Part shown: positions 1-64,000 of the stretch, one piece after another
How the letters are laid out: each line of letters opens with the position of its first letter
How positions within the stretch are numbered: the stretch's first letter is position 1
Translations under genes and position numbers: made by a program
Source of the DNA: Terriglobia bacterium
Lineage (GTDB): Bacteria; Acidobacteriota; Terriglobia; Bryobacterales; UBA6623
Length of the DNA: 64,000 nucleotides
NCBI GenBank assembly: GCA_009838515.1
Contig: VXRL01000002.1
Span: forward strand, 15,937-79,936
Reading direction: 5' to 3'
The notes under the pieces: model-generated
Database searches by the model: none
The model's input: the letters and a program-made list of their open reading frames with translations, nothing else
Told to the model about the DNA's origin: nothing

Positions 1-1
1 C

Positions 2-94
2 GACACCCGCGGGGCGCGCCCCGGCCCGGGGCGCCGGGTCTCCATCGATCTCCGGCGAGAGTCCCGCGAGCGCTGGCTGATCGCGGAGGTCTAG
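2..94 (+). CDS. 3' end of an unidentified ORF (cut by window edge)
   Basis: An open frame enters from the left edge and stops at TAG 92-94. The visible 30 codons end in RRVSIDLRRESRERWLIAEV, a charged, protein-like tail I cannot assign. The same frame continues after the TAG as another convincing reading frame (95-337). The two could therefore be adjacent genes or one interrupted gene. Confidence 0.4.
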   Translation, partial: DTRGARPGPGRRVSIDLRRESRERWLIAEV

Positions 95-337
95 ATCCGC
101 GGGCCGCGGCGCTTCCTGCGCAGGAAGCGCTACCTGGCGGCGCTGCGCGGGCCGGATCCGGCAGAGTGGGCCGAGCGGCTGGCGTTCAAGTTCGCCAGCG
201 ACAGGGTCGCCTTCCAGCTGCACGACGACGTCCCGAGCGAGTTCATCGTCCGCGTGCACGCCTGCGGGGCGTTCAACGGCAGGCGGGCATGGCGCGACGA
301 GCCCTACGAGACGATCGCGGACAAGCTCGGCTGGTAG
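95..337 (+). CDS. Small phage-region protein lacking a standard start codon
   Basis: The frame encodes about 80 residues with balanced composition (for example VAFQLHDDVPSEFIVRVHAC) and ends at TAG 335-337, 5 bp before the convergent minus-strand cluster. No ATG exists, and the only GTG lies deep inside. A good Shine-Dalgarno GGAGG (85-89) sits 5 nt before ATC at 95, immediately after the upstream TAG. TAG-ATC looks like a TAG-ATG junction with one base changed. It may use an AUC start, be a mutated or mis-sequenced ATG, or be fused to the upstream frame by amber readthrough. Function is unknown. Confidence 0.4.
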   Translation: MRGPRRFLRRKRYLAALRGPDPAEWAERLAFKFASDRVAFQLHDDVPSEFIVRVHACGAFNGRRAWRDEPYETIADKLGW

Positions 338-342
338 CGTCA

Positions 343-459
343 TCACTGACCCCCTCTCCGCTCGGCGCGCCGCAGCTCGCGCAGCGCCAGGCAGCCGAAT
401 AGGATGGCGGCGCAGTTGGCCGCGACCGTGATGCAGAGGCACAGGGCGAGCAAGGTCAT
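343..459 (-). CDS. 38-residue single-span membrane protein, last gene of coupled cluster
   Basis: Starts MTLLALCLCITVAANCAAIL and ends in a short Arg-rich cytoplasmic-type tail (RELRRAERRGGQ). Residues 3-27 form one hydrophobic segment with three cysteines. Its ATG overlaps the TGA of the preceding gene (456-458), so translation is probably coupled. Size and topology resemble small phage membrane proteins such as holin-like or superinfection-exclusion peptides, but there is no specific match. Function is unknown. Confidence 0.5.
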   Translation of the reverse strand: MTLLALCLCITVAANCAAILFGCLALRELRRAERRGGQ

Positions 460-635
460 CGCTCCGCCCTCTCCGTCTCCGCCGCCGGGACGGCGGCTAG
501 GCAGGGATCGATCGCCAGGTCGGGCATCCGCCCTCCCTGCGCCCTGATGCGCTCGCGCTCCCAGCGCGCGAACCAAAGATCGACCAGCCGCTCCAGCTGG
601 GTGCGGCGGTCGCGGGGCAGCCTGATCTCAGTCAT
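456..635 (-). CDS. 59-residue charged protein of the phage-like cluster
   Basis: Begins MTEIRLPRDRRTQLERLVDL and continues through a WFARWERERIRAQ helix to an acidic and alanine-rich end. The N-terminal half looks like one amphipathic helix. The ATG overlaps the end of the upstream gene by 8 nt, and its TGA overlaps the next ATG as ATGA. These overlaps and the protein-like composition are the main evidence that it is real. No function can be assigned. Confidence 0.5.
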   Translation of the reverse strand: MTEIRLPRDRRTQLERLVDLWFARWERERIRAQGGRMPDLAIDPCLAAVPAAETERAER

Positions 636-990
636 CGCCCCCCCCGAAGTCGTGCAGGGCGAACCCGGCGTGCGTCTGGAGCGCCCGGAATGCCTGGCTG
701 GCCCAGTGCCGGCGGAGCTCCGCCGGGCCCAGCGACAGCGCGTGAACTGCGTGCATGGCCAGCAGGTGCACCGCCGAGCGGCGGTCGCCCGCGGCGAGGC
801 GGGCCGCGAGCGGCTCGCTGTATCCGACGTCCCGGCGCAGGGCGGACGGGTAGCCTGGGTTGGAGCTCATGCCGCGCTCTATGGCCGGCAGCAGGAGCAG
901 GTGGGCGAAGCCGGCGCCCGCGTTCGCGTTCGGGCGGAACATGCCGCGGGTGCCGATGCCGGTGTCGACGCCGGTCTTGAGGATCGTCAC
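628..990 (-). CDS. 120-residue hypothetical protein of the phage-like cluster
   Basis: Starts at GTG 990 in a GTGA overlap with the upstream stop. The product begins MTILKTGVDTGIGTRGMF. A central region rich in Ala, Leu and His (GDRRSAVHLLAMHAVHALSL) probably forms helices, and the tail is Gly/Asp-rich (FGGGDD). There is no signal peptide or clear transmembrane span. It is the largest protein of the cluster. I do not recognise the family. Confidence 0.5.
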   Translation of the reverse strand: MTILKTGVDTGIGTRGMFRPNANAGAGFAHLLLLPAIERGMSSNPGYPSALRRDVGYSEPLAARLAAGDRRSAVHLLAMHAVHALSLGPAELRRHWASQAFRALQTHAGFALHDFGGGDD

Positions 991-1118
991 CGGGCCGCCC
1001 CCCAGGCGATGGCCAGGGCGATCCCGAGACGCATCAGGCGCTGGGAGGCGTACAGCGCGGCCAGCATGGCGAGCACGCCCGCGGGCCAGGCCGCGACAGT
1101 ATATATACGGGAGCTCAC
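987..1118 (-). CDS. 43-residue hydrophobic peptide
   Basis: Begins at GTG 1118 in a GTGA overlap and reads VSSRIYTVAAWPAGVLAML, then a second hydrophobic stretch RLGIALAIAWGAAR. One or two membrane spans are likely, making it a second membrane peptide in this cluster beside the 38-residue protein at 343-459. A small phage lysis or exclusion role is possible but unsupported beyond size and hydrophobicity. Confidence 0.45.
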   Translation of the reverse strand: MSSRIYTVAAWPAGVLAMLAALYASQRLMRLGIALAIAWGAAR

Positions 1119-1357
1119 GCGGCGGCCTCCCCGCCGGCGTCCCAGTGCAGCTGGCAGTCGGCCTTGGCGTGGGCTAGGCCGGTCTGGACTCCGATGACCT
1201 CGACCGGGCAGCCCGGATAGGTCTCGTGCGCCTCGTAGATGTCGCGATCCTCGAAGTCGATCCAGTCGTGCTCGCCGGCAGAGCGGCGGCGGATGCAATA
1301 GAAGGCGTCACGGTCCACCCAGACGCCGTCGGTCGTCTTGACCCAGCGGAGCTTCAC
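1115..1357 (-). CDS. 80-residue hypothetical protein
   Basis: Starts at GTG 1357, overlapping the upstream TGA as GTGA. The sequence begins VKLRWVKTTDGVWVDRDAF and is rich in Trp, Asp and Glu, with an acidic centre (EHDWIDFEDRDIYEAHE) and two late cysteines. The fold looks beta-rich and soluble. The balanced aromatic content argues for a real protein. Family unknown. Confidence 0.5.
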   Translation of the reverse strand: MKLRWVKTTDGVWVDRDAFYCIRRRSAGEHDWIDFEDRDIYEAHETYPGCPVEVIGVQTGLAHAKADCQLHWDAGGEAAA

Positions 1358-1644
1358 GAGGAGCCCCTCCCGATCTGGGCATCGGTCGTCTGGCGGATAT
1401 GCGCGGCCGCGCGGGACTCGCCTTCGAGGGCGAGCAGCATCTCGACCTGGGCCAGCACGGCGGACCAGCTGACCTCGGCCTCGACGAGGCCGGTGCACTC
1501 GGAGCGATCGCTGGCGATGCGCAGGCGGCGGCGAGTCTCGCGGGAGTGCGGGATCAGGGCCGGGGCGCCGAGCTCGACTCGCACGCGGCGGAGCTCGCCG
1601 CCGTAGCGGATCTCGAGGGTGACGTCGTCGCGGATGTCTGTCAT
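1354..1644 (-). CDS. 96-residue hypothetical protein
   Basis: The start MTDIRDDVTLEIRYGGELRR overlaps the upstream stop as ATGA. The N-terminal half alternates in a beta-strand pattern, and the C-terminal half (VSWSAVLAQVEMLLALEGE) is helical. There is no cysteine motif, signal or membrane segment beyond one helix. Function is unknown. Both junctions are four-base overlaps, so it sits within the coupled transcript. Confidence 0.5.
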   Translation of the reverse strand: MTDIRDDVTLEIRYGGELRRVRVELGAPALIPHSRETRRRLRIASDRSECTGLVEAEVSWSAVLAQVEMLLALEGESRAAAHIRQTTDAQIGRGSS

Positions 1645-1880
1645 GCGGATCCCTCCTCGCGCGGGCGGCGCAAGATCTCGTGGGCGCGGCGACCGAGCTC
1701 CTCGAGGTCTTCGAAGTCGCCGTAGTCCAGCGGGCCGTCGATGGTCTCGGTCCAGGCGGCGAGGTCGCTGGCGAGGCGGACCAGGTCCGGCAGGCAGCTG
1801 GCGGCGAGCCGGCCGACGAGGTTGGCGCGGGCCAGGGCGTCGGGATCCGGCACGGGGATGATCGGGTATGCCGGCTCCAT
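1641..1880 (-). CDS. 79-residue hypothetical protein
   Basis: Starts MEPAYPIIPVPDPDALARAN at ATG 1880, which shares its A with the TGA of the Cro-like gene (TGATG). A helical body (LVRLASDLAAWTETIDG) is followed by an acidic stretch (DYGDFEDLEELGRRA). A longer frame exists upstream but would overlap the Cro-like gene, so the coupled ATG is preferred. No family recognised. Confidence 0.5.
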   Translation of the reverse strand: MEPAYPIIPVPDPDALARANLVGRLAASCLPDLVRLASDLAAWTETIDGPLDYGDFEDLEELGRRAHEILRRPREEGSA

Positions 1881-2146
1881 CAGGCGGCCTCCTTCTCTTC
1901 CTCGCGCGCGGGCGCGGGCTGAGGCTCGGGGCGCGGGACGTCCGGCGGCCACTCCAGATGCGGCGGCCAGTGGTCGGAGAGCCACTGGAGCAGCCGGGCG
2001 GCCGTGCGGATCGTGACATGCCCGGACGGCAGCCGCTCCCAGACCGTGGAGTTGCCGACAGCCAGCCGGCAGAGCGTGGTGCCCGCGATTCCGCGGGCGC
2101 CCATGTAGCGCTCAGCGGCACTCAGTACACCTTGAGTCGTCAACAT
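1880..2146 (-). CDS. Cro-like helix-turn-helix regulator
   Basis: The 88-residue product starts MLTTQGVLSAAERYMGARG. Residues about 17-45 (TTLCRLAVGNSTVWERL followed by TIRTAARLLQWL) match the pattern of phage Cro/repressor HTH proteins. The tail is Pro/Glu-rich and probably disordered. It heads the eight-gene coupled cluster and diverges from the CI-like gene at 2272, a lambda-like arrangement. A palindrome covers its start codon and suggests autoregulation. A GTG at 2206 in the same frame would add a basic extension, but the operator position favours ATG 2146. Confidence 0.65.
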   Translation of the reverse strand: MLTTQGVLSAAERYMGARGIAGTTLCRLAVGNSTVWERLPSGHVTIRTAARLLQWLSDHWPPHLEWPPDVPRPEPQPAPAREEEKEAA

Positions 2147-2162
2147 GCGATCTAGAATCGCA
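2146..2162. promoter_or_regulatory. Candidate operator: TGCGAT-N5-ATCGCA palindrome
   Basis: TGCGATCTAGAATCGCA is a perfect 6-bp inverted repeat with a 5-bp centre, lying over the start codon of the Cro-like gene. The position and symmetry suit dimeric HTH repressor binding. Only one clear copy is visible between the divergent genes. Confidence 0.45.
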
Positions 2163-2233
2163 CATTGACGATTAAGACGCAACTTTTTGCGAAAGATTTT
2201 TTTCACATCGCCTAGACTGCCACCCCCCCCCGT

Positions 2234-2264
2234 TTGTCAAGCGCCAATTGCGGCATGGCATAAT
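2234..2264 (+). promoter_or_regulatory. Predicted sigma70 promoter for the CI-like gene, leaderless
   Basis: TTGTCA (2234-2239) and CATAAT (2259-2264) are separated by 19 bp. Transcription would begin about 7-8 nt after the -10, at or next to GTG 2272, giving a leaderless mRNA like lambda cI from PRM. An imperfect palindrome GGCA-TAAT-TGCC overlaps the -10. A run of nine C (2223-2231) ends 2 bp upstream of the -35. Confidence 0.45.
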
Positions 2265-2271
2265 TGCCACT

Positions 2272-2574
2272 GTGGATACCGTCGAGCGGTTCCGCCAGGC
2301 GGTGCGGGAGGCGGTCGGGAAGAGGCCGGTCGCGAAGGTGGCTGTCGACGCCGGCCTGCCGAGGGACGCGATTCGCTACGTCCTGAAGGGTCGCAACCCG
2401 CCACTCTCGCGAGCGGCAGAGATCGCCGATGCCTTGGAGCTGGACTTCGCTATTGGATCAAGCGGCCAGCGGTCGCGCCCCGGCACAAGGCGCGCGGTCC
2501 TTAATGAACTCGATCGCACTCGCAGTCGCGTTGATGCGATCCTACAGCCAGACGGCCCTGAAGGCTCGGATTAG
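2272..2574 (+). CDS. CI-like phage repressor, short HTH form
   Basis: From GTG 2272 the product is about 100 residues (V/M-DTVERFRQAVREAVG). The HTH is at about residues 18-55: VAKVAVDAGLPRDAIRYVL, then SRAAEIADALELDF, matching lambda-repressor-like XRE domains. It lacks a peptidase/LexA-type C-terminal domain, so it would not be cleaved like lambda CI. An in-frame TTG at 2248 adds 8 residues, but it lies inside the predicted promoter. It probably silences the divergent Cro-like cluster. Confidence 0.6.
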   Translation: MDTVERFRQAVREAVGKRPVAKVAVDAGLPRDAIRYVLKGRNPPLSRAAEIADALELDFAIGSSGQRSRPGTRRAVLNELDRTRSRVDAILQPDGPEGSD

Positions 2575-2645
2575 CACCCACAATATATAGTGGTGCGACT
2601 CGGGGCCTCGACTTGCGGCGCGACTTGCGGCAAATTGCCAATTTT

Positions 2646-2666
2646 AGTTGCGGCGAATTGTGTCCC
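2646..2666 (+). repeat. 21-bp direct repeat, copy 1
   Basis: AGTTGCGGCGAATTGTGTCC plus one further C, identical to the copy at 2760-2780. A shorter relative, TTGCGGCAAATTG, lies just upstream. It separates the phage-like region from the HicB gene. Confidence 0.8.
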
Positions 2667-2759
2667 GGCGAAAACGCTGGAGCGGCCGTGCTCGGCCCCT
2701 AAGTGATTCTCCCTGCTCGATATATCCCGTTCATACCCGCTAAATCCCGGAATTCTGGG

Positions 2760-2780
2760 AGTTGCGGCGAATTGTGTCCC
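2760..2780 (+). repeat. 21-bp direct repeat, copy 2
   Basis: Exact second copy of the 2646-2666 repeat, starting 114 bp later and 42 bp before the HicB start. No other gene lies in 2575-2821. An 83-codon minus-strand frame there simply reads GTQFAAT twice because of the repeat. Confidence 0.8.
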
Positions 2781-2821
2781 CGCACAGCGGAGATACTGCG
2801 CCAGTGAGCCGGGGGGCTGCA

Positions 2822-3034
2822 ATGAAGGAGATCGTTTTTGAAATCACCGACGATGAAGTGGATGGCGGATATTCGGCTAGCGCGCTCGGTTTTGGTATCC
2901 ACACCCAAGGGGATTCGCTCCACGAGATTCGGCGGAACATTCGGGAGGCTGTCGATTGCTATTTTGGTGGCACGATCCCACGATCTGAATTGATTCGTCT
3001 GCACTTCGTGCGTGACGAGATTCTCGAGGCATGA
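2822..3034 (+). CDS. hicB: HicB-family antitoxin
   Basis: The 70-residue protein MKEIVFEITDDEVDGGYSAS has the HicB (UPF0150) partial RNase-H-like pattern: beta strands, GGYSASALGFGIHTQG, then a helix (SLHEIRRNIREAVDCYF). Short HicB proteins lacking a DNA-binding domain pair with HicA and neutralise its mRNA interferase activity. It overlaps the following hicA start by 4 nt (ATGA). The downstream toxin appears broken, so this antitoxin may be an orphan. Confidence 0.75.
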   Translation: MKEIVFEITDDEVDGGYSASALGFGIHTQGDSLHEIRRNIREAVDCYFGGTIPRSELIRLHFVRDEILEA

Positions 3035-3238
3035 AGTTATCGCGAGACGTCAGCAGCCCGGAGCTCCAGGCGGCGCTGCGGCACCTAGGCAACGAGACCG
3101 CGCCGCAGCGAGGCTCCCGTTTGCGGATCACAACAGGAGACAACGGAGAACATCACGGAGTAATCCATTTGCATTGGCAAAGGGGCATACCGGGCCATCC
3201 GCCAAGTCAGAGTCCGGTTAGCACTGCCACATCCGTAG
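3031..3238 (+). pseudogene. hicA: Degenerate HicA toxin
   Basis: The N-terminus MKLSRDVSSPELQAALRHLG is typical of HicA, and GEHH near residue 40 matches the conserved end of the dsRBD-like fold. The catalytic His usually found in GSH is Arg here (RGSR, residue 30). After GEHHGVI the expected C-terminus reappears in the +1 frame (GKGAYRAIRQVRVRL, stop 3236-3238), while frame 0 runs on to 3348 into the convergent sulfatase gene. Both features point to an inactivated toxin. Residues before the shift are well preserved, so the damage may be recent. Confidence 0.6.
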
Positions 3239-3284
3239 CGTGTTGGATTCCACTAGTGACAGCCCTCCTGTCGATCGAAGCCCT

Positions 3285-4775
3285 TCACGGCAGTTGCGCG
3301 AGTTCAGGGTTCTCAGCCGCCCACTGGAAGAAGTCCTCTACCGTGTAGAACGCCTCGTGCTTGTAGAGTCGCCCGGCATCCTCGATCGGAGCTGTCCAAT
3401 CGAAGTCCCACGAATCACCTGTCTTTTCCATCCAGCGTGTTAGCTCGGCATCAAGTTCGGCAAGCGTCGGGCCGGCTTCCAGATCTGCGGCAAGATTCTT
3501 CAGCTCGTACGGATCAGCCTCAAGGTCGTACAGGACCCACGGCGCGTCCTTCGTGCGAGCGTACATGAAGCGGTCTGTGCGCAGACCGCGCCAGCCCCGT
3601 TCCACGCCTCCGGCGAGAAACGGTCCGAAGATCTGAAAATAGGCTGCGCTCGGCCCCGACTCCGCCTGTCCGAGCACCACCGGAGCGAGGCTTGCTCCCT
3701 GCATCTCCGGCGGCACGGGCAATCCGCAAAGCGAGAGCAGTGTCGGTGCGATGTCCACGTGAGAGAACAGCGCATCGGTTTCGCGTCCAGCCGGCGCGCC
3801 GGGATGCCGCACGATGCCGGGCACGCGAATCGACTCCTCCCAGGGCTTTCGCTTCAGACGCGTTCCGTGGGAGCCCAGCATGTCGCCGTGATCCGAAGAC
3901 ACGATGACGATCGTGTTGTCGCGCAGTCCGAGTTCGTCGAGTTCGCCAAGAATCCTTCCGACCTGGTCGTCCACCGCAGTCACCATCGCGTAGTAGGCGG
4001 CGATCTCCTTGCGGCCCGGGGTCTCCACATAGGGGCTCGGCACCAGCTCGCGGTCGCTCGTGTCGCCGTCGAAATTCGGTCGCAGCGCTATGGCGTCCGG
4101 ATCGTACATCGCCATGTATTCGTCCGGAGCGATGTATGGATCGTGCGGCGGGCCCATTTGGACCGTCAGGAAAAACGGACGTTCGTCCTGCTCGGTCTGG
4201 CGCAAGAACTCAATGCCGATGTCAGTCCAGACCGAGGCTTCGAAGGTCTTGATCGGGATCGGTTCGGGATCGTCCCGGAAGTAGTGCGTGTCGAAGTGCG
4301 CGTGGCTCACTTCGTTCGCGGCCCAGAATTCAAACCCCTGCCGCCTCGCTCCGGGTGGAATCCAGCCCGGCTGGCGGGGGCCTCCGTCCAGATGCCACTT
4401 GCCGACGAAGCCGGTGCGGTAGCCAGCCTCGGCGAACAGCTCGGCAATGCTGGTCTCGGATTCGCGGAGGCGGAGATCGTTGGCGATCATTCCGTTGGTA
4501 TGCGCGTACTTGCCGGTCAGGATGATGGCGCGGGCCGGGCAGCACACGGGCGAGTTGGCGAAGTGATTGCGGAACAGCACTCCCTCGGCGGCGAGCCGGT
4601 CCAGATTCGGGGTCTTTACGTCTGGATTCCCCATGCAGCCCATTGCCTGCGCCCGCATCTGGTCCGGGAACAGGAACAGGACGTTCATGGGCCGCTCGCG
4701 GTCTTGCTGAGGGCCGCAGCCGACCGCCCCCAGCAGAGCACCGATCCCGCCGATGAATTCGCGCCTAGTGGCCAT
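3285..4775 (-). CDS. Secreted sulfatase (arylsulfatase superfamily)
   Basis: From MATRREFIGG the protein has a twin-arginine leader and a lipobox-like GAVGC, so export through Tat and lipid anchoring are likely. Residues about 30-460 form a sulfatase domain: NVLFLFPDQMR carries metal ligands, VCCPARAIILTGKYAH holds the CxPxR formylglycine signature (Cys about residue 78), and VSSDHGDMLGSHG is the second metal/substrate block. The length, about 496 residues, is normal. It would release sulfate from a polysaccharide or small sulfate ester. The substrate is not readable. A FGE or anaerobic maturase is needed elsewhere in the genome. Confidence 0.9.
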   Translation of the reverse strand: MATRREFIGGIGALLGAVGCGPQQDRERPMNVLFLFPDQMRAQAMGCMGNPDVKTPNLDRLAAEGVLFRNHFANSPVCCPARAIILTGKYAHTNGMIANDLRLRESETSIAELFAEAGYRTGFVGKWHLDGGPRQPGWIPPGARRQGFEFWAANEVSHAHFDTHYFRDDPEPIPIKTFEASVWTDIGIEFLRQTEQDERPFFLTVQMGPPHDPYIAPDEYMAMYDPDAIALRPNFDGDTSDRELVPSPYVETPGRKEIAAYYAMVTAVDDQVGRILGELDELGLRDNTIVIVSSDHGDMLGSHGTRLKRKPWEESIRVPGIVRHPGAPAGRETDALFSHVDIAPTLLSLCGLPVPPEMQGASLAPVVLGQAESGPSAAYFQIFGPFLAGGVERGWRGLRTDRFMYARTKDAPWVLYDLEADPYELKNLAADLEAGPTLAELDAELTRWMEKTGDSWDFDWTAPIEDAGRLYKHEAFYTVEDFFQWAAENPELAQLP

Positions 4776-4828
4776 CTGCGACGCGATCATAGCGCAGCTT
4801 TTCCGGCGTTGGAGCCTCGGGGGCCGAG

Positions 4829-6709
4829 CTACCAGCCCGCAGCGTAGCGAAACGCATAAGGGTCGGCGCCGGCCTCGATGACGCCGTTGCGGAGCAGTTT
4901 TACCGCTGTCGGGGCCGAGCCGCTGTTGCGAGCGCGCCGCAGCTCGACTTGATGCCCGAGCGCGGCCAGATCTTCGAAGACGAACGACGGCATCCGCTCG
5001 TCAAGCAGCAGCACGTTGGGTTCCATGGCATGGTCGTCGAAGCTCGACACAAAGTGCTTGCTTTGGAAGCGCGGGGCTTCGACCGCTGCCTGCGGGTTGA
5101 AATTGAAGACCACCGCTGCCAGCAGCACTTGGAGCAGGGCCTGCTCTTGCTGGTCGCCGCCCGGCGTCGAAAGGGCCATGAAGGGCTCCCCCCGGCGTGT
5201 CACCAACGTGGGTGTCAGCGTGATCCGCGGCCGCTTGCCGGGCTCGACCACGTTAGGATGGCCGCGAACGGTGAGGAAACTGTGGCCGCGCTGGGTCAGC
5301 GGGATGCCCGTGCTCCCCGCGATCACCGCGGGCATCCAAGCGCCCGAGGGAGAGGCGGAGAACAGCGTGCCGTCCGCGGTGGCGATGTTGATCGACGTTG
5401 TGTCCTTGGAAGCCAACTCATCGGGCAGCGGTCGCCGGTGCGCGTGGCGCGAGGGATGCATTGGCTGGCGCCGCCCGAACCTGCCCGGGCGAAACTCGGT
5501 CGACGAGCGCTTCGGGTTGATCAATGCCCGCCTGGCGCTGGCGTATTCCTTGCTCAGCAATGCGGCGGGCACCGACACGAACCTGGGATCCGCGTACCAC
5601 GCGTCGCGGTCCGCGAATGCCAGCTTGAGGGCTTCCACCAAGTGATGGATGTACGCTGGCGTGTTCCAGCCGAGCGCCTCCAGGTCGTAGCCCTCGAGAA
5701 TGTTCAAGGCCTGCAGCAAGACTGCGCCTTGCGTCCAGAAGTCAGCCTTGTAGATCTCGTAGCCCTGATACTCGGTTACCAGCGGGCGCTCGACCTCCAG
5801 CCGGAATGCGGCAAAGTCTTCGTACCGCAGCAGTCCGCCGTCGCTCTTGACGAAGTCTGCGATTTCTCGCGCGATCGGGCCGCGGTAGAAGTAATCGCGC
5901 ACGGCGTCGATGGCACCCTCGCGCGACTTGCCGGAATTGAGCGCGGCACGCTCCGCCCGCATCATTCTCCGAATCGTCTCGGCTAGGTCGCGCTGGCGAA
6001 ACAAGTCCCCTGGCCGCGGACTGCGCCCGTCTGGCGCGTACACGGCCAGCGAGGTGGGGAACAGGCTCAGGAACGAGCCTGCCTCGGCGATCGACCGGGA
6101 GCGCATGCTGTCGATGGGATGCTCTCGCGCCAGCGCGGCCGCGGGCTCTGCAACGGCCGCGAAGGACAGCGTGCCAAAGCGCTGCAGGGCAAGCAGCGCT
6201 GCGTCGAGCATTCCCGGCACAAGCGCCGGCATGGTGCCGTAGGACGGGATCTGGCCGGTCTTGTGGTCGCGCTGTGCGGCCTCGAGTTCGAGTTGCGGAT
6301 CCTTATTCCGGTTGAGGAAGAACTCGAGGGTCATCAGGGCCGGTGCCGTGCCCACCCCTGCGATTGAGTGAACGCGCCCGTCGGGCGTGCGAATCAGCAG
6401 TGGCGCCTCGCCGCCAAAGCCGAAGTGAGAAAATTCGGTGACCGCTCCTGCCAGCAGTGCGGCCACTCCAGCGTCAACGGCGTTGCCGCCGGCCTGCAGC
6501 ACGCGCATCGTCACTTGGGTGACGGTGGGCGTTCCGGCCGAAACCGCCGCGTGCTTGCCGCGCACCACGGGGCGGAACAGTTCCCAGCGCAGGATCTCGC
6601 GTTGCCTGCGCTGCTTCTCCGAAAGCTGCCGCCGGCCTTGTCCGAATGCCGCACAGGAGCCGAGCAGGCCTATGGCCAACCCCAAGGCGATGTGCCGATT
6701 GAGTCCCAC
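4829..6709 (-). CDS. ggt: Gamma-glutamyltransferase family protein (Ntn hydrolase)
   Basis: The 626-residue exported protein has a signal or lipoprotein leader (LALGLAIGLLGSC). The GGT large-subunit core includes QAGGNAVDAGVAALL and FGFGGEAPLLIRT. KDTTSINIATADG marks the self-cleavage site, the predicted nucleophile being the first Thr of the TT pair (about residue 437). The small subunit follows with TPGGDQQEQALLQVLL. Classical enzymes have His after the TT pair; here it is Ser. An approximately 30-residue basic insertion precedes the cleavage site. Likely role is periplasmic glutathione or gamma-glutamyl hydrolysis, with specificity uncertain. Confidence 0.88.
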   Translation of the reverse strand: MGLNRHIALGLAIGLLGSCAAFGQGRRQLSEKQRRQREILRWELFRPVVRGKHAAVSAGTPTVTQVTMRVLQAGGNAVDAGVAALLAGAVTEFSHFGFGGEAPLLIRTPDGRVHSIAGVGTAPALMTLEFFLNRNKDPQLELEAAQRDHKTGQIPSYGTMPALVPGMLDAALLALQRFGTLSFAAVAEPAAALAREHPIDSMRSRSIAEAGSFLSLFPTSLAVYAPDGRSPRPGDLFRQRDLAETIRRMMRAERAALNSGKSREGAIDAVRDYFYRGPIAREIADFVKSDGGLLRYEDFAAFRLEVERPLVTEYQGYEIYKADFWTQGAVLLQALNILEGYDLEALGWNTPAYIHHLVEALKLAFADRDAWYADPRFVSVPAALLSKEYASARRALINPKRSSTEFRPGRFGRRQPMHPSRHAHRRPLPDELASKDTTSINIATADGTLFSASPSGAWMPAVIAGSTGIPLTQRGHSFLTVRGHPNVVEPGKRPRITLTPTLVTRRGEPFMALSTPGGDQQEQALLQVLLAAVVFNFNPQAAVEAPRFQSKHFVSSFDDHAMEPNVLLLDERMPSFVFEDLAALGHQVELRRARNSGSAPTAVKLLRNGVIEAGADPYAFRYAAGW

Positions 6710-6761
6710 AAGGCGCCGCAGTCATGATAACGGTTTGCGGCGCGGCGGGCCGCCGGGAGGG

Positions 6762-7538
6762 TCAAATGTGGCCGAACGCGGGTTCCTCTTCCAGCGCGGC
6801 GGGGGCCGCCGTCGCGAGCAAGTCTCGCACACGCAGGATCGCCTCGCGCTTCTCCCGGTTGCGCAAGGCACGCCGGTTCGCGAGCAGGTGCGCGGTGGAG
6901 CCTTCCAGCACCTTGTGCACGATCTTGAGGCCGTTGGCTCGGATCGTGCTGCCGGTCTCGGTGTTGTCTACGATCGCCTCGCCGTCCTCGGGAGGCTTGG
7001 ATTCGGTGGCGCCGAATGAATGGAAGATCGCGACCGGCGAAGCCCCGCTGCGCTCGACTCCCAAGCGTGTGTAGGGACTGTACAGCGACGGCTCCAGATC
7101 GGTGTGCTGCCGCACCAGAGCCTCGGTGAGATTCAGGTATTCGGTCCAGATCCGCAGAGGTTGCGTGCCGGTCGAGTCCACGAATTTGGCGAACAGATCC
7201 GCCGCCGAGCGCACGTCGTCCCACTGGTCGGAAACGCACAGCACGATGTCCACCCGGCCGATGCCCAGATCCAGCAGGTCCTCGACATTCGCAGCCGCCT
7301 CGCTTTCGCGGTACCAGTCGATGCCGGAAATGCCGAGATCGAAGAACCCGGCCTGCAGCATGTAGGGAATCTCCTGCGGCCGCATCATCTTGACATCGAC
7401 ACCTGCCAGGCCCAGGTCGGGACGGTAGCCGCGGCTGCCGTCCGCGTAGCCCCGAGGGTCGATGCCCGAGCGTTCGAAGAAGGCGCGGGTCTTCTTTTCC
7501 AAGCTTCCCTTGGGAATGGCGAATCGGATGGGATTCAT
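6762..7538 (-). CDS. hisG: ATP phosphoribosyltransferase catalytic subunit HisG
   Basis: First step of histidine synthesis, condensing ATP and PRPP. The N-terminus RFAIPKGSLEKKTRAFFERS is characteristic, and IVDNTETGSTIRANGL is the PRPP-binding loop. At 258 residues it is longer than the usual short form but lacks the full C-terminal regulatory domain of the long form. It therefore needs the HisZ encoded 9 nt upstream. The pair stands apart from other his genes. The GGT gene follows on the same strand after about 50 bp. Confidence 0.93.
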   Translation of the reverse strand: MNPIRFAIPKGSLEKKTRAFFERSGIDPRGYADGSRGYRPDLGLAGVDVKMMRPQEIPYMLQAGFFDLGISGIDWYRESEAAANVEDLLDLGIGRVDIVLCVSDQWDDVRSAADLFAKFVDSTGTQPLRIWTEYLNLTEALVRQHTDLEPSLYSPYTRLGVERSGASPVAIFHSFGATESKPPEDGEAIVDNTETGSTIRANGLKIVHKVLEGSTAHLLANRRALRNREKREAILRVRDLLATAAPAALEEEPAFGHI

Positions 7539-7547
7539 GACTGCTTC

Positions 7548-8921
7548 CTAAGGCGCCGAGAGTGCCTCCAGCACGGCCTCGGTCTCGGCTGCAACGACCT
7601 CGCCATCCGGCAGTCTCACGGTGCCGCCGCTGACAGTGGCCGCCGGAGCGCCTGCTTGGCCGATAGCGACGCCGCGCGTGCGCAAGTCCTCGGCGAGCTG
7701 GACGGCGCGGCCCTCGTCCTGGGCGGAAGCCGCCCGCAGCGTGATTCCCTCGCTGCCATCGCTTGCGAGCCTGTCCAAGCCCAGTTCTTGCAGCGTGTCC
7801 AGCCGGACGGCGCAGCCGGTCGCCGGCGTGGCTTCGCCACCGAAGAGCTCGACCAACTTGTCGTAGCGGCCGCCTCCGCAGAGTTTCTTCGAACCGCTGG
7901 CGATCTCGAACACGGTTCCGGTGTAGAACGTCAGCCCGCGAGAGATCCCGAGGGTGATCTCGAAGCTGCCGACGTTGTAGTGTCTCAAGAGCCGGCAGAC
8001 CGAAATCAGATCCGCCAAGGCCGCGCTCGCGCTCGATCCGCCCAGGGCAGCGGACGCCTGCTCGGAGACCTCTTCCAATCCCCCGCGAATTGCGCTGGCG
8101 CGGAGCAGCAGGTCCGCCGTTTTTTCGTCAACGTATCCCTCGACGTTCCACAGGTGGCGATAGGTCGCCGCAGCCTCGTCCGGCAGGCGGCGGGCCAGCT
8201 GTTCCGGCTCGAGCGTCGGCGCGTCCGAGATGGCGAACTCCCCAGCGTAGCCGTCCTGCGACTGCAACACTGCGAGGGCCCTCCGGTCGGCCCTGAGTTG
8301 TTCCCGCAGCAATCCGTCCTGCCGCGCCACGGCGCAGCGCTCGCGGATGGCTGCAAGCCGGTCGAGATGGCCGATCACCGCTGCCCGCTCGTCGGCGCTG
8401 AGTTGTTCCGGCAGCAGGGCTCGGAAAATCCCGGCCGTGCCCACCTTGAGCGTCAGCCTGGCCGCTCCGAGATCGCGCAAGAAGCGGTGTGCGGTCGCGA
8501 TGACCTCGGCGTCGGCCGCGGGCGAGGGGTCGCCCAAGATTTCGATTCCGGCTTGAGTGAACTCGCGCTGCCGGCCGGAGTGCGGACGGCAGTACCGGAA
8601 GCACGGTGCGATGTAGAAGAGTCGGTGCGGTCGCGCTAGCCCGGCGAGCGCCCCGGAGGCGACCATGCGGCAGACGGGCGCGGTCATTTCTGGCCGGAGC
8701 GCGTATTCCTCGTGGTCACAGTGGAAGGTCAGCAGCGAGTTCTTGATCTCCGCGCCCGAGCGTGCTGCGAACAGGTCGGCCCGCTCGAACATTGGCGTGG
8801 ACACTTCGGTAAATCCATACAGTTCCGCGGTGCGCGAGAAGGCGGTTTCGAAGCGCCGGCGCTGTGCCGTCTCTTCGGGCAGGCTGTCGCGCGTGGCAGG
8901 CGGTGGAGCGTTGTCGAGCAT
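7548..8921 (-). CDS. hisZ: HisZ, ATP phosphoribosyltransferase regulatory subunit (HisRS-like)
   Basis: The 457-residue class II aaRS-like protein has motif 2 (HRLFYIAPCFRYCRPHSGRQ), SRGLTFYTGTVFEI and the GGGRYDKLVELFGG signature shared with histidyl-tRNA synthetase. Its position directly before short-form hisG makes HisZ the better call than HisS. The C-terminus has a short anticodon-domain-like region. ATG 8921 is chosen over an in-frame TTG at 8936. A true hisS cannot be fully excluded from sequence alone because several HisRS motifs remain. Confidence 0.8.
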   Translation of the reverse strand: MLDNAPPPATRDSLPEETAQRRRFETAFSRTAELYGFTEVSTPMFERADLFAARSGAEIKNSLLTFHCDHEEYALRPEMTAPVCRMVASGALAGLARPHRLFYIAPCFRYCRPHSGRQREFTQAGIEILGDPSPAADAEVIATAHRFLRDLGAARLTLKVGTAGIFRALLPEQLSADERAAVIGHLDRLAAIRERCAVARQDGLLREQLRADRRALAVLQSQDGYAGEFAISDAPTLEPEQLARRLPDEAAATYRHLWNVEGYVDEKTADLLLRASAIRGGLEEVSEQASAALGGSSASAALADLISVCRLLRHYNVGSFEITLGISRGLTFYTGTVFEIASGSKKLCGGGRYDKLVELFGGEATPATGCAVRLDTLQELGLDRLASDGSEGITLRAASAQDEGRAVQLAEDLRTRGVAIGQAGAPAATVSGGTVRLPDGEVVAAETEAVLEALSAP

Positions 8922-9150
8922 GGCGAACGGAAGCAAGCGACCGCGGAGCGAGAGCGCCCCCGGCCGGCAAGCCTGGCTGGGGCAATCGGGGTGGGCAGCA
9001 GGCCGCAGCCTGACGCAAGGGGCTGCCTTTTCTTGATTCTAGCGATGCGGCCGCTCGTGCGCCGATGCCAAAGCCGCGGGCGCGGATTTGCAAGCGATGC
9101 GCGGGGACTGCTCGAGCGCAGGAAATACTGCCACGATTGAAACAATCTGG

Positions 9151-9179
9151 TTTCGCTAGGCTGCGGATTTTCCTATACT
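9151..9179 (+). promoter_or_regulatory. Putative promoter upstream of korAB
   Basis: A good -10 (TATACT, 9174-9179) is preceded at 17 bp by a poor -35 (TTTCGC). It lies about 90 bp before korA in the 350-bp gap between divergent hisZ and korA, which otherwise shows no gene. Confidence 0.35.
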
Positions 9180-9268
9180 GGAAAGTAGAAGGCAGGACGT
9201 CTAAGTGAAGTCCAGTCAAGGCGGACGCTTGACCTGAGGCCCGTCGTTGCCGTAAGGCCCCTTTGTTC

Positions 9269-11110
9269 ATGCAAGCCGTGAATGCATCCCCTAGCGGGGA
9301 ACCCGTAACTGTACCCGAACTTGAGGTCGTCAACGACTTCAGCATCCATGTCGCCACTGTCAACGGGTCGGGCAGCCAGTCTTCGAACCTAGTCCTGTTG
9401 CGGGCGCTGTTCGAGATGGGCATACCCGTGTCGGGCAAGAATCTGTTCCCGTCCAACATCGCCGGGCTGCCGACGTGGTACACCATCCGTGCCAACAAGT
9501 TCGGCTTTACGGGTCGCAAGAAGGAAGTCGATTTCTTGGTGGCGATGAACTCGCAGACGGCTCACGAGGACGTGCAGGCCCTCGAACCGGGCCGGGCGGT
9601 CGTCTACGACGAGCCGCTGGGCTTGGACGCCCTGCGCGACGACCTGTGCTTCTACCCCGTACCGTTCGATCCCATCACGGCCGCGGTCTGCCCCCAGCCG
9701 AAGCTGCGCAAGCTCGTGCGCAACATGGTCTACGACGGTGTCCTGGCGGCTCTGCTGGACATCGAAATGGAGGAGATCCGCAAGGGCATCGAGAGGCAGT
9801 TCGCGACCAAGCCCAAGGCCGCCGAGCTCAACTGGAACGCGGCCCAGGCCGGCTTCGATTGGGCCCGCGAGAATCTTGTCAAGCGCGATCCTTACCGCCT
9901 CACGCGGATGGACGGGAACCAAGGCAAGATCATCGTCGAGGGCAACGCTGCCGCCGCTCTCGGGGCGGTCTTCGGCGGAGTCAGCGTCATCACTTGGTAC
10001 CCCATCACGCCGTCTTCGTCCCTGGCCGAGGCGGCCCAAGGCTACTTGAATCGCTTTCGCGTTGACGAGTCGACCGGCAAGGCCACCTTCGCCGTGGTGC
10101 AGGCCGAGGACGAGCTGGCCTCGATCGGCATGGCCATCGGCGCCGGCTGGGCCGGTGCCCGGGCGATGACCACGACCGCCGGCCCAGGCATTTCGTTGAT
10201 GTCGGAGTTCGTAGGGCTGGCGCATTTCGCCGAGATTCCGGTCGTGCTGATCGATGTGCAGCGCATGGGGCCTTCTACCGGCCTGCCGACGCGCACGTCG
10301 CAGGGGGATTTCCTCTCAGCCGCCACTCTTTCGCACGGCGACACATTCCACCCGATGCTGATCCCGGCCACCCCGGAGGAGTGCTTCGAGTTCAGCGCCA
10401 AGGCGTTCGACGTTGCCGAGCGCTTGCAGGCTCCTGTCTTCCTGATGCTCGATCTCGACTTGGGGATGAATTATTGGACGGCCAACAAGTTCGACTACCC
10501 GGACTGGGACATTGACCGCGGCAAAGTGCTCAGCGAGCAGGACGTCGAAAGGCTCCAGGGTGATTGGGGCCGCTATCGGGATGTGGATGGCGATGGCATC
10601 GCCTATCGCACCGTACCGGGCAACCGGCACCCGCAGGCGGCCTATTTCGCGCGTGGCACGGGCCACGACGAGGACGCCAACTACAGCGAGCGCGAAGAGG
10701 ACTGGATCCGCAACATGGACCGCATCCAGAAGAAGATGGCCGGGGCTCGCAAGTGGCTGCCCGAACCAGTCATCGAGGACGGCCCCAAGGCGCGGGTGGC
10801 CTTGGTGGCTGCCGGTACAAGCCACGAGGCGGTGCGCGAAGCGCGCAGCCAGCTGCGGCTGGAATACGGCTTCGAGACGGCCTACTGCCGCGTGCGCGGC
10901 TGGCCGTTCAGCCACGCCACGGAAGCGTTCATCGCCGACCACGACCACGTCTACGTCGTCGACCAGAATCGCGACGGCCAGTTGCGCACGCTGCTGCGAA
11001 GGCAGTTCCCGGCGATTCATGACCACTTGCGGAGCGTCTGCTACTACGGAGGCATGCCGCTGGACGCCCGCACCATCACCGACGCAATCGTCGAGAGGGA
11101 GGGGCTGTGA
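9269..11110 (+). CDS. korA: 2-oxoacid:ferredoxin oxidoreductase, fused gamma-alpha subunit
   Basis: Residues about 20-200 form a gamma domain (IHVATVNGSGSQSSNLVLLR) and residues about 215-610 the alpha or pyrimidine-binding domain (ITWYPITPSSSLAEAAQGYL, QAEDELASIGMAIGAGWAG, TTTAGPGISLMSEFVGLAHF). With KorB it converts a 2-oxoacid, probably 2-oxoglutarate, and CoA to acyl-CoA while reducing ferredoxin. The YPITPSS loop supports KorA. ATG 9269 is chosen over TTG 9263. It overlaps korB by 4 nt (GTGA), giving equal coupled subunits. Confidence 0.9.
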   Translation: MQAVNASPSGEPVTVPELEVVNDFSIHVATVNGSGSQSSNLVLLRALFEMGIPVSGKNLFPSNIAGLPTWYTIRANKFGFTGRKKEVDFLVAMNSQTAHEDVQALEPGRAVVYDEPLGLDALRDDLCFYPVPFDPITAAVCPQPKLRKLVRNMVYDGVLAALLDIEMEEIRKGIERQFATKPKAAELNWNAAQAGFDWARENLVKRDPYRLTRMDGNQGKIIVEGNAAAALGAVFGGVSVITWYPITPSSSLAEAAQGYLNRFRVDESTGKATFAVVQAEDELASIGMAIGAGWAGARAMTTTAGPGISLMSEFVGLAHFAEIPVVLIDVQRMGPSTGLPTRTSQGDFLSAATLSHGDTFHPMLIPATPEECFEFSAKAFDVAERLQAPVFLMLDLDLGMNYWTANKFDYPDWDIDRGKVLSEQDVERLQGDWGRYRDVDGDGIAYRTVPGNRHPQAAYFARGTGHDEDANYSEREEDWIRNMDRIQKKMAGARKWLPEPVIEDGPKARVALVAAGTSHEAVREARSQLRLEYGFETAYCRVRGWPFSHATEAFIADHDHVYVVDQNRDGQLRTLLRRQFPAIHDHLRSVCYYGGMPLDARTITDAIVEREGL

Positions 11111-12162
11111 GCACCGCCACCGCTACCCGGGTGAAAGCACCGGTTTCGAACCGCATCGGCCTCGGGCTCGAGCCCTATCGCGGCCTGAAGACCACGCTCT
11201 GCGCGGGCTGCGGGCACAACTCGATCTCGGAGCGCATCGTCGAGTGCTTCTTCGAGATGGGGATCGACCCCACCCAGGTCATCAAGCTGTCGGGCATCGG
11301 CTGCTCGTCGAAATCGCCCGCCTACTTCTTGAGCATGTCGCACGGGTTCAACAGCGTGCATGGCAGGATGCCCGCGGTGGCCACCGGCGCCGTGCTGGCC
11401 AACAAGCAACTGATGGCGCTCGGGGTTTCCGGCGATGGCGACACCGCTTCCATCGGTCTAGGGCAGTTCGTGCACATGATGCGCCGGAACGTGCCGATCG
11501 TCTACATCATTGAGGACAACGGCTGCTACGGATTGACCAAGGGGCAGTTCTCGGCGACCGCCAACCTAGGCTCGACGGCAAAGTCCGGTATCGCCAACGA
11601 GCTGCCGCCGATCGACACGTGCGGACTGGCGGTGCAGCTGGGCGCGACGTTCGTGGCGCGTTCGTTCTCCGGGGACAAGAAGCAGCTGCAGTCCATCCTC
11701 AAGGCGGCGCTGGCTCATCGCGGCACAGCCGTGCTGGACGTAGTGTCTCCCTGCGTGACGTTCAATGACCATGTCGGCTCGACCAAGAGCTACAAGTACG
11801 TGCGCGAGAACAAGGTTCCGCTGCAGTCGATCGGCTTCGTGCCGCACTTCGAGGAAATCCACTTGCAGGGCGAGTTTGCCCCGGGCACGGTGTACGAGGT
11901 CGAGATGCACGATGGCTCAATGCTGCGCTTGGAGAAGCTCGAGGAAGATTACAATCCGACCAGTCGCCTGAAGGCTCTTGATCGCATCGAGCTGGCAATG
12001 GAAGAGGGGCAGATCCTGACCGGCGTGCTGTACGTCAGCACCGACCAGCCAAGCTTCACCGAGATCCTGAACCTAGACGACGTGCCACTGGCGCAGCTGG
12101 GCCAAGACCAGTTGCGGCCCCCGAAGAGCGCGCTGGACACGGTGATGGAAGAGCTCGCGTAG
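11107..12162 (+). CDS. korB: 2-oxoacid:ferredoxin oxidoreductase, beta subunit
   Basis: The 351-residue TPP-binding subunit begins at GTG 11107. LCAGCGHNSI and GIGCSSKSPAYF are the cofactor and Fe-S-proximal motifs, and the TPP/Mg motif is GDGDTASIG followed by IIEDNGCYGLTKGQFSAT. No extra ferredoxin domain is fused. The C-terminus (about 240-351) carries the long extension common in KorB of aerobic bacteria. It forms a two-gene operon with korA, and CoA-acylating 2-oxoglutarate oxidation is the best guess. Confidence 0.92.
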   Translation: MSTATATRVKAPVSNRIGLGLEPYRGLKTTLCAGCGHNSISERIVECFFEMGIDPTQVIKLSGIGCSSKSPAYFLSMSHGFNSVHGRMPAVATGAVLANKQLMALGVSGDGDTASIGLGQFVHMMRRNVPIVYIIEDNGCYGLTKGQFSATANLGSTAKSGIANELPPIDTCGLAVQLGATFVARSFSGDKKQLQSILKAALAHRGTAVLDVVSPCVTFNDHVGSTKSYKYVRENKVPLQSIGFVPHFEEIHLQGEFAPGTVYEVEMHDGSMLRLEKLEEDYNPTSRLKALDRIELAMEEGQILTGVLYVSTDQPSFTEILNLDDVPLAQLGQDQLRPPKSALDTVMEELA

Positions 12163-12167
12163 CTCTT

Positions 12168-12201
12168 CGCGCCGAATTCGAGGGAAGCCGTTCCCGGCGC
12201 G
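12168..12201 (+). terminator. Hairpin after korB, possible terminator
   Basis: CGCGCCG (12168-12174) pairs with CGGCGCG (12195-12201). An alternative inner hairpin GGGAA-GCCG-TTCCC lies inside it. No U-tract follows, so this could be a weak or Rho-assisted end rather than a classical terminator. Confidence 0.3.
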
Positions 12202-12208
12202 GCTGCGG

Positions 12209-12237
12209 TTGACTTCAGAATGATGCCGCTGCATACT
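12209..12237 (+). promoter_or_regulatory. Predicted sigma70 promoter for the CBS protein
   Basis: TTGACT (12209-12214) and CATACT (12232-12237) are 17 bp apart, a near-consensus promoter. The start would be about 75 nt upstream of the ATG at 12322. Confidence 0.55.
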
Positions 12238-12321
12238 TGAAGCGCCTTAGCCGATGGATGGTTCTCGGCTGTCTGTAAACGTTCACGCACGGAATCGTCC
12301 CGATCGGTCAAGGCTGGAGCA

Positions 12322-13221
12322 ATGAAGACCGCGCGGGACTTCATGGTCACGAAGCTGGTCACTCTGGACCCGGAGGCGCCAGCCCTGCACAGTGTCCATA
12401 AGTTGATCCATGTCAATGTCAAGGGCGCTCCCGTCGTTGGCCCGGACCGATCCTACTTGGGGATCTTCACAGAGCGTTGTTGCCTAAGGGTGCTCTCGAG
12501 CCTCTCCGACCGCCTCAGGTCGGGCGAGCTCGGCGGCCGCCCGCTCAGCAGCGGCGAGCTGATGACCGAGCAGCTCTGGATGCTCCAGCCGGACATGGAT
12601 GCGTTCGACGCCGTCACCTTCCTGCTCTCGCATCGCATTTCGGGAGCGCCCGTTGTTGACGGGCAGGGACGCTTCTTGGGGGTGTTTTCCGAATCCCTCA
12701 GCATGAAGGTCCTGATCGATGCGATTTACGACAACCTTCCGGGAGCGCAGATTCGCCGCTATATGACACAGGACTCGGGACTTGTGATCAGCGAAGACCT
12801 GGACTTCTTGGAAGTCGTCGAAATGTTCCTCCAGACCGCGTATCGGCGCTTGGTCGTCGTTCGCGACGGCCGCGTGGTCGGCCAGATCAGCCGCCACAAC
12901 GTGCTGGTCGCCTCGCACGCCATAGTCCGCTCGCTCGACAAGCGCAGCGAGGGTTCCGGGCCGGCGTGGACCGTGTCGGCGTTTATGGACTCGGAAGCAC
13001 GCACGATCGACGAGTCACTCAACATGTTCAGCGTCGCGGCCATCTTCCGCGAAAGCACCCAGCGTAGGTTGCCGGTGCTGCGAGACGGCCGACTGGTCGG
13101 CCAGGTCACTCGCAAGAACCTGCTGAACGCCGCGAACGAGATCCTCAACCGCCCGGCGGCCAAGACCGCCCGGCCCCTCTACCTGCCTTCGGTCCCGGAC
13201 GCTAGCCCCCCCGGCATGTAA
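12322..13221 (+). CDS. Four-CBS-domain cytoplasmic sensor protein
   Basis: The 299-residue protein consists of four CBS motifs: about 1-60 (VKGAPVVGPDRSYLGIFTER), 75-130 (ISGAPVVDGQGRFLGVFSES), 145-195 (RRLVVVRDGRVVGQISRHN) and 210-270 (RRLPVLRDGRLVGQVTRKN). CBS pairs bind adenine nucleotides and report energy state. No catalytic or DNA-binding domain is attached, so it probably acts on a partner. It follows korAB but has its own promoter. The target is unknown. Confidence 0.8.
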   Translation: MKTARDFMVTKLVTLDPEAPALHSVHKLIHVNVKGAPVVGPDRSYLGIFTERCCLRVLSSLSDRLRSGELGGRPLSSGELMTEQLWMLQPDMDAFDAVTFLLSHRISGAPVVDGQGRFLGVFSESLSMKVLIDAIYDNLPGAQIRRYMTQDSGLVISEDLDFLEVVEMFLQTAYRRLVVVRDGRVVGQISRHNVLVASHAIVRSLDKRSEGSGPAWTVSAFMDSEARTIDESLNMFSVAAIFRESTQRRLPVLRDGRLVGQVTRKNLLNAANEILNRPAAKTARPLYLPSVPDASPPGM

Positions 13222-13248
13222 CCGCTTTCACGAGCAGCGCTGGGCCCT

Positions 13249-14742
13249 TCACTCGCTAGAGGCGCGGGGCGGGGCGTCGGCCGCTTGATTCGGCACGATC
13301 TCGGGAGGGTCGCCTTCGATTCGGAATGCGGCCGGAACTTGCTCGCAGTCCGGAACCGAGTAGCCGCTGTAATGCCGAATGCCGTAGGCCGCGTGGCGCC
13401 GGATATCGCCGATGCATGAGTCGGTCAAGCGCGTCCGCTCGCTGGCCACGAACTCTTGCGTGCCAGCCTGCAGGCTGATCGCCGGGAAGGCTTGAAACTT
13501 CAGCGCCGCAAGCGTCAGTGCCGCGATCGCGCACACGGCCGGGAGCGCCCGCTCTCGGGAGGTCTTCAGCGCCACGATCGATGCCAGCGCGAACGCAGCG
13601 ATGCCAGCCGCAGCGCCTGCCACGATGCTGGCGGAATCAAGCCCTGCCCATGCCCTGCGGATCCCGTCGGCCAGTGCCGCCGGCAGCAGGGTGCCCGCCA
13701 GCGGAACCAACAGCAGAGTCGACCCCGCTGCAACCAGCAGTGGCCTGCTGGCCTTGGTCTTCCATTGGATCGCGAGCAGGATGGCCAGTGGCGGCAGGCT
13801 GGGCAGAATGTAGCCAGGCAGCTTGTTCACCGCGACCGAGAAGAGCAGCAGCGGTCCCAGCGCCCAGCAGGCAAGAAAGCGGCGGCTCGTTCCGGCCGCC
13901 ACCGTTTCCCAGCGCAGGGACAGCGCCAGCGGCGTCCACGGCAGCAGGAACAGGGCTAGCACCGGCAGGTAGAACCACCACGGCTGAACATGCTGCAGGG
14001 ATGAGCTGACGAATCTCTCGAAGTGGTGCCGGACGATGAACTCGTCGATGAACGCCTGCCCGTTCGCCCAATAGCAGGCGGCGTACCACGGCAGGCAGGC
14101 GAGGCAGAACGCGCCCAGAGGCGCCGGACCCAGCAGGTCCAGCAGGGCCCGCGGCCGCCGGACGAGTACCGGGACGGCGGCGATCGCCACGACCACCAGC
14201 GCCACAAGCCCCTTGCTCAGCACACCGAGTCCGAGCAGAGCGCCGAATGCGGCAATTTCGGCACGTCCGCTCCGGCCTTGAGCAGAAGCCCAGGGCAGCA
14301 GGCACAGCAAGGCAGCAGAGGTGAACGCAGTGAGGGGCGCGTCGAAGACCCCTGCATCGGAGTACGCGATCCAGCCAGTCGAGGTGGCAAGCAGGCACGT
14401 CGCGGTGACGGCCGTCTCGGCGTCAAAGTGCGCCCGTACCCGCCAGAAGAAGAACGCTAGGAACCCGAGGCTGAGCAGTGCCACCGGCACCCTCGTGTAT
14501 GACTCCAGTCCGGCAGCATAGCCGAGGCCTCCCATCCAGAAGAGCATGGACGGCTTTTCAAACCATGCCTCGCCCCACAGCCTGGGCGTCACCCAGTCGC
14601 CGGACTCGGCCATTTCGCGCGAGATCGACGCGTAGCGCGGCTCGTCGGGGCCGATCAGCCCACGGTCGCGAATGGGCAGCAGATAGAGCGCTATGGCCAG
14701 TGCGGCCACGGCCGCGAGGGTCGCGGCGCGAGACCTCGTCAC
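13249..14742 (-). CDS. ArnT-like membrane glycosyltransferase (GT39/GT83 type)
   Basis: The 497-residue polytopic membrane protein starts at GTG 14742. The conserved acidic loop after TM1 is GPDEPRYASISREM, the site that binds the polyprenyl-phosphate sugar donor in ArnT and PMT enzymes, followed by WVTPRLWGEAWFEKP. About a dozen hydrophobic spans follow, then a C-terminal periplasmic part (about 400-497). It should transfer a sugar from a lipid carrier to lipid A, protein or another acceptor outside the inner membrane. It overlaps the upstream DUF1080 gene as GTGA. Confidence 0.82.
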   Translation of the reverse strand: MTRSRAATLAAVAALAIALYLLPIRDRGLIGPDEPRYASISREMAESGDWVTPRLWGEAWFEKPSMLFWMGGLGYAAGLESYTRVPVALLSLGFLAFFFWRVRAHFDAETAVTATCLLATSTGWIAYSDAGVFDAPLTAFTSAALLCLLPWASAQGRSGRAEIAAFGALLGLGVLSKGLVALVVVAIAAVPVLVRRPRALLDLLGPAPLGAFCLACLPWYAACYWANGQAFIDEFIVRHHFERFVSSSLQHVQPWWFYLPVLALFLLPWTPLALSLRWETVAAGTSRRFLACWALGPLLLFSVAVNKLPGYILPSLPPLAILLAIQWKTKASRPLLVAAGSTLLLVPLAGTLLPAALADGIRRAWAGLDSASIVAGAAAGIAAFALASIVALKTSRERALPAVCAIAALTLAALKFQAFPAISLQAGTQEFVASERTRLTDSCIGDIRRHAAYGIRHYSGYSVPDCEQVPAAFRIEGDPPEIVPNQAADAPPRASSE

Positions 14743-15683
14743 TGCGTTAGCGGCGTGACCACGATCTTTCGGAATTCCACCGCGCCGTGGTCTCCCTGCA
14801 GGGTGATCGGGCCCGGCATGTCTTCGCGCCAGTCCGTGGCCATCGCCGTGAAGCCATCGATGATCTTGCGATCAATGGTCTTGACGCCGTTGAGCTCCAC
14901 AGTGAGTTCGCGCCCGACTAGGCGCACGTCCAATGACTGCCACTCCCGGGCCGGACGGCTGGCGTTTACCGTGGGCGCGATGCGGCCGTAGAGCGCCGCG
15001 TTGCCGTGGTCGCTGGCTGGAGTGCCGTGATCGTCAAGGATCTGGACTTCGTAGCGGCCGCGCAGGCCGATGCCTCCATTCATGCCGGGGTGCACGAGGA
15101 ATTCGACTTGCAGGCGGAAATTCCAGAACGCTTGGTCGGAAACCAGCAGGTCAGCGCGCCTGTGGTTCTTGAGGATACCGCCCTCGACGTACCAGCCTTC
15201 TTCGCGTCCGGGCCGCAGGGTGTGCCATCCGCTCAGATCTCGACCGTTCAAGAGCGCGACAGGCTCGGACTGCTTCCACGAGCCATCGTCCCGATCAAGC
15301 AGAGCCGGGGCCCGCTTGCCCAGCCAGAGGATGGTGCGTTGTCCCCGCATGGCGGCACCATGCAGGACGTCGCCCTGCAGGGCTGCAACCACGGGAGTCT
15401 TGATCAAGCGGCTCCCGTCCCGGCGGAAGAGTCGCTCGAGGTGGAACGCAAGCTGACCCCCTTCGATCTTGGCGTCGTGGATCGGGTCGAGCTGTCCGCC
15501 CGGGCCGCCGCCAACCATGAATCCGGAGATCGGTCCCGCGCCGGCACCGCTGATCTCCAGCCACATGACGCGCCCGTTGTTGTCGCCCAGCGGCTCGATC
15601 ACCCAGCGCCCGTTGAACCCCTCGTCACTCCCCCAGGCAGGGTTCGCCACGCATAGCAGCAGTGTGAGGACCAAGCGTTTCAT
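14739..15683 (-). CDS. Secreted DUF1080 (3-keto-disaccharide hydrolase-like) protein
   Basis: From MKRLVLTLLLCVANPAWGS the protein has a Sec signal peptide. An N-terminal beta-rich domain (about 20-130) of unknown type precedes the DUF1080 concanavalin-like domain (about 140-314): ALLNGRDLSGWHTL, FRLQVEFLVHPGMNGGIGLRG and VELNGVKTIDRK. Family members act on glucosides or 3-keto sugars, often beside Gfo/Idh oxidoreductases. Its stop overlaps the glycosyltransferase start (GTGA), so the two are co-translated. The extra N-terminal domain is unusual. Confidence 0.8.
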   Translation of the reverse strand: MKRLVLTLLLCVANPAWGSDEGFNGRWVIEPLGDNNGRVMWLEISGAGAGPISGFMVGGGPGGQLDPIHDAKIEGGQLAFHLERLFRRDGSRLIKTPVVAALQGDVLHGAAMRGQRTILWLGKRAPALLDRDDGSWKQSEPVALLNGRDLSGWHTLRPGREEGWYVEGGILKNHRRADLLVSDQAFWNFRLQVEFLVHPGMNGGIGLRGRYEVQILDDHGTPASDHGNAALYGRIAPTVNASRPAREWQSLDVRLVGRELTVELNGVKTIDRKIIDGFTAMATDWREDMPGPITLQGDHGAVEFRKIVVTPLTQ

Positions 15684-15898
15684 CGAATGTACGCCCATGA
15701 TAGCCTCTGGCCGTCGAAACCGTCGCTGTCCCGCCCGCGCCTTCGAGCGCGGCTCTCGCCTCCTGGCCGGATACTAGCGCGGCCCGTTCCAGATCGCCGT
15801 CCGCGCGATCAATGCCTGGCCAGGCCGAATCTTTGGAATTCTCCGGCGATCGTCGTCGGCACGCACACCGAAACTTACAGTTTTCCACCCGACCGGGC

Positions 15899-15928
15899 TT
15901 GACAATATATATGCAAACACCGGATAGT
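15899..15928 (+). promoter_or_regulatory. Predicted sigma70 promoter of the first PSD1-DUF1501 operon
   Basis: A consensus TTGACA (15899-15904) is followed at 18 bp by GATAGT (15923-15928), inside an AT-rich island (ATATATATG) unlike the surroundings. It lies 46 bp before the ATG at 15975. The rest of 15684-15898, between the divergent genes, holds no visible gene. Confidence 0.6.
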
Positions 15929-15974
15929 GTGACTGCGTGGGGCTGTTGCGCCAGCCATCGCGCTGAGCCTCGCC

Positions 15975-18230
15975 ATGTCTCGCAAGATCGGACCCATTCT
16001 CTGCTGTGTTGCCGTATTGACCTGTGTTGCGACCGTCTCGGGTGCGGCAGCGAGTATTGCGGGCGAGCCAGACTTCCCAGAACACCAGCGCTCGCACTGG
16101 GCCTTCCAGCCGGTAGCCGAGCCGGACATGCCGGCATTCGACACCAATCACCCGATCGATGCGTTCGTGTTGGCGCGCCTGCGCGGCGAGGGGATACGGC
16201 CGGCCGCGAGGGCGGACCGGACCGCGCTGATCCGCCGGGCCACGTTTGACTTGCACGGCCTGCCGCCCACCCCGGCTGAAGTGCAGGCGTTTGTCGAGGA
16301 TGATTCGCCGGATGCTTTCGCCAAGGTGGTCGACCGCCTGCTGGCTTCGCCGCGCTATGGCGAGCGCTGGGCGCGGCACTGGCTCGACCTAGCGCGCTAT
16401 GCCGAGAGCGAGGGCTTCAAGTCGGATGAGACCCGTCCCAACGCCTGGCGCTACCGGGACTACGTGATCGAGTCGCTCAACAGCGACAAGCCTTACGACC
16501 GTTTCGTCCAAGAGCAGATCGCCGGAGACGAGCTGTGGCCGAACGATCCCAAGGCCCGTATTGCAACTGGGTTCAACCGCCACTATGCCGACGAGTCCAA
16601 CGCGGCGATCTTGATGCAGCGGCGACAAGAGGTCCTGCTGGACATCACCGATACGGTCGGCAGCGTGTTCCTAGGGCTGACCTACAGCTGTGCGAAGTGC
16701 CACGACCACAAGTTCGATCCGATTCTGCAAAGCGACTACTACCGTTTGCAGGCGTTCTTCACCAATGTGGCCACCGATGATGAGATCCACTTGCTGACCG
16801 AGCAGCAACGAAGCGAGCGCAAACTCCAGCAAGCGAAATGGGAAGAGGCCACTCACGATATCCGGGCGCAGATGGACGGATTGCTGGAGGCCAAGCGCGC
16901 GGATGCCTTCGAGACGCAAGTGAACCGGCGCTCCCCCGAGACACAGCAGGCTTTTCGCAAGAACGCGGGAAACCGCTCGATGTACGAGAGGCTGCTGTTC
17001 CAGCAGCACATGTGGCAGATGCGCTACCACAACGATGCCAGGCTGGCGAATTCCCTGCCTGACGAGGACAAGGAGCGCTACCGCGAACTAGAAGCGGCGC
17101 TGGCCGAGTTTGACCACGTAAAGCCCGCACCGTTGCCCGTCGGCATGGGTATCCGCGAACTGGGGCCCGAGTCCCCGGCGACGCACGTCCTGTCGTTCGC
17201 CAACTATGCGGCTCCGCTAGAGGAAGTCGAGCCGGGCTATCTCACGCTGTTGGCCCCTGGCCCCGCGGCCTACGCTCCCGCCCTGGATGGGCGCTCGTCG
17301 GGACGTCGCACGGCGCTGGCGGGCTGGCTTACTGGTGCCGACAACCCGCTCACGGCTCGAGTGATGGCCAATCGACTGTGGCACTACCACTTCGGGCAGG
17401 GCATCGTGCGCACGCCCAGCGATTTCGGCCTCATGGGCGAGCCTCCGACACATCCCGAGCTGTTGGATTGGCTGGCGGTAGAGTTCCGGCGCAGCGGCTG
17501 GAGCATCAAGCAGATGCACCGGCTGATCATGAATTCGCAAACCTACCAGCAGTCTTCCGAATTCAGGCAAGCTGCCTCCGAAGAGGATCCCCTGAATCGG
17601 CTCTTGTGGCGATTCCCGCCCCAGCGGCTCGAAGGCGAGGTGATCCGCGATTCGATGCTGGCGGTGGCCGGCCGCCTGAACCACCAGGTCGGCGGACCGA
17701 GCGTCTTTCCCAAGCTCCCCGTGGGTGCGTCCCAGCCGCGCGGCGGGTGGGACGTGCCGGAAAGCCGGCACGCCCAAGACCGCCGCAGCGTGTACGTGTT
17801 CGTGCGCCGCAATTCGCGCTACCCGATGTTGGAGTCGTTCGACATGCCCGACACGCACGAGTCGTGCGCGCGCCGCTCTCTGACCACGACCGCGCCGCAG
17901 GCGCTGGCCCTGCTCAACAGCGAGCACACGCTGGGCTGGGCGCAAGGACTGGCCGGACGCATCTTGGATGCCGCGGGCGCCGATCGTGACCGGCAGATCC
18001 AAGCGGGTTTCGGCTTGACGTATTCGCGGCAGCCCGACGGCTGGGAGAAAGACACGGTGCTGACATTCTTCGAGACCCAGCGCGCCATCATCGCCGAGCG
18101 TGCCGCGGCCGGCGAGCCGCTGTTGCTGCCAGACGTCCTGCCCGCTGGCATGAGTCAGCAGGAGGCTGCCGCAGTGGTGGATTTTGCCCACATGCTGCTG
18201 AACTCGAATGAGTTCGTGTTTAAGAACTGA
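15975..18230 (+). CDS. Secreted DUF1549/DUF1553 (PSD1) protein with CxxCH motif
   Basis: The 751-residue protein has a signal peptide (about 1-30). The DUF1549 domain (about 55-260) includes IDAFVLARLRGEGI, RYGERWARHWLDLARYAESEG and a CAKCHDHKFDPI haem-like motif (Cys 239). The C-terminal DUF1553 domain (about 430-740) has LTARVMANRLWHYHFGQGIV. It lacks the N-terminal PSCyt1 cytochrome domain seen in its paralogue at 57756-60470. It is followed after 32 bp by a DUF1501 gene. The pair is common in planctomycetes and Solibacter-like bacteria and probably acts on complex sugars, but the reaction is unproven. Confidence 0.85.
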   Translation: MSRKIGPILCCVAVLTCVATVSGAAASIAGEPDFPEHQRSHWAFQPVAEPDMPAFDTNHPIDAFVLARLRGEGIRPAARADRTALIRRATFDLHGLPPTPAEVQAFVEDDSPDAFAKVVDRLLASPRYGERWARHWLDLARYAESEGFKSDETRPNAWRYRDYVIESLNSDKPYDRFVQEQIAGDELWPNDPKARIATGFNRHYADESNAAILMQRRQEVLLDITDTVGSVFLGLTYSCAKCHDHKFDPILQSDYYRLQAFFTNVATDDEIHLLTEQQRSERKLQQAKWEEATHDIRAQMDGLLEAKRADAFETQVNRRSPETQQAFRKNAGNRSMYERLLFQQHMWQMRYHNDARLANSLPDEDKERYRELEAALAEFDHVKPAPLPVGMGIRELGPESPATHVLSFANYAAPLEEVEPGYLTLLAPGPAAYAPALDGRSSGRRTALAGWLTGADNPLTARVMANRLWHYHFGQGIVRTPSDFGLMGEPPTHPELLDWLAVEFRRSGWSIKQMHRLIMNSQTYQQSSEFRQAASEEDPLNRLLWRFPPQRLEGEVIRDSMLAVAGRLNHQVGGPSVFPKLPVGASQPRGGWDVPESRHAQDRRSVYVFVRRNSRYPMLESFDMPDTHESCARRSLTTTAPQALALLNSEHTLGWAQGLAGRILDAAGADRDRQIQAGFGLTYSRQPDGWEKDTVLTFFETQRAIIAERAAAGEPLLLPDVLPAGMSQQEAAAVVDFAHMLLNSNEFVFKN

Positions 18231-18262
18231 GGCAACCGGAGTCTTGGCGAGGAGATACTGAC

Positions 18263-19675
18263 ATGTCCGAACGGGCCAGCGATTCGATGGCTGCGAGGTC
18301 GCGTCGCGCGTTCCTGAGCCAAGCCAGCGGCGGCTTGGGCGCATTGGCGCTAGCGGCCGTCCAAGCCCAGCACGGACATGCGGCCCGGGATCCGCTCGCC
18401 CCTCGCGATCCGCATCACGCTCCGAGAGCCAAGTCGGTGATCTGGTGCTTCATGGAGGGCGGTCCGAGCCACATGGACACGTTCGACCCGAAGCCGGCCT
18501 TGGAGAAGTATGCGGGCCAGCCCATGCCAGAGTCCTATGGCCGGCCGCTGACCGCCATGCCGGGCACCGCGCACAACACGCTGATGCCATCCAAGCGGAA
18601 GTGGGCCCAGCACGGGGAGAGCGGCTTGTGGGTGTCGGATTGGTATCCCCACGTCGCGGAGCACGTGGATGATCTGGCGGTCATTCGTTCCTGCACGGCT
18701 GATGGCTTGAACCATGTCGGATCGGTCTGCCAGATGAACACCGGCTCCATCCTGGCCGGGCGCCCCTCGATGGGGGCGTGGGTGACGTACGGGCTGGGAT
18801 CGGCCAATCGCAACCTGCCTACCTACGTCATTCTCAACGACGAGGTGCGCATCAACGGCGCCTCCAAGAATTGGAGCGCAGGGTTCCTGCCCGCCGCCTA
18901 CCAAGGCACGCTGTTCAAGCAAGAGGGCGCTCCGATCCTCAATCTGGAAACTCCCGAATCCGTCGGCGGGCGTCAGCAGCGCGGCAAGTTGGATCTGCTG
19001 GCGGCGCTCAATCGCCACCACAAGGAGAAGTTCCCGCACGAGAGCGAGTTGGACGCGCGGCTGCAGTCCTACGAACTGGCGTTTCGCATGCAGGCGCACG
19101 CGCCGGAAGCAGTCGACCTGGCCCAAGAGAGCGAGGCGACCAAGGAACTCTACGGCATGGGCCAGGAGCACACCGCGACGTACGGCCGGAACCTGTTGCT
19201 GGCGCGCAGGCTCGTGGAGCGGGGCGTTCGGTTCGTTCAGGCCTACTGCGGGGGCTGGGACGCGCACCGGAAGATCGAAGAGAACCACACCAAGTGGTGC
19301 GGCGTCTCAGACAAGCCGATCGCCGGACTGCTCACAGATCTGAAGTCACGCGGGATGCTGGATGAGACCTTGGTGATCTGGGGCGGCGAGTTCGGGCGGA
19401 CGCCGTTTAACGAGGAAGGCGACGGCCGCGACCACAACCCTTGGGGATTCACCATTTGGATGGCGGGCGGCGGCATCAAGGGCGGCCAGACGGTCGGCAC
19501 TACCGACGAACTTGGCTTGCGTGCCGAAGAGTTGCCGTACCACGTGCACGACATCCACGCGACGATCCTGCATCTGTTGGGCCTTGACCACCTGAGCCTG
19601 ACCTACCTGCACAACGGCCGCTCCGAGCGTGCGACCGTCAACGGCGGCAAGCTCATCCAACAGGCGCTCGCTTGA
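18263..19675 (+). CDS. DUF1501 protein (sulfatase-like fold), Tat-exported
   Basis: The 470-residue protein has a twin-arginine-like leader (RSRRAFLSQASGGLGALAL). The alkaline-phosphatase-like core shows SVIWCFMEGGPSHMDTFDPK, then VIWGGEFGRTPFNEEGDGRD and the metal-site-like HVHDIHATILHLLGLDH. DUF1501 proteins resemble sulfatases but lack the CxPxR cysteine. They nearly always pair with a PSD1 protein, as here with the gene 32 bp upstream. A role in periplasmic carbohydrate processing is likely, with the substrate unknown. Confidence 0.88.
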   Translation: MSERASDSMAARSRRAFLSQASGGLGALALAAVQAQHGHAARDPLAPRDPHHAPRAKSVIWCFMEGGPSHMDTFDPKPALEKYAGQPMPESYGRPLTAMPGTAHNTLMPSKRKWAQHGESGLWVSDWYPHVAEHVDDLAVIRSCTADGLNHVGSVCQMNTGSILAGRPSMGAWVTYGLGSANRNLPTYVILNDEVRINGASKNWSAGFLPAAYQGTLFKQEGAPILNLETPESVGGRQQRGKLDLLAALNRHHKEKFPHESELDARLQSYELAFRMQAHAPEAVDLAQESEATKELYGMGQEHTATYGRNLLLARRLVERGVRFVQAYCGGWDAHRKIEENHTKWCGVSDKPIAGLLTDLKSRGMLDETLVIWGGEFGRTPFNEEGDGRDHNPWGFTIWMAGGGIKGGQTVGTTDELGLRAEELPYHVHDIHATILHLLGLDHLSLTYLHNGRSERATVNGGKLIQQALA

Positions 19676-19703
19676 TGTGCCGCGCCGCGTGATACGGTAG
19701 GAT

Positions 19704-21287
19704 TTGCCGCCTCGCGCTAGTTCGCCACGGGGCGAGGTCGAGCCCTCCTCTGCTCCCCGGCCTTCAACGCCGCGGTTGTCGGCGGGGGTGATCCCCTACC
19801 GTTCGGCGCCTGACGGGACCTGCGAGATCTTCTGGGTGCGCCGGTCTGAATCGCTGCGCTTCATGGGCGGCTGGCATGCATTCCCGGGCGGCCGCCTGTC
19901 CGAAACCGACGGCGCGGTCCCGGCTACCGGTTCGGTCGATGGCATGGATGCCTACGACCGCTCCGGTCAGCCCGCGCCCCACACGGCTTGCGCGTTGCGC
20001 GAACTGTTCGAAGAGACGGGCATCCTGGCAGTCTCGGGAAGATTGCCGAGCGTCGGTCAGATCGATCGGGCTCGGGACCGGCTGCTGGCAGAAACGCTTG
20101 ACTTTGGCGCGTGGCTGCGCAGCCACGAGCTCGCGCTCGACGCCTCGCGACTGCGCTTCGCGGGGCGCTGGGTCACGCCCCCTCTATCGCCAGTCCGCTT
20201 CGATGCGACGTTCTTCCTGTTGGAGTGGGAGCGCGACGAGGTCGGCCAGCCCGCTGTCATCCCGGGAGAGTTGGAATGCGGCGAGTGGATTCGCGCCGAA
20301 GAAGCGCTGCTCCGCTGGGACAAGGGTGACGTGCTGCTGGCGCAGCCCACGCTGGAAACGATTCGGGTGCTTGCCGAGCACGGGCCGGACGGGCGCGACC
20401 TGCTATGGCGCTCTCAGTCCCACCAGCCGAACTCGCCCCATTCGATCGAGTTCCGGCCGGGTATCCGCGCGATTCCTCTGGAGGCCCGAACGCTGCCGCC
20501 GGCCACCCACACGAACGCCATGCTGGTCGGCAGCTCCGAATTGGTAGCGATCGATCCTGGCTCGCCCTTGCCCGAGGCGCAACACCGGCTGGCTGAGATC
20601 GTTAGCGAGGAAGCGCGGCGCACAGGCGGGCGGCTATGCGGAATCTGGCTGACGCATCATCACGAAGACCACGTGGGAGGGGTCGAAGCGCTCCGCCGCC
20701 AGTTCGACGTGCCAGTCTGGGCGCACGCATCTACGGCGGCGCGGCTTGCCGGGGCGGGATTGCGCATCGACCGTCGCTTCGAAGGCGGCGAGCTTGTCAC
20801 GCTCGCCGGCAGCCCGCCGCTGAGACTCCGAGTCCTGCACACGCCCGGACACGCCAGCGGCCACCTGTGCTTTTTCGAGGAGCGGACGCTCACGTTGCTC
20901 TGCGGCGACATGCTTTCCGGCTACGGGACTGTGGTGATCAACCCGCCGGACGGGAGCATGATCGAGTACTTGGAGTCGCTCGAACGGCTGGCGGGCCTGG
21001 GGGCGAGGGTCATTCTGCCCAGTCACGGGACGATGATGCGGGACGCTCGCAAAGCCTTGACGGCGGCGCGGAAGCACAGGTTATGGCGCGAAGATCGCGT
21101 CTTCGATGCCTGGCGGGCCGGCCAGCGCGACCCGGCAGCGATGCTGGACACGGTATACGACGAAATCGATCCCCGCGCACGGCCGCTCGCGGTGAGGCAG
21201 ATCCTCGCGCACTTGGAGCGGCTAGCGGCTGTCGGGCGGATACCGCCCTTACCCGCGGAAGTCCGCGTGCAGCTAGGCCGCGGCTGA
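19704..21287 (+). CDS. Nudix hydrolase fused to a metallo-beta-lactamase-fold hydrolase
   Basis: Residues about 25-230 are a Nudix domain. GGWHAFPGGRLSETD and ALRELFEETG form a Nudix box split by about 30 residues, as in NUDT19/CoA-diphosphatase-like proteins. Residues about 265-470 are an MBL domain (ATHTNAMLVGSSELVAIDPG, THHHEDHVGG near 317, TPGHASGHLCFF, CGDMLSG), closest to LACTB2-type enzymes. The remainder is helical. Possible roles are CoA or acyl-CoA turnover plus thioester, or RNA, hydrolysis. The start is uncertain: TTG 19704 gives a Pro-rich N-tail, with later starts possible. Confidence 0.82.
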   Translation: MPPRASSPRGEVEPSSAPRPSTPRLSAGVIPYRSAPDGTCEIFWVRRSESLRFMGGWHAFPGGRLSETDGAVPATGSVDGMDAYDRSGQPAPHTACALRELFEETGILAVSGRLPSVGQIDRARDRLLAETLDFGAWLRSHELALDASRLRFAGRWVTPPLSPVRFDATFFLLEWERDEVGQPAVIPGELECGEWIRAEEALLRWDKGDVLLAQPTLETIRVLAEHGPDGRDLLWRSQSHQPNSPHSIEFRPGIRAIPLEARTLPPATHTNAMLVGSSELVAIDPGSPLPEAQHRLAEIVSEEARRTGGRLCGIWLTHHHEDHVGGVEALRRQFDVPVWAHASTAARLAGAGLRIDRRFEGGELVTLAGSPPLRLRVLHTPGHASGHLCFFEERTLTLLCGDMLSGYGTVVINPPDGSMIEYLESLERLAGLGARVILPSHGTMMRDARKALTAARKHRLWREDRVFDAWRAGQRDPAAMLDTVYDEIDPRARPLAVRQILAHLERLAAVGRIPPLPAEVRVQLGRG

Positions 21288-21338
21288 TACTTCGCGGTTC
21301 CCGAGAGCCGCGTCGCCGGCGCTGCTACGCTGAAGCCA

Positions 21339-21989
21339 ATGTTCGAGGGTTCGCAACCGGCGCTGCGCAAGGTTTGCGGCGTTACCCGCCCCGCGGATGC
21401 CGTCCAGGCTGCGCGGTCCGGCGCGAATGCGATCGGCCTGATCTTCTATCCGCGCAGCTTGCGTGCCGTGACGCCGGAAAGCGCGCGCGAAATCGTGGAA
21501 GCGCTGCCAGAGGACGTGCTAAAGGTCGGTGTCTTCGTGTCTGAGAGTCCGGCAGCCGTGGCCGATACGGTAGGCCGGGCCGGCCTCGACGTCGCGCAGC
21601 TTCACGGAGACGAGAGCCCGGCAGATTGCGATTCGCTGCGCAGGGCTGCGGGGGGCGGTCTCAACATCTGGAAGGCTGTTCGGGTCGGATCACAGTTCGA
21701 CGACGCGAGGCTGGGCGAGTTCGAGGTTGAAGCGTTCCTGTTGGACACTGCCGTGGAGGGCAGTCACGGCGGCACCGGAACCACGTTTCCGTGGCATCTG
21801 GCTGTGCCCGCCAAGCGCTACGGCAAGGTCGTGCTGGCGGGCGGACTGCACGGCGGCAACGTGGCAGATGCCGTCCGCGCTGTCCGGCCGTGGGGCGTTG
21901 ACGCCAGTTCTCTGCTGGAGTCGCGCCCCGGCGTGAAGGATCCGCAGAAAGTGGCGCGCTATCTCGCCGCCGCTCAGTGCAAGGGATAG
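21339..21989 (+). CDS. trpF: Phosphoribosylanthranilate isomerase
   Basis: Tryptophan pathway step 3, an Amadori rearrangement in a TIM barrel. LRKVCGVTRPADAVQAARSG contains the catalytic Cys, AIGLIFYPRSLRAV follows, LLDTAVEGSHGGTGTTFPW has the Asp and phosphate loop, and VLAGGLHGGNV ends the barrel. The 216-residue length is normal. It lies about 21 kb from trpB, so the trp genes are dispersed. The next gene overlaps its 3' end. Confidence 0.93.
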   Translation: MFEGSQPALRKVCGVTRPADAVQAARSGANAIGLIFYPRSLRAVTPESAREIVEALPEDVLKVGVFVSESPAAVADTVGRAGLDVAQLHGDESPADCDSLRRAAGGGLNIWKAVRVGSQFDDARLGEFEVEAFLLDTAVEGSHGGTGTTFPWHLAVPAKRYGKVVLAGGLHGGNVADAVRAVRPWGVDASSLLESRPGVKDPQKVARYLAAAQCKG

Positions 21990-22387
21990 CTTCGGTGTTT
22001 GCCGTGGGCGGTCGCGGCCGCTTCATCGTCGGGGACGTCTTGGCGACTTCCTCAGCATGCGCGCTGATTGCGACTATTGCGGGACTAGTGGTACCAGCGG
22101 GGTGGACGGCTTGGGCGGCAATGGCCGCGGGCATGCTGGCGGGAATGGTGCTGGCGGTCCCTTGCTGGCTCGTCGCCGGACTCTGGCTGGGAATGATAGA
22201 GCCGATGCTCCAGATCATGCTGGGCGGGATGCTGGCCGGCATGGCCGGAGGAATGGCTGCCGTCAGCGAGGTTCGGTCCGATATCGTCGGGCTCTTGCTG
22301 CTGGGAGTGGCCTGCGGCGCGGCTACATCTCTGGCGACTGCATGTGCCGACTGGGCGTTGCGCAGATGGGGGAGCGAATGTCCCTGA
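21977..22387 (+). CDS. Small polytopic membrane protein
   Basis: The frame starts at GTG 21977 inside the trpF end (GTG 21995 is an alternative). It gives about 130 residues with four hydrophobic segments (ALIATIAGLVVPAGWTAW, AAGMLAGMVLAVPCWLVAG, MLGGMLAGMAGGMAAV, VGLLLLGVACGAATSLA). The Met/Gly-rich spans suit a tightly packed membrane protein. It overlaps the methyltransferase start by 10 nt. Function unknown. Confidence 0.6.
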   Translation: MQGIASVFAVGGRGRFIVGDVLATSSACALIATIAGLVVPAGWTAWAAMAAGMLAGMVLAVPCWLVAGLWLGMIEPMLQIMLGGMLAGMAGGMAAVSEVRSDIVGLLLLGVACGAATSLATACADWALRRWGSECP

Positions 22388-22989
22388 CTGACCGCGCGAA
22401 GTGGAACGGCGCGGCTGGATCCTACGATGGCTTTATCGCGCGCGCGGCCGAGCGTCGCTGGGCGCGTTTCAAGACCGAATTGTTCAGCAGCATGAGCGGA
22501 CGGGTGCTATTCGTTGCTGCCGGGACGGGCATCGATTTTCAGTTCTTCCCGCCCGGCCGCTCGATCGAGGCGGTGGATGTGAGCGAGCGGATGCTGGAGC
22601 GTGCCGCCATGCGCAGCCGCGAGTACGACGGGCAGATCCGGTTGCACCAAATGGACGTTCGGCAACTGGCCTTCCAAGACGAGTCATTCGATCAGGCCTA
22701 CACCTCATGCACGTTCTGTTCGGTATCGGAGCCTGTCGAGGGCCTGTCCCAGCTCAGGCGCGTGTTGCGCCCCGGCGGTACGCTGCGCATGTTCGAGCAC
22801 ACTGGCAGCCGCTGGTTCCCGTTTAACGCCATGCTGCACGCGTGCACTCCGTTCACGCGCCGCTACGGGCCCGCGATGAACCGGCCCACGGTCGAAAACG
22901 TCGGCAAGGCCGGGTTCGAGGTCCAATCCGTCACCCCGCACTATCTCGACGTAGTGAAGAGCATCGAGGCTCGCAAGCCTGTCGGCTGA
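22378..22989 (+). CDS. SAM-dependent methyltransferase (class I, UbiE-like)
   Basis: The 203-residue product starts at ATG 22378 behind GGGGGAG, overlapping the membrane protein. KWNGAAGSYDGFI is typical of the family N-terminus, RVLFVAAGTGIDFQFFP is SAM motif I, and DESFDQAYTSCTFCSVSE and LRRVLRPGGTLRMFEH are later motifs. Small lipophilic acceptors such as phospholipids or quinones are usual for this group. Coupling with a membrane protein fits a membrane substrate, but this is inference. Confidence 0.82.
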   Translation: MSLTDRAKWNGAAGSYDGFIARAAERRWARFKTELFSSMSGRVLFVAAGTGIDFQFFPPGRSIEAVDVSERMLERAAMRSREYDGQIRLHQMDVRQLAFQDESFDQAYTSCTFCSVSEPVEGLSQLRRVLRPGGTLRMFEHTGSRWFPFNAMLHACTPFTRRYGPAMNRPTVENVGKAGFEVQSVTPHYLDVVKSIEARKPVG

Positions 22990-23013
22990 GGCCCGGAGCC
23001 GCCGATAGCGAAG

Positions 23014-23388
23014 TTACTTGTGGGTGTTGGTGGCTTCGGACACGTAGTCGACCTGACCGCGGAACACCGCGCCCTTCTCGACGACGAATTCGCTGGTCGT
23101 GGTCAATTTCCCCGTCATGACCGCGGTACCAGTGAACCTAGCGCCCTTCAGCCCAGTGACGCTGCCCTTGACCTGACCTGAAACCGAGACCTTGGCGGCA
23201 ACTATGTCTGCTTCGACCTCGGCATTCTCGGCCACGGCGACTTCATTCGACTTGGACTCGATGCTTCCCTTGAACTTTCCGGCAATCAATAGTGGCTCGT
23301 CCGCGACGATATCTCCTATCAGGCGAGTAGTGCTGCCCAGGCGCGAGCCGGAGCTTTGATCGGAAGCAGACGGGGAAATACTAGCCAT
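23014..23388 (-). CDS. Bactofilin
   Basis: The 124-residue protein has the DUF583 core at about residues 20-110: STTRLIGDIVADEPLLIAG, repeated short beta turns (EVEADIVAAKVSVSGQVKGS) and a Lys/Thr-rich tail. Bactofilins polymerise into beta-helical filaments that position cell-wall enzymes or organise polarity. The gene stands alone between convergent neighbours, so no partner can be named. Confidence 0.9.
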   Translation of the reverse strand: MASISPSASDQSSGSRLGSTTRLIGDIVADEPLLIAGKFKGSIESKSNEVAVAENAEVEADIVAAKVSVSGQVKGSVTGLKGARFTGTAVMTGKLTTTSEFVVEKGAVFRGQVDYVSEATNTHK

Positions 23389-23447
23389 GTCCCAATGTTA
23401 GCAAGGCTAGCGAACAGCTTACGCCCCGCTCTTTTCTGGGCCTTGAG

Positions 23448-24689
23448 CTAGGTCTTGACGATTCGCTGCCTGCGCCGATCCCAGGCCAGAGACTTCTTCT
23501 TGCGGAACGATTCAACCGTCATCTGGCAGGCCATCGAGACGTTAAACGCGAACTCTGCGTCGCACTTGAGGGCCTCGCCGGCGCGGATCGCGTTGTGGAG
23601 ATTGTGGTGGTGCAGCGCCATGTTCTCGCCGCCGCTCTTCTGGTGCAGGCGGGCCTGGACATCGCTCTCGTGGATCGGTTCCGGCTCTAGGCTAAATCCG
23701 TCCCGGGTGAACTCAATCGTGCCCTTGTTGCCGCGGATGACGTGGCGGATCTTGGACTGATTCGCCAAGGATGAGACCAGCAGAACGTTGACGCCTTCGG
23801 GATACTCCAGCAGGGCGTTGAACGTGTCGGGCACCTCCGCTCCGCCGTTGAAGAAATACTGGCCGCCGGTCGCGACCACCCGCGAAGGCACTGTCAAGCC
23901 GCATGCGCGAACGATGCGCGCGAGCCGGTGCACGAACAGATCGGTGGCTATGCCGCCCGAATAGTCCCAGTAGCGCCGCCACGAGAAGAAGCGTGCGGGA
24001 TCCCAGGGCCGCTTCTTGGCCTTGCCGAGGTAAGTCTTCCAGTCGAGATTGACGCCGGGCTTGACGTCTGGATCCGGATCCTTGACCCAGAAATCCTCGA
24101 GATGGTTGCGCGAGTAATCGATGTGGGCCATCACCACCTTGCCAATGGCTCCTTGCTTGATCAAATCGGCGGCGGTCTCGTAGGAGTCGTCGGACATGCC
24201 CTGGATTCCGCATTGCAGGGCGATGCCGGTGCTCCGCACCTTCTTCACGACCGCCAGCCCCTCGTCGATCGAATAGGTCAGCGGCTTCTCCACGTAGACG
24301 TGCAGGCCCGCGTCGGCCGCGTCCAAGGTGATGGGCGCGTGCCAGTGCTCGGGCACCGAGATGGTCACGTAGTCGAGGCCGGAATGCTCCAGCAGCCGAC
24401 GGTAGTCCTTGAAGGGCTTGCCGCCGGTGAATTCGGCCGCTGCCTCGCGCCGCGGATCGTAGATATCGCAGACCGCGGCGATCTCGACGTTGTCGGGTTC
24501 GGCCAGCCTCTTCAAGGCCCGCATGTGGCCGTTGGCGTTGCCGCCGGCACCGATGACGCCGACATGCAGGCGCTCGTTGGCACCGACGATCCGGGCGGCG
24601 CTCTTCGCGGTCAGAGCCCGTTGGGCGGCGGCTGCCGCAGTGGCGCCGGCGACGAAAGTGCGGCGGCTAAGGCTTGGCGAGGTAGGCAT
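23448..24689 (-). CDS. Tat-exported Gfo/Idh/MocA oxidoreductase
   Basis: A Tat leader (LSRRTFVAGATAAAAAQRAL) precedes a Rossmann domain (LHVGVIGAGGNANGHMRAL, about 40-165) with the EKP motif (GLHVYVEKPLTYSIDEG). A C-terminal alpha/beta dimerisation domain contains the GGIATDLFVHRLARI segment carrying the catalytic His. The 413-residue length is typical. It would oxidise a sugar or sugar acid with a tightly bound NAD(P), folded before export. Similar proteins are encoded at 35498 and 49822. Confidence 0.88.
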   Translation of the reverse strand: MPTSPSLSRRTFVAGATAAAAAQRALTAKSAARIVGANERLHVGVIGAGGNANGHMRALKRLAEPDNVEIAAVCDIYDPRREAAAEFTGGKPFKDYRRLLEHSGLDYVTISVPEHWHAPITLDAADAGLHVYVEKPLTYSIDEGLAVVKKVRSTGIALQCGIQGMSDDSYETAADLIKQGAIGKVVMAHIDYSRNHLEDFWVKDPDPDVKPGVNLDWKTYLGKAKKRPWDPARFFSWRRYWDYSGGIATDLFVHRLARIVRACGLTVPSRVVATGGQYFFNGGAEVPDTFNALLEYPEGVNVLLVSSLANQSKIRHVIRGNKGTIEFTRDGFSLEPEPIHESDVQARLHQKSGGENMALHHHNLHNAIRAGEALKCDAEFAFNVSMACQMTVESFRKKKSLAWDRRRQRIVKT

Positions 24690-24761
24690 ATCTGCAACTC
24701 ATAGTACGGCATCACCGTGCCTTTGACCACTCAACACCAGGGGCGCTGGTAGCCTGAATTG

Positions 24762-26087
24762 ATGGCTGCGCGGCTGAAGACCCTGCGGGCGCTTCAAGTG
24801 CTCGATTCGCGCGGCAGTCCGACGGTCGAGGCCGAGGCGTCGCTGGAGGACGGCACGGCGGCCTCGGCGCAGGTTCCGTCAGGGGCTTCGACCGGGCGGC
24901 ACGAAGCCAAGGAACTGCGCGATGGCTCGTCCGGCGCTTATTCCGGGCGCAGTGTTTTGCGGGCGGTCGAGAGCGTTAACGGCCCCATTGCCAACGAGTT
25001 GCGAGGCTGGCCGATCGACGAGCGCGATCGCGCCGATCGCGCCATGATCGAGCTCGACGGCACGCCGGACAAGTCGCGCCTGGGAGCCAACGCGATCCTG
25101 GCCGTCTCGTGCGCCTTGGCCCGCCTGCACGCGAAGGCGGCCGGTCTGCCGCTGTGGCGCCTGCTGGCTGGCGGCCGGCCGGCGAAGATTCCCCTGCCGA
25201 TGGTGAATGTCCTCTCGGGAGGGCTGCACGCCGGGCGCCAGATCGAATTCCAGGATTTCCTCGCCGTGCCGCACGGTGCGGCCACATTCGCCGAAGCTCT
25301 GGAAGCGGCAGCCGCTATCCATCGCAGCATGGGCGAGCTGCTGGCTTCAGACGGGCGAGCGTCGGCAGGCGTGGCCGACGAGGGAGGCTGGGGGCCGCGC
25401 CTCGATTCCAACGAACAGGCGTTGGAGTACATGGTCCGCGCCATCGAGTCCGCCGGCTACGAGCCCGGGCGGCAGGTTTCAATCGCAATCGACGCCGCGT
25501 CCTCCCATTTCTACCGCGACGGCGCCTATTGCCTGTCCAGCGAAGGACGCAAGCTCGACAGTGGCGGAATGGTCGAGCTATTCCGGCACTGGGTCTCCCG
25601 GTACCCGATCGTATCGATCGAGGACGGGCTGGCCGAAGACGACTGGGACGGTTGGAAGAGGGCCTGCGCACGCTTGGGAGGGCGCTGCGCTCTGATCGGC
25701 GACGACCTCTTGGCCACCAACCCCGCCAGGCTGGAGCGAGCCGTGACCGAGCGTGCCGCCAACGCGGTGCTGGTGAAGATGAACCAAGTCGGGACGTTGA
25801 GCGAGACGCTGCAGGTCGTGGACCGGGCCGCGGAAGCGGGATTCGCAGCCGTGGTCTCGGCACGTTCGGGCGAGACCGAGGACAGTTTTCTGGCCGACCT
25901 CGCCGTCGCGACCGGCGCGGGCCACATCAAGGTTGGCTCCGTGACCCGCTCCGAACGGCTCGCCAAGTACAACCGCCTCTTGCGGATTGAGGCCGGTTTC
26001 GACGCCGACCGGCCCGCAGGGCTTGCACCGGTTCGCCCGCTGGGGCATCATGGGTTCAAGGGAGGAGTCCGCGTCAACGATGCTTGA
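24762..26087 (+). CDS. eno: Divergent enolase
   Basis: The 441-residue protein aligns over the whole enolase family: LQVLDSRGSPTVEAE, PSGASTGRHEAKELRDG, LGANAILAVSCA, VADEGGWGP, SIEDGLAEDDWDGW, IGDDLLATNP, VKMNQVGTLSETL and RSERLAKYN. Mg ligands and the two catalytic lysines appear present. Two active-site positions differ: the Glu of the usual QEF is Asp (D165), and the His of SHRSGETED is Ala (A367). TGAPCRSER is replaced by VGSVTRSER. It may be an active variant or a neofunctionalised paralogue. ATG 24762 is preferred over TTG 24759. Confidence 0.85.
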   Translation: MAARLKTLRALQVLDSRGSPTVEAEASLEDGTAASAQVPSGASTGRHEAKELRDGSSGAYSGRSVLRAVESVNGPIANELRGWPIDERDRADRAMIELDGTPDKSRLGANAILAVSCALARLHAKAAGLPLWRLLAGGRPAKIPLPMVNVLSGGLHAGRQIEFQDFLAVPHGAATFAEALEAAAAIHRSMGELLASDGRASAGVADEGGWGPRLDSNEQALEYMVRAIESAGYEPGRQVSIAIDAASSHFYRDGAYCLSSEGRKLDSGGMVELFRHWVSRYPIVSIEDGLAEDDWDGWKRACARLGGRCALIGDDLLATNPARLERAVTERAANAVLVKMNQVGTLSETLQVVDRAAEAGFAAVVSARSGETEDSFLADLAVATGAGHIKVGSVTRSERLAKYNRLLRIEAGFDADRPAGLAPVRPLGHHGFKGGVRVNDA

Positions 26088-26167
26088 CGACCCTGGAAGT
26101 CGCGAGGCGAGCGCGAGGCCGGTGTGGCTCGGCCGCGCTGCGGCGCGGTTGTCGCACCCTCGGCTGC

Positions 26168-27445
26168 ATGGCCATGGAGAGTGGACGGACAGAATTCCCG
26201 CGGCTGGTCTATCTGACCGAGCTGACCGGTCTGCGGCTGATCGGCCCGCACGGCGCCAGGATTGGCCGCGTGCGCGAGGCCGCCGTATTTCCTAGAGAGC
26301 ACCCCCAGCGCATATCGCGCTACTTGTTTGGCAGCGGCCGCACTAAGTTTGCGATCCGCTGGGACCAGGTCCGGAAGTTCGGCGAGGACGGAATCTTCCT
26401 TTCCGACGAAAACTTCGCGCCGTACTACGGGGACGACTACCACCTGCTGCTGACCAAGGATCTGTTGGACCAGCAGATCATCGATGTCAACGGGCGCAAG
26501 GTGGTGCGCGTCAACGACTTGGCTCTGCGCGTCACGGAGAACGGCAACGAACAGCTGTGGGTCCACGAGGTCGGGGTGGGGATGCAGGGAGCGTTCCGGC
26601 GCCTGACCGAGGGAATCCTGCCCAACCAGACCATCCGCGCCATTCAAGACCGGCTGCCCCCCAATTCGATCCCGTGGGAGGCCTGCAACATCGTCGAGCC
26701 GGATCCGCAGAGGCGCCTGCGGCTGCTGATCTCGCACGACCGGCTGGAAGGCATCCATCCAGCCGATCTGGCCGATATCGTCGAGGAACTCGGCTCCGAG
26801 GAGCGCGAGGCCCTGTTCGAGACGCTCGACGAGGAGGTTGCCGCGGAGACGCTCGAGGAGGTCAGGTCCACCCTCAAGACATCGATCTTGCGGTCGCTGG
26901 ACTCGGGCCGCGCGGCTGACATCCTCGAGGAAATGGACCCGGCGGAAGCCGCCGACGCGCTCGCCCAGCTCGACGAGACCGAGCGCGAGGAGATCGTCCG
27001 CGACATGGAGCCAGAGCCTGCCGACGAGGTCTCCGAGTTGCTCGAGTACGAGGACGACACTGCCGCCGGGATGATGGGCACGCGCCATCTGGCCCAGCCC
27101 TCGGATGCGACCGTGGGCGACATCATCGAGAACTTGCGCGGCGACGATTCCCAGCTCAAGCGGCTGACGCACGTCTTCTTGGTGCAACCGGACGGCCGCT
27201 TGGTGGCCTCGGTACCGTTCGGCCGCCTGGCCGTGGCTATGCCGGACGCCCCGGCCATCTCGCTGGCTTACCGCGAGACTGTCCGAGTTTCCATGGATGC
27301 GGCGGCAGATGAAGTGGTTGAGCTGTTTGATAAGTACAACCTCTACGCCCTGCCAGTGGTGGATGAAGACGGCTGTTTGCAGGGCGCGATTACGGCCGAT
27401 GACGTCATAGGGATGCTGATCCCGGAGCCGGACCGGGGACTCTAG
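26168..27445 (+). CDS. PRC-barrel / MgtE_N / CBS cytoplasmic regulator
   Basis: From MAMESGRTEF the 425-residue soluble protein has two PRC-barrel-like segments (LVYLTELTGLRLIGPHGARI at about 10-85 and DQQIIDVNGRKVVRVNDLAL at about 95-130). An MgtE N-terminal superhelix follows at about 175-290 (IHPADLADIVEELG, AADILEEMDPAEAADALAQL), then a CBS pair (about 300-420). In MgtE these domains bind Mg2+ and gate the pore. Here the pore is missing, and the next gene, starting on the very next base, encodes an Nramp-like transporter. It is probably the transporter's Mg2+ or nucleotide sensor. Confidence 0.85.
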   Translation: MAMESGRTEFPRLVYLTELTGLRLIGPHGARIGRVREAAVFPREHPQRISRYLFGSGRTKFAIRWDQVRKFGEDGIFLSDENFAPYYGDDYHLLLTKDLLDQQIIDVNGRKVVRVNDLALRVTENGNEQLWVHEVGVGMQGAFRRLTEGILPNQTIRAIQDRLPPNSIPWEACNIVEPDPQRRLRLLISHDRLEGIHPADLADIVEELGSEEREALFETLDEEVAAETLEEVRSTLKTSILRSLDSGRAADILEEMDPAEAADALAQLDETEREEIVRDMEPEPADEVSELLEYEDDTAAGMMGTRHLAQPSDATVGDIIENLRGDDSQLKRLTHVFLVQPDGRLVASVPFGRLAVAMPDAPAISLAYRETVRVSMDAAADEVVELFDKYNLYALPVVDEDGCLQGAITADDVIGMLIPEPDRGL

Positions 27446-28717
27446 ATGGCTGTGCTCAAGCGCGTGCGCGGGCGGCTGCTGACCTTCCTGGCCGTCCTGG
27501 GGCCGGGCTTCATCACCGCCATGGTCGACAACGACGCAGGCGGCATTTTCACCTATTCGGAGGCCGGCGCGCGCTGGGGCTATGTGCCGCTGTGGACGCT
27601 GCTGCCAATCACGTTGCTGCTGGTGGTGAACCAGGAGATGTGCTCACGGATGGGCGCGGTCACTGGCAAGGGCCTCTCGGACCTGATTCGCGAGGAGTTC
27701 GGGCTGCGCATGACGGTGATCGTCATGGGTCTGCTCCTCGTGGTGAATTTCACCAACATCGCGGCGAACTTCGCCGGCGTCGCGGGCGCGATGGAACTGC
27801 TGCCGGTCAGCCGCTATGTTTCCGTGCCGCTTGGAGCGCTGCTGGTTTGGTTCTTGGTCGTCAAGGGAACCTACCAGAGCGTTGAGAAGGTGTTCCTTGC
27901 CGCCAGCGTGTTCTATGTCGCCTACGTCATCTCGGCCATCTTGGTCGAGCCGGACTGGGGCGCTGCGTTGAGCAGCACGGTCCGTCCGGCGCTGCTGGCG
28001 GATCGCTCGTATATCGCCGTGCTGGTCGGCCTTGTCGGCACTTCGGTGGCTCCATGGATGCAGTTCTACCTACAGGCGGCCATCGTCGAGAAGGGCATCG
28101 ACAGCACCCAGTACCGCGACACGCGCATCGAGGTCATCGCCGGCTGCGTCATGATGGCGGCGGTCGCGTTCTTCATCATCGTGGCCTGTGCCGGCGCGAT
28201 CTGGGAGGAGGGGCCGCGACCCATTGCCAGCGCTGCGGAGGCCGCCGAAGCGCTCAGGCCGCTCGGAGCCTATGCGTACGCCCTGTTCGCGGGCGGCCTG
28301 CTGTGTGCATCGCTGTTCGCGTCGAGCATCTTGCCGCTATCCACCGCCTACACGGTTTGCGAGGGGCTTGGCCTGGAGTCGGGCGTCGACCACGACTTTG
28401 CCGAGGCACCGTCGTTCTATTGGATGTACACGCTGCTGATCGCGCTCGGTGCGGGCGTGGTGCTGATCCCCGATTTTCCCATCGTGCCGATGATCCTGCT
28501 CTCTCAGGTTCTGAACGGTGTCCTGCTGCCGGTGGTGATGATCATCGTCCTGAAGCTGGTCAATCGCAAGGACTTGATGCACGAGTGGACCAACGGACCC
28601 TTGTACAATCTCGTCGCTTGGGCCGCCGTGGTGCTGCTGATCGGGCTCTCGGTGGCGCTGGCGGCGTTCTCGGTTTTGCCGGGATCATCTGGAGCGTCCG
28701 TGCCGAGCTTGCCTTAG
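27446..28717 (+). CDS. Nramp-family divalent metal transporter, atypical metal site
   Basis: The 423-residue protein has about 11 membrane spans. TM1 reads GPGFITAMVDNDAGGIFTY, where standard Nramp has DPGN. TM6 reads GTSVAPWMQFYLQ, with A202-P203-W204 where Mn/Fe Nramp has Met-Pro-His. Loss of the TM6 methionine, which favours transition metals, suggests altered selectivity, perhaps Mg2+, as in Nramp-related Mg transporters. It directly abuts the MgtE_N/CBS gene, supporting a sensor-transporter unit. Selectivity is inference. Confidence 0.85.
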   Translation: MAVLKRVRGRLLTFLAVLGPGFITAMVDNDAGGIFTYSEAGARWGYVPLWTLLPITLLLVVNQEMCSRMGAVTGKGLSDLIREEFGLRMTVIVMGLLLVVNFTNIAANFAGVAGAMELLPVSRYVSVPLGALLVWFLVVKGTYQSVEKVFLAASVFYVAYVISAILVEPDWGAALSSTVRPALLADRSYIAVLVGLVGTSVAPWMQFYLQAAIVEKGIDSTQYRDTRIEVIAGCVMMAAVAFFIIVACAGAIWEEGPRPIASAAEAAEALRPLGAYAYALFAGGLLCASLFASSILPLSTAYTVCEGLGLESGVDHDFAEAPSFYWMYTLLIALGAGVVLIPDFPIVPMILLSQVLNGVLLPVVMIIVLKLVNRKDLMHEWTNGPLYNLVAWAAVVLLIGLSVALAAFSVLPGSSGASVPSLP

Positions 28718-28766
28718 CGGCAGCGATTGACCCGACTCGGCGGGGCTCGCTAACGTAGAGAACCAC

Positions 28767-29297
28767 ATGCAACTGGAGCCGTCCGAACTCGGGTCGCGAA
28801 TCCGCTCGCTGCTAGCTCCGGCAGGCGCGACGCTGCGGTCGATGCCGCTCGTGCCCGGGGCTCCTGCGGACAGCCCGCAACTCGACGAGCTCAGGCAGCT
28901 GAGGCCCGAAGATCTCTTCGAGGGCGTCGCCATCAAGGATCGCGACTTCGCCAAGTGCGTCCAGTCCGGCCTCTATCTGTATTTCTCGGCGCTGGACGAA
29001 TCCCACAGGATTTCCCAGGGCATCCCGTCCGCGTCCGGAAGCTACTGGCACGGGATCATGCATCGCCAGGAAGGCGATTGGAGCAATGCGAAGTACTGGT
29101 TCCGGCGAGTCGGCACGCATCCCGTGTTCGGCCAGCTGGAGGCTCAGTCCGGCTCCCCTTGGGACCCTTACGCCTTCGTCGACCGCTGCTCGGAAGCGTC
29201 GGGCCGCGCCTCGGATGCGGCTGACTTGATCGACCTGCAGATGCGAGAGTGGCGGTTATTGATGCGCTATTGCCACCGCAACGCGACCGGAATCTAG
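28767..29297 (+). CDS. Conserved hypothetical protein
   Basis: The 176-residue soluble protein has a distinctive His/Trp-rich core, SGSYWHGIMHRQEGDWSNAK followed by YWFRRVGTHPVF. It looks like a conserved family motif and may bind metal. There is no signal or membrane span. It is separated by 3 nt from the sugar-kinase gene and heads the operon 28767-31305. I cannot assign a function. Confidence 0.7.
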   Translation: MQLEPSELGSRIRSLLAPAGATLRSMPLVPGAPADSPQLDELRQLRPEDLFEGVAIKDRDFAKCVQSGLYLYFSALDESHRISQGIPSASGSYWHGIMHRQEGDWSNAKYWFRRVGTHPVFGQLEAQSGSPWDPYAFVDRCSEASGRASDAADLIDLQMREWRLLMRYCHRNATGI

Positions 29298-29300
29298 CCG

Positions 29301-30236
29301 ATGGCGGCGGGACGCTTGTTTCTCGGCGTCGACGGCGGCCAGTCTTCGACAAGGGCCGTGATCGGAGATGCCGGCGGCAAGGTGTTGGGACGGGGCAGGG
29401 CCGGCCCCTGCAACCACGCGTCGAAGAGCGAGGGTCGCTCCAAGCTCAGGACCGCCGTAGCCGCCGTGATCGATGACGCGCTGGACGTGGCCGGCCTGCC
29501 TGTCGAGACCGAATTCGAGGCGGCTTGCTTCGGCATGAGCGGCGGTCCTGCCGACAAGCGAGATCTGATTGCCGAAATCGTCCGCGCTGACGCAATCCGC
29601 GTGTTCGACGATGCCGAGGTCGCGCTTGAGGGCGCTGTGCAAGGAGGGGCCGGCACGATCGTAATCGCGGGCACGGGCTCGATCGCCCTCGCCAAGGACG
29701 CGGGCGGCACGACGTTTCGCTGCGGCGGCTGGGGCTACCTTTTCGGGGACGAGGGCGGCGCGTTCAGCATCGTCCGCAAGGCTGTTCGGCTCGCCTTGGC
29801 GGCGGAGGAAGGCTGGGGGGATCAGACCAGTCTCGCGGACCTTTTTCTCGGCGTCACCGGCACCGACTCCGTCAACGAAGCCATGCATTGCTTCTACGGG
29901 CCCGACTGGCCGCGAGACAGAATCGCGCGCCTAGCCCCTGACATTGACACGGCCGCCGCAGCCGGAGATCGCTGCGCTGCCGAGGTCTTGCAAGCGGCAG
30001 GCCGTGCTTTGGGCGATCTAGCTGTCACCGTGACTGGAATGCTCGAACTGCCGCGGGCGGCGGTGCATTACTCAGGTGGCGTGTTCCGCAGCCGCGGTGT
30101 GCTGGAATCCTTCAAGTCCCGCTGCGACGAGCAGCACCGCCGTGTCGCGGCGCCTGCGCATGATGGTGCTATCGGAGCGTTGCTGCTGGCCTACGGAATG
30201 GCAGGAGTGTCGGTCTTGGGAGGAGACTTGAGATGA
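29301..30236 (+). CDS. BadF/BadG-type ATPase, N-acetylglucosamine kinase-like
   Basis: The 311-residue ASKHA-fold protein has phosphate-1 LFLGVDGGQSSTRAVIGD, phosphate-2 TIVIAGTGSIALAKD, GGWGYLFGDEGGAFSI and the adenosine motif HYSGGVFRS. This matches the NAGK/BadF family that phosphorylates amino sugars. The similarly placed CoA-reductase activators carry Fe-S cysteines, which are absent here, so a sugar kinase is preferred. It overlaps alkA by 4 nt. It could feed GlcNAc released by extracellular enzymes into metabolism. Confidence 0.8.
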   Translation: MAAGRLFLGVDGGQSSTRAVIGDAGGKVLGRGRAGPCNHASKSEGRSKLRTAVAAVIDDALDVAGLPVETEFEAACFGMSGGPADKRDLIAEIVRADAIRVFDDAEVALEGAVQGGAGTIVIAGTGSIALAKDAGGTTFRCGGWGYLFGDEGGAFSIVRKAVRLALAAEEGWGDQTSLADLFLGVTGTDSVNEAMHCFYGPDWPRDRIARLAPDIDTAAAAGDRCAAEVLQAAGRALGDLAVTVTGMLELPRAAVHYSGGVFRSRGVLESFKSRCDEQHRRVAAPAHDGAIGALLLAYGMAGVSVLGGDLR

Positions 30237-30868
30237 CCCAGCTAGCGGAAATGCTTGCCAAGGCCGACGAGCACCTCGCTCGAGCCTGCCCGCACATGGC
30301 GCAACTCGTCCGCGAGCACGGCCCGTGCACCCTGCAGTTGCGACCGGAGCCGTTTCAGATGTTGGTGCGCTCGATCACTGCCCAGCAGATTTCAGGAGCT
30401 GCGGCCCGTTCGATCATGGGGCGGCTTGAAGCCGCCATCGAACCTGTCGGCATCACGCCGGCCGCGGTCGCTGGTTGCAGCGAGGAGAGCTTGAGGAGCG
30501 CCGGGTATTCGGCGCGCAAGGCGTCATACCTGCTCGGATTGGCCCGGGAGGTGTTGGACGGAAATTTAGATTTCGACGCGCTGGCGACCCGGCCGGACAA
30601 TGAAATCGTGGAGCGGCTGACCAAGCTACGCGGAATCGGAATCTGGACGGCGCAGATGTACCTCATCTTCTGCTTGGGACGCCCTGACGTCCTCCCGTAC
30701 GACGATCTGGGCGTGCGGCAAGCCCTGCGGAACTTCCACGGCTTGGCGGAACTGCCACGCAAGCCCGAGGCCATCGAGCTGGCCGCACCGTGGCGACCCT
30801 ACGCGAGCGTTGCGAGCTGGTATTGCTGGCGCAGCATCGACGTGAAGGTGGCTCAAGAGGCGGTATGA
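30233..30868 (+). CDS. alkA: DNA-3-methyladenine glycosylase II (HhH-GPD)
   Basis: The 211-residue base-excision repair enzyme removes alkylated bases. FQMLVRSITAQQIS opens the HhH-GPD domain, KLRGIGIWTAQMYLIF is the helix-hairpin-helix and LPYDDLGVRQAL provides the catalytic Asp. The short form lacks the N-terminal beta domain of E. coli AlkA, as is common. Start and stop overlap neighbours as ATGA on both sides, coupling it to the kinase and MutT genes. Confidence 0.88.
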   Translation: MTQLAEMLAKADEHLARACPHMAQLVREHGPCTLQLRPEPFQMLVRSITAQQISGAAARSIMGRLEAAIEPVGITPAAVAGCSEESLRSAGYSARKASYLLGLAREVLDGNLDFDALATRPDNEIVERLTKLRGIGIWTAQMYLIFCLGRPDVLPYDDLGVRQALRNFHGLAELPRKPEAIELAAPWRPYASVASWYCWRSIDVKVAQEAV

Positions 30869-31305
30869 CGACAGTCGCTGTCGCGCTGCTGGAGCGGGAG
30901 GGCAAGGTGCTCATCTGCCGTCGCAGGAACGATCAGGCTCACGGCGGCAAGTGGGAATTCCCCGGCGGGAAGGTGGAGCCCGGAGAGACGCCCGGGCAAG
31001 CCGTGGTGCGCGAGCTCGGCGAAGAGCTGGGCGTTTTCGCCGAGGCGTTCGAAGAAGTCTGTCGCTACGAGTACGCGTATCCGGGCAAGCCCGCGATCTG
31101 CTTGGTGTTCTTTAGGGTCGACCGCTATGCCGGCTCGCCGCAGGGGGCCCAGTTCGCCGACCTGAAGTGGGAGTCCAGCGAGGCGCTTCCGACCTACGAT
31201 TTCTTAGAGGGCGACGAGCGCATCGTTCGCGAACTTTCCGAAGGACTGCACCTAGCTGCGACAGATTCGCCTTCATCGCGCCGCCCGACTCGGGCATTCT
31301 GCTAA
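30865..31305 (+). CDS. mutT: MutT-like Nudix (8-oxo-dGTP) hydrolase
   Basis: The 146-residue product starts at ATG 30865 in an ATGA overlap with alkA. WEFPGGKVEPGETPGQAVVR with ELGEELGV is a complete Nudix box, and CRRRNDQAHGGKWEFPGG is the MutT-type substrate loop. It probably sanitises oxidised nucleotides. Linkage to alkA makes a small DNA-damage unit. Confidence 0.88.
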   Translation: MTTVAVALLEREGKVLICRRRNDQAHGGKWEFPGGKVEPGETPGQAVVRELGEELGVFAEAFEEVCRYEYAYPGKPAICLVFFRVDRYAGSPQGAQFADLKWESSEALPTYDFLEGDERIVRELSEGLHLAATDSPSSRRPTRAFC

Positions 31306-31317
31306 TCTCTCCCTTGC

Positions 31318-33201
31318 ATGAAACAGATCGCAGTTGCATCCGTCCTTTGCTCGATTCTTGCCTGGGGTTGCGGCCCCGGCACTCAATCTTCCGGCGACGC
31401 GGGCGCCGAGATCACTCACGGTCCGGTGCTGGGTCGGCTGGGCCATAACCACGTAGGGGTTTGGGCTCGCACGTCCCGGGCGGGTGAGTTCAAGGTGTTC
31501 TACGGCACCGCCGCCGATGCGCTGACGATGACGGCCACTGGCACCACGATGCTTGCCGACGACAACACCGGCTGGACCATGCTTGAAGGGCTTGAGCCTG
31601 GCACCAAGTACTTCTACGAGATCGGCACAGGCGGCGCAGCCGCCGGCGAGGAGGAGCGCTCCGGCTCGTTCCACACCCTTGCCGATCCTTCCGCCCTAAT
31701 GACCGAGCTCAATCCCGAGGGGCGCTTCAACTTCCGCTTCGAGTTCGCCTGCGGCAACAATCAGAACTCCAGCGGGAGCCCGATCGGGCGGGCGCTGCTC
31801 ACGCACGGCACGATGCTGCGCGAGCTGACGAGCGCCACCGACAAGAGCGCGGTCGACTTTGCCATCCTCGACGGCGATTGGCTCTACGAGAACGACACTC
31901 GTCTCTACACAGCCGACCAGTGGCGCGAGCAAACCGGCACCGCCGAGGCCGACACGCCCCGCGAGGTGCAATTCATGCCATCCATCGTTGGCGTATGGGA
32001 GAACTACAAGAATTTCTACAACAACGGCGCCAATCTTCGCGCGTGGCACCGCAACGTGCCTTCGTACTACACGTTCGATGACCACGAGCTGCTCAACGAC
32101 ATCTATGGCGCGGGCGAGCCGGGGCGGCGCAACCGGCGGGCGGTGTTCCGCGACGTGGGGACGCGGGCTTGGTACGACTACCTCGGTTGGAGCAATCCCG
32201 TGCCGGAGACGCCCGGCATCGTCTATGGCCGCGCCCAGCTCGAGGCGGGCAGCGACGTCCTTACGGACGCGGACGCGGACTTCACAGGCCTCGAAGCCGA
32301 GTCAACCTTACACGTGCATTGGGGCACGCCCGATTGGGGCGCGATGCTGCTGGGCACCAATCCCGACGGCACCGACCCAGACGATGAGGGCGGCGTCCCG
32401 AACGCCAAGGTGTACGAAGTGGTCGAGGTCTTGGACGCCAACCGCTTGCGCATCAGCCCGGCAGCCGTTGCGGATGGCCAGCCGGTCTATTCGATCGGGC
32501 GCCGCTCGTACTTCAGCAAGCGTGTCTCCAACGCCGAGTTCCTCTACTTGGACACTCGGTCGTATCGCATGATGCACGACACCAGGGATCGCGAGAGGGT
32601 CGGCCGCACCATGCTGGGCGAAAAGCAAAAGGCTTGGGTCAAGCAGACCATGCAGGCCTCCGACGCGGATTTCTTCTTCGTCGTCTCCTCGGTGAACTTC
32701 TCGATCTCGCACGTCGGCGGCACCGGGTCTGCCAACATTTCGGAAACCAACAAAGACGATGCGTGGACCGCCTTCCTGTGGGAGCGCGAGGACATGATTA
32801 ACTTCTGGGACAACTTGGGCAAGCCGGTGTTCGTGCTGACCGGGGACTTGCACAACAGCTTTGCCATCAAGCTCACGGACCGCGTGTGGGAGTTCGCCTC
32901 CGGCCCGCACAACTCGACCAATCATCCCCTGCGCTCGGAAGGCAACCGACCCAAGTCCGGCATGTATGACTCCTTTGGCCGCGAGAGCGAGATCCGCTGG
33001 TCCAGCTTTATCGTCAACGACACGCCTAACGAATACCGGCGGCGTCCGATCTACTGCGTGGTGCAGGTGAACAACGTGTTCAACAATCCCTCAGAGAGCG
33101 GTGACCGCCTAGTTGCCTACGAGAACCCCCAGGCGGTGTTCCAGTACTACGACGGGCTGACCGGCGAGTTGCTCTATGCGGAGTCCATCGTGTCGCGCTG
33201 A
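31318..33201 (+). CDS. PhoD-like metallophosphoesterase lipoprotein
   Basis: The 627-residue protein has a lipobox leader (SVLCSILAWGC). Residues about 30-120 are the fibronectin-like PhoD N-domain (GRLGHNHVGVWARTSRAGEF). The metallophosphatase domain follows with FACGNNQNS, LDGDWLYEND, SYYTFDDHELLND and VLTGDLHNSF. It is expected to hydrolyse phosphodiesters or release phosphate outside the inner membrane. A segment at about 325-400 (TDADADFTGL...) is an insertion. It begins 12 bp after mutT but may have separate regulation. Confidence 0.85.
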   Translation: MKQIAVASVLCSILAWGCGPGTQSSGDAGAEITHGPVLGRLGHNHVGVWARTSRAGEFKVFYGTAADALTMTATGTTMLADDNTGWTMLEGLEPGTKYFYEIGTGGAAAGEEERSGSFHTLADPSALMTELNPEGRFNFRFEFACGNNQNSSGSPIGRALLTHGTMLRELTSATDKSAVDFAILDGDWLYENDTRLYTADQWREQTGTAEADTPREVQFMPSIVGVWENYKNFYNNGANLRAWHRNVPSYYTFDDHELLNDIYGAGEPGRRNRRAVFRDVGTRAWYDYLGWSNPVPETPGIVYGRAQLEAGSDVLTDADADFTGLEAESTLHVHWGTPDWGAMLLGTNPDGTDPDDEGGVPNAKVYEVVEVLDANRLRISPAAVADGQPVYSIGRRSYFSKRVSNAEFLYLDTRSYRMMHDTRDRERVGRTMLGEKQKAWVKQTMQASDADFFFVVSSVNFSISHVGGTGSANISETNKDDAWTAFLWEREDMINFWDNLGKPVFVLTGDLHNSFAIKLTDRVWEFASGPHNSTNHPLRSEGNRPKSGMYDSFGRESEIRWSSFIVNDTPNEYRRRPIYCVVQVNNVFNNPSESGDRLVAYENPQAVFQYYDGLTGELLYAESIVSR

Positions 33202-33285
33202 CCGGGTCGAGGGCCTGCGGAAGCGGACCTTCGGGCCGCTTGTGATAAATTGCGGATAGCCGCACCGGTACGTTCGCTCAGGCTC

Positions 33286-33819
33286 ATGCGCATCGCAACC
33301 TGTATCCTTGTTGCCCTTGTTTCAGCGCTCGGACTCGTTGCGGGCGAGGTGCCCCGCGAGGCCCCGGCGCTTCAGCTCAAGACCACGGACGGCAAGGTAG
33401 TGTCCCTTGCCGATCTGAAGGGCAAGGTCGTTGCCGTGCTGTGGATCTCCACGGATTGTCCGCACTGCCAGGATACCTGCGAGTCGTTGGCCCCGATCTA
33501 CAGCGAGCTTTCCGGCCAGGGGTTCGAAATCATGGGCATGGCAGTGAATCCCAGGGCGCCCGGGAACATTGACGCGTTCAAGCGCAAGCACGGCGTGCAG
33601 TTCCCGATCGGTGTCTCGCTGCGCTCGGATTGGGTGCGCTTTGCCGACCTGTCCGTGATGGCGCGGCCTTACGTGCCATACATGATGCTGGTGGACCGTG
33701 CCGGGGTCATCCGCTACGAGCATGCCGGCCGCGACCAAGCGTTTTGGAGCGATCAAGTCAACCGCCTGCGCGAGGAACTGGCCGAGTTGCTGGCGGAGCC
33801 TTCCAGTGCCTCCCCATGA
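33286..33819 (+). CDS. Exported thioredoxin-fold protein (TlpA/AhpC-TSA type)
   Basis: From MRIATCILVALVSALGLVAG the protein has a signal peptide and a redoxin domain (about 25-170). WISTDCPHCQDTCESL gives a CPHC active site at C58-C61. The domain continues through FPIGVSLRSDWVRFADLSVM to MLVDRAGVIRYEHAG, the usual TlpA beta-hairpin. It is a likely periplasmic thiol reductase or peroxiredoxin-like protein. The next gene starts inside its end (14-nt overlap). Confidence 0.85.
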   Translation: MRIATCILVALVSALGLVAGEVPREAPALQLKTTDGKVVSLADLKGKVVAVLWISTDCPHCQDTCESLAPIYSELSGQGFEIMGMAVNPRAPGNIDAFKRKHGVQFPIGVSLRSDWVRFADLSVMARPYVPYMMLVDRAGVIRYEHAGRDQAFWSDQVNRLREELAELLAEPSSASP

Positions 33820-34843
33820 GGCCGTCTCGACCGAGCGTCCCTCCGCCGACATCTTGAGGCGGGGGGATTGGTTGATTCCGTACTACCCGTTGATCCGGCA
33901 CGGTGACGTGCAAACGATCGTGGCGCGCTACTGGCCGCGCTCGCTGGACCCCCAGCGATATCCGACACGGTCCCGGTTCTTCTCGACGGATGCCGACACG
34001 ACGGTGCTGGCGAAGGTGAACGAGTTGGAACGCGGCCTTGCAGCTGGCCAACGTCCGACCGTCCTGGCCCTACACGGCCTGACCGCGTGCGACCAGGCCC
34101 CCTACATGGTCACTTCCGCCCAAGCCGCGCTCTCGGCGGGATTCGATTCTATCCGCCTGAACATGCGCAACTGCGGCGGTACGGAACATCTCTGCAAGAC
34201 GCTGTATCACTCTGGCCTCACGCATGACTTGCGCCGGGTCGTCGATGAACTCGCTCCGCGCCCTGTATACATACTGGGCTACTCGATGGGCGGCAACGTC
34301 GCGCTCAAGCTTGCGGGGGAATGGGGCGAGAACGCCCCGAACCATGTCCGGGCCATATGCGCGGTCTCGCCGCCCGTCCAACTGGCCATGTGCGCACGCG
34401 AGATCGGAAGGCTGCGGAACAGGGTCTACGAGCAGCGCTTCATGCGTCGGTTGCGTGCCGCACTGCGGGAGAAGATGGCCGTGATGCCTGAGGAGTTTCC
34501 CAAGCGGGAGCTGTCCTCGATCAAGACGATCTGGCAGTTTGACGAAGAGATTACGGCCCCGTCGTTCGGGTTCGAGGATGCTGCTGACTACTACCGCAAG
34601 TGTTCGTCCGCCGCCTTCATCGAAGACATCCGGATTCCCACGTTGGTGCTACATGCCCAGGATGACCCTTTCATCCCGTTCCGGGCGTTTGACGTGGATG
34701 CGTTCGGGCAGAATCCATGGATATCACTGCTGGCTCCACCACATGGCGGACACGTGGCGTTCCTCGGCCGGAGCGGCTCGTGGTTCTGGGCACAGCAACA
34801 GGCGATGCGGTATTTCGGGGCGGCCTCCAGCGCCGACGGATAG
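33806..34843 (+). CDS. YheT-like alpha/beta hydrolase
   Basis: Starts at GTG 33806 with GGAG 8-9 nt upstream. The 345-residue protein has PYYPLIRHGDVQTIVARYWP typical of YheT, the oxyanion strand VLALHGLTACDQAPYM, the nucleophile elbow LGYSMGGNVALK (Ser about 160), an acid region (VLHAQDDPFIPF) and the catalytic His in PPHGGHVAF. Bacterial homologues are esterases of unknown substrate. It is coupled to the thioredoxin-fold gene. Confidence 0.85.
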   Translation: MPPHEAVSTERPSADILRRGDWLIPYYPLIRHGDVQTIVARYWPRSLDPQRYPTRSRFFSTDADTTVLAKVNELERGLAAGQRPTVLALHGLTACDQAPYMVTSAQAALSAGFDSIRLNMRNCGGTEHLCKTLYHSGLTHDLRRVVDELAPRPVYILGYSMGGNVALKLAGEWGENAPNHVRAICAVSPPVQLAMCAREIGRLRNRVYEQRFMRRLRAALREKMAVMPEEFPKRELSSIKTIWQFDEEITAPSFGFEDAADYYRKCSSAAFIEDIRIPTLVLHAQDDPFIPFRAFDVDAFGQNPWISLLAPPHGGHVAFLGRSGSWFWAQQQAMRYFGAASSADG

Positions 34844-35136
34844 GCTTCGATCCACGCCCCGGACGGCATGGCCGGTCTCGAACGCAAACCCAATTGGCCC
34901 ACGTCCGGCCTGTTTCCGATGCGGTCCGTGACGATGATGTGCGGTCGAGCTGATGGTCAACGCCTGCAGTCTCAGGCGAGTTCCCAGTCACGGTAGTGGC
35001 CAGCGGCACTTCGCTTGAGCGGACCGACTCCCGAGCAATCGTACCGTCGAGCTACAGCTCATGCGTTGCGGAACAAGCGAGCCAAGGAAGCCGGCGCCAA
35101 TTTCTCTTTCTACGGAGGAGAAATTTATCGGTAGTG
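34844..35136. other. Intergenic stretch without supported gene
   Basis: About 290 bp after the YheT-like gene. Frames here are antisense or run-on shadows with poor composition. A purine-rich GGAGGAGAAATTT near 35114 resembles the ribosome-binding region of the following antitoxin remnant but leads to no start codon. I see no RNA gene. Confidence 0.4.
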
Positions 35137-35153
35137 CTCCTTCTTAGAAGGAG
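35137..35153. promoter_or_regulatory. Perfect palindrome over the VapB remnant's ribosome-binding site
   Basis: CTCCTTCT-T-AGAAGGAG has two perfect 8-bp arms around a single T, and its right arm is a strong Shine-Dalgarno. It could be the autoregulatory operator of the antitoxin. Confidence 0.45.
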
Positions 35154-35163
35154 AATTGTAGAG

Positions 35164-35346
35164 ATTCGCACGAGTCTTGGAGAGGAAGCCGTTCGGGTTC
35201 TTGGTGTCAAGACTTACGCAGCAACGGTAAATCTCGCGCTGAAAGAGGCCTTACGCATGAGGCGGATTCAAGGCCCAGCGGAGTACATCGGCAAAGTCGA
35301 GTGGCATGGCGATCTGTCCGAGATGCGCGGAGACTCCAGTGGATAG
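35164..35346 (+). pseudogene. vapB: VapB-type antitoxin remnant with non-standard start
   Basis: The product reads IRTSLGEEAVRVLGVKT, then AATVNLALKEALRMRRI and GKVEWHGDLSEMR, matching VapB-family antitoxins that normally begin MRTTL. The first codon is ATT, placed 10 nt after GAAGGAG. About six residues between RTSL and EEA, present in relatives, seem deleted. No VapC PIN gene follows. The next frame (GTG 35339, VDSLEW...) stops after 26 codons. A longer frame extends upstream to 34996 but has non-protein-like content. Confidence 0.5.
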
Positions 35347-35497
35347 CTTGGAATGGACCCGGCGAGAAGGCCAGCTGTACGCTCTCGAGCAACACGTCGC
35401 CGAACGAAGCTGGTGACGCATCCGGCCCTTTCGGCCGACGCTTATTAGTCCTTCCCGCGGGTGCGATCTGTGATAGTGTTCTGTGAGGCCCCCCAAC

Positions 35498-36853
35498 ATG
35501 ACACAGCAACTCCTCAATCGACGCAGGTTTGTCGGCACCGCAGCGGCCGGCATGACACTCATGGGGGCCAGGGCGGCCAACAAGCCTAGGCGGGTCGCGC
35601 TCGTCGGCTCCGGCTGGTACGGCAAGAACGACCTCTTCCGCTTGGTGCAGGTCGAAGATGTCGAGATCGTCGCGCTATGCGATCCCGACAGCAAGAGCCT
35701 AGCCGCCGACGCCAAGACCGCCGCCAAGCGGCACAAGTCGGGCAAGACGCCCAAGACCTACGGCGACTATCGCGAATTGCTCAAGCAGGAGCAGCCCGAT
35801 ATTGTCGAGGTCGCCACGCCGGACCACTGGCATTGCCTGCCCGCGATCGAGGCCATGCAGGCCGGAGCAGACGTATATGTCCAGAAGCCGATCTCGGTCG
35901 ATGTCGTCGAGGGCCAGTCGATGGTGGCTGCTGCCCGCAAGTACGGCCGGGTGGTCCAAGTCGGCACGCAGCGACGCTCCGCCCCCCATCTGATCGAAGC
36001 CCGCGACCGCATTCAGAGCGGCATGCTCGGCAAGATTTCACACGCCGAGGTGTGTTGCTACGTCTACAGGAGTCCCAGGGGCAATCCGCCCGACACCGAC
36101 CCGCCTGCGCACTTGGACTACGAAATGTGGACCGGCCCGGCGCCGATGCGTCCGTTCTGCCAGTGGACTCACCCCCGTCGCTGGCGCTACTTCATGGAGT
36201 ACGGCAACGGCGTCATCGGAGACATGTGCATCCACATGATCGACCTTGTGCGCTGGACGCTCGACCTAGGCTGGCCCTCCGTGGTTCACTCCACCGGCGG
36301 CATCTTCGTCGACAAAGACAGCAAGGCCAACACGCCCGACACGCAGACGGCGACCTTTTCGTTTCCCGATCTCAACGTGGTGTGGACGCACCGCAACTGG
36401 GGCCCTCCCGTCTATCCCGGCTATCCGTGGGCGTACTTCATCTACGGCGAGAAGGGCCTGTTCAAGGGCTCGACCACGAAGTGGGAGTTCATTCCGGTGG
36501 ACAAGTCCGAAAAGCCCATTCTCAAGAAGGCATTCACGGAGATGGACAAGTACGAGATCGACAATGTCGACACGGTCGATTCAAGGCTCGGGGCTCACGA
36601 GTTCCCTGTCCTGCGGGCGCACATGAAAGACTTCCTCGAAGCTATCGACAATCGTTCCAAGCCGGTCGCCGACATCGAGCAAGGGCACATTTCGACGGCG
36701 TGCTGCCTACTCGGCAACGTCTCCCTCGACATAGGCCGGTCGCTGCACTGGGATGCGAAGTCACACTCCGTGATCGGCGACAAAGAGGCCAATAGCAAGC
36801 TGGCGCGGCCGTATCGCAAGCCATGGGTCCATCCGACGCCAGAATCGGTCTAG
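35498..36853 (+). CDS. Tat-exported Gfo/Idh/MocA oxidoreductase
   Basis: The 451-residue product begins MTQQLLNRRRFVGTAAAGMT, a Tat leader. RRVALVGSGWYGKNDLFRLV is the nucleotide-binding strand, and VATPDHWHCLPAIEAMQAG and DVYVQKPISVDVVEG hold the conserved P-x-H-W and KP motifs. The C-terminal domain has VIGDMCIHMIDLVRWTL. The QKP in place of EKP is a mild variant. ATG 35498 is chosen over GTG 35483 because it starts the Tat leader. Confidence 0.88.
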   Translation: MTQQLLNRRRFVGTAAAGMTLMGARAANKPRRVALVGSGWYGKNDLFRLVQVEDVEIVALCDPDSKSLAADAKTAAKRHKSGKTPKTYGDYRELLKQEQPDIVEVATPDHWHCLPAIEAMQAGADVYVQKPISVDVVEGQSMVAAARKYGRVVQVGTQRRSAPHLIEARDRIQSGMLGKISHAEVCCYVYRSPRGNPPDTDPPAHLDYEMWTGPAPMRPFCQWTHPRRWRYFMEYGNGVIGDMCIHMIDLVRWTLDLGWPSVVHSTGGIFVDKDSKANTPDTQTATFSFPDLNVVWTHRNWGPPVYPGYPWAYFIYGEKGLFKGSTTKWEFIPVDKSEKPILKKAFTEMDKYEIDNVDTVDSRLGAHEFPVLRAHMKDFLEAIDNRSKPVADIEQGHISTACCLLGNVSLDIGRSLHWDAKSHSVIGDKEANSKLARPYRKPWVHPTPESV

Positions 36854-37105
36854 CGCTAGTTCGACAGCGTCACGTGGTGGACGCTGCAGGACACGCCGGC
36901 TAGAGTGGGGCCACCACGGAGGCGAGCATCAGCCCAAGACGCGCCGAAACCGATGGCTGATGAAAAATCCTGTAATGACACACCGGACTTCCTCCAACCC
37001 GTATGTCTTTGATGTGCCATGGCTTACGCATCGGAGAAAAGCGAAACTGGCGAACTCCGACCAAGACGTCTCGCTTGTGGATCTCATGATCTATTCTTGG
37101 GAATC

Positions 37106-37876
37106 ATGGGCTTAGAGACCCGCTCCGAGGGAACAGTTCGCAGCTTCCGCGGAGGCCGCGTTGGGATCTTGATCGCGTTGCCTCTGTTCAGCGGCTTGTT
37201 CGCATCGTGTGCTTTCCGATCCACCCAAAGCTATGTGCATTTCTCGACGCCAACACCCCTCAGAGACCAAGAGACACTGATTATTGGTTTTATGGGGGGG
37301 CGGGATTCTTGGCGCAATACGGAAGTCGGTGTGGGGCGGATGGCTCAGAGGATGCGCGATCACCACTTGCCGGGAGTGCATGTAGAAACCGTCGAGAACA
37401 GGAAACGGGACCTAGCCGTGCGTTTGGTGCGCGAATCGCTGGACGTTAACGGCGACGGCCGCCTCCAGGCGGCCGAACCATTGAACGCCAGGATAATCGT
37501 TTACGGACAGAGTTTCGGCGGAGCCGCCGCCGTCAAGTTCGCGCGGCAACTACACGCCCTCCGCATTCCGGTCCTACTGACCGTCCAGGTCGACAGTGTA
37601 GGCCTGAACGATTCCGAGATTCCTCCGAACGTGTTGCGCGCCGCGAACCTGTATCAGGACAACGGATGGTTGATACGCGGCGAAGCTCCGATCCGGGCCC
37701 GGAACCCGGAACGTACCGAGATCCTGGGAAACTTTCGCTTCGACTACGAGGGTTCGAACATCGGCCTGTCCCACCTGCCGTGGTACAAGACGATCGGCCG
37801 CGTAGCGCATGCCAGGATGGCTCGCGACCCGGCCGTCTGGCGGAAAGTCGAAGAGCTCATTCTAGACGTTCTATAA
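37106..37876 (+). CDS. Lipoprotein with EF-hand and serine-hydrolase motif
   Basis: From MGLETRSEGT the leader ends in a lipobox (SGLFASC). The domain has LIIGFMGGRDSWRN as a possible oxyanion region, a canonical 12-residue EF-hand loop DVNGDGRLQAAE (113-124) and the elbow IIVYGQSFGGAAAVKFARQL (Ser 136). The C-terminus LSHLPWYKTIGRVAHARMA may supply a His. It resembles a lipase-like alpha/beta hydrolase with an inserted Ca2+ site. In-frame ATG 37019 is possible but would displace the leader. No close family name is known to me. Confidence 0.6.
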   Translation: MGLETRSEGTVRSFRGGRVGILIALPLFSGLFASCAFRSTQSYVHFSTPTPLRDQETLIIGFMGGRDSWRNTEVGVGRMAQRMRDHHLPGVHVETVENRKRDLAVRLVRESLDVNGDGRLQAAEPLNARIIVYGQSFGGAAAVKFARQLHALRIPVLLTVQVDSVGLNDSEIPPNVLRAANLYQDNGWLIRGEAPIRARNPERTEILGNFRFDYEGSNIGLSHLPWYKTIGRVAHARMARDPAVWRKVEELILDVL

Positions 37877-37964
37877 CGGTGCTCCCGAAGTGGCAGTTCC
37901 AGTAGTAACGGAATCCTTGATTCGTATCTAAGTCGATTCAATCCAATGTGTTACAAGATGAGGC

Positions 37965-38040
<76 letters not shown>

Positions 38041-38086
38041 TCTGCCTGCACTTCAGCGTATCCGCACTGTTTGGCCTCTGCCGGCA

Positions 38087-39283
38087 TCAAGTACGGTAAT
38101 CCGCGTTGATGCGAATGTAACTCTCCGTGAAGTCGCACGTCCACACGACCGCGCTGCTTCCCCTACCCCCTGACAAGCACACTTCGATCTGTATGTCGTC
38201 CGCCTCCATGCTTCGCTGGACGGCGGGCTCGTCGAAGTCGGCTCGCATTCCGGCCTTGCAAACCTGTACGCCGTTGACATAGATGTCAGCGAGCAGCGGG
38301 TTGAACGGCACGCCAGCCTTGCCTGCCGCTCCCAAGATTCGGCCCCAGTTCGGGTCAGCGCCTGCCAGAGCGGTCTTCACCAAAGGGGAGTTGGCGATTG
38401 CCATGGCGATAGTCTTCAGCCCGACGAGCTCCGATGGGCCGGTTACGGTGATTTGTGCCAGCTTGGCGGAGCCCTCTCCATCGCGGGCGATATCGATAGC
38501 GAGATCCCGCGTCAGTTGGTTGAGAGCATTCTGAAACTGCTCCTGCCGTTCGCCATCGATCCGGACGCCCGCGCCGCCGTTGGCCAACAGGAACACCGTA
38601 TCGTTCGTGGACGTGTCCGAGTCCACGGTGATGCAGTTGAAGCTCTGGTCGACCGCGGACACGAGCACGGATTGAAGCAGCGAGGGCTCGACGTCGGCAT
38701 CGGTGAACACGAAGCTGAGCATCGTGGCCATGTCGGGCATGATCATGCCTGCCCCTTTGGCCATTCCGGCTAGCCGCACGGGTCCTTGCTCGGTTTCGAT
38801 CCGGCACGATCTAATCTTGGGCACCGTGTCGGTGGTCATGATCGCCCGGGCGCAAGCTTCGAACTGAGTTCGATCGAGCGCTTGCCACAGCCTAGGCAAC
38901 TCGCCAGGGATCACGCTTTCGCCGAAAGATTCGCCGATCACTCCCGTCGAAGCCAGCAGGACATGCTCTGGAGGCGCCGACGCGAGGCTTGCCGCCGCCG
39001 CTGCCGTAGCTTCGGCCACGGCGGCCATGTTGGGAGTGGCGCAGTTCGCATTGCCGGCGTTCGCGACGATCAGTTGGGCCTTGCCCGAGCTGCGTCGCAG
39101 GGATTCTGCACTGAAGTCTACGGGCGCGGCCCGCACGCAGTTGCGCGTGAACACACCTGCGGCCGAAGCGGGCTGGTCGGACACCATCAGGGCGAGGTCG
39201 TCCGACCGTTGCTTGCGAATCCCCGCATAGCCCGCGGCGAATCGGTAGCCTTGGGGCAGTTCAAAGGTGCGCTCCTCAGCCAT
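38087..39283 (-). CDS. argJ: Bifunctional glutamate N-acetyltransferase / ornithine acetyltransferase
   Basis: Arginine biosynthesis enzyme recycling acetyl groups. From MAEERTFELPQGYRF the 398-residue precursor has ANAGNANCAT, LLASTGVIGESF and KGAGMIMPDMATMLSF, where self-cleavage between A186 and T187 frees the nucleophilic Thr. VDSDTSTNDTVFLLANG and the GADPNWGRILGAAGKAG motif follow. ATG 39283 lies within the fmt end (8-nt overlap), so it is the third gene of def-fmt-argJ. A 36-codon longer frame is a read-through of fmt sequence. Confidence 0.93.
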   Translation of the reverse strand: MAEERTFELPQGYRFAAGYAGIRKQRSDDLALMVSDQPASAAGVFTRNCVRAAPVDFSAESLRRSSGKAQLIVANAGNANCATPNMAAVAEATAAAAASLASAPPEHVLLASTGVIGESFGESVIPGELPRLWQALDRTQFEACARAIMTTDTVPKIRSCRIETEQGPVRLAGMAKGAGMIMPDMATMLSFVFTDADVEPSLLQSVLVSAVDQSFNCITVDSDTSTNDTVFLLANGGAGVRIDGERQEQFQNALNQLTRDLAIDIARDGEGSAKLAQITVTGPSELVGLKTIAMAIANSPLVKTALAGADPNWGRILGAAGKAGVPFNPLLADIYVNGVQVCKAGMRADFDEPAVQRSMEADDIQIEVCLSGGRGSSAVVWTCDFTESYIRINADYRT

Positions 39284-40202
39284 TCCCCAACACCTCGCCC
39301 GATTCGACGCGGTAGCCGTGCGCGAAATCCAGTGCTGCCATGCGGTTGCGACCTTCCAATTGGACTTCCTCCAGCACAAGCCTGCCTGCACCGCAACCGA
39401 CGCTGAATCGCCCTTGCTTCAGCAAGATGCTGCCGGGAGCCAGACCGCCTTCGCCTTCGACCCGCGCTTCGTGGATTCGTATCCGCTTGCCTCGGAAGAA
39501 GCTATAGATGCCCGGCCAGGGATCGAAGCCGCGCAGCCTGTTATGAATCGCTGTTGCGGACAATGACCAGTCTACAAGGCCGTCTTCCTTGCGGATCAGC
39601 GGCGCGAAGGTCGCCGCGTCGTGATCTTGCGGTAGCGGGCGCAGCGTGCCGGCCTGCAATCCGCTCAGGGTCTCCATCAACAGGCTTGCACCTTGCGGAG
39701 CCAGGCGCCGATTCAGTTCCGATGCGCGCTCCGCGGGCATGATCTCGGCCGCGCACGTAAGCAGGATGTCCCCGGCATCCATTTGTCGCGAGATCCGCAT
39801 GGTGGTCACGCCGGTGTGGGTTTCGCCGTTGACAAGCGCCCAATTGACCGGGGCCGCCCCGCGGTACTTCGGCAGCAGCGAGGAGTGCACGTTCACGCAT
39901 CCGTGGGGCGACAGATCGCGAATCCGCTTCGGGATCATCTGGCCGTACCCGACCACGGCGATCACGTCCGGTTGGTGGCCTACAAGACGATCGAACGCGT
40001 GGTCGTCGCGAATCTTCTCGGGCTGAAAGACGGGCAGGGAAAGCTCCTCTGCCTTTCGCTTGACTGGCGGAGGAGTAAGCCGCTGGCTGCGACCCGCCGG
40101 ACGATCCGGCTGGGTCACCACTTCGAGCACGTCGTGGTGCTCTGCCAGCAGTTCCAGCGATGGCACGGCGAATTCAGGCGTGCCAATGAAGACGGCTCGC
40201 AA
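39276..40202 (-). CDS. fmt: Methionyl-tRNA formyltransferase
   Basis: The 308-residue enzyme formylates initiator Met-tRNA. RAVFIGTPEFAVPSLELL opens the Rossmann-like domain, NVHSSLLPKYRGAAPVNWAL is the signature with the catalytic Asn/His/Asp set, and the C-terminal OB domain ends at about 300. It begins with TTG, one base after the def stop, suggesting strict coupling and reduced initiation. Confidence 0.93.
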   Translation of the reverse strand: MRAVFIGTPEFAVPSLELLAEHHDVLEVVTQPDRPAGRSQRLTPPPVKRKAEELSLPVFQPEKIRDDHAFDRLVGHQPDVIAVVGYGQMIPKRIRDLSPHGCVNVHSSLLPKYRGAAPVNWALVNGETHTGVTTMRISRQMDAGDILLTCAAEIMPAERASELNRRLAPQGASLLMETLSGLQAGTLRPLPQDHDAATFAPLIRKEDGLVDWSLSATAIHNRLRGFDPWPGIYSFFRGKRIRIHEARVEGEGGLAPGSILLKQGRFSVGCGAGRLVLEEVQLEGRNRMAALDFAHGYRVESGEVLGNG

Positions 40203-40203
40203 C

Positions 40204-40725
40204 CTAGTCCCACTCGCCCTGCTTGCGCAGCGCCCGGATCTTCTTCTTGATCATTCCGCGCTTGAGCTTGCTCAGGTGGCGCAGGAACAACACGCCGTTG
40301 AGATGATCGTTCTCGTGGCAGATCACCCTGGCCAGCAGCTCTTCGCCCTCCAGCTCGCCCCACTCGCCATCGACGGTGCGATAACGCGTGCGCACTGTCA
40401 TCGGACGGCTGACGTTGCCCGTAAAGCCCGGTATGGACAGGCAGCCCTCGGAGCCTACCTGCTTGCCTTCTTGGGAGACGATTTCAGGATTGATCAAGAT
40501 GTGGGGCCGGGCTTCTCCTTCTCCGCCAGAGCAGTCGATCACGGTCAAGCGCTTGAGCACGCCCACTTGGGGTGCCGCCAAGCCCACGCCCCGCGCTTGG
40601 TACATCGTTTCGAACATATCGGTCACAAGCGACCGAAGGTCTTCGCTGCCGAACTCCTCCTCGGCGACCGGATCACAGACTTCCTCAAGTACCGGGTTGC
40701 CGTATTTGACGATCTTGCGCACCAT
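40204..40725 (-). CDS. def: Peptide deformylase
   Basis: The 173-residue metalloenzyme removes formyl groups from new proteins. It has motif 1 GVGLAAPQVG (46-55), motif 2 EGCLSIPG (93-100, Cys95 ligand) and motif 3 VICHENDHLNG (His137, Glu138, His141). The Lys/Arg-rich C-terminal helix suits ribosome contact. It is the first gene of the def-fmt-argJ operon. Confidence 0.94.
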   Translation of the reverse strand: MVRKIVKYGNPVLEEVCDPVAEEEFGSEDLRSLVTDMFETMYQARGVGLAAPQVGVLKRLTVIDCSGGEGEARPHILINPEIVSQEGKQVGSEGCLSIPGFTGNVSRPMTVRTRYRTVDGEWGELEGEELLARVICHENDHLNGVLFLRHLSKLKRGMIKKKIRALRKQGEWD

Positions 40726-40907
40726 GGTCGTGACGCCACTACGGCCCTTGGTTTCATTCTAGCGAGCGCTCCAATCGCCCGGACGTGTTGGTCGTCGCAA
40801 CCGATCGCCTGTGTTCGCACTTGTCGCCGTTGCAGGCGGCTCGGCCGATTCCATGCGCGCCGCGAGCGAGCGCATTTCCACGCCGGAGGCGATCTCGACT
40901 AAAATCT

Positions 40908-42083
40908 ATGCGCATGAGCCGCTTTCTAATCGTTCTGTTGTTGTCTGCGCCCCTGCTGGTCGGCAGCCCTTGGGCGCGACATGTCATCGACGCCTCGGAA
41001 AAGGGCGCCGATGGCGTGCGCTTGGCCGACGTCAACGGCGATGGCTTGGTCGACTTTGCCACCGCTTGGGAGCAGTCCGGCGCCGTCAAGGCCTATCTCA
41101 ACCCTGGTGCGGACAAGGCCGCCTCCGAATGGCCGTCTGTGGTCGTTGGCAGGGTAGAGAGCCCCGAGGACGCCGTCTTCGTCGATATCGATGGCGATGG
41201 CAAGTTCGAGGTCATTAGCTCGACCGAAGGCGAGGAGAAGACCATTTACGTCCATCAGTCGAAGGGTAACGACTATATGGACTCCGCCAGCTGGGAGACA
41301 CGGCCAGTGGTCAGATCGGCGGGCAAGAACCAGTGGATGTACGCCGAGCCGATCGATGTCGACGGCAATGGTTCGGTGGATATCGTCGCCGGCTCGAAGA
41401 ACGACTTCGCGGCGATCGGCTCGTGGCGCTTCCCGTCTACGCCGACCGGCAGGGCATCTTGGAGCCGCTGGTACGGCGCGGGCTGGGTCATGTCGATCGT
41501 TGCCCACGACATGAACGGTGATGGTGCCCCCGATATCGTGGCTAGCGACCGCAAGGGTCCGCGGAGCGGAGCCCTGTGGTTTCAGAACATGCCCGGCAGC
41601 GCCGCTTGGCCCGAGTACAGGATCGGTCCAGAGGCCGAGCATGAGGCCATGTTCCTAGATGTGGCTGACCTGGACGGAGACGGCTTGACCGACGTCGTGA
41701 TGGCGGTCAAGGACGGCCCGATCCAGTTCTTCCGCGGCATGTCCAACCGCGGCAACAGGTGGCGGGCGCACTCCATTCAGATCCCCGAGGGATTTGGCAC
41801 GGGCAAGGCCGTGGCCGTCGGCGACATGGACATGGATGGGGCCATGGATCTGGTATTCAGCTGCGAACACGCGACGGATGCACTGTCTGGCGTCGGCCTG
41901 TTGCGGCACTCGGGCGACCCCACCGCTTCGCAGTGGGAGGTGACGGACGTGGGCGGACCGGACGGCACCAAGTTTGATCGCGTGGAACTCGTCGATCTTG
42001 ACGGGGACGGAGACTTAGACATCCTCACGTGTGAGGAGGTCGATCTGCTCGGAGTCGTTTGGTACGAGAATCCTGCCCGCTGA
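40908..42083 (+). CDS. Secreted FG-GAP/VCBS repeat protein
   Basis: A signal peptide (SRFLIVLLLSAPLLVGS) leads into a beta-propeller made of FG-GAP repeats. Seven Ca2+-type loops are visible: DVNGDGLVD, DIDGDGKFE, DVDGNGSVD, DMNGDGAPD, DLDGDGLTD, DMDMDGAMD and DLDGDGDLD. About 390 residues form a single propeller. There is no enzymatic domain, so it may be a surface binding protein or the partner of an extracellular complex. A -10-like TAAAAT (40900-40905) lies so close that ATG 40914 could be a leaderless start. Confidence 0.82.
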   Translation: MRMSRFLIVLLLSAPLLVGSPWARHVIDASEKGADGVRLADVNGDGLVDFATAWEQSGAVKAYLNPGADKAASEWPSVVVGRVESPEDAVFVDIDGDGKFEVISSTEGEEKTIYVHQSKGNDYMDSASWETRPVVRSAGKNQWMYAEPIDVDGNGSVDIVAGSKNDFAAIGSWRFPSTPTGRASWSRWYGAGWVMSIVAHDMNGDGAPDIVASDRKGPRSGALWFQNMPGSAAWPEYRIGPEAEHEAMFLDVADLDGDGLTDVVMAVKDGPIQFFRGMSNRGNRWRAHSIQIPEGFGTGKAVAVGDMDMDGAMDLVFSCEHATDALSGVGLLRHSGDPTASQWEVTDVGGPDGTKFDRVELVDLDGDGDLDILTCEEVDLLGVVWYENPAR

Positions 42084-42165
42084 CTAGCGCCTACAACAAC
42101 TCCAAGCGTCCCCCGAGCGCACGGAGCAAGAGTTCCGCGCTGAGGCAGCGGTATTGGATGATCAG

Positions 42166-42195
42166 TTCTTGATTTTGTATATAAACATGTATACT
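42166..42195 (+). promoter_or_regulatory. Putative mazEF promoter/operator
   Basis: TTCTTG (42166-42171) and TATACT (42190-42195) are 18 bp apart. The -10 sits in an AT-rich partial palindrome (GTATATAAACATGTATAC) that could bind the ribbon-helix-helix antitoxin. A GGAG lies before the ATG at 42216. Confidence 0.45.
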
Positions 42196-42215
42196 GATGA
42201 TACGGAGAAACGTAC

Positions 42216-42449
42216 ATGAAGGCTATCCAAGTGACATTTGACGAGTCGTTGCTTGAGCGACTTGACAGTCATCCCGCAGTCAAGCAACGGGGGCGTTCGG
42301 CGATTCTGCGAGACGCGGCAATCGACTACCTCCGAAAGCAGGAGAGGGCAGAAATTGATCGATTGTACGGCGAGGGCTACGGCGAGACGAATTCAGTGGA
42401 GTCGGAGCTCCTAGGTTGGGATGAAGAAGGCGTATGGCCTCGAAGCTAG
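42216..42449 (+). CDS. mazE: Ribbon-helix-helix antitoxin (MazE type)
   Basis: The 77-residue protein MKAIQVTFDESLLERLDSHP has the RHH strand and two helices (RSAILRDAAIDYLRKQERAE), then an acidic tail (ESELLGWDEEGVW) that would bind and block the toxin. It overlaps the toxin gene by 16 nt. It probably represses its own promoter. Confidence 0.85.
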   Translation: MKAIQVTFDESLLERLDSHPAVKQRGRSAILRDAAIDYLRKQERAEIDRLYGEGYGETNSVESELLGWDEEGVWPRS

Positions 42450-42772
42450 GGCACAAGCCGAGGCGCGGTGAGATCTGGCAGTACAGATTTAGCAAGCCCG
42501 ACAAGCGGAGACCTGTAGTAGTGCTCACTCGTCAGCGGGTCCTACCCCTGCTGAGCACCGCAATGGTAGCGCCGATCACCTCAACAGTCCGAGGGTTGCC
42601 GAGCGAGGTGATAGTTGGCATCGACGAGGGCTTGAAGCACCACTCAGCGATCAATCTCGACCACGTGCAGACCGTGGACCAGCGTCGATTGCACGAATAT
42701 GTCGGAACCTTGAGTATCGAAAAGATGCGCCAGGTATGCCGGGCGCTCGCCGTGGCGATCGCGTGCGAATAG
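42434..42772 (+). CDS. mazF: MazF/PemK-family endoribonuclease toxin
   Basis: The 112-residue toxin has RRGEIWQYRFSKPDKRRPVV, the classic MazF start with the catalytic Arg region, MVAPITSTVRGLPSEVIV, and SAINLDHVQTVDQRRL containing the conserved substrate groove. Length and motifs look intact. MazF cleaves mRNA at short motifs. The pair is the only complete toxin-antitoxin system in the window. Confidence 0.88.
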   Translation: MASKLGHKPRRGEIWQYRFSKPDKRRPVVVLTRQRVLPLLSTAMVAPITSTVRGLPSEVIVGIDEGLKHHSAINLDHVQTVDQRRLHEYVGTLSIEKMRQVCRALAVAIACE

Positions 42773-42952
42773 ACTCGATGCAGGATGTCAGCACGGTGCG
42801 GCGCTTGAGTTCACGGGCTCTCGCCGGCAGCGTTACGGCGTCTTGTCAGCGTGCAAGAGGTTGACCGGCGCAGCGTGATTTGGTCCGAGAATCCCACTCA
42901 GTGATCGAGTCGCGCCGCTGACGCCGATTCCAGCTCGCGATATTGTGAAGGC

Positions 42953-44158
42953 ATGTCCCACATGCCCGCGCCCGGACCGGACCGCCTCGGCCACTTCGGC
43001 GATTTCGGGGGTCGCTACGCTCCCGAGATCTTGGTCGCGCCGCTCGATCGCTTGGAAGCCACCTATCTCGAAGTCAGGGACGACGAGAATTTCATCGCCG
43101 AGCTGGCCGACCTGAACCGCCAGTACGCGGGCCGCCCCACGCCGCTGTTTCATGCCCGGCGGCTCAGCGCCCACCTCGGCGGTGCCGAGATCTACCTCAA
43201 GCGCGAGGACCTGCTGCACACGGGTGCGCACAAGATCAACAACTGCCTTGGGCAGGCGCTGCTGGCGCGGCGCATGGGCAAGCGCCGCATTATCGCTGAG
43301 ACCGGCGCCGGCCAGCACGGCGTTGCCACGGCGACCGTGTGCGCCCTCTTCGGACTGGACTGCGTGGTCTACATGGGCTCGGAGGACATGCGTCGGCAAG
43401 CGCTGAACGTCTTCCGCATGCGCTTGCTGGGGGCAGAAGTGATCGGCGTGGACAGCGGCAGCTGCACGCTCAAGGACGCCATCTCCGAGGCGATGCGCGA
43501 CTGGGCGGCGAATTTCGAGACTACTCACTACATGCTCGGCTCAGCGCTCGGGCCCCACCCCTACCCGATGATCGTGCGCGACTTCCAGCGGGTGATCGGC
43601 CGCGAGGCGCGGGAGCAGTTTCGACAGATCTCGGACAAGAACGGGCCCGATCTGCTGATCGCGTGTGTCGGGGGTGGTAGCAATGCGATCGGCCTGTTTC
43701 ACCCGTTCTTGGGCGATGGCTGGGTGGACATGGTCGGAGTTGAGGCGGGCGGGCGCGGCGAAGCCTTGGGCGAGCACGCGGCGCGCTTCGCCGGTGGCGT
43801 GCCCGGCGTGCTGCAGGGAACCAAGAGCTACATCCTGCAAGACGATGACGGCCAGATCGCGCTGACGCATTCCGTCTCGGCCGGGCTGGACTACGCCTCG
43901 GTCGGGCCAGAGCATGCTTGGCTGAACGACGCCGGAAGGGTGGACTACACTTCGTGTTCCGACTCGGATGCGCTTGAGGCCGTAAAGACGCTTTCCCATC
44001 TAGAAGGCATCATCCCGGCGCTAGAGTCGGCCCACGCGGTAGCCGAAGCGATCAAGCGAGCGCCAGCGGCCAAGGGCCGGGCTTTCATCGTCAATCTTTC
44101 CGGCCGGGGCGATAAGGACATCGGTATCCTGCGCGAAAACATGCCCGAACTGGGCTAG
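42953..44158 (+). CDS. trpB: Tryptophan synthase beta chain
   Basis: The 401-residue PLP enzyme joins indole and serine. [49 protein letters not shown] (PLP Lys94), [20 protein letters not shown] and [14 protein letters not shown] are all canonical TrpB1 features. There is no trpA next to it, and trpF is about 21 kb away. It follows mazEF with 180 bp of apparently empty sequence. Confidence 0.95.
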
Positions 44159-44192
44159 CTAGCTGATGCGCGGTTCGGCGTTCGCCTTGCAA

Positions 44193-45635
44193 TCAGGGCA
44201 GCAGAGCCAGCTGACGCCGCCTCACGCCCTCTTCGAGCCACACTGGGGCGACACTGCCCGATCGTCCTCGGGCTAGCTCGTCCGGCAGCATGGCCAGCTC
44301 AGAGCGGCAGCGCTTCCGCGCCGCGTCGAGTGCCTCAGCGCTAGCCACGATCTGCCCGCCGGCAACGACGGTTTGCAGCAGGTCTCGGTGTGTGCCTTCA
44401 AACGTGCGCCCGCGCTCAGCATTGCCGCTCTCAAGCGTCACGCCGCTCCACGAAGCTCGCGGCGGATCGGATTCGTCGTAGATTAGGTCGGCGTCGAGCC
44501 TGTCGCCGACTGTGTAGCGCCGCACCTGCAGCATTCCCGGCAGCGTAGACTTGTCCGGGTCTTCCGAGCGCTTCGCCCGCGCCTGCCACTCGCCGGAAGC
44601 ATCGCGCAGCTGCGTGAGCTTGTAGACGCCGCCAAGCGCTGACTGCCCGCCCGAACTCGCAATGCTGGTGCCCACTCCCCAGATTCCGACCTTGGCGCCG
44701 CGCTGCTTGAGAGCGGCGATGGAATCTTCGTCTAGGTCGTTCGAAGCTACGATCGCGGTGTCATGCAGGCCTGCCTCATCAAGCAGCGCTCGTGCCTCGA
44801 CGGAGAGACCCGCCAGATCTCCCGAGTCGAGCCGGATTCCCGCGAGCCGCGCCCCGTCCTCGCGCATGCTGACGCCGACCTCGATTGCGTTCCTCACGCC
44901 TTCGGGGGTGTCGAACGTATCGACCAGCAGGACGCAGTTGTGGGGCATCGCCCGGGCGAAGGCTTCGAATGCATCGCGCTCGTCGCCGAACGCCAGCACC
45001 CAACTGTGGCCGTGCGTGCCGCGGACAGGGATACCATGCAGCTTGCCGGCCAGCACGTTCGAAGTGGCCGCGCAGCCTCCGACATAGGCGGCCCGGCTGG
45101 CGCTGAGTCCTCCGTCGATTCCTTGCGCCCTCCGGAGGCCGAATTCCAGCACTGGTTCGTCTCCCGCCGCCGAGCACACGCGGGCAGCCTTGGTCGCCAC
45201 CAGCGTTTGGAAGTTGACGATGTTGAGCAGGGCCGTCTCGACGATCTGGCACTGCAGCAGCGGGCCCCGAACCCGCAGCAGCGGCTCGTGGGCGAAGACG
45301 ACTGAGCCCTCGGCGACCGCATCCACGTCGCAGGAGAACCTCAGTTCGCCGAGATAGTCCAGGAACGCCGTATCGAACAGCGGCGCGCCCCCGGCACCCT
45401 CGAGACTCGCCAGATACTCCAGGTCATCCTCTCGGAAGCGCAGCTCGGCGAGCCACTCCAACGCGGTCCCAAGTCCGGCCGCGATCGCGAACGCGCCGCC
45501 GAACGGAGCCTTGCGGAAGTACTGGCAGAAGACCGCCTCGCGATCCGCGAGACCCTCGCGCCGATACCCGGCGGCCATGGTGAGCTGGTACAGGTCGGTC
45601 AGCAGGGCCAGGGAGCGGCCAGCGGGCGCGTGCAT
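44193..45635 (-). CDS. pncB: Nicotinate phosphoribosyltransferase
   Basis: The 480-residue enzyme salvages nicotinate to Na[20 protein letters not shown] is the N-terminal signature, [20 protein letters not shown] and [14 protein letters not shown] carry the phosphorylated His region, [20 protein letters not shown] contacts ribose phosphate, and [20 protein letters not shown] follows. It is last in the birA-coaX-pncB run. Confidence 0.93.
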
Positions 45636-45644
45636 GCGATCGCC

Positions 45645-46412
45645 TCAAGACCGGTTCAGGTTCCAGATCAGGCGCAAGCCTTCGAGAGTCAGTCCTGGAT
45701 CCACCTCTTGAATAAAGCGCGAGTCGCGCGCAAGGCTCTCGGACTGCCCTCCGGTCGCGACCACAGTCGCGTCCGTCCCGAGAGTCCGGAGCATCTTTTC
45801 CAAGATGCCGTCCACCATTCCGAGCATTCCGTAGTAGAACCCCGACTGGAGGCTGCCAACCGTGCTGCTGCCGATCACCTTGTCTGGCCGCCTTAGTTCG
45901 ATTTGCGGAAGCCGTGCGGTGCGCCGGACCAAGGCTTGGGAGGACACTTGGATTCCTGGGCAGATGATGCCGCCCAAGTACTCGCGCTGTTCCGAGATGG
46001 CGTCGAACGTAATCGCGGTGCCGAAGTCGACCGCTATGCACGGACAGCCGTAGCGCTCAGATGCCGCGACCGAGTTCACGATCCGGTCCGCGCCGACCTC
46101 TTCTGGCGTGTCGACCCGAAGCCCCAGGCCGGTGCGGGTGCTGGCCGTCACTTGCAGAGGCGCCAGCTTGAGATACCGGCTAGCTACGCCTGCGATGGAC
46201 GAGTCAAGTTGGGGAACGACGGAGGAGAAGACGAATCCATCGATGTCGTCGAGCTTGAGGTTCGCTAGCGAGACCAGCGTTTGGAACAGTGCGCCCCAGC
46301 CGTCGGCAGTCTGTTCGAGGTCGGTTTTGAGCCGCCAATCGGCCGCCAGCCGCTCATCGTCGAAGAGCCCGATTGTGAGGTTCGTGTTTCCGACGTCTAC
46401 CGCGAGCAACAT
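45645..46412 (-). CDS. coaX: Type III pantothenate kinase
   Basis: The 255-residue ASKHA kinase catalyses the first step of CoA synthesis. LLAVDVGNTNLTIGLFDDE binds phosphate, TPEEVGADRIVNSVAASERY is the pantothenate/acid motif, and AVDFGTAITFDAIS and ATGGQSESLA are later family motifs. Type III enzymes are not feedback-inhibited by CoA. It sits between birA and pncB, 4 nt after birA. Confidence 0.94.
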   Translation of the reverse strand: MLLAVDVGNTNLTIGLFDDERLAADWRLKTDLEQTADGWGALFQTLVSLANLKLDDIDGFVFSSVVPQLDSSIAGVASRYLKLAPLQVTASTRTGLGLRVDTPEEVGADRIVNSVAASERYGCPCIAVDFGTAITFDAISEQREYLGGIICPGIQVSSQALVRRTARLPQIELRRPDKVIGSSTVGSLQSGFYYGMLGMVDGILEKMLRTLGTDATVVATGGQSESLARDSRFIQEVDPGLTLEGLRLIWNLNRS

Positions 46413-46416
46413 GAAT

Positions 46417-47193
46417 CTATATCTCTATTGTGCCTGTGTCCGGGCGAACGCTTCCCGCGACGATTGGGACGACCTCGCCCTCGGCGTCCTCCAGCATGAG
46501 CAAGCCCTGTTCGTTCAGGCCGGCGGTCACGCCCCGCACCGGCACAGAGCAATCTTCGGGGACGCCTTCGATGACCACCCGCCGTCCCCGGGCATAGCTG
46601 GAAGCCGCTTGGAATGCCTCCAAGACAGGCGCGGCGCCCCCGTCCAGGTACAGATCGTAGAGCGACTCCAATGATCTCAGCACGGGATCGAGAACCTGTT
46701 CGCGTGACCAATCCTTGCCGGTCTCGATAAGCAGGGACGTTGCGGTGTCGCCCAAATCAGGCGGGAACGTCGCGTGGTTGAGGTTGATACCGATACCGAC
46801 GATGACATGATCGACTTGTTGGCGCTCGGCCTCCATTTCCACGAGGATCCCGCAGCACTTGCGCTCGTTCACTAGGATGTCGTTGGGCCAGCGGATGTCA
46901 CAGCGGAGGCCTGTCAGGCCCTCCAAGGCCTCTTTGACCGCCAAGCCGGCGACCAGCGTCAGGACTGGCGCTGCGTACGGGCGGACCAGTGGACGCAGCA
47001 CCAGCGAAAGGTATAACCCGAGACCGGCTCGGGACACCCAGTTCCTGCCAAGGCGGCCACGTCCTGCTGTCTGCTCGTCCGCAGTCACGATCGTGCCCTC
47101 GGAGCAGCCTTGCCGCGCCAAGTCAGCAGCCGCCAGCATCGTTGTGTCGATGCTTGCGTAGTGATGAGCAGGGTGGCCGAAATGCGAAGCCAT
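46417..47193 (-). CDS. birA: Biotin--[acetyl-CoA-carboxylase] ligase, no repressor domain
   Basis: The 258-residue catalytic core has TADEQTAGRGRLGRNWVSRA (biotinyl-AMP loop), IRWPNDILVNERKCCGILVE and VIVGIGINLNH. The C-terminal SH3-like domain (about 205-258) is present. The N-terminal winged-helix of E. coli BirA is absent, so it ligates biotin but should not repress transcription directly. Confidence 0.93.
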   Translation of the reverse strand: MASHFGHPAHHYASIDTTMLAAADLARQGCSEGTIVTADEQTAGRGRLGRNWVSRAGLGLYLSLVLRPLVRPYAAPVLTLVAGLAVKEALEGLTGLRCDIRWPNDILVNERKCCGILVEMEAERQQVDHVIVGIGINLNHATFPPDLGDTATSLLIETGKDWSREQVLDPVLRSLESLYDLYLDGGAAPVLEAFQAASSYARGRRVVIEGVPEDCSVPVRGVTAGLNEQGLLMLEDAEGEVVPIVAGSVRPDTGTIEI

Positions 47194-47210
47194 AGCGCGA
47201 GCCTAGGAAC

Positions 47211-49781
47211 TCAGCGCAGACTTGCCGCGTTCGGTGCGTTCTTGCGCGGCAGAGCCCGTCGTAGCTCGAGGATGGTGTCGGCGTGCTCGCCTGTGAGGGC
47301 GAGGTTGGCGAATTCGTGCGGGTCGCTGGAATGGTCGTAAAGCTCCTCGCTGCCGTCCGCGTAGCGGATGTAGCGCCAGCGATTGGACCGCACAGCGTGA
47401 TTGCCCCGCAGGTAAGTCATTGACACTGCCCGCCTGCGGCGCGGGGTCTTCAGCAGGGGCAGCAGGCTCTCCCCGTCAAGCTCCGGCTTCGGAGGAAGTC
47501 CCGCAAGGTCCAGCAGGGTTGGATACAGGTCCAGCAGCGAAGCCGGAGACTGCACGACAGTGCCCGACGAGGTCGTGCCGGGTGCAACCAGCACCAACGG
47601 CACCCGGGTTGCTTTTTCCCACAGCGCGAACTTTTCCCAGTGGTTCTTCTCGCCCAGGTGGTAGCCGTGATCTGACCACAGCACGATGACAGTGGACTTG
47701 GCGTGCTCCGAGCGTGCAAGTGCGTCCAGCAGACGGCCCAACTGGTGATCGGCGAACGTGCAACTGGCTTGATATGCCCGCACCGCCTCCTTCCATGTGC
47801 CGGGCCGCTGTTCTTCAGCCTCAAGGATGGCCTGCATGAAGTGCTGCTTTTGGCGTAGCAGCGCTTGTCCGCCCGCCGGAATGTCGTCCAAGTCGTTCTG
47901 GTGCGTGCGAGGCATGGCCACGTGGCCGCGAGGGTAAGCGCCGAAGTACTTGGGCGGGGCGTGGAAGGGCATGTGGGGTCGGAAGAGGCCGATCGCGAGG
48001 AAGAAGGGCCGATCATGCTCGCGCTCGAGAAAGCGGATCCCGAAATTCACCGAGCGCGCGTCCGGGGTCAGCGTCTCGTCGAGCGGCCACAGGCCCCAGT
48101 CGAAATTTGGGCTGCGCACCGCCGCAATGCCATTGAATTTCCGCGGTGGCATGGGATCGAGCTGCATCTTCTCGAAATGATGAAATGACTCGTCGTCGTG
48201 ATAGGCGCTGTTGTCGTGGTGGTGGAAGACCTTCCCCGCACCCTCGACTTGGTACCCGTGGTTCATGAAGTAGCGCGGCAAGGTTACGGCCCCGGGCAGG
48301 GCGCGCCGCCAATCGGAACTGTTGTCGTAAACGCCGGTGCTGGCGGGATGCAGCCCGGTCAGCAGAGCCACTCGCGACGGATTGCAAGCCGGCGAGGCTG
48401 TGTAGGCCCGCTCGAACAGCGCTCCGCGCCGTGCCAAGCGCCGCAGATTGGGCATCTTCAGCGGCGAATCCGGCTCCAGCACCCAGTCGTTGAGGTCGTC
48501 CACGGCGATAAACAGGATGTTGGGCTTGTCCGGGCTGGCATCCGCGCCGAGTGCGCCTCGCTCCGATGCTCGCACCAGAGACGTCGGTTCACTCGAGGCG
48601 AATTTCGCCCGAGCGTCGAGTTCGTCTAGCGTGAAGCGCACGCTGACGATGTAAGGCTCCTCCCCAGCGGCCCAGTGCCCGTACGTGGTCACCACGAAGG
48701 TGCCGTCAGGGAGCAGTTCGACTCCTGGGTAAGCGGTGTCTGTACGTGAGAGGTTGTCCATCAACCTTACGCGGTACTGGCCCTCGCGCCCGGCGACGAT
48801 GTCGTCATACGTGCCAACCCAGCCGACCCAGTCACCATGCGTTGGGCTCTCATGTGTGCGGTCGCGGAAGCTGATGAACAGGCGGCCATCGGGACCGTAC
48901 CTGGCAGTGTGCCGGTCGCCGGTCAGCGCGCCCGGCAGTTCCCTCGGCTCGCTCCATGTTTCGCCCTCGTCGTCAGAGAAGATGACGAACGAATTCAGCT
49001 GGCGACTGTTTTCGCGTAGGAGCACGGCGATCTGCTTGCCGTCCGGGGACCGTATCGCTCCCGGCTCACACAGGTGCGCTACAGCATGCTTGGCGATCAC
49101 CGTGGGCTGCGACCACGTCAGGCCGCCATCGGACGAGACGACCTGGTAAACCTCAAAGACCTTGCCTTGCGGATGCACCGGGGGATTGCGAAGCCAGCGG
49201 CCGTCGTCGTGGAAGAACGCCATGTAGGAGCCGTCCTTGCGCTCCACCATCGAACCCATGGTGACGACGCCGCCATAGCTGGGGCCGGGGGTATTGATCG
49301 GCTGCAGCGGCGACCAAGTCTCGCCCTCGTCCTCGGAATACGCAACGCGCACCCCACCGGCTTTGCCCGAGAACATCACGATGCGCGGCACCCCTTCCGG
49401 ATCGATCAATCGGAAGAGGGTGGGCACTTCCATCGATGTGGCCCAGTTTTCCGGCGTCTCGAGCCGGTCGGTCCAGGTCAGCCCACCATCGAAGCTCTTC
49501 TTGTAGACGATGGCTCCCCTGCCGTGGCCCTTGGGGTAGGCGATCAGAATCGTCCGGTTGTCGGGCAGTAGCAGCGTGGACGGGTGGCCCAGGTACTGGC
49601 CCGGCTCCCGGTCAACCACGACCTGGCGGTGAGTCTCGTCCGCGAGATCCACCGTGGGAATCGAGTAGCCCCGCGGCTGCTGGGCCGAGGCCAGAATCGT
49701 GGCCACCGCCAGAGCGCAGGCGAACGCGGCCCCTGCGCGCAGGCGCGACGAGTCGAATACAGAACGCAGGTGAGCCGGCAT
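47211..49781 (-). CDS. Secreted sialidase-like / sulfatase fusion enzyme
   Basis: From MPAHLRSVFDSSRLRAGAAF the 856-residue protein has a signal peptide. Residues about 40-400 form a six-bladed BNR sialidase-like propeller with Asp boxes SFDGGLTW, SEDEGETW, SSDGGLTW and SDDEGETW. Residues about 418-850 are a sulfatase: NILFIAVDDLNDW (metal ligands), ASPACNPSRVALLTGLHP with the formylglycine Cys466, IVLWSDHGYHLGEKNHWEKF and DPHEFANLAL. The second domain resembles iduronate-2-sulfatase or choline-sulfatase groups. It may remove sulfate and sialic-acid-like sugars from one glycan. ATG 49781 has GAGG 5 nt upstream. Confidence 0.88.
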   Translation of the reverse strand: MPAHLRSVFDSSRLRAGAAFACALAVATILASAQQPRGYSIPTVDLADETHRQVVVDREPGQYLGHPSTLLLPDNRTILIAYPKGHGRGAIVYKKSFDGGLTWTDRLETPENWATSMEVPTLFRLIDPEGVPRIVMFSGKAGGVRVAYSEDEGETWSPLQPINTPGPSYGGVVTMGSMVERKDGSYMAFFHDDGRWLRNPPVHPQGKVFEVYQVVSSDGGLTWSQPTVIAKHAVAHLCEPGAIRSPDGKQIAVLLRENSRQLNSFVIFSDDEGETWSEPRELPGALTGDRHTARYGPDGRLFISFRDRTHESPTHGDWVGWVGTYDDIVAGREGQYRVRLMDNLSRTDTAYPGVELLPDGTFVVTTYGHWAAGEEPYIVSVRFTLDELDARAKFASSEPTSLVRASERGALGADASPDKPNILFIAVDDLNDWVLEPDSPLKMPNLRRLARRGALFERAYTASPACNPSRVALLTGLHPASTGVYDNSSDWRRALPGAVTLPRYFMNHGYQVEGAGKVFHHHDNSAYHDDESFHHFEKMQLDPMPPRKFNGIAAVRSPNFDWGLWPLDETLTPDARSVNFGIRFLEREHDRPFFLAIGLFRPHMPFHAPPKYFGAYPRGHVAMPRTHQNDLDDIPAGGQALLRQKQHFMQAILEAEEQRPGTWKEAVRAYQASCTFADHQLGRLLDALARSEHAKSTVIVLWSDHGYHLGEKNHWEKFALWEKATRVPLVLVAPGTTSSGTVVQSPASLLDLYPTLLDLAGLPPKPELDGESLLPLLKTPRRRRAVSMTYLRGNHAVRSNRWRYIRYADGSEELYDHSSDPHEFANLALTGEHADTILELRRALPRKNAPNAASLR

Positions 49782-49821
49782 CGCGCCCTCAATCATAGAG
49801 CGTTACGCGGAACTGCCGCGC

Positions 49822-50847
49822 TCATACGCGGACAGCCTCACCGGACTCGGCCGACGCGTATACGGCTTCGACAATGCCTAACGTCTTGAGGTAGTCCTCG
49901 CCCGTGGATTCGAAGCTCTTGCCGTCCAGCATGCGGTCTATGAAATGCCGCTGCAGGCGATACACGCAGTCGCCGGCGAAATTGCGGTTCTCGCGCCGAT
50001 ACTCGACTGAGCGAATATCCTCCCCAAGCGGCTTGATGCGCATGGAGGAGTCCGCCTCCATTGCCAAGTGCCCGCCAGTTCCGTCCAACCGCAGTTCGCC
50101 GAATGTATATCTTGGATTGGGCGTCTCGGCTTCGTTATAACGATTCGCGTCGAGGATCGCCGTCGCGCCGCTCTCGAAGGAGAACAGGATCTGTCCCGCG
50201 TCCTCTCCCCGGATTGCCGGGTTCAAGCGGCGCAGCCGCGCAAAGACGAGGGTGACCTCTCCGAGCAAGAAGCGGAAAGTGTCGATGAAGTGGACAGCCG
50301 TCTCATAGACCAAGAGCCTCGGATAGTCCCTGAAGAACGGCTGGCGTGCCAAGTAGGCGTCTTCCCTCCACCCATCGCCGGTTCGCATGCGGAAATACAG
50401 GTGTGTCGGCTCTCCGATCAGGCCCTGGGACAGTGTCCGCTTGATTTCGCGATACCACGGCTGCCAGCGGAAGTTCTCGTGCACCATGAAGCGCACACCG
50501 CGTTCTTTCGCGCGTTGGACGATGGATGCGCTCTCGTCCAGGGATGGTGCCAAGGGCTTCTGGCAAACGATGGCAGCTCCACGACTGGCGGCGTGGTCGC
50601 AGATCTCCGCGTGCGTTTCAGGCGGTGTGATGATATCGACGAAATCGGGCCGCTCCCGATCGATCATTTCGCGCCAATCGCTGTAGTAGAGGGGAATCCC
50701 GTACGTGGCCATGTGGCGCCTCGCCTTGGCCTCGGTGCGGTTGGCGATCGCCTCGAGGCGCACTTCGGGAATGCGATTCCACGCTTCGAACTGGAAGCCC
50801 GAGAAGTAGCCCGCTCCGATCGCCACCGCCCTGAACGTCGTGCCCAT
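49822..50847 (-). CDS. Cytoplasmic Gfo/Idh/MocA oxidoreductase
   Basis: The 341-residue protein MGTTFRAVAIGAGYFSGFQF lacks the Tat leader of the other two family members. DIITPPETHAEICDHAASRG and AIVCQKPLAPSLDES are family motifs, and LLVYETAVHFIDTFRFLLG holds the catalytic His. It follows the sialidase-sulfatase start by 40 bp in the opposite transcription order, so both may share a transcript led by this gene. A role in metabolising the sugars that enzyme releases is a reasonable inference. Confidence 0.85.
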   Translation of the reverse strand: MGTTFRAVAIGAGYFSGFQFEAWNRIPEVRLEAIANRTEAKARRHMATYGIPLYYSDWREMIDRERPDFVDIITPPETHAEICDHAASRGAAIVCQKPLAPSLDESASIVQRAKERGVRFMVHENFRWQPWYREIKRTLSQGLIGEPTHLYFRMRTGDGWREDAYLARQPFFRDYPRLLVYETAVHFIDTFRFLLGEVTLVFARLRRLNPAIRGEDAGQILFSFESGATAILDANRYNEAETPNPRYTFGELRLDGTGGHLAMEADSSMRIKPLGEDIRSVEYRRENRNFAGDCVYRLQRHFIDRMLDGKSFESTGEDYLKTLGIVEAVYASAESGEAVRV

Positions 50848-50953
50848 GGGGCCACTGTACACGGCGGCGACAGCCCGAGGCTATCCGATCCGGCTATACT
50901 CCAAGCTCCCACGGAGCCTGCGGCATGGATGCGGCGATGACTGGGTGACCGGT

Positions 50954-53503
50954 ATGCCGCGCCTGCCGCATGTGGACAGGATCATCGTGATAGGACTTGT
51001 TGCTTTGGGGATCGCCATAGTCCTGTGGTATCGCATTCGCCAGCTTTCCCGGCAGATCGACGATCTCCAGCGCACTGTGCATCGAGCGTCTGGCGACGAG
51101 CCGCGGGCCGCCGCTCCGGCTGTCGAGCCCGAGGTTCGGCCGCGGCCCCGCGAGCAGGCGCGAACGCCCCCCAAGCCGGTGCGAGAACGGCGTCCGTCGG
51201 TGCTAACCAGGATCAACTGGATGGTTTGGCTCGGCGGTGTCTCCGTTGCTCTCGCGGGAATCTTCTTGGTCAAGTACTCGATCGACCAGGGCTTGCTTAC
51301 GCCGGTCGCAAGGGTTCTGCTCGGAGTCGTCGGCGGGCTTGCCATGCACGGCGTGGTGGCGTGGCGCGTTCGCACTGCGAGCGGCTACCATCCGGCCCTG
51401 TCAGCCCTGGCCGCCGCAGGGAGCATTACGATCTGTGCCGCGATTCTGGCCGCGCTGCACCTGTACGACCTCATCCAACCTATCCCGGCGTTCGCAGTCT
51501 TGGCCGTGCTGGCCATCGCAACCATGGTGCTCGCATTGCAGCACGGCCCGGTCCTCGCCGTTCTGGGCATCCTCGGGGGCTATGCCGTGCCCCTGCTGGT
51601 CGGAGGGGACAGCGACCGAATGGGCGCTGTGCTTGCGTATGTCACCGTCGTCAGCGTTTCCGGCATGCTCATGGTGCGTTATGCCTACCGCAGGTGGCTG
51701 TGGTGGTGCATGCTCGTCGCCGCGCTCGGCTGGAATCTGATCTCGCTCGGCAGTGCCAGTGCCGACGGGGTCCGCGGTCTCTATCTGGCGGCTCTGGCCG
51801 CATGCCTGATCTTCCTGCCGGCGCTGAACTGGTGGCCGCGTCTGAGCTGGATCGGTCCGATTGCGCCGACATGGAGATCGGCTGGAGACGATGGCTCGGT
51901 TCCGGTTGCCTCGGGCGCGCCCCCCACTTGGTGGGGACTGGGTCTGGTGATCGTGGTTCAGGGGCTGTCCATTGCCAACGAGCCTTTCGCCTTCAACGGG
52001 GCGCTCCTGTGGGTCGTGCTGCCCGTTACGGTGTACCTCGCGTGCCACTGGTTCCCGCGCTACTCTGCGCTGCCGCCGATGGTCTTGGCCGTGCAGGGCC
52101 TCGCTTGGTTGTCGACGGGGTTCGAACTGGATCGCTCCGGTCTCAGCTGGCAGCCCAGCCTAGTTGCTTGGATGCCCGAGATGGTCGTGTATGCCGCTTG
52201 CAGCGGACTCGTGCATGTGCTGGGCCCATTCCTGTTGCTGCGCCGGGGCGCTCCCGCCGCGAAATGGGTGCCGCTACCGGTATTGGGGCCTCTGTCTTGG
52301 CTAGCGCTGGCCTTCTTCCTGGCAACCGACCATTCGTCGTCAGCCCTGTGGACTGCGGCTAGCCTAGCCATCGGCTGCGTATTCGCAGCGACTGGAACGA
52401 TCTTCGAGCGGCGGGGCGACGACCTGCACTATACCTGGTGCGTCTTGGGATGCTCCGGCGCGTATTCGCTCGCAGCCGCGATGTTCTTCAGCGAGGCCGG
52501 ACTGACCGTCGCGCTGGCCGCGCAAGCGGTGCCGCTGGCATGGTTTGCAGCGCGCTCGGGGGCCAGCAACTTGCTGTGGGTGACGAAGGGCGTGCTGGCC
52601 GTGACCGTTCTGCGACTGTCGCTGAATCCGTGGATCGAGAGCTACTCGTCAGGCACGCATTGGGCCGTCTGGGCCTACGGAGGCTCGACGCTAGCCTGCT
52701 TTCTTGCCAGCCGAGTCGCGCTCCCCCACCCGCGCCTGCGACGCTGGACCGAGGCCGCCGGAGTCCAGTTGCTTGTACTGACGCTGTGGGCCGTGCCCCG
52801 GAGCTGGATCTACGACGGCTCGATCCTCGCCGAAGAGTACTCTCTGGCCGAAGCCTCGTTCAACACGGTCATCTGGGCCGCCTTGGGAATGGCGTACTAC
52901 TGGCGATCGCGCGTGAGCGAGCACATTGCAGCCGTTTACCTTTGGGCGTCCAGAGCGCTCATGGCAATGGCGCTGGCGAACTATGCGGCGGTCTTGCTGG
53001 TGCTCAATCCGTTGTGGAGTGATGAGGCGGTCTCATCCACGCCCGTCTGGAATCTCCTGTTGCTGGCCTACGGCGCGCCTGTGCTGCTCGCGGCCTTGGC
53101 TGGCCGCTTCTCCGAAGCGCGGTCCGCCCGCTGGGCGAGGAGGGTGGCCGCCCTGGCCGTGTTCGTGTTCGTGACGCTCGAGATTCGGCATCTCTGGCAG
53201 GGCGCGCTGGACATAGCAGTGCGTCCCGGCGACGGCGAGATGGCGACATATTCGATTACTTGGACATGCATGGCCTTCGCCGCGGTGCTGGCCGGCGGCA
53301 TGCGGTTCGGCGCCGGCGTGTACCGGGCGGGAATGGCATTGCTCGTGCTGGCGGTGGCCAAGGTCTTCTTGGTCGATATGTCGGGGCTCTCCGGGCTGCT
53401 CCGCGCGGGTTCCTTCCTCGGCCTGGGGCTGAGCCTGCTCGGCTTGGCCCTCCTGCACCAAAAGTTTCGCGCCACGCTCCTGTCCGGGTCGGCTCGCGAA
53501 TAA
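50954..53503 (+). CDS. DUF2339 polytopic membrane protein
   Basis: The 849-residue protein has an N-terminal span (RIIVIGLVALGIAIVLWYRI), a coiled-coil and Pro/Arg-rich linker (about 30-90), then NWMVWLGGVSVALAGIFLVK and more than 20 further hydrophobic segments, as in DUF2339. GILGGYAVPLLV is a conserved family segment. Its role is unknown; an envelope function is suspected. ATG 50954 is chosen. GTG 50945 in the same frame is possible. Confidence 0.8.
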   Translation: MPRLPHVDRIIVIGLVALGIAIVLWYRIRQLSRQIDDLQRTVHRASGDEPRAAAPAVEPEVRPRPREQARTPPKPVRERRPSVLTRINWMVWLGGVSVALAGIFLVKYSIDQGLLTPVARVLLGVVGGLAMHGVVAWRVRTASGYHPALSALAAAGSITICAAILAALHLYDLIQPIPAFAVLAVLAIATMVLALQHGPVLAVLGILGGYAVPLLVGGDSDRMGAVLAYVTVVSVSGMLMVRYAYRRWLWWCMLVAALGWNLISLGSASADGVRGLYLAALAACLIFLPALNWWPRLSWIGPIAPTWRSAGDDGSVPVASGAPPTWWGLGLVIVVQGLSIANEPFAFNGALLWVVLPVTVYLACHWFPRYSALPPMVLAVQGLAWLSTGFELDRSGLSWQPSLVAWMPEMVVYAACSGLVHVLGPFLLLRRGAPAAKWVPLPVLGPLSWLALAFFLATDHSSSALWTAASLAIGCVFAATGTIFERRGDDLHYTWCVLGCSGAYSLAAAMFFSEAGLTVALAAQAVPLAWFAARSGASNLLWVTKGVLAVTVLRLSLNPWIESYSSGTHWAVWAYGGSTLACFLASRVALPHPRLRRWTEAAGVQLLVLTLWAVPRSWIYDGSILAEEYSLAEASFNTVIWAALGMAYYWRSRVSEHIAAVYLWASRALMAMALANYAAVLLVLNPLWSDEAVSSTPVWNLLLLAYGAPVLLAALAGRFSEARSARWARRVAALAVFVFVTLEIRHLWQGALDIAVRPGDGEMATYSITWTCMAFAAVLAGGMRFGAGVYRAGMALLVLAVAKVFLVDMSGLSGLLRAGSFLGLGLSLLGLALLHQKFRATLLSGSARE

Positions 53504-53543
53504 GCGCCTCGGTCATCCGACCGCGCGGTTCGGAGCGGCTTTA

Positions 53544-54419
53544 ATGGGTAATATGAAGCTGCTCAGTTTCAGTCGCGGCGAGCGGTCCGGCTACGGCGCT
53601 GTCGTGGGTCAGGGAGTCGTAGATCTCGCGGCACGCTACTCCGAGCGTTGGCCCACGCTGTCGGCCGTGATCCGCGCGGGTGCCATAGACCAGTTGCGCG
53701 ATCTTGCAAGTGTGCTTAGCTGTGATTTCCCGCTCGAAGAGGTGCGCTTCCTGCCGCCGATCCTGGATCCCGGCCGGATCATCTGCGTCGGGCTGAACTA
53801 TAGGTCGCACATCGAGGAGACCGGGCGGCAGATGCCGTCCTACCCGACTTTGTTCACGCGCTTCCCCGATTCCCACGTGGCCCATGGCGAGGCCATCATC
53901 CGTCCGTCCGTGTCCGAGCAGCACGACTTCGAAGGCGAGCTCGCAGTCATCATTGGCCGCAGCGGGCGCTACATTCCCGCCGAGCAAGCCTTGCAGCACG
54001 TGGCGGGCTACAGCTGTTACAACGATGGCTCGATTCGCGACTTCCAGGCGCACACGTCGCAGTTCACCTCAGGCAAGAACTTCTGGCGTTCGGGTGCGTT
54101 TGGCCCGTGGATGGTCACTGCCGACGAGATCCCTGACCCCGGCCAGCTCCGCTTGGAAACCAGGCTCAACGGCCGCATCATGCAGAGCGCCCCGACCAGC
54201 GACCTGATGTTTGACGTGCCTGCCTTGGTCGAATACATCTCCACGGTCTTCCCGTTGCAACCCGCGGATGTGATCTCCACCGGCACCACCGGCGGAGTCG
54301 GCAAAGCGCGCAAGCCGCCCGTGTTCATGCGCGCGGGCGACAGAATCGAGGTCGAGCTGTCCGGCATTGGCACGTTGTCCAATATGGTGGAAGACGAGCC
54401 GACACGCCCACAACTCTGA
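53544..54419 (+). CDS. Fumarylacetoacetate hydrolase-family protein
   Basis: The 291-residue protein has an N-terminal linker domain (about 1-70) and the FAH core: GRIICVGLNYRSHIEETG, SEQHDFEGELAVIIGRSG (metal Glu residues at about 130), GYSCYNDGSIRDFQAH (metal Asp), GKNFWRSGAFGPWMV and ISTGTTGGVGKARKPPVFMR. This family cleaves acylpyruvates or decarboxylates 2-oxo diacids from aromatic and sugar degradation. The substrate is not fixed. It precedes an acyl-CoA synthetase by 90 bp. ATG 53553 is an alternative start. Confidence 0.9.
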   Translation: MGNMKLLSFSRGERSGYGAVVGQGVVDLAARYSERWPTLSAVIRAGAIDQLRDLASVLSCDFPLEEVRFLPPILDPGRIICVGLNYRSHIEETGRQMPSYPTLFTRFPDSHVAHGEAIIRPSVSEQHDFEGELAVIIGRSGRYIPAEQALQHVAGYSCYNDGSIRDFQAHTSQFTSGKNFWRSGAFGPWMVTADEIPDPGQLRLETRLNGRIMQSAPTSDLMFDVPALVEYISTVFPLQPADVISTGTTGGVGKARKPPVFMRAGDRIEVELSGIGTLSNMVEDEPTRPQL

Positions 54420-54509
54420 GCGCATGCCGACGGGGCAGAAGCGACCTAGCCGCCCCAAGCGGCTGCAGGGCCCGCTCTGAGGCCGTGCCAAAATAGGTTG
54501 CGCCCTTCA

Positions 54510-56219
54510 ATGACCGCAAAGGCGCGCAAAGAAGTACTCGCATCGCTTACCGCTGCCGGCGCCGCCTACGAGATCGTGGAGCGGCAGATGCCGGGCGGCA
54601 ATGTCTGGCGAGTCGTCCGCAGCGCCCCAGACACGTTGCTCGACCTGCTGGCGGGCACCGCACAGTTCGGCGACTACGAATACATCTGCTATCGGGACGA
54701 GATCTATACGTTTGCGGACGTGCTCGACCAGACTGCCCGTCTTGCCGAGGCGCTATCAAGGCTTGGCGTGCGGCGCGGCGACCGAGTGGCGATCTGCATG
54801 CGGAATTACCCGGAGTGGCCAGCCGCGTTCTTTGCACCCATGGCCCTTGGCGCGATCACCGTGTCGCTGAACGGTTGGTGGAGCGGCGAGGAAATCGCCT
54901 ATGGGTTGCGCGATGCGGGCGCCACGACACTGATCGCCGACGGTGATCGGCTCGAGCGCATCGAAGGCCAGCTTGAAGAACTGGGCGTCCAGGCGATCGC
55001 GGTGCGATGTGACCGAGCTGATCTTTCGCAGAATGTCCATCATTGGGACCGCGTCTTGGACCAATCGTCGCCAGCGCAGCTGCGCCGGCTTCCGATTTCG
55101 GCGGATGACGACTGCCTGATGCTCTACACATCCGGGTCGACCGGCGGGCCCAAGGCCGCGATTTCCACGCACTGCAACGTCGTTCACGCGCTGGTCGGAT
55201 GGGAGATCGAGCACCGCGCCCAGGCGATGCTGCGGGGCGATCCGATATACCGGGAACCGTTCGACGTTCAGTTCCGCATGCTCGTCACGATTCCGTTCTT
55301 CCACGTCACCGCCTGTCACGTCTGCATGCTGACGGCGCTGCGGTTCGGGCGCCGCATGACCCTGATGTACAAGTGGGACGCCGACGAAGCCATCGAGATC
55401 ATCGACCGGGATCGAATCACCCACTTCATCTCGGTCCCGACGATCACGGGCGACTTGGTTCGCACTGCTGAGGCCCAAGGGCGGACGTTGCCGAGCTTGC
55501 TTGCCGTGGGCGGCGGCGGGTCGCACCGACCCGCAAGACAGGTGCTGGCGATCCCGGCAGTGCTGGAGAACGCCCAGCCGGGCACAGGCTGGGGCATGAC
55601 CGAGACCAACGCCATCGGCACGCAGATCGGTCCGCCCGACTATGTTCGAGTGCCCACCAGCAGCGGCCGCGCCTCGATCCTGATGGACATGAAGATCGTC
55701 AATCCCGAGAACGGCCGGGAAGTGGAGCCGGGTGACACTGGCGAACTCTGGGTGCGTGGCTCGCCCGTCGTGAGGGGGTACTGGAACAAGCCGGATGCGA
55801 CGGCGCGGGCGTTTCAGGACGGCTGGTTTCGAACCGGAGACTTGGCTTACTTCGACGACGAGGAATTCATCTACGTCGTTGATCGCATCAAGGACATCGT
55901 GATTCGGGGCGGCGAGAACATCAGCTGCCTCAAGGTCGAGGACGCGCTGTATCAGTGCGAAGGCGTCGCCGAAGCCGTGGCCTTCGGCATTCCCGACGAG
56001 CGGCTGGGCGAGGAATTGGCAGCCGTGGTGGTGCCTCGTCAGGGCGCAACGATCAGCGCTGATTGGCTGCGCACCGAGATGGAGCGGCACTTGGGCAGCT
56101 TCGAGGTGCCGACGAACATCGTCTTCCGAGACACGCCGCTACCGCGGATCGCCACCGGAAAGTTCGCCAAGCGGGAGATTCGGGAGGCGGTCCTGTCGCA
56201 GATCAGCAACGGCCGCTGA
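54510..56219 (+). CDS. AMP-forming acyl-CoA synthetase
   Basis: The 569-residue ANL-superfamily protein has the P-loop LMLYTSGSTGGPKAA (about 203-217), FFHVTACHVCMLTALRFG, GTGWGMTETNAIGTQIG, the hinge DGWFRTGDLAYFDDE and YVVDRIKDIVIRGGENIS. The catalytic Lys lies in PRIATGKFAKREIR. It activates a fatty or aryl acid with CoA. The preceding FAH-family gene suggests a shared carboxylic-acid degradation route, but this is inference. Confidence 0.9.
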   Translation: MTAKARKEVLASLTAAGAAYEIVERQMPGGNVWRVVRSAPDTLLDLLAGTAQFGDYEYICYRDEIYTFADVLDQTARLAEALSRLGVRRGDRVAICMRNYPEWPAAFFAPMALGAITVSLNGWWSGEEIAYGLRDAGATTLIADGDRLERIEGQLEELGVQAIAVRCDRADLSQNVHHWDRVLDQSSPAQLRRLPISADDDCLMLYTSGSTGGPKAAISTHCNVVHALVGWEIEHRAQAMLRGDPIYREPFDVQFRMLVTIPFFHVTACHVCMLTALRFGRRMTLMYKWDADEAIEIIDRDRITHFISVPTITGDLVRTAEAQGRTLPSLLAVGGGGSHRPARQVLAIPAVLENAQPGTGWGMTETNAIGTQIGPPDYVRVPTSSGRASILMDMKIVNPENGREVEPGDTGELWVRGSPVVRGYWNKPDATARAFQDGWFRTGDLAYFDDEEFIYVVDRIKDIVIRGGENISCLKVEDALYQCEGVAEAVAFGIPDERLGEELAAVVVPRQGATISADWLRTEMERHLGSFEVPTNIVFRDTPLPRIATGKFAKREIREAVLSQISNGR

Positions 56220-56257
56220 ACTCGCGGTTCGGACGACGAACGCGCTACGGGCCGCGC

Positions 56258-57688
56258 TCAGGCCAAGAGCTTCTCGGCCACGACCCCGGCCACGTCCGTC
56301 AAGCGGAAGTCGCGCCCGCTATAGCGGTACGTAAGCTTCTCGTGGTCCAGGCCCACCAGGTGCAGGATGGTGGCGTGCAGGTCGTGGATATGCATCCTGT
56401 CCTCGACTGCGTGGTAGCCGAACTCGTCTGTTGCGCCGTAAATCGAACCCGGCTTGACGCCGCCGCCGGCCATGAAGATCGAGAACCCGTAGGGGTTGTG
56501 GTCCCGGCCATCCGCGCCTTCAGAGAACGGCGTGCGCCCGAACTCGCTGCCCCAGACCACCAGAGTCTCTTCAAGCAGGCCGCGCGTCTTGAGATCCTTG
56601 ATCAAGCCGGCGATGGGCTTGTCCACCTCGCGCGAGCGAATCGGGTGCAGGCGCAAGATGTCGCCGTGATGGTCCCATTTCTCCTCCGCCCCGGAGTGCG
56701 TGGCCTGCACGACGCGCACTCCACGCTCGCTGAGCCGCCGAGCGAGCAGGCACTGCCAGCCGAAGTCGCGCGTGACCTCTTCGTCTAGGCCGTAGAGCCT
56801 TCGCGTGGCATCGGTCTCGCGGGAAACGTCGAATGCCTCGGGAGCCTCTGCCTGCATGCGGAAGGCCAGCTCGAAGGCTTGAATCCGGGCCTCAAGATCG
56901 GGATCGAGCCGACGCTCGTCAGCATGCCGGCGATTCATCTGGCGCAAGAACTCCAGCTCGAGTCGCTGTTCTTCGCTGGAACCGCCCTGCGGCAGCACGT
57001 GATCGATGGGGTTGTCGATGATGTCGTCAACCGCCATCGGAGACGAGCCGATCGGTGTCCCTTGGTACGCGCCGGGCAGGAAGCTGGTCGCGAACAGCTT
57101 GTCGCCGCCCTGCCACTGCGTCGGCTTGATGGTGATGAAGCCGGGCAGGTTTCGGTTCTCCGTGCCCAGCCCGTACAGTGTCCAGGCGCCCATGCTTGGC
57201 CGCGAGAAGGAGAACGTTCCCGTAAACAGCTGGAGCATGGCCGCTCCGTGGTCAACGCCCTCTCCTACCATCGAGCGAATCACGCACAGATCGTCAGCGC
57301 AGGTAGCGACCTCGGGGAACAGCTCGCTGACGGGAATTCCGCTTTCACCGCGCTGCTTGAATTCCCACGGGGAGCGCATCAGGCCGCCGGCTGCCTTGGC
57401 GTTGAAGGTCAGCGAGCGCTTGATCGGCAGCGGCTTGCCGTTGTCGGCGTCCAAGCGGGGTTTCGGATCGAAGGTGTCAACGTGCGAGACACCGCCGTGC
57501 ATGAAGAGGAAAATGATCCGCTTGGCCCGCGGCGCAAAGTGCGGCCGCTTGCTGGCCAGCGGCCCGCCACTGGACGGCTCAGCCAGCAGGTCGGACTGCT
57601 GCAGCAGCGAGTAGAGTCCCAGGGAGCCGAAGCCCAGGGCTGACCGGCGCAGCATCGTCCGGCGGGAAAGCGGTGCGCGGGCCAACAT
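56258..57688 (-). CDS. DUF1501 protein, second copy
   Basis: The 476-residue protein has a twin-arginine leader (LSRRTMLRRSALGFGSLGLY), then KRIIFLFMHGGVSHVDTFDP, VVWGSEFGRTPFSEGADGRD and HIHDLHATILHLVGLDH, parallel to the copy at 18263. It lies 67 bp after the PSCyt/PSD1 gene on the same strand, repeating the PSD1-DUF1501 order. It differs in the central region, so it probably handles another substrate. Confidence 0.88.
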   Translation of the reverse strand: MLARAPLSRRTMLRRSALGFGSLGLYSLLQQSDLLAEPSSGGPLASKRPHFAPRAKRIIFLFMHGGVSHVDTFDPKPRLDADNGKPLPIKRSLTFNAKAAGGLMRSPWEFKQRGESGIPVSELFPEVATCADDLCVIRSMVGEGVDHGAAMLQLFTGTFSFSRPSMGAWTLYGLGTENRNLPGFITIKPTQWQGGDKLFATSFLPGAYQGTPIGSSPMAVDDIIDNPIDHVLPQGGSSEEQRLELEFLRQMNRRHADERRLDPDLEARIQAFELAFRMQAEAPEAFDVSRETDATRRLYGLDEEVTRDFGWQCLLARRLSERGVRVVQATHSGAEEKWDHHGDILRLHPIRSREVDKPIAGLIKDLKTRGLLEETLVVWGSEFGRTPFSEGADGRDHNPYGFSIFMAGGGVKPGSIYGATDEFGYHAVEDRMHIHDLHATILHLVGLDHEKLTYRYSGRDFRLTDVAGVVAEKLLA

Positions 57689-57755
57689 GCCTTCAACAGG
57701 CTAGCACTGATGGCCCGTGGGGAGGTTGCCCGAGCGGCCAATGGCAGGCCTCATC

Positions 57756-60470
57756 CTATTCGACGTAGTGAAACTCGTTGGACGCCAGCAGGACCTTGCA
57801 CAGGCTCGTCCAGGCGGCCTCTTGGTCCGGGCGGGCTTCAACGTATTGCAGCGCTCGGTCGCGCTCCTGTTCTGAGGGCGGGCGAGCCAACACTGAGCGG
57901 TACGCCTGGCGGACGCGGTCCGCGACCGAACCATCCAGCTGGCTCGCAACACCCTGCGCGGCGCTCTGCGCAAAGCCGCTGTTCATCAGATATAGCGCCT
58001 GTGGCGCGACATTGGTCACGGACCGCTTCCCGTTGGCGGTGGTGGCATCGCCGAAATCGAACAGTCCCAGCAGGTTGGGCAGCTTGTTGCGCATCAGTGG
58101 CAGATACAGACTCCGGCGCGTGTAGTCGTCCGGGTCGATGCGACGGTTGTTGCGGTCGAACTCGACCAGCCCGCCAGCGTCGAGGTCCGTGTTACCCCCG
58201 ACCGCAGGATCGAGTCGGCCGCTGATCTGCAAATAGCTGTCGCGCAGCTCCTCGATGGTCAGCCGTCTCCGCTCGAAACGGGACCACAGCCGGTTCTCGG
58301 GATCCAGCCGAAACGCCTCATCGGAGATTGCGCTGCTCATGCGGTAGGTGGCCGAGTCCATGATCAGGCGGTGCAGAGCCTTGATCGACCAGCCGCTGGC
58401 GACGAAGCGGCGAGCGAGCCAGTCGAGCAACTGCGGGTGCGTCGGGGACTCGCCACGGAGGCCGTAGTTGTTGGGCGTGCGTACCAAGCCTTCGCCGAAG
58501 TGCCAGAGCCAGACTCGGTTCACGATCACTCTCGCCGTCAGCGGATTCTGCGCGGACGAGATCCAGCTGGCGAGTTCCAAGCGACCGCTGCCGGCCGGCA
58601 CTTCGGGCTGGTATTCGCCTGCCAGCACGAGCGGAAAGCGCTTGGGGACGAGCGGCCCGGGGTTCTTGTGCTGCCCTCGGCGGAAAATGCGCTGTCGCAC
58701 CGGCTCGCCTTCGGCCACGCTGTTCGCCATCGGAGGCTCTTCCGGCAGCGCCGCGCGGCCTTGCGCGATCTCCGTGTCGAGTGTCGCGACCCGTTGGCTA
58801 TCGTGGGCAGCGAAACGGTCCTTGATGTCGTCCGTGTCGAGATCGAACGGTCCGCCATCGTCGAACAAGTCGCCGAAGAAGGGGGACGTGGGCAGGCCGG
58901 TGGGCAATTCCGGCAGCTCTCGGTCGGCCTCGCCTCGAGCCGCTTCCAGCGCCTCCTCGACCCAGGCTTCGTATAGCGTCAGACGGGCCTGCAGGGTCTG
59001 GATCAGCTCCGTTTGGAGCGCGGCGGCTACGGCCGACCTGTCTGCTGAGTCTTCGCGCCACGGGGCGAGGTGTTTTCGCGGGCTCGGACGTGGCTCCAGA
59101 TAGGCGCGGAACCATTCGATGGATTCAGCGTGCAGTCCGTTCTCGGGCAGGTCACCGGCTGACGCGCGCATGTGGTCTGCGATCCGGGTCGCGGGACCGG
59201 TTGCAACGTAGCGCAGCTTGGCGGCTTGGAGAGCGATCCTGCGGATGCGCTCAAGGCGCTCCAGCGCATCGGCGGCCTGCTTGTGGCGCCGGTACACGTC
59301 CGGCGCGACCAAGGGCTCTTTGTGGTAGCGAGAGCCGTTCCTGCGCCAGTCGTCGAACGTCCGCGTGCTAGCGAATATGCCGGCTAGGGCGTAGTAGTCG
59401 CTCGTGAGGATGGGATCGAACTTGTGGTCGTGGCACCGCGCGCAGGCGACCGTGAGGCCTAGGAACGCCTTGGATGTGGTGTCGATCTGCTCGTCCACCA
59501 CGTCGTACTTTTTCTGAATCGGGTCGCGCTGCGCCAACGCCATAGGCCCGAGAGCGAGGAAGCCAGTGGCCACCACCCCTCGCGTGTTGACTGGGGCACC
59601 GTCCGGGGCGGCCAGCAGGTCTCCCGCGATCTGTTCCCGCACGAACTGATCGAAAGGCAGGTCGTCGTTGAAGGCGGCTACCACGTAGTCGCGGTAGCGC
59701 CACGAGTCTCCGAAGGGGTGGTCCTCGTCAACGCCTGTCGAATCCGCGTAGCGGGCGACATCCAGCCAGTGCCGTCCCCAGCGCTCGCCGTAGTGCGGAG
59801 AGTTCAGAAAGTCGTCCACCACATTTCGGAACGCATCCGGGGAAATGTCAGCGGCGAAGCGCCGGACCTCCTCGTTGTCGGGCGGCAGGCCTTGCAGGTC
59901 GAACTTGGCCCGCCGTAGCAGCGCCAGCTTTGCAACCTGAGGCGCAGGCTCGAGGCTTGCTTGGCGCAGACTTGCCAAGACGAATCTATCGATATCGTTC
60001 CGTACCCAAGCGGACTCGCCGATATCGGGCACTAGCGGGTCCGAGATTGGCTGGAATGCCCAATGGCTGCTTTGGGGCACTTCTTCGTCGACGTTCGCCT
60101 CGGCGATTTCGGCTGGCTCGTAACCTGGCCACGGAGCGCCCATGCGGACCCAGTCGACCAGCGTTCCAATCGCTTCTTGTGGCAGCTTCGAGCCTGGCGG
60201 CATCTTGATCGAACTCTCGTAGCGGACGGCTCGTATGAGCGGGCTCGATTCGTCCCCGCTTACGACCGCACCGCCGATCACGGTGTCCGGATTGCGGAAA
60301 TCGATGCCCGCCGTCTGAAGCTGCTCGCCGTGGCATTGGCTGCAGTGCTGAAAAAATAGCGGCCGGACACGCTTCTCGAAGTACTCGTCGCCTGTTTCGG
60401 CGGGCAGCGACGCGCCGAGGAACAGCACGCTGAGCGCAGAGAGGACCGGCGAGCTCGGCAGGCGGCACAT
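57756..60470 (-). CDS. PSCyt1-DUF1549-DUF1553 exported cytochrome-like protein
   Basis: The 904-residue protein has a signal peptide. A PSCyt1 c-type haem domain lies at about 28-125 (HCSQCHGEQL, C43-H47, with Met in SIKMPPGSKLP as probable axial ligand). DUF1549 follows (IDRFVLASLRQASLEP, RYGERWGRHWLDVARYADST-like segment) with a second site ACARCHDHKFDPI near 340, then DUF1553 (LTARVIVNRVWLWHFGEGLV). The N-terminal cytochrome is the main difference from the 15975 paralogue and suggests electron transfer during periplasmic sugar oxidation. It pairs with the downstream DUF1501 gene. Confidence 0.88.
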   Translation of the reverse strand: MCRLPSSPVLSALSVLFLGASLPAETGDEYFEKRVRPLFFQHCSQCHGEQLQTAGIDFRNPDTVIGGAVVSGDESSPLIRAVRYESSIKMPPGSKLPQEAIGTLVDWVRMGAPWPGYEPAEIAEANVDEEVPQSSHWAFQPISDPLVPDIGESAWVRNDIDRFVLASLRQASLEPAPQVAKLALLRRAKFDLQGLPPDNEEVRRFAADISPDAFRNVVDDFLNSPHYGERWGRHWLDVARYADSTGVDEDHPFGDSWRYRDYVVAAFNDDLPFDQFVREQIAGDLLAAPDGAPVNTRGVVATGFLALGPMALAQRDPIQKKYDVVDEQIDTTSKAFLGLTVACARCHDHKFDPILTSDYYALAGIFASTRTFDDWRRNGSRYHKEPLVAPDVYRRHKQAADALERLERIRRIALQAAKLRYVATGPATRIADHMRASAGDLPENGLHAESIEWFRAYLEPRPSPRKHLAPWREDSADRSAVAAALQTELIQTLQARLTLYEAWVEEALEAARGEADRELPELPTGLPTSPFFGDLFDDGGPFDLDTDDIKDRFAAHDSQRVATLDTEIAQGRAALPEEPPMANSVAEGEPVRQRIFRRGQHKNPGPLVPKRFPLVLAGEYQPEVPAGSGRLELASWISSAQNPLTARVIVNRVWLWHFGEGLVRTPNNYGLRGESPTHPQLLDWLARRFVASGWSIKALHRLIMDSATYRMSSAISDEAFRLDPENRLWSRFERRRLTIEELRDSYLQISGRLDPAVGGNTDLDAGGLVEFDRNNRRIDPDDYTRRSLYLPLMRNKLPNLLGLFDFGDATTANGKRSVTNVAPQALYLMNSGFAQSAAQGVASQLDGSVADRVRQAYRSVLARPPSEQERDRALQYVEARPDQEAAWTSLCKVLLASNEFHYVE

Positions 60471-60733
60471 GAGCTGTGTACTAGTATCCCCCGAGAAACA
60501 GTCGTACGATGCGGTTTGGCATCGGCGCCTACCGTAACTCGGCCTCGCTCAGCAGGCACAGCGAGTTAAGGGTCCTGACTAGGGCGCAATCGCAGGTGGT
60601 TGGGCAAACCACAAAGATTTGCTGGAATATCGCCCATTCCGAGTCCGGGAGGTGCGTTGCCGAAGCTCGTGAAGACGAGTTTGACCACATACAGTCCCGG
60701 TGCTTCGGATTTGGGCGGTGATAATGTCACATC
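60471..60733. other. Intergenic stretch, no supported gene
   Basis: This 263-bp region lies upstream of the minus-strand PSCyt gene and the plus-strand microprotein. It should contain the PSCyt promoter, but I see no convincing -35/-10 pair on the minus strand. On the plus strand a GATAAT (60720-60725) lies just before the microprotein. Confidence 0.4.
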
Positions 60734-60832
60734 ATGCTCCCGCCCAAATTAACGCCCGGATTGATCTGGCTCAACGCCATCATGCTTGCCGTGTTCTTGC
60801 TATTGCTTGCTTGGGTTAAGTGGAGTCAATAG
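60734..60832 (+). CDS. 32-residue single-span membrane microprotein
   Basis: ATG 60734 opens MLPPKLTPGLIWLNAIMLAV and the product ends VKWSQ. Residues about 10-27 are one strong transmembrane segment, with Lys before and after it. There is no Shine-Dalgarno, but GATAAT ends 8 nt before the ATG, which would give a near-leaderless mRNA. It resembles small membrane peptides such as toxin or regulator peptides by size only. Function unknown. Confidence 0.4.
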   Translation: MLPPKLTPGLIWLNAIMLAVFLLLLAWVKWSQ

Positions 60833-60889
60833 CCGATCGTGGAAAGATCGGGTTTTCTGCTGCATGGTGTTCTAGCTCAATAGGACTGA

Positions 60890-61360
60890 GACGAAGCAAT
60901 TCGGCTCATTCGCTTGGGGGCGGATCTGAACGAGTTGAGTGATTGTGGCGCAACGCCGTTAGTTGTTGCAAGAGACGATCCTTCGTCAGACGCGCTTGAC
61001 ATAGTGAGAGAACCCCTGCGGTTTGGGGCACTGCTGAATGAGGCTGACAGCGAGGGTCAGACCGCATCGCACCGCACATCCGAGCAGGGAAACATGGCCG
61101 TCGCCGATTTGCTGGTGCGCAGCGGCTCGGAGTTGAACGCATCCCGGAGTGTGGCCAATCATGCGAACGGGGAGACCGTTGAGCACATGCCGATCCTCGG
61201 GGCATATGTGAGGGGCCACTTCCGGGTTGCCCACGACTTGCACTCAATGGCTGCGGCCGATTCCGCACATGCGATCGTTTGCTTCTGTCCGGCTGGTCTT
61301 GCTGTCCCGATCGGCATCCACGGCAAGGAGACCGGCAAGCGCTGTTTCGGGAAGAGGGCT
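60890..61360 (+). pseudogene. Decayed ankyrin-repeat gene fragment
   Basis: Directly after an in-frame TGA (60887-60889) the frame reads EAIRLIRLGADLNELSDCGA, then ATPLVVARDD, GALLNEADSEGQTASHRTSE and MAVADLLVRSGSELN, a recognisable series of ankyrin repeats (GADLN, G-TPL, LL-GA). There is no start codon at the N-terminus, and later repeats (GETVEHMPILGAYVRGHF) fade. It is likely the remains of a longer ankyrin protein. Confidence 0.5.
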
Positions 61361-61364
61361 CCGT

Positions 61365-62585
61365 CTACGGAGCGGACGGGGCTTCGGCAGATACGGGATG
61401 CGACGGGCGGCTCTTCAGCCACCAGCGCATCGTGTCGCTAACGATGTCAGCTGCGTCTCGTTGCACCCAATGACCACTAGTCGGTATCGTGACCAGCGTG
61501 TAATTCTCATCGATCCAATTCCACGTGTCGCGTAGGCCGTCCTTGTCGACCGCCTTGTCTCTCAGACCGTGGAATTGCAATACGGGCATTGTGAGACTTG
61601 GCAAATCCGCACCCCACCCGGCCTCACTATTCAGTCCCGGGTAGGCGGCCCGATAGTAGTCCAGCATACCCTTGATCGAGGACTGCGCGAATGCACCGAC
61701 ATAGTGGTCCCAAACTACGCCCGAGACATCGCCCAAAGAGATGCGCGCAAGAGTCTCGGGTGTGAACCGCTTTTCGAATCCCGACGTTTGGAAGTCGTTG
61801 ATGTACTGGGTGTTTGCCTCTTGCTCAGCGGTTGCATTGCGCCGCACGGTGGCGTAACCCCGCGGATGCGTCAGGTTGCAGATAACCAGCTTGTTGACGC
61901 GGTGTGGATAGCGCATGGCGAACTGCCAGGAAATGGCGCCGCCCCAATCGTGCCCAACAAGCGTCACCGAGTCAACCCGTAGGTCCTTGATCACGGCCTC
62001 GACATCCGCCAGGAGGTGGGGCATGGTGTAGTGCTCCACGCCTTCGGGCTTGCCACTCTTGTTGTAAGCGCGCATGTCCATTGCGACTGTCTTGTATTCG
62101 TCGGAAAGAGCGGCCATCTGTTGGCGCCAGGTGAACCAGAAATCGGGAAATCCATGCACGAATAGAATCACGGGACCCTTGCCCAGCGTGACGTAGTGGA
62201 GCGGTACGCCGTCGTTGTCGGTTTCATGATGCTCGACCCGCTCGAATACACCTGTGCCAGCAGGTGTTTCCGTGATTGCTTCCGTACTCTTGTTGCCGGG
62301 ACTGCTCTCGCCTTGCTGCGACCGTACCAGCTCGAGGGCTCGCTCGAGCTCATCAAGATTGAGGGCTCCATCGCTGTTGGCATCGATTATTGAGAAGTTC
62401 AGGCTCATTTCATCACTCGCTTCGCCCTTGCTGGTCGCGCCGCCGGTGTCGTCATCAAGAGTCGGACGGACTTGCCGAGGCACCTGTGCCGAGCTAGCGG
62501 CAGAGAATGCGAGTACGACGATCTCCGCCACGAGCACTCTCGTTATTGAAGAAGAGTTGATGTTCCTCGATCGGTCGATCCTCAT
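61365..62585 (-). CDS. Exported EF-hand plus alpha/beta hydrolase (epoxide hydrolase-like)
   Basis: The 406-residue protein has a signal segment (VLVAEIVVLAFSAASSA) and an EF-hand with a perfect loop DANSDGALNLDE (68-79). An alpha/beta hydrolase at about 115-395 has oxyanion motif HGFPDFWFTWR (144-154), nucleophile elbow VGHDWGGAISWQ with Asp213, and a C-terminal His in PTSGHWVQRDA. An Asp nucleophile and HGxP point to epoxide hydrolase or haloalkane dehalogenase chemistry rather than esterase. The fused Ca2+ site is uncommon for this family. Confidence 0.82.
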   Translation of the reverse strand: MRIDRSRNINSSSITRVLVAEIVVLAFSAASSAQVPRQVRPTLDDDTGGATSKGEASDEMSLNFSIIDANSDGALNLDELERALELVRSQQGESSPGNKSTEAITETPAGTGVFERVEHHETDNDGVPLHYVTLGKGPVILFVHGFPDFWFTWRQQMAALSDEYKTVAMDMRAYNKSGKPEGVEHYTMPHLLADVEAVIKDLRVDSVTLVGHDWGGAISWQFAMRYPHRVNKLVICNLTHPRGYATVRRNATAEQEANTQYINDFQTSGFEKRFTPETLARISLGDVSGVVWDHYVGAFAQSSIKGMLDYYRAAYPGLNSEAGWGADLPSLTMPVLQFHGLRDKAVDKDGLRDTWNWIDENYTLVTIPTSGHWVQRDAADIVSDTMRWWLKSRPSHPVSAEAPSAP

Positions 62586-62899
62586 CGCGGCTTCCTTCCT
62601 GCCAATGGAGCGGCTGACCCGATAGGTTAGCGGTGCAATCGCGGTTCGGCACTATTCAATCACGGTCGGCCGTCACAGCATCAGGAACCGGCATGAATCG
62701 CGCGTCTCGACTACCCTATCGATCGTTGGCTTAGGCAAGGAACGTGGTTCTGGCAATCGTCGACACGACAGCGAAGCTTCACAGTGTCGGCCCAGTCTCG
62801 GCTGCTCCACGCCTTCAGCCATTCGGCGCTGGCGATGGTCCGCTGTCCAGCCGGCCCATCTTCGTTCGCATAGTACCCTTCGGACGCCCCCCGGTTTAG
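62586..62899. other. Gap with a post-stop open frame on the minus strand
   Basis: No ordinary gene is visible. On the minus strand the xylulokinase frame continues in phase after its TAG for about 58 codons (62899 down to about 62724), including ANEDGPAGQRTIASAEWLKA, and stops at TAG. It has protein-like composition but no ATG. It may be a remnant. Confidence 0.35.
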
Positions 62900-64000
62900 C
62901 TACATCTTGGGAAAGAGATCCCGCAGTGCCGGATATAGATCTCGGAACGTCGCATAGCCGCGGCCATACACGCTCGTCAGCGCCGGCTCTGGCAGGTCGC
63001 GCCGTTGCTCGACGATCGCGCTCTCGCAAGCCTCTTCGACCGATCCGAACGCACCTGTGCCGACCATCGCCAGCAGGGCCGCGCCGTAGGCCGAGCCCTC
63101 CTGCGTCTGCAGTGTGGCGATCGGCTTGGAGAACACCCCGGCCAAGATGCTGCGCCACAACGGCGACTTGGCTCCTCCTCCAGACGCCCGCACTGCCTCG
63201 ACGCTCGCTCCGAGCGACTCGATGATGCCGAGGCAGTCGTTGAGGCTGTACGCGACCCCCTCGAGAATCGCCCTGACGAGATGCCCGCGGGTGTGCTTTG
63301 CGGTGAGACCGAGCCAGCCACCGCGGGCGCTGGCGTCGAGGTGTGGTGTACGCTCGCCCATCAAGTAGGGCAGCCAGTACAGGCCTTCCGCTCCCGCCGG
63401 AACCGCGGCGGCCTCGTCGGTCAGCAGGTCGTAGATTTCAACGCCTTCCCGCGCCGCTTGATCAGCCAGTCCGGTCGCTAGTTGGTTGCGGAACCACTGC
63501 AGGCTCAGGCCCGCCCCCTGCGTGACGCCCATGATGTGCCACTTGCCGGGCACGGCATGGCAGAAAGTATGAACCCGTCCCTCCGGATCGTAGGCAGCCT
63601 CTTCTAGATGCGAGAAGACCACTCCCGATGTGCCGACCGTGCAGGAGACCAAGCCCGCCTTCACGATGCCGTTTCCGATTGCGCTCGCCGCTTGGTCCCC
63701 GCCGCCGCCGACGAGCGGCGTGCCGGCTTGCAGGCCGGTTTCGCGCGCCGCGGCCTCGGTAATCCGGCCTGTCGTTTGCGGCGATTCTACGACCTCGGGC
63801 AGGATGGCTGCGTCGATCCCGAGCTTGTCGATGAGGGGCCTTGCCCAGCGCCGCCGCACGACGTCGAAGAGAGCGGTGCCCGACGCGTCGGAGACCTCGC
63901 TGGCGTATTCCCCTGTCAGGCAGAACCGGATGTAGTCCTTCGGTAGCAGCATCCTGCGCACGCGCTCGTAACTGGCCGGGTCGTGGTCCCGCACCCAGAG
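62900..64000 (-). CDS. xylB: Xylulokinase-like FGGY sugar kinase, N-terminus beyond window
   Basis: 367 codons of the C-terminal part are present. The missing roughly 130 residues lie past position 64000. MLLPKDYIRFCLTGEYASEV, VSDASGTALFDV, LVGGGGDQAASAIGNGI, VSCTVGTSGVVFSH and MGERTPHLDASARGGWLGL match xylulokinase, and RASGGGAKSPLWRSILAGVF is the adenosine/FGGY signature. It phosphorylates D-xylulose or a related ketose. The start is outside the window, so operon partners are unknown. Confidence 0.9.
   Translation of the reverse strand, partial: LWVRDHDPASYERVRRMLLPKDYIRFCLTGEYASEVSDASGTALFDVVRRRWARPLIDKLGIDAAILPEVVESPQTTGRITEAAARETGLQAGTPLVGGGGDQAASAIGNGIVKAGLVSCTVGTSGVVFSHLEEAAYDPEGRVHTFCHAVPGKWHIMGVTQGAGLSLQWFRNQLATGLADQAAREGVEIYDLLTDEAAAVPAGAEGLYWLPYLMGERTPHLDASARGGWLGLTAKHTRGHLVRAILEGVAYSLNDCLGIIESLGASVEAVRASGGGAKSPLWRSILAGVFSKPIATLQTQEGSAYGAALLAMVGTGAFGSVEEACESAIVEQRRDLPEPALTSVYGRGYATFRDLYPALRDLFPKM

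Follow-up and report, generated by a model that had tools for sequence, protein, structure and literature searches.

The left end of phage Mu carries, in this order, the repressor gene, ner, A and B, and tail types differ among transposable phages. In Fc02, a Mu-like phage of the B3 type from Pseudomonas aeruginosa, ner opens the early operon and is followed by exclusion gene 10, and exclusion genes adjoin the repressor (available part of PMC9936078). Accessory ORFs of 34–100 codons, anti-CRISPR genes included, are located mainly in the left arm of Pseudomonas Mu-like phages (available part of PMC4378225). A description of an acidobacterial Mu-like phage was not found in the accessible parts of the open-licence literature (including PMC12142844 and PMC8597652) and may exist in print; the text of PMC11924767, which covers Bryobacterales, sponge and prophage, does not contain the words 'Mu-like', 'transposable' or 'transposase'.

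The window analysed here comprises 64,000 nt from a Bryobacterales (Acidobacteriota) genome, and a Mu-like transposable prophage very probably has its left end at positions 1–2786, where it would carry a repressor/Cro-like switch and an accessory block of small early genes. The eight-gene cluster in this region is the regulatory and early-gene end of a dormant phage of the Mu type, a kind of phage already known, and is explicable without any new mechanism. The preliminary description had seen no integrase, replication or structural gene, which is true within the window, but genes for transposition and for the head lie just outside it. Its proposal that the cluster is the early region of a prophage continuing to the left is borne out by the MuA, MuB, head and tail genes and by the presence of both ends. 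In the leftward extension that it had recommended, the minus strand continues with genes for MuA transposase, MuB, GemA, Mor, terminase, portal and Mu F-like head proteins, and the cluster is positioned directly behind the prophage end and ahead of the transposase operon. The transposase has the domains of the MuA type (HTH_Tnp_Mu_2, DDE_2 with E = 2e-39, and Mu-transpos_C), its reading frame has no internal stop, and its candidate catalytic triad, D187, D252 and E306, is invariant among the 7 transposases compared. A MuB-type AAA+ protein adjoins it (L004 10907–11899; AAA_22 and Phage-MuB_C, E = 9e-15 for the latter); further matches were obtained to GemA and Mor and, for the Mu-type head genes, to Gp27, terminase, Portal_Mu (E = 2e-96) and Mu_F. 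Contig C52 carries tail sheath, tube, tape measure, GpU and baseplate hub genes, five contractile-tail genes that fall into general or P2-type families (Phage_sheath, Phage_tube FII, P2 GpU, GPD and TMP_3) rather than into those of Mu's own tail; given the variation of tails mentioned above, we do not count the P2-type tail as a bar to Mu-like membership.

As in phage Mu, a repressor-like gene at the end faces a small gene, and MuA and MuB follow on the strand of the small gene; repeated end sites, TG...CA ends, a 5-bp duplication and Mu-type head genes are likewise common to both. Unlike in Mu, gene 1 and MuA are about 4.2 kb apart and have numerous small genes between them, the repressor candidate is a short lambda-type HTH protein, the tail families are of the P2 type, the host is acidobacterial, and MuA is 34.8% identical to that of Mu over 68% of the protein. 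The small accessory genes of the left arm resemble those of P. aeruginosa Mu-like phages (B3 type/Fc02 and the PaMx73/D3112 group), as far as the available parts of the sources describe them, whereas genes 6, 1 and 3, in contrast to those phages, returned no hit from 50,697 phage records (gene 3 at E up to 1).

The prophage boundary was placed at window position 2786 because both ends carry the motif TGTRCGGGGACACAATT and the flanking 5-mer GCGGA (Table 1). Read inward, the window end of the prophage is TGTGCGGGGACACAATT; the other end lies at C52 47676 and begins with TGTACGGGGACACAATT. TG...CA ends, repeated end sites and a 5-bp target duplication were found independently in the sister genome G005 as well. 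The end scan returned a second TG/CA pair with equal 5-mers (C52 48073 / window 2784), of which the C52 side is without the terminal motif. The linkage of C27 and C52 is made by the shared end motif, the duplication and the gene content, rather than by continuous sequence. Two sulfatase genes flank the prophage, and these are at most 350 bp apart in 7 of the 10 other genomes of the genus; an exact empty site is not demonstrable, the intergenic sequence differing among the five relatives compared, and in G000 about 300 additional bases lie between the two genes. A 10-N scaffold gap, absent from the preliminary description, is located immediately left of window base 1.

Table 1 Features of the prophage end in window coordinates.
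Feature	Position	Strand	Basis
C-terminal part of gene convergent with the cluster	1..337	+	G006 homologue
Gene 8, 38-aa hydrophobic peptide, probably membrane	343..459	-	Kyte-Doolittle maximum
Gene 7, 59-aa protein	456..635	-	G005 homologue, E 3e-17; no family match (PHROG, Pfam)
Gene 6, 120-aa protein, predicted all-helical at low confidence	628..990	-	Model, pLDDT 60.5
Gene 5, 43-aa hydrophobic peptide, GTG start	987..1118	-	No family match (PHROG, Pfam)
Gene 4, 80-aa protein, GTG start	1115..1357	-	Homologues in three genomes
Gene 3, 96-aa protein	1354..1644	-	G005 homologue, E 6e-16
Gene 2, 79-aa protein	1641..1880	-	4/257 genomes of the order
Gene 1, PHROG 7669 family, Cro/Ner position	1880..2146	-	phrog_7669, E 6e-18
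Divergent control region, gene 1 / repressor-like gene	2147..2271		Sequence
100-aa HTH repressor-like protein, CI position	2272..2574	+	HTH_31 and HTH_3, both below cut-off
Terminal repeat (likely MuA site)	2622..2637	+	Direct-repeat family D1
Terminal repeat (likely MuA site)	2646..2669	+	24-nt repeat, 96% identical to outermost copy
Outermost terminal repeat, prophage end, last base 2786	2759..2786	+	Repeat and matching C52 end
5-bp target-site duplication GCGGA	2787..2791		Identical 5-mer at C52 47671–47675

The eight minus-strand ORFs run from 2146 to 343 with an overlap at each of the seven junctions (1, 4, 4, 4, 4, 8 and 4 nt), in agreement with the preliminary description. When ORFs of at least 38 aa were considered, a chain of eight did not occur in any of 500 dinucleotide shuffles (maximum 6), nor in any of 62 tests elsewhere in the window, i.e. 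31 stretches of the same size on both strands (maximum 3). Codon-usage log-odds were positive for all eight genes (5.2 to 28.4) and amounted to −0.2, that is, no codon-usage support, for the HTH gene. A simple gene caller kept 7 of the 8 ORFs, dropping the 43-aa one, and started gene 1 at 2104 instead of 2146. In six-frame scoring with BLOSUM62, the annotated frame won 8 of the 10 comparisons other than MuA (eight with cluster genes, gene 4 twice; one each with the repressor-like and the convergent gene), and genes 3 and 2 were narrowly outscored by another frame. A dN/dS near 1 in relatives had been proposed as grounds for doubting the cluster, and several genes do come close to that value in the NG86 comparison with G005 (0.80 for gene 2, 0.95 for gene 4, 0.96 for gene 6 and 1.37 for gene 3), whereas gene 7 is at 0.29; with other relatives, gene 1 gave 0.21 and 0.13, and the repressor-like gene 0.35. 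However, because the control, MuA, itself reaches 0.73, the measure is weak here and was set aside as a test.

Two cluster members had been taken for tiny membrane peptides, which probably holds for the product of gene 8, clearly hydrophobic with a Kyte-Doolittle maximum of 2.49, whereas that of gene 5 is borderline (1.62). Gene 8 has an alignable, syntenic counterpart of 54 aa in G006 (tblastn E = 0.016), and its match to Pfam DUF4190 is below the cut-off (E = 7e-4); at the place of gene 5, G005 has ORFs of 46 and 51 aa, hydrophobic by eye. The divergent pair described as Cro/CI-like fits in position, but the S24 peptidase domain of classical CI repressors was not found by Pfam in the HTH protein, whose own matches (HTH_31, E = 1e-3; HTH_3, E = 0.007) are below the cut-off, and gene 1, without a Pfam match, belongs to a PHROG with no assigned function. 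Homologues of the HTH protein (41–52%) face a PHROG 7669 gene in G007, G003 and G006, and the G005 protein at this place has an S24 domain (E = 1e-14). Gene 1 has 169 relatives on viral contigs; in 33 of the best 80, the examined stretch includes a MuA-like gene, always on the same strand and 1.5–4.0 kb downstream; since the examined stretch of the other 47 loci is without MuA, PHROG 7669 cannot be claimed to be Mu-specific. A scan of positions 1–3100 yielded 0 sigma-70 promoter-like sites and one terminator-like site (2178–2191), which is at chance level (1.0 expected).

In G005, a contiguous relative prophage of 38.4 kb (219186–257596), with its own 5-bp duplication, GCCCG, and two end sites 22 bp apart, contains five of the cluster genes in unchanged order, and synteny is partial in G006, G003, G001 and G007; homologues of gene 4 were found in G003 (E = 1e-18), G005 (E = 4e-7) and G001 (E = 6e-5). 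The families of genes 6 and 2, present in 5 and 4, respectively, of 257 genomes of the order, occur only in Mu-like prophages of this genus and always upstream of MuA (in G003 and G006, where contigs end, MuA is represented by its first part only), and the envisaged recurrence of the cluster without phage genes was not observed for them; searches of viral contigs with the same two genes confirmed no relative. Several of the small genes are unfamiliar and were encountered in one bacterial genus only. MuA was matched in 6 of 11 genomes of the genus and its catalytic-domain family in 4 of 297 genomes in a sample of the phylum, figures that are only roughly comparable because the queries differed. 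A search of genome contigs with MuA alone as the query yielded no relative; from the contig search with a MuA alignment, the best 80 of 338 matches were kept. These results put transposable phages of the Mu type, whose ends could be defined, into an acidobacterial genus not yet in culture, and the small syntenic early genes offer a test set for exclusion or host-takeover activity.

Because none of the eight cluster proteins matches a family of known function (Pfam, PHROG, PADLOC), we infer the Cro/Ner role of gene 1 and the exclusion and host-takeover roles of the small genes from position and analogy. In the lysogen, the HTH protein would hold the leftward early promoter shut; upon induction, the PHROG 7669 protein would be the first product, of the Cro/Ner type, and the translationally coupled small genes would be expressed ahead of the transpositional phage replication driven by MuA and MuB. 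The small genes most likely provide accessory early functions, by analogy with Pseudomonas Mu-like phages, in which the hydrophobic peptides would serve superinfection exclusion and the soluble proteins host takeover or counter-defence, a functional step about as likely as not. Alternatively, the cluster could be mainly a superinfection-exclusion or defence cassette expressed in the lysogen, a moron at the prophage end, which is compatible with prophage identity and would accord with the two small hydrophobic peptides, with the Fc02 exclusion genes that adjoin the repressor (available part of PMC9936078) and with the convergent gene that cuts the cluster off from the MuA operon. We consider this unlikely, given that gene 1 faces the repressor-like gene, that its family shares a strand with MuA in each of the 33 relatives in which MuA was seen, that the early genes of G003 and G007 point towards MuA on one strand, and that none of the 10 proteins compared with PADLOC, i.e. 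with known anti-phage defence systems, matched at E up to 1; single small genes may nevertheless have an exclusion role.

The PADLOC result, together with the confinement of genes 2 and 6, among the 257 genomes of the order, to Mu-like prophages of the genus, also leaves unsupported the domesticated defence module that the preliminary description had considered. Its other option, a satellite, here taken to include a phage-inducible island that borrows structural genes from a helper, would fit the part of the element in the window, which is without a structural gene, but has next to no probability and was rejected as wrong, since terminase, portal, head (capsid) and tail genes are all present in the element itself. 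Decay of the early genes in a defective prophage remnant, again compatible with prophage identity, could be read from the three genes with dN/dS of 0.95–1.37 and from three N runs in L004. However, all eight ORFs are open and overlapping, MuA has kept its frame and candidate triad, both ends are present with an exact 5-mer duplication, the NG86 value of MuA itself points to codon bias, and assembly gaps, for the most part within low-quality sequence, account for the N runs; such decay is, accordingly, very unlikely.

At the left edge of the window lies the end of the convergent gene, overlooked in the preliminary description. This gene starts at L004 15609, beyond the scaffold gap, and separates the small-gene block from the MuA operon in this phage; no convergent gene was predicted at the G003 and G007 loci, where the early genes share one orientation, towards MuA. 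Its G006 homologue (L036 8105–8494; 51% identity in the right part, tblastn E = 3e-8 in the left part) encodes a protein with no match in Pfam, PHROG, PADLOC or the phage records, and the structure model of the gene product is unusable (pLDDT 47). The leader of the gene (L004 15535–15614) is conserved (64 of 84 columns identical) and structured; Rfam gave two matches on L004 13600–18800, both far below the gathering score. Conceivably, although we regard this as distinctly unlikely, the early region of these Bryobacterales Mu-like phages has two switches, such that the end-proximal repressor/Cro-like pair would run the small-gene block and a second divergent control region, ahead of the MuA operon, would carry the new convergent gene; the leader of that gene, conserved above the level of the coding part, would then hide the ribosome-binding site in a hairpin, and extra proteins similar to the MuA N-terminus would tune MuA binding. 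Control of transposition would in that case lie with RNA structure and mimics of a MuA domain, not with a single repressor. A protein resembling the MuA N-terminal DNA-binding domain is encoded at L004 14609–15280 (two copies by tblastn), and further proteins of this kind are found in G003, G006 and G007.

In the source assembly (5.84 Mb in 99 contigs), the eight minus-strand ORFs that the preliminary description placed between window positions 2146 and 343 are present exactly there, with junction overlaps of 1, 4, 4, 4, 4, 8 and 4 nt. None of 500 shuffles produced a chain longer than 6, and the longest chain in the same-window control was 3 (62 tests; 31 stretches, both strands); the eight-ORF chain is thus beyond chance. 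Codon usage supports 8/8 cluster ORFs and does not support the facing HTH gene (−0.2); a simple gene caller retained seven of the eight, dropping the 43-aa ORF. With respect to loss of coding signal, which the same description associated with dN/dS near 1, comparison with G005, a relative, gave NG86 values of 0.29, 0.80, 0.95, 0.96 and 1.37 for five cluster genes, several of them near 1, and MuA itself gave 0.73. Against relatives other than G005, gene 1 of the cluster gave 0.21 and 0.13, and the repressor-like gene gave 0.35; both look to be under constraint. Between the close pair G006 and G003, 9/10 comparisons were below 1 (0.98 for the start of MuA) and one was 1.23. In the six-frame test, the annotated frame was best in 8/10 non-MuA comparisons and was also favoured for MuA.

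We read the cluster as that end of a Mu-like transposable Bryobacterales prophage which carries the regulatory and early genes. The suggestion of a prophage early region continuing to the left was borne out, as leftward extension on the same contig (C27, of which the window is 15937-79936; stretch L004, C27 1-19500) revealed MuA, MuB, terminase large subunit, Portal_Mu and Mu_F in a minus-strand series interspersed with unnamed small genes, broadly in the Mu order. A 10-N gap (L004 15927-15936) with low-quality sequence beside it abuts the window start; roughly 100 bases further left, L004 15719-15827 agrees at 86% with the first 109 bases of the window, and therefore the contig ends on either side probably overlap in the genome. 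Further 10-N scaffold gaps occur at L004 7363-7372 and 5254-5263, L034 12319-12328 and L038 9993-10002; these gaps, including the first, mostly adjoin homopolymer or low-quality sequence.

Features of the prophage outside the ORF cluster (L004 uses C27 coordinates; L205, stretch of C52, another contig of the source genome)
Feature	Position	Strand	Remarks
PHROG 925 HTH gene, then five small genes, MuA, MuB	L004, left of convergent gene	−	in this order
Gam-like gene	L004, after MuB	−	weak, E 3e-4
GemA, cysteine-dioxygenase-like gene, DUF5131 gene, Mor, DksA-like gene	L004, after Gam-like gene	−	
Gp27, terminase large, Portal_Mu, Mu_F	L004, after DksA-like gene	−	
Convergent gene	L004 15609 to window 337, across 10-N gap	+	two parts read separately
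Leader of convergent gene	L004 15535-15614		two predicted hairpins, second over ribosome-binding site; similar in G006, partly in G005
Tail sheath, tape measure, P2 GpU, GPD hub	C52 48290-54764 (L205)		Pfam and PHROGs
Tail tube, P2 FII type (Phage_tube FII)	C52 48290-54764 (L205)		same protein is head closure per PHROGs

The prophage ends at window 2786 (last base) and C52 47676 (first base), with GCGGA beside each; the same scan found one additional TG/CA pair with an equal 5-mer, the C52 side of which lacks the terminal motif. Three copies of one repeat lie in window 2622-2786, and the terminal motif also occurs on C52, adjoining the tail genes. In G005, the scan yielded a single pair (219186-257596, duplication GCCCG), where roughly 0.2 equal pairs are expected by chance by our own estimate; a chance origin is unlikely because the motif AGCGAACACTTGAA is common to both ends, close to either. 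Since the C52 genes match sheath, FII tube, tape measure, GpU and GPD in Pfam and PHROGs, the tail module is, by homology, P2-type; two of the tail genes share 72% and 76% identity with their counterparts in the relative from G005. The prophage is a mosaic of Mu head and P2 tail.

Two sulfatase genes (PF00884; C52 46030-47502 and window 3285-4790) flank the prophage; they are at most 350 bp apart in 7 of the 10 other genus genomes and about 1 and 4.7 kb apart in G004 and G009, respectively, and G002 showed no close copy. Immediately outside the prophage end lies a small HicB/UPF0150-like ORF (window 2822-3034; Pfam E 0.02 and 0.09, below cut-offs); the approximately 300 bases holding it are missing in all five relatives compared.

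MuA was matched in 9/61 genomes (source included) and in 6/11 within the genus (G001, G005 and G007 belong to the window's genus, G015 to its family); in G003 and G006, the contig carries the first part of MuA only. Five cluster genes are syntenic in G005 (w1641, w1354, w1115, w628 and w456, i.e. genes 2, 3, 4, 6 and 7), and G006 and G003 both carry the repressor-like gene, genes 1 and 2 and the gene 6 family, with gene 4 also in G003 and the gene 8 peptide also in G006. Members of the gene 6 family (5/257 genomes of the order) and the gene 2 family (4/257), all within this genus, each lie upstream of MuA on the same strand; thus, recurrence without Mu genes was not seen for these two families among the 257 genomes. 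In G005, an S24-domain protein occupies the repressor slot and another kind of HTH protein lies opposite it, so this module seems to be exchanged between phages.

Anatomy, ends and synteny of the prophage are matters of observation; in the early programme that we propose, the repressor would hold the early promoter, the PHROG 7669 protein of gene 1 would be the Cro/Ner-type first product, and the accessory genes would be translated in coupled fashion, followed by MuA and MuB. The nearest studied parallel is Fc02, in which ner opens an early operon that includes transposases A and B, gemA and mor, and the gene after ner excludes superinfecting phages (PMC9936078). Pseudomonas Mu-like phages normally have small accessory genes in their left arm (PMC4378225).

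Of interest are the small cluster genes and the leader of the convergent gene. G006 has a homologue of this gene in equal position and orientation, and G005 a distant one (blastp E 1e-4, three-sequence database, composition correction off). The leader is identical between the source genome and G006 in 64/84 alignment columns, compared with a DNA identity of 64% for the right-hand portion of the coding region. The fold z of the leader is −2.3 in the source genome and −3.8 in G006; the fold of the G005 piece was not significant (z −0.5). An N run with poly-G/poly-C sequence sits at the second leader hairpin in G005, which sequencing dropout at the hairpin would explain; however, in the source genome the N run lies about 300 bases further on.

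Separate proteins similar to the DNA-binding domain at the N-terminus of MuA were found at L004 14609-15280, L036 6797-7210 and 7678-7953 (G006), and L032 6981-7883 (G007); the L032 copy matches PF02316 (E 6e-11), and the others are below cut-off or detected by tblastn only. In two Mu-like prophages of the genus, a tyrosine recombinase lies one gene upstream of MuA (L036 9398-10264, Phage_integrase E 9e-21; L032 7880-8758, E 3e-17), an unexpected neighbour for a DDE transposase; the G006 recombinase has an N-terminal HTH stretch that resembles small MuA-N-like proteins found in G001 and G003.
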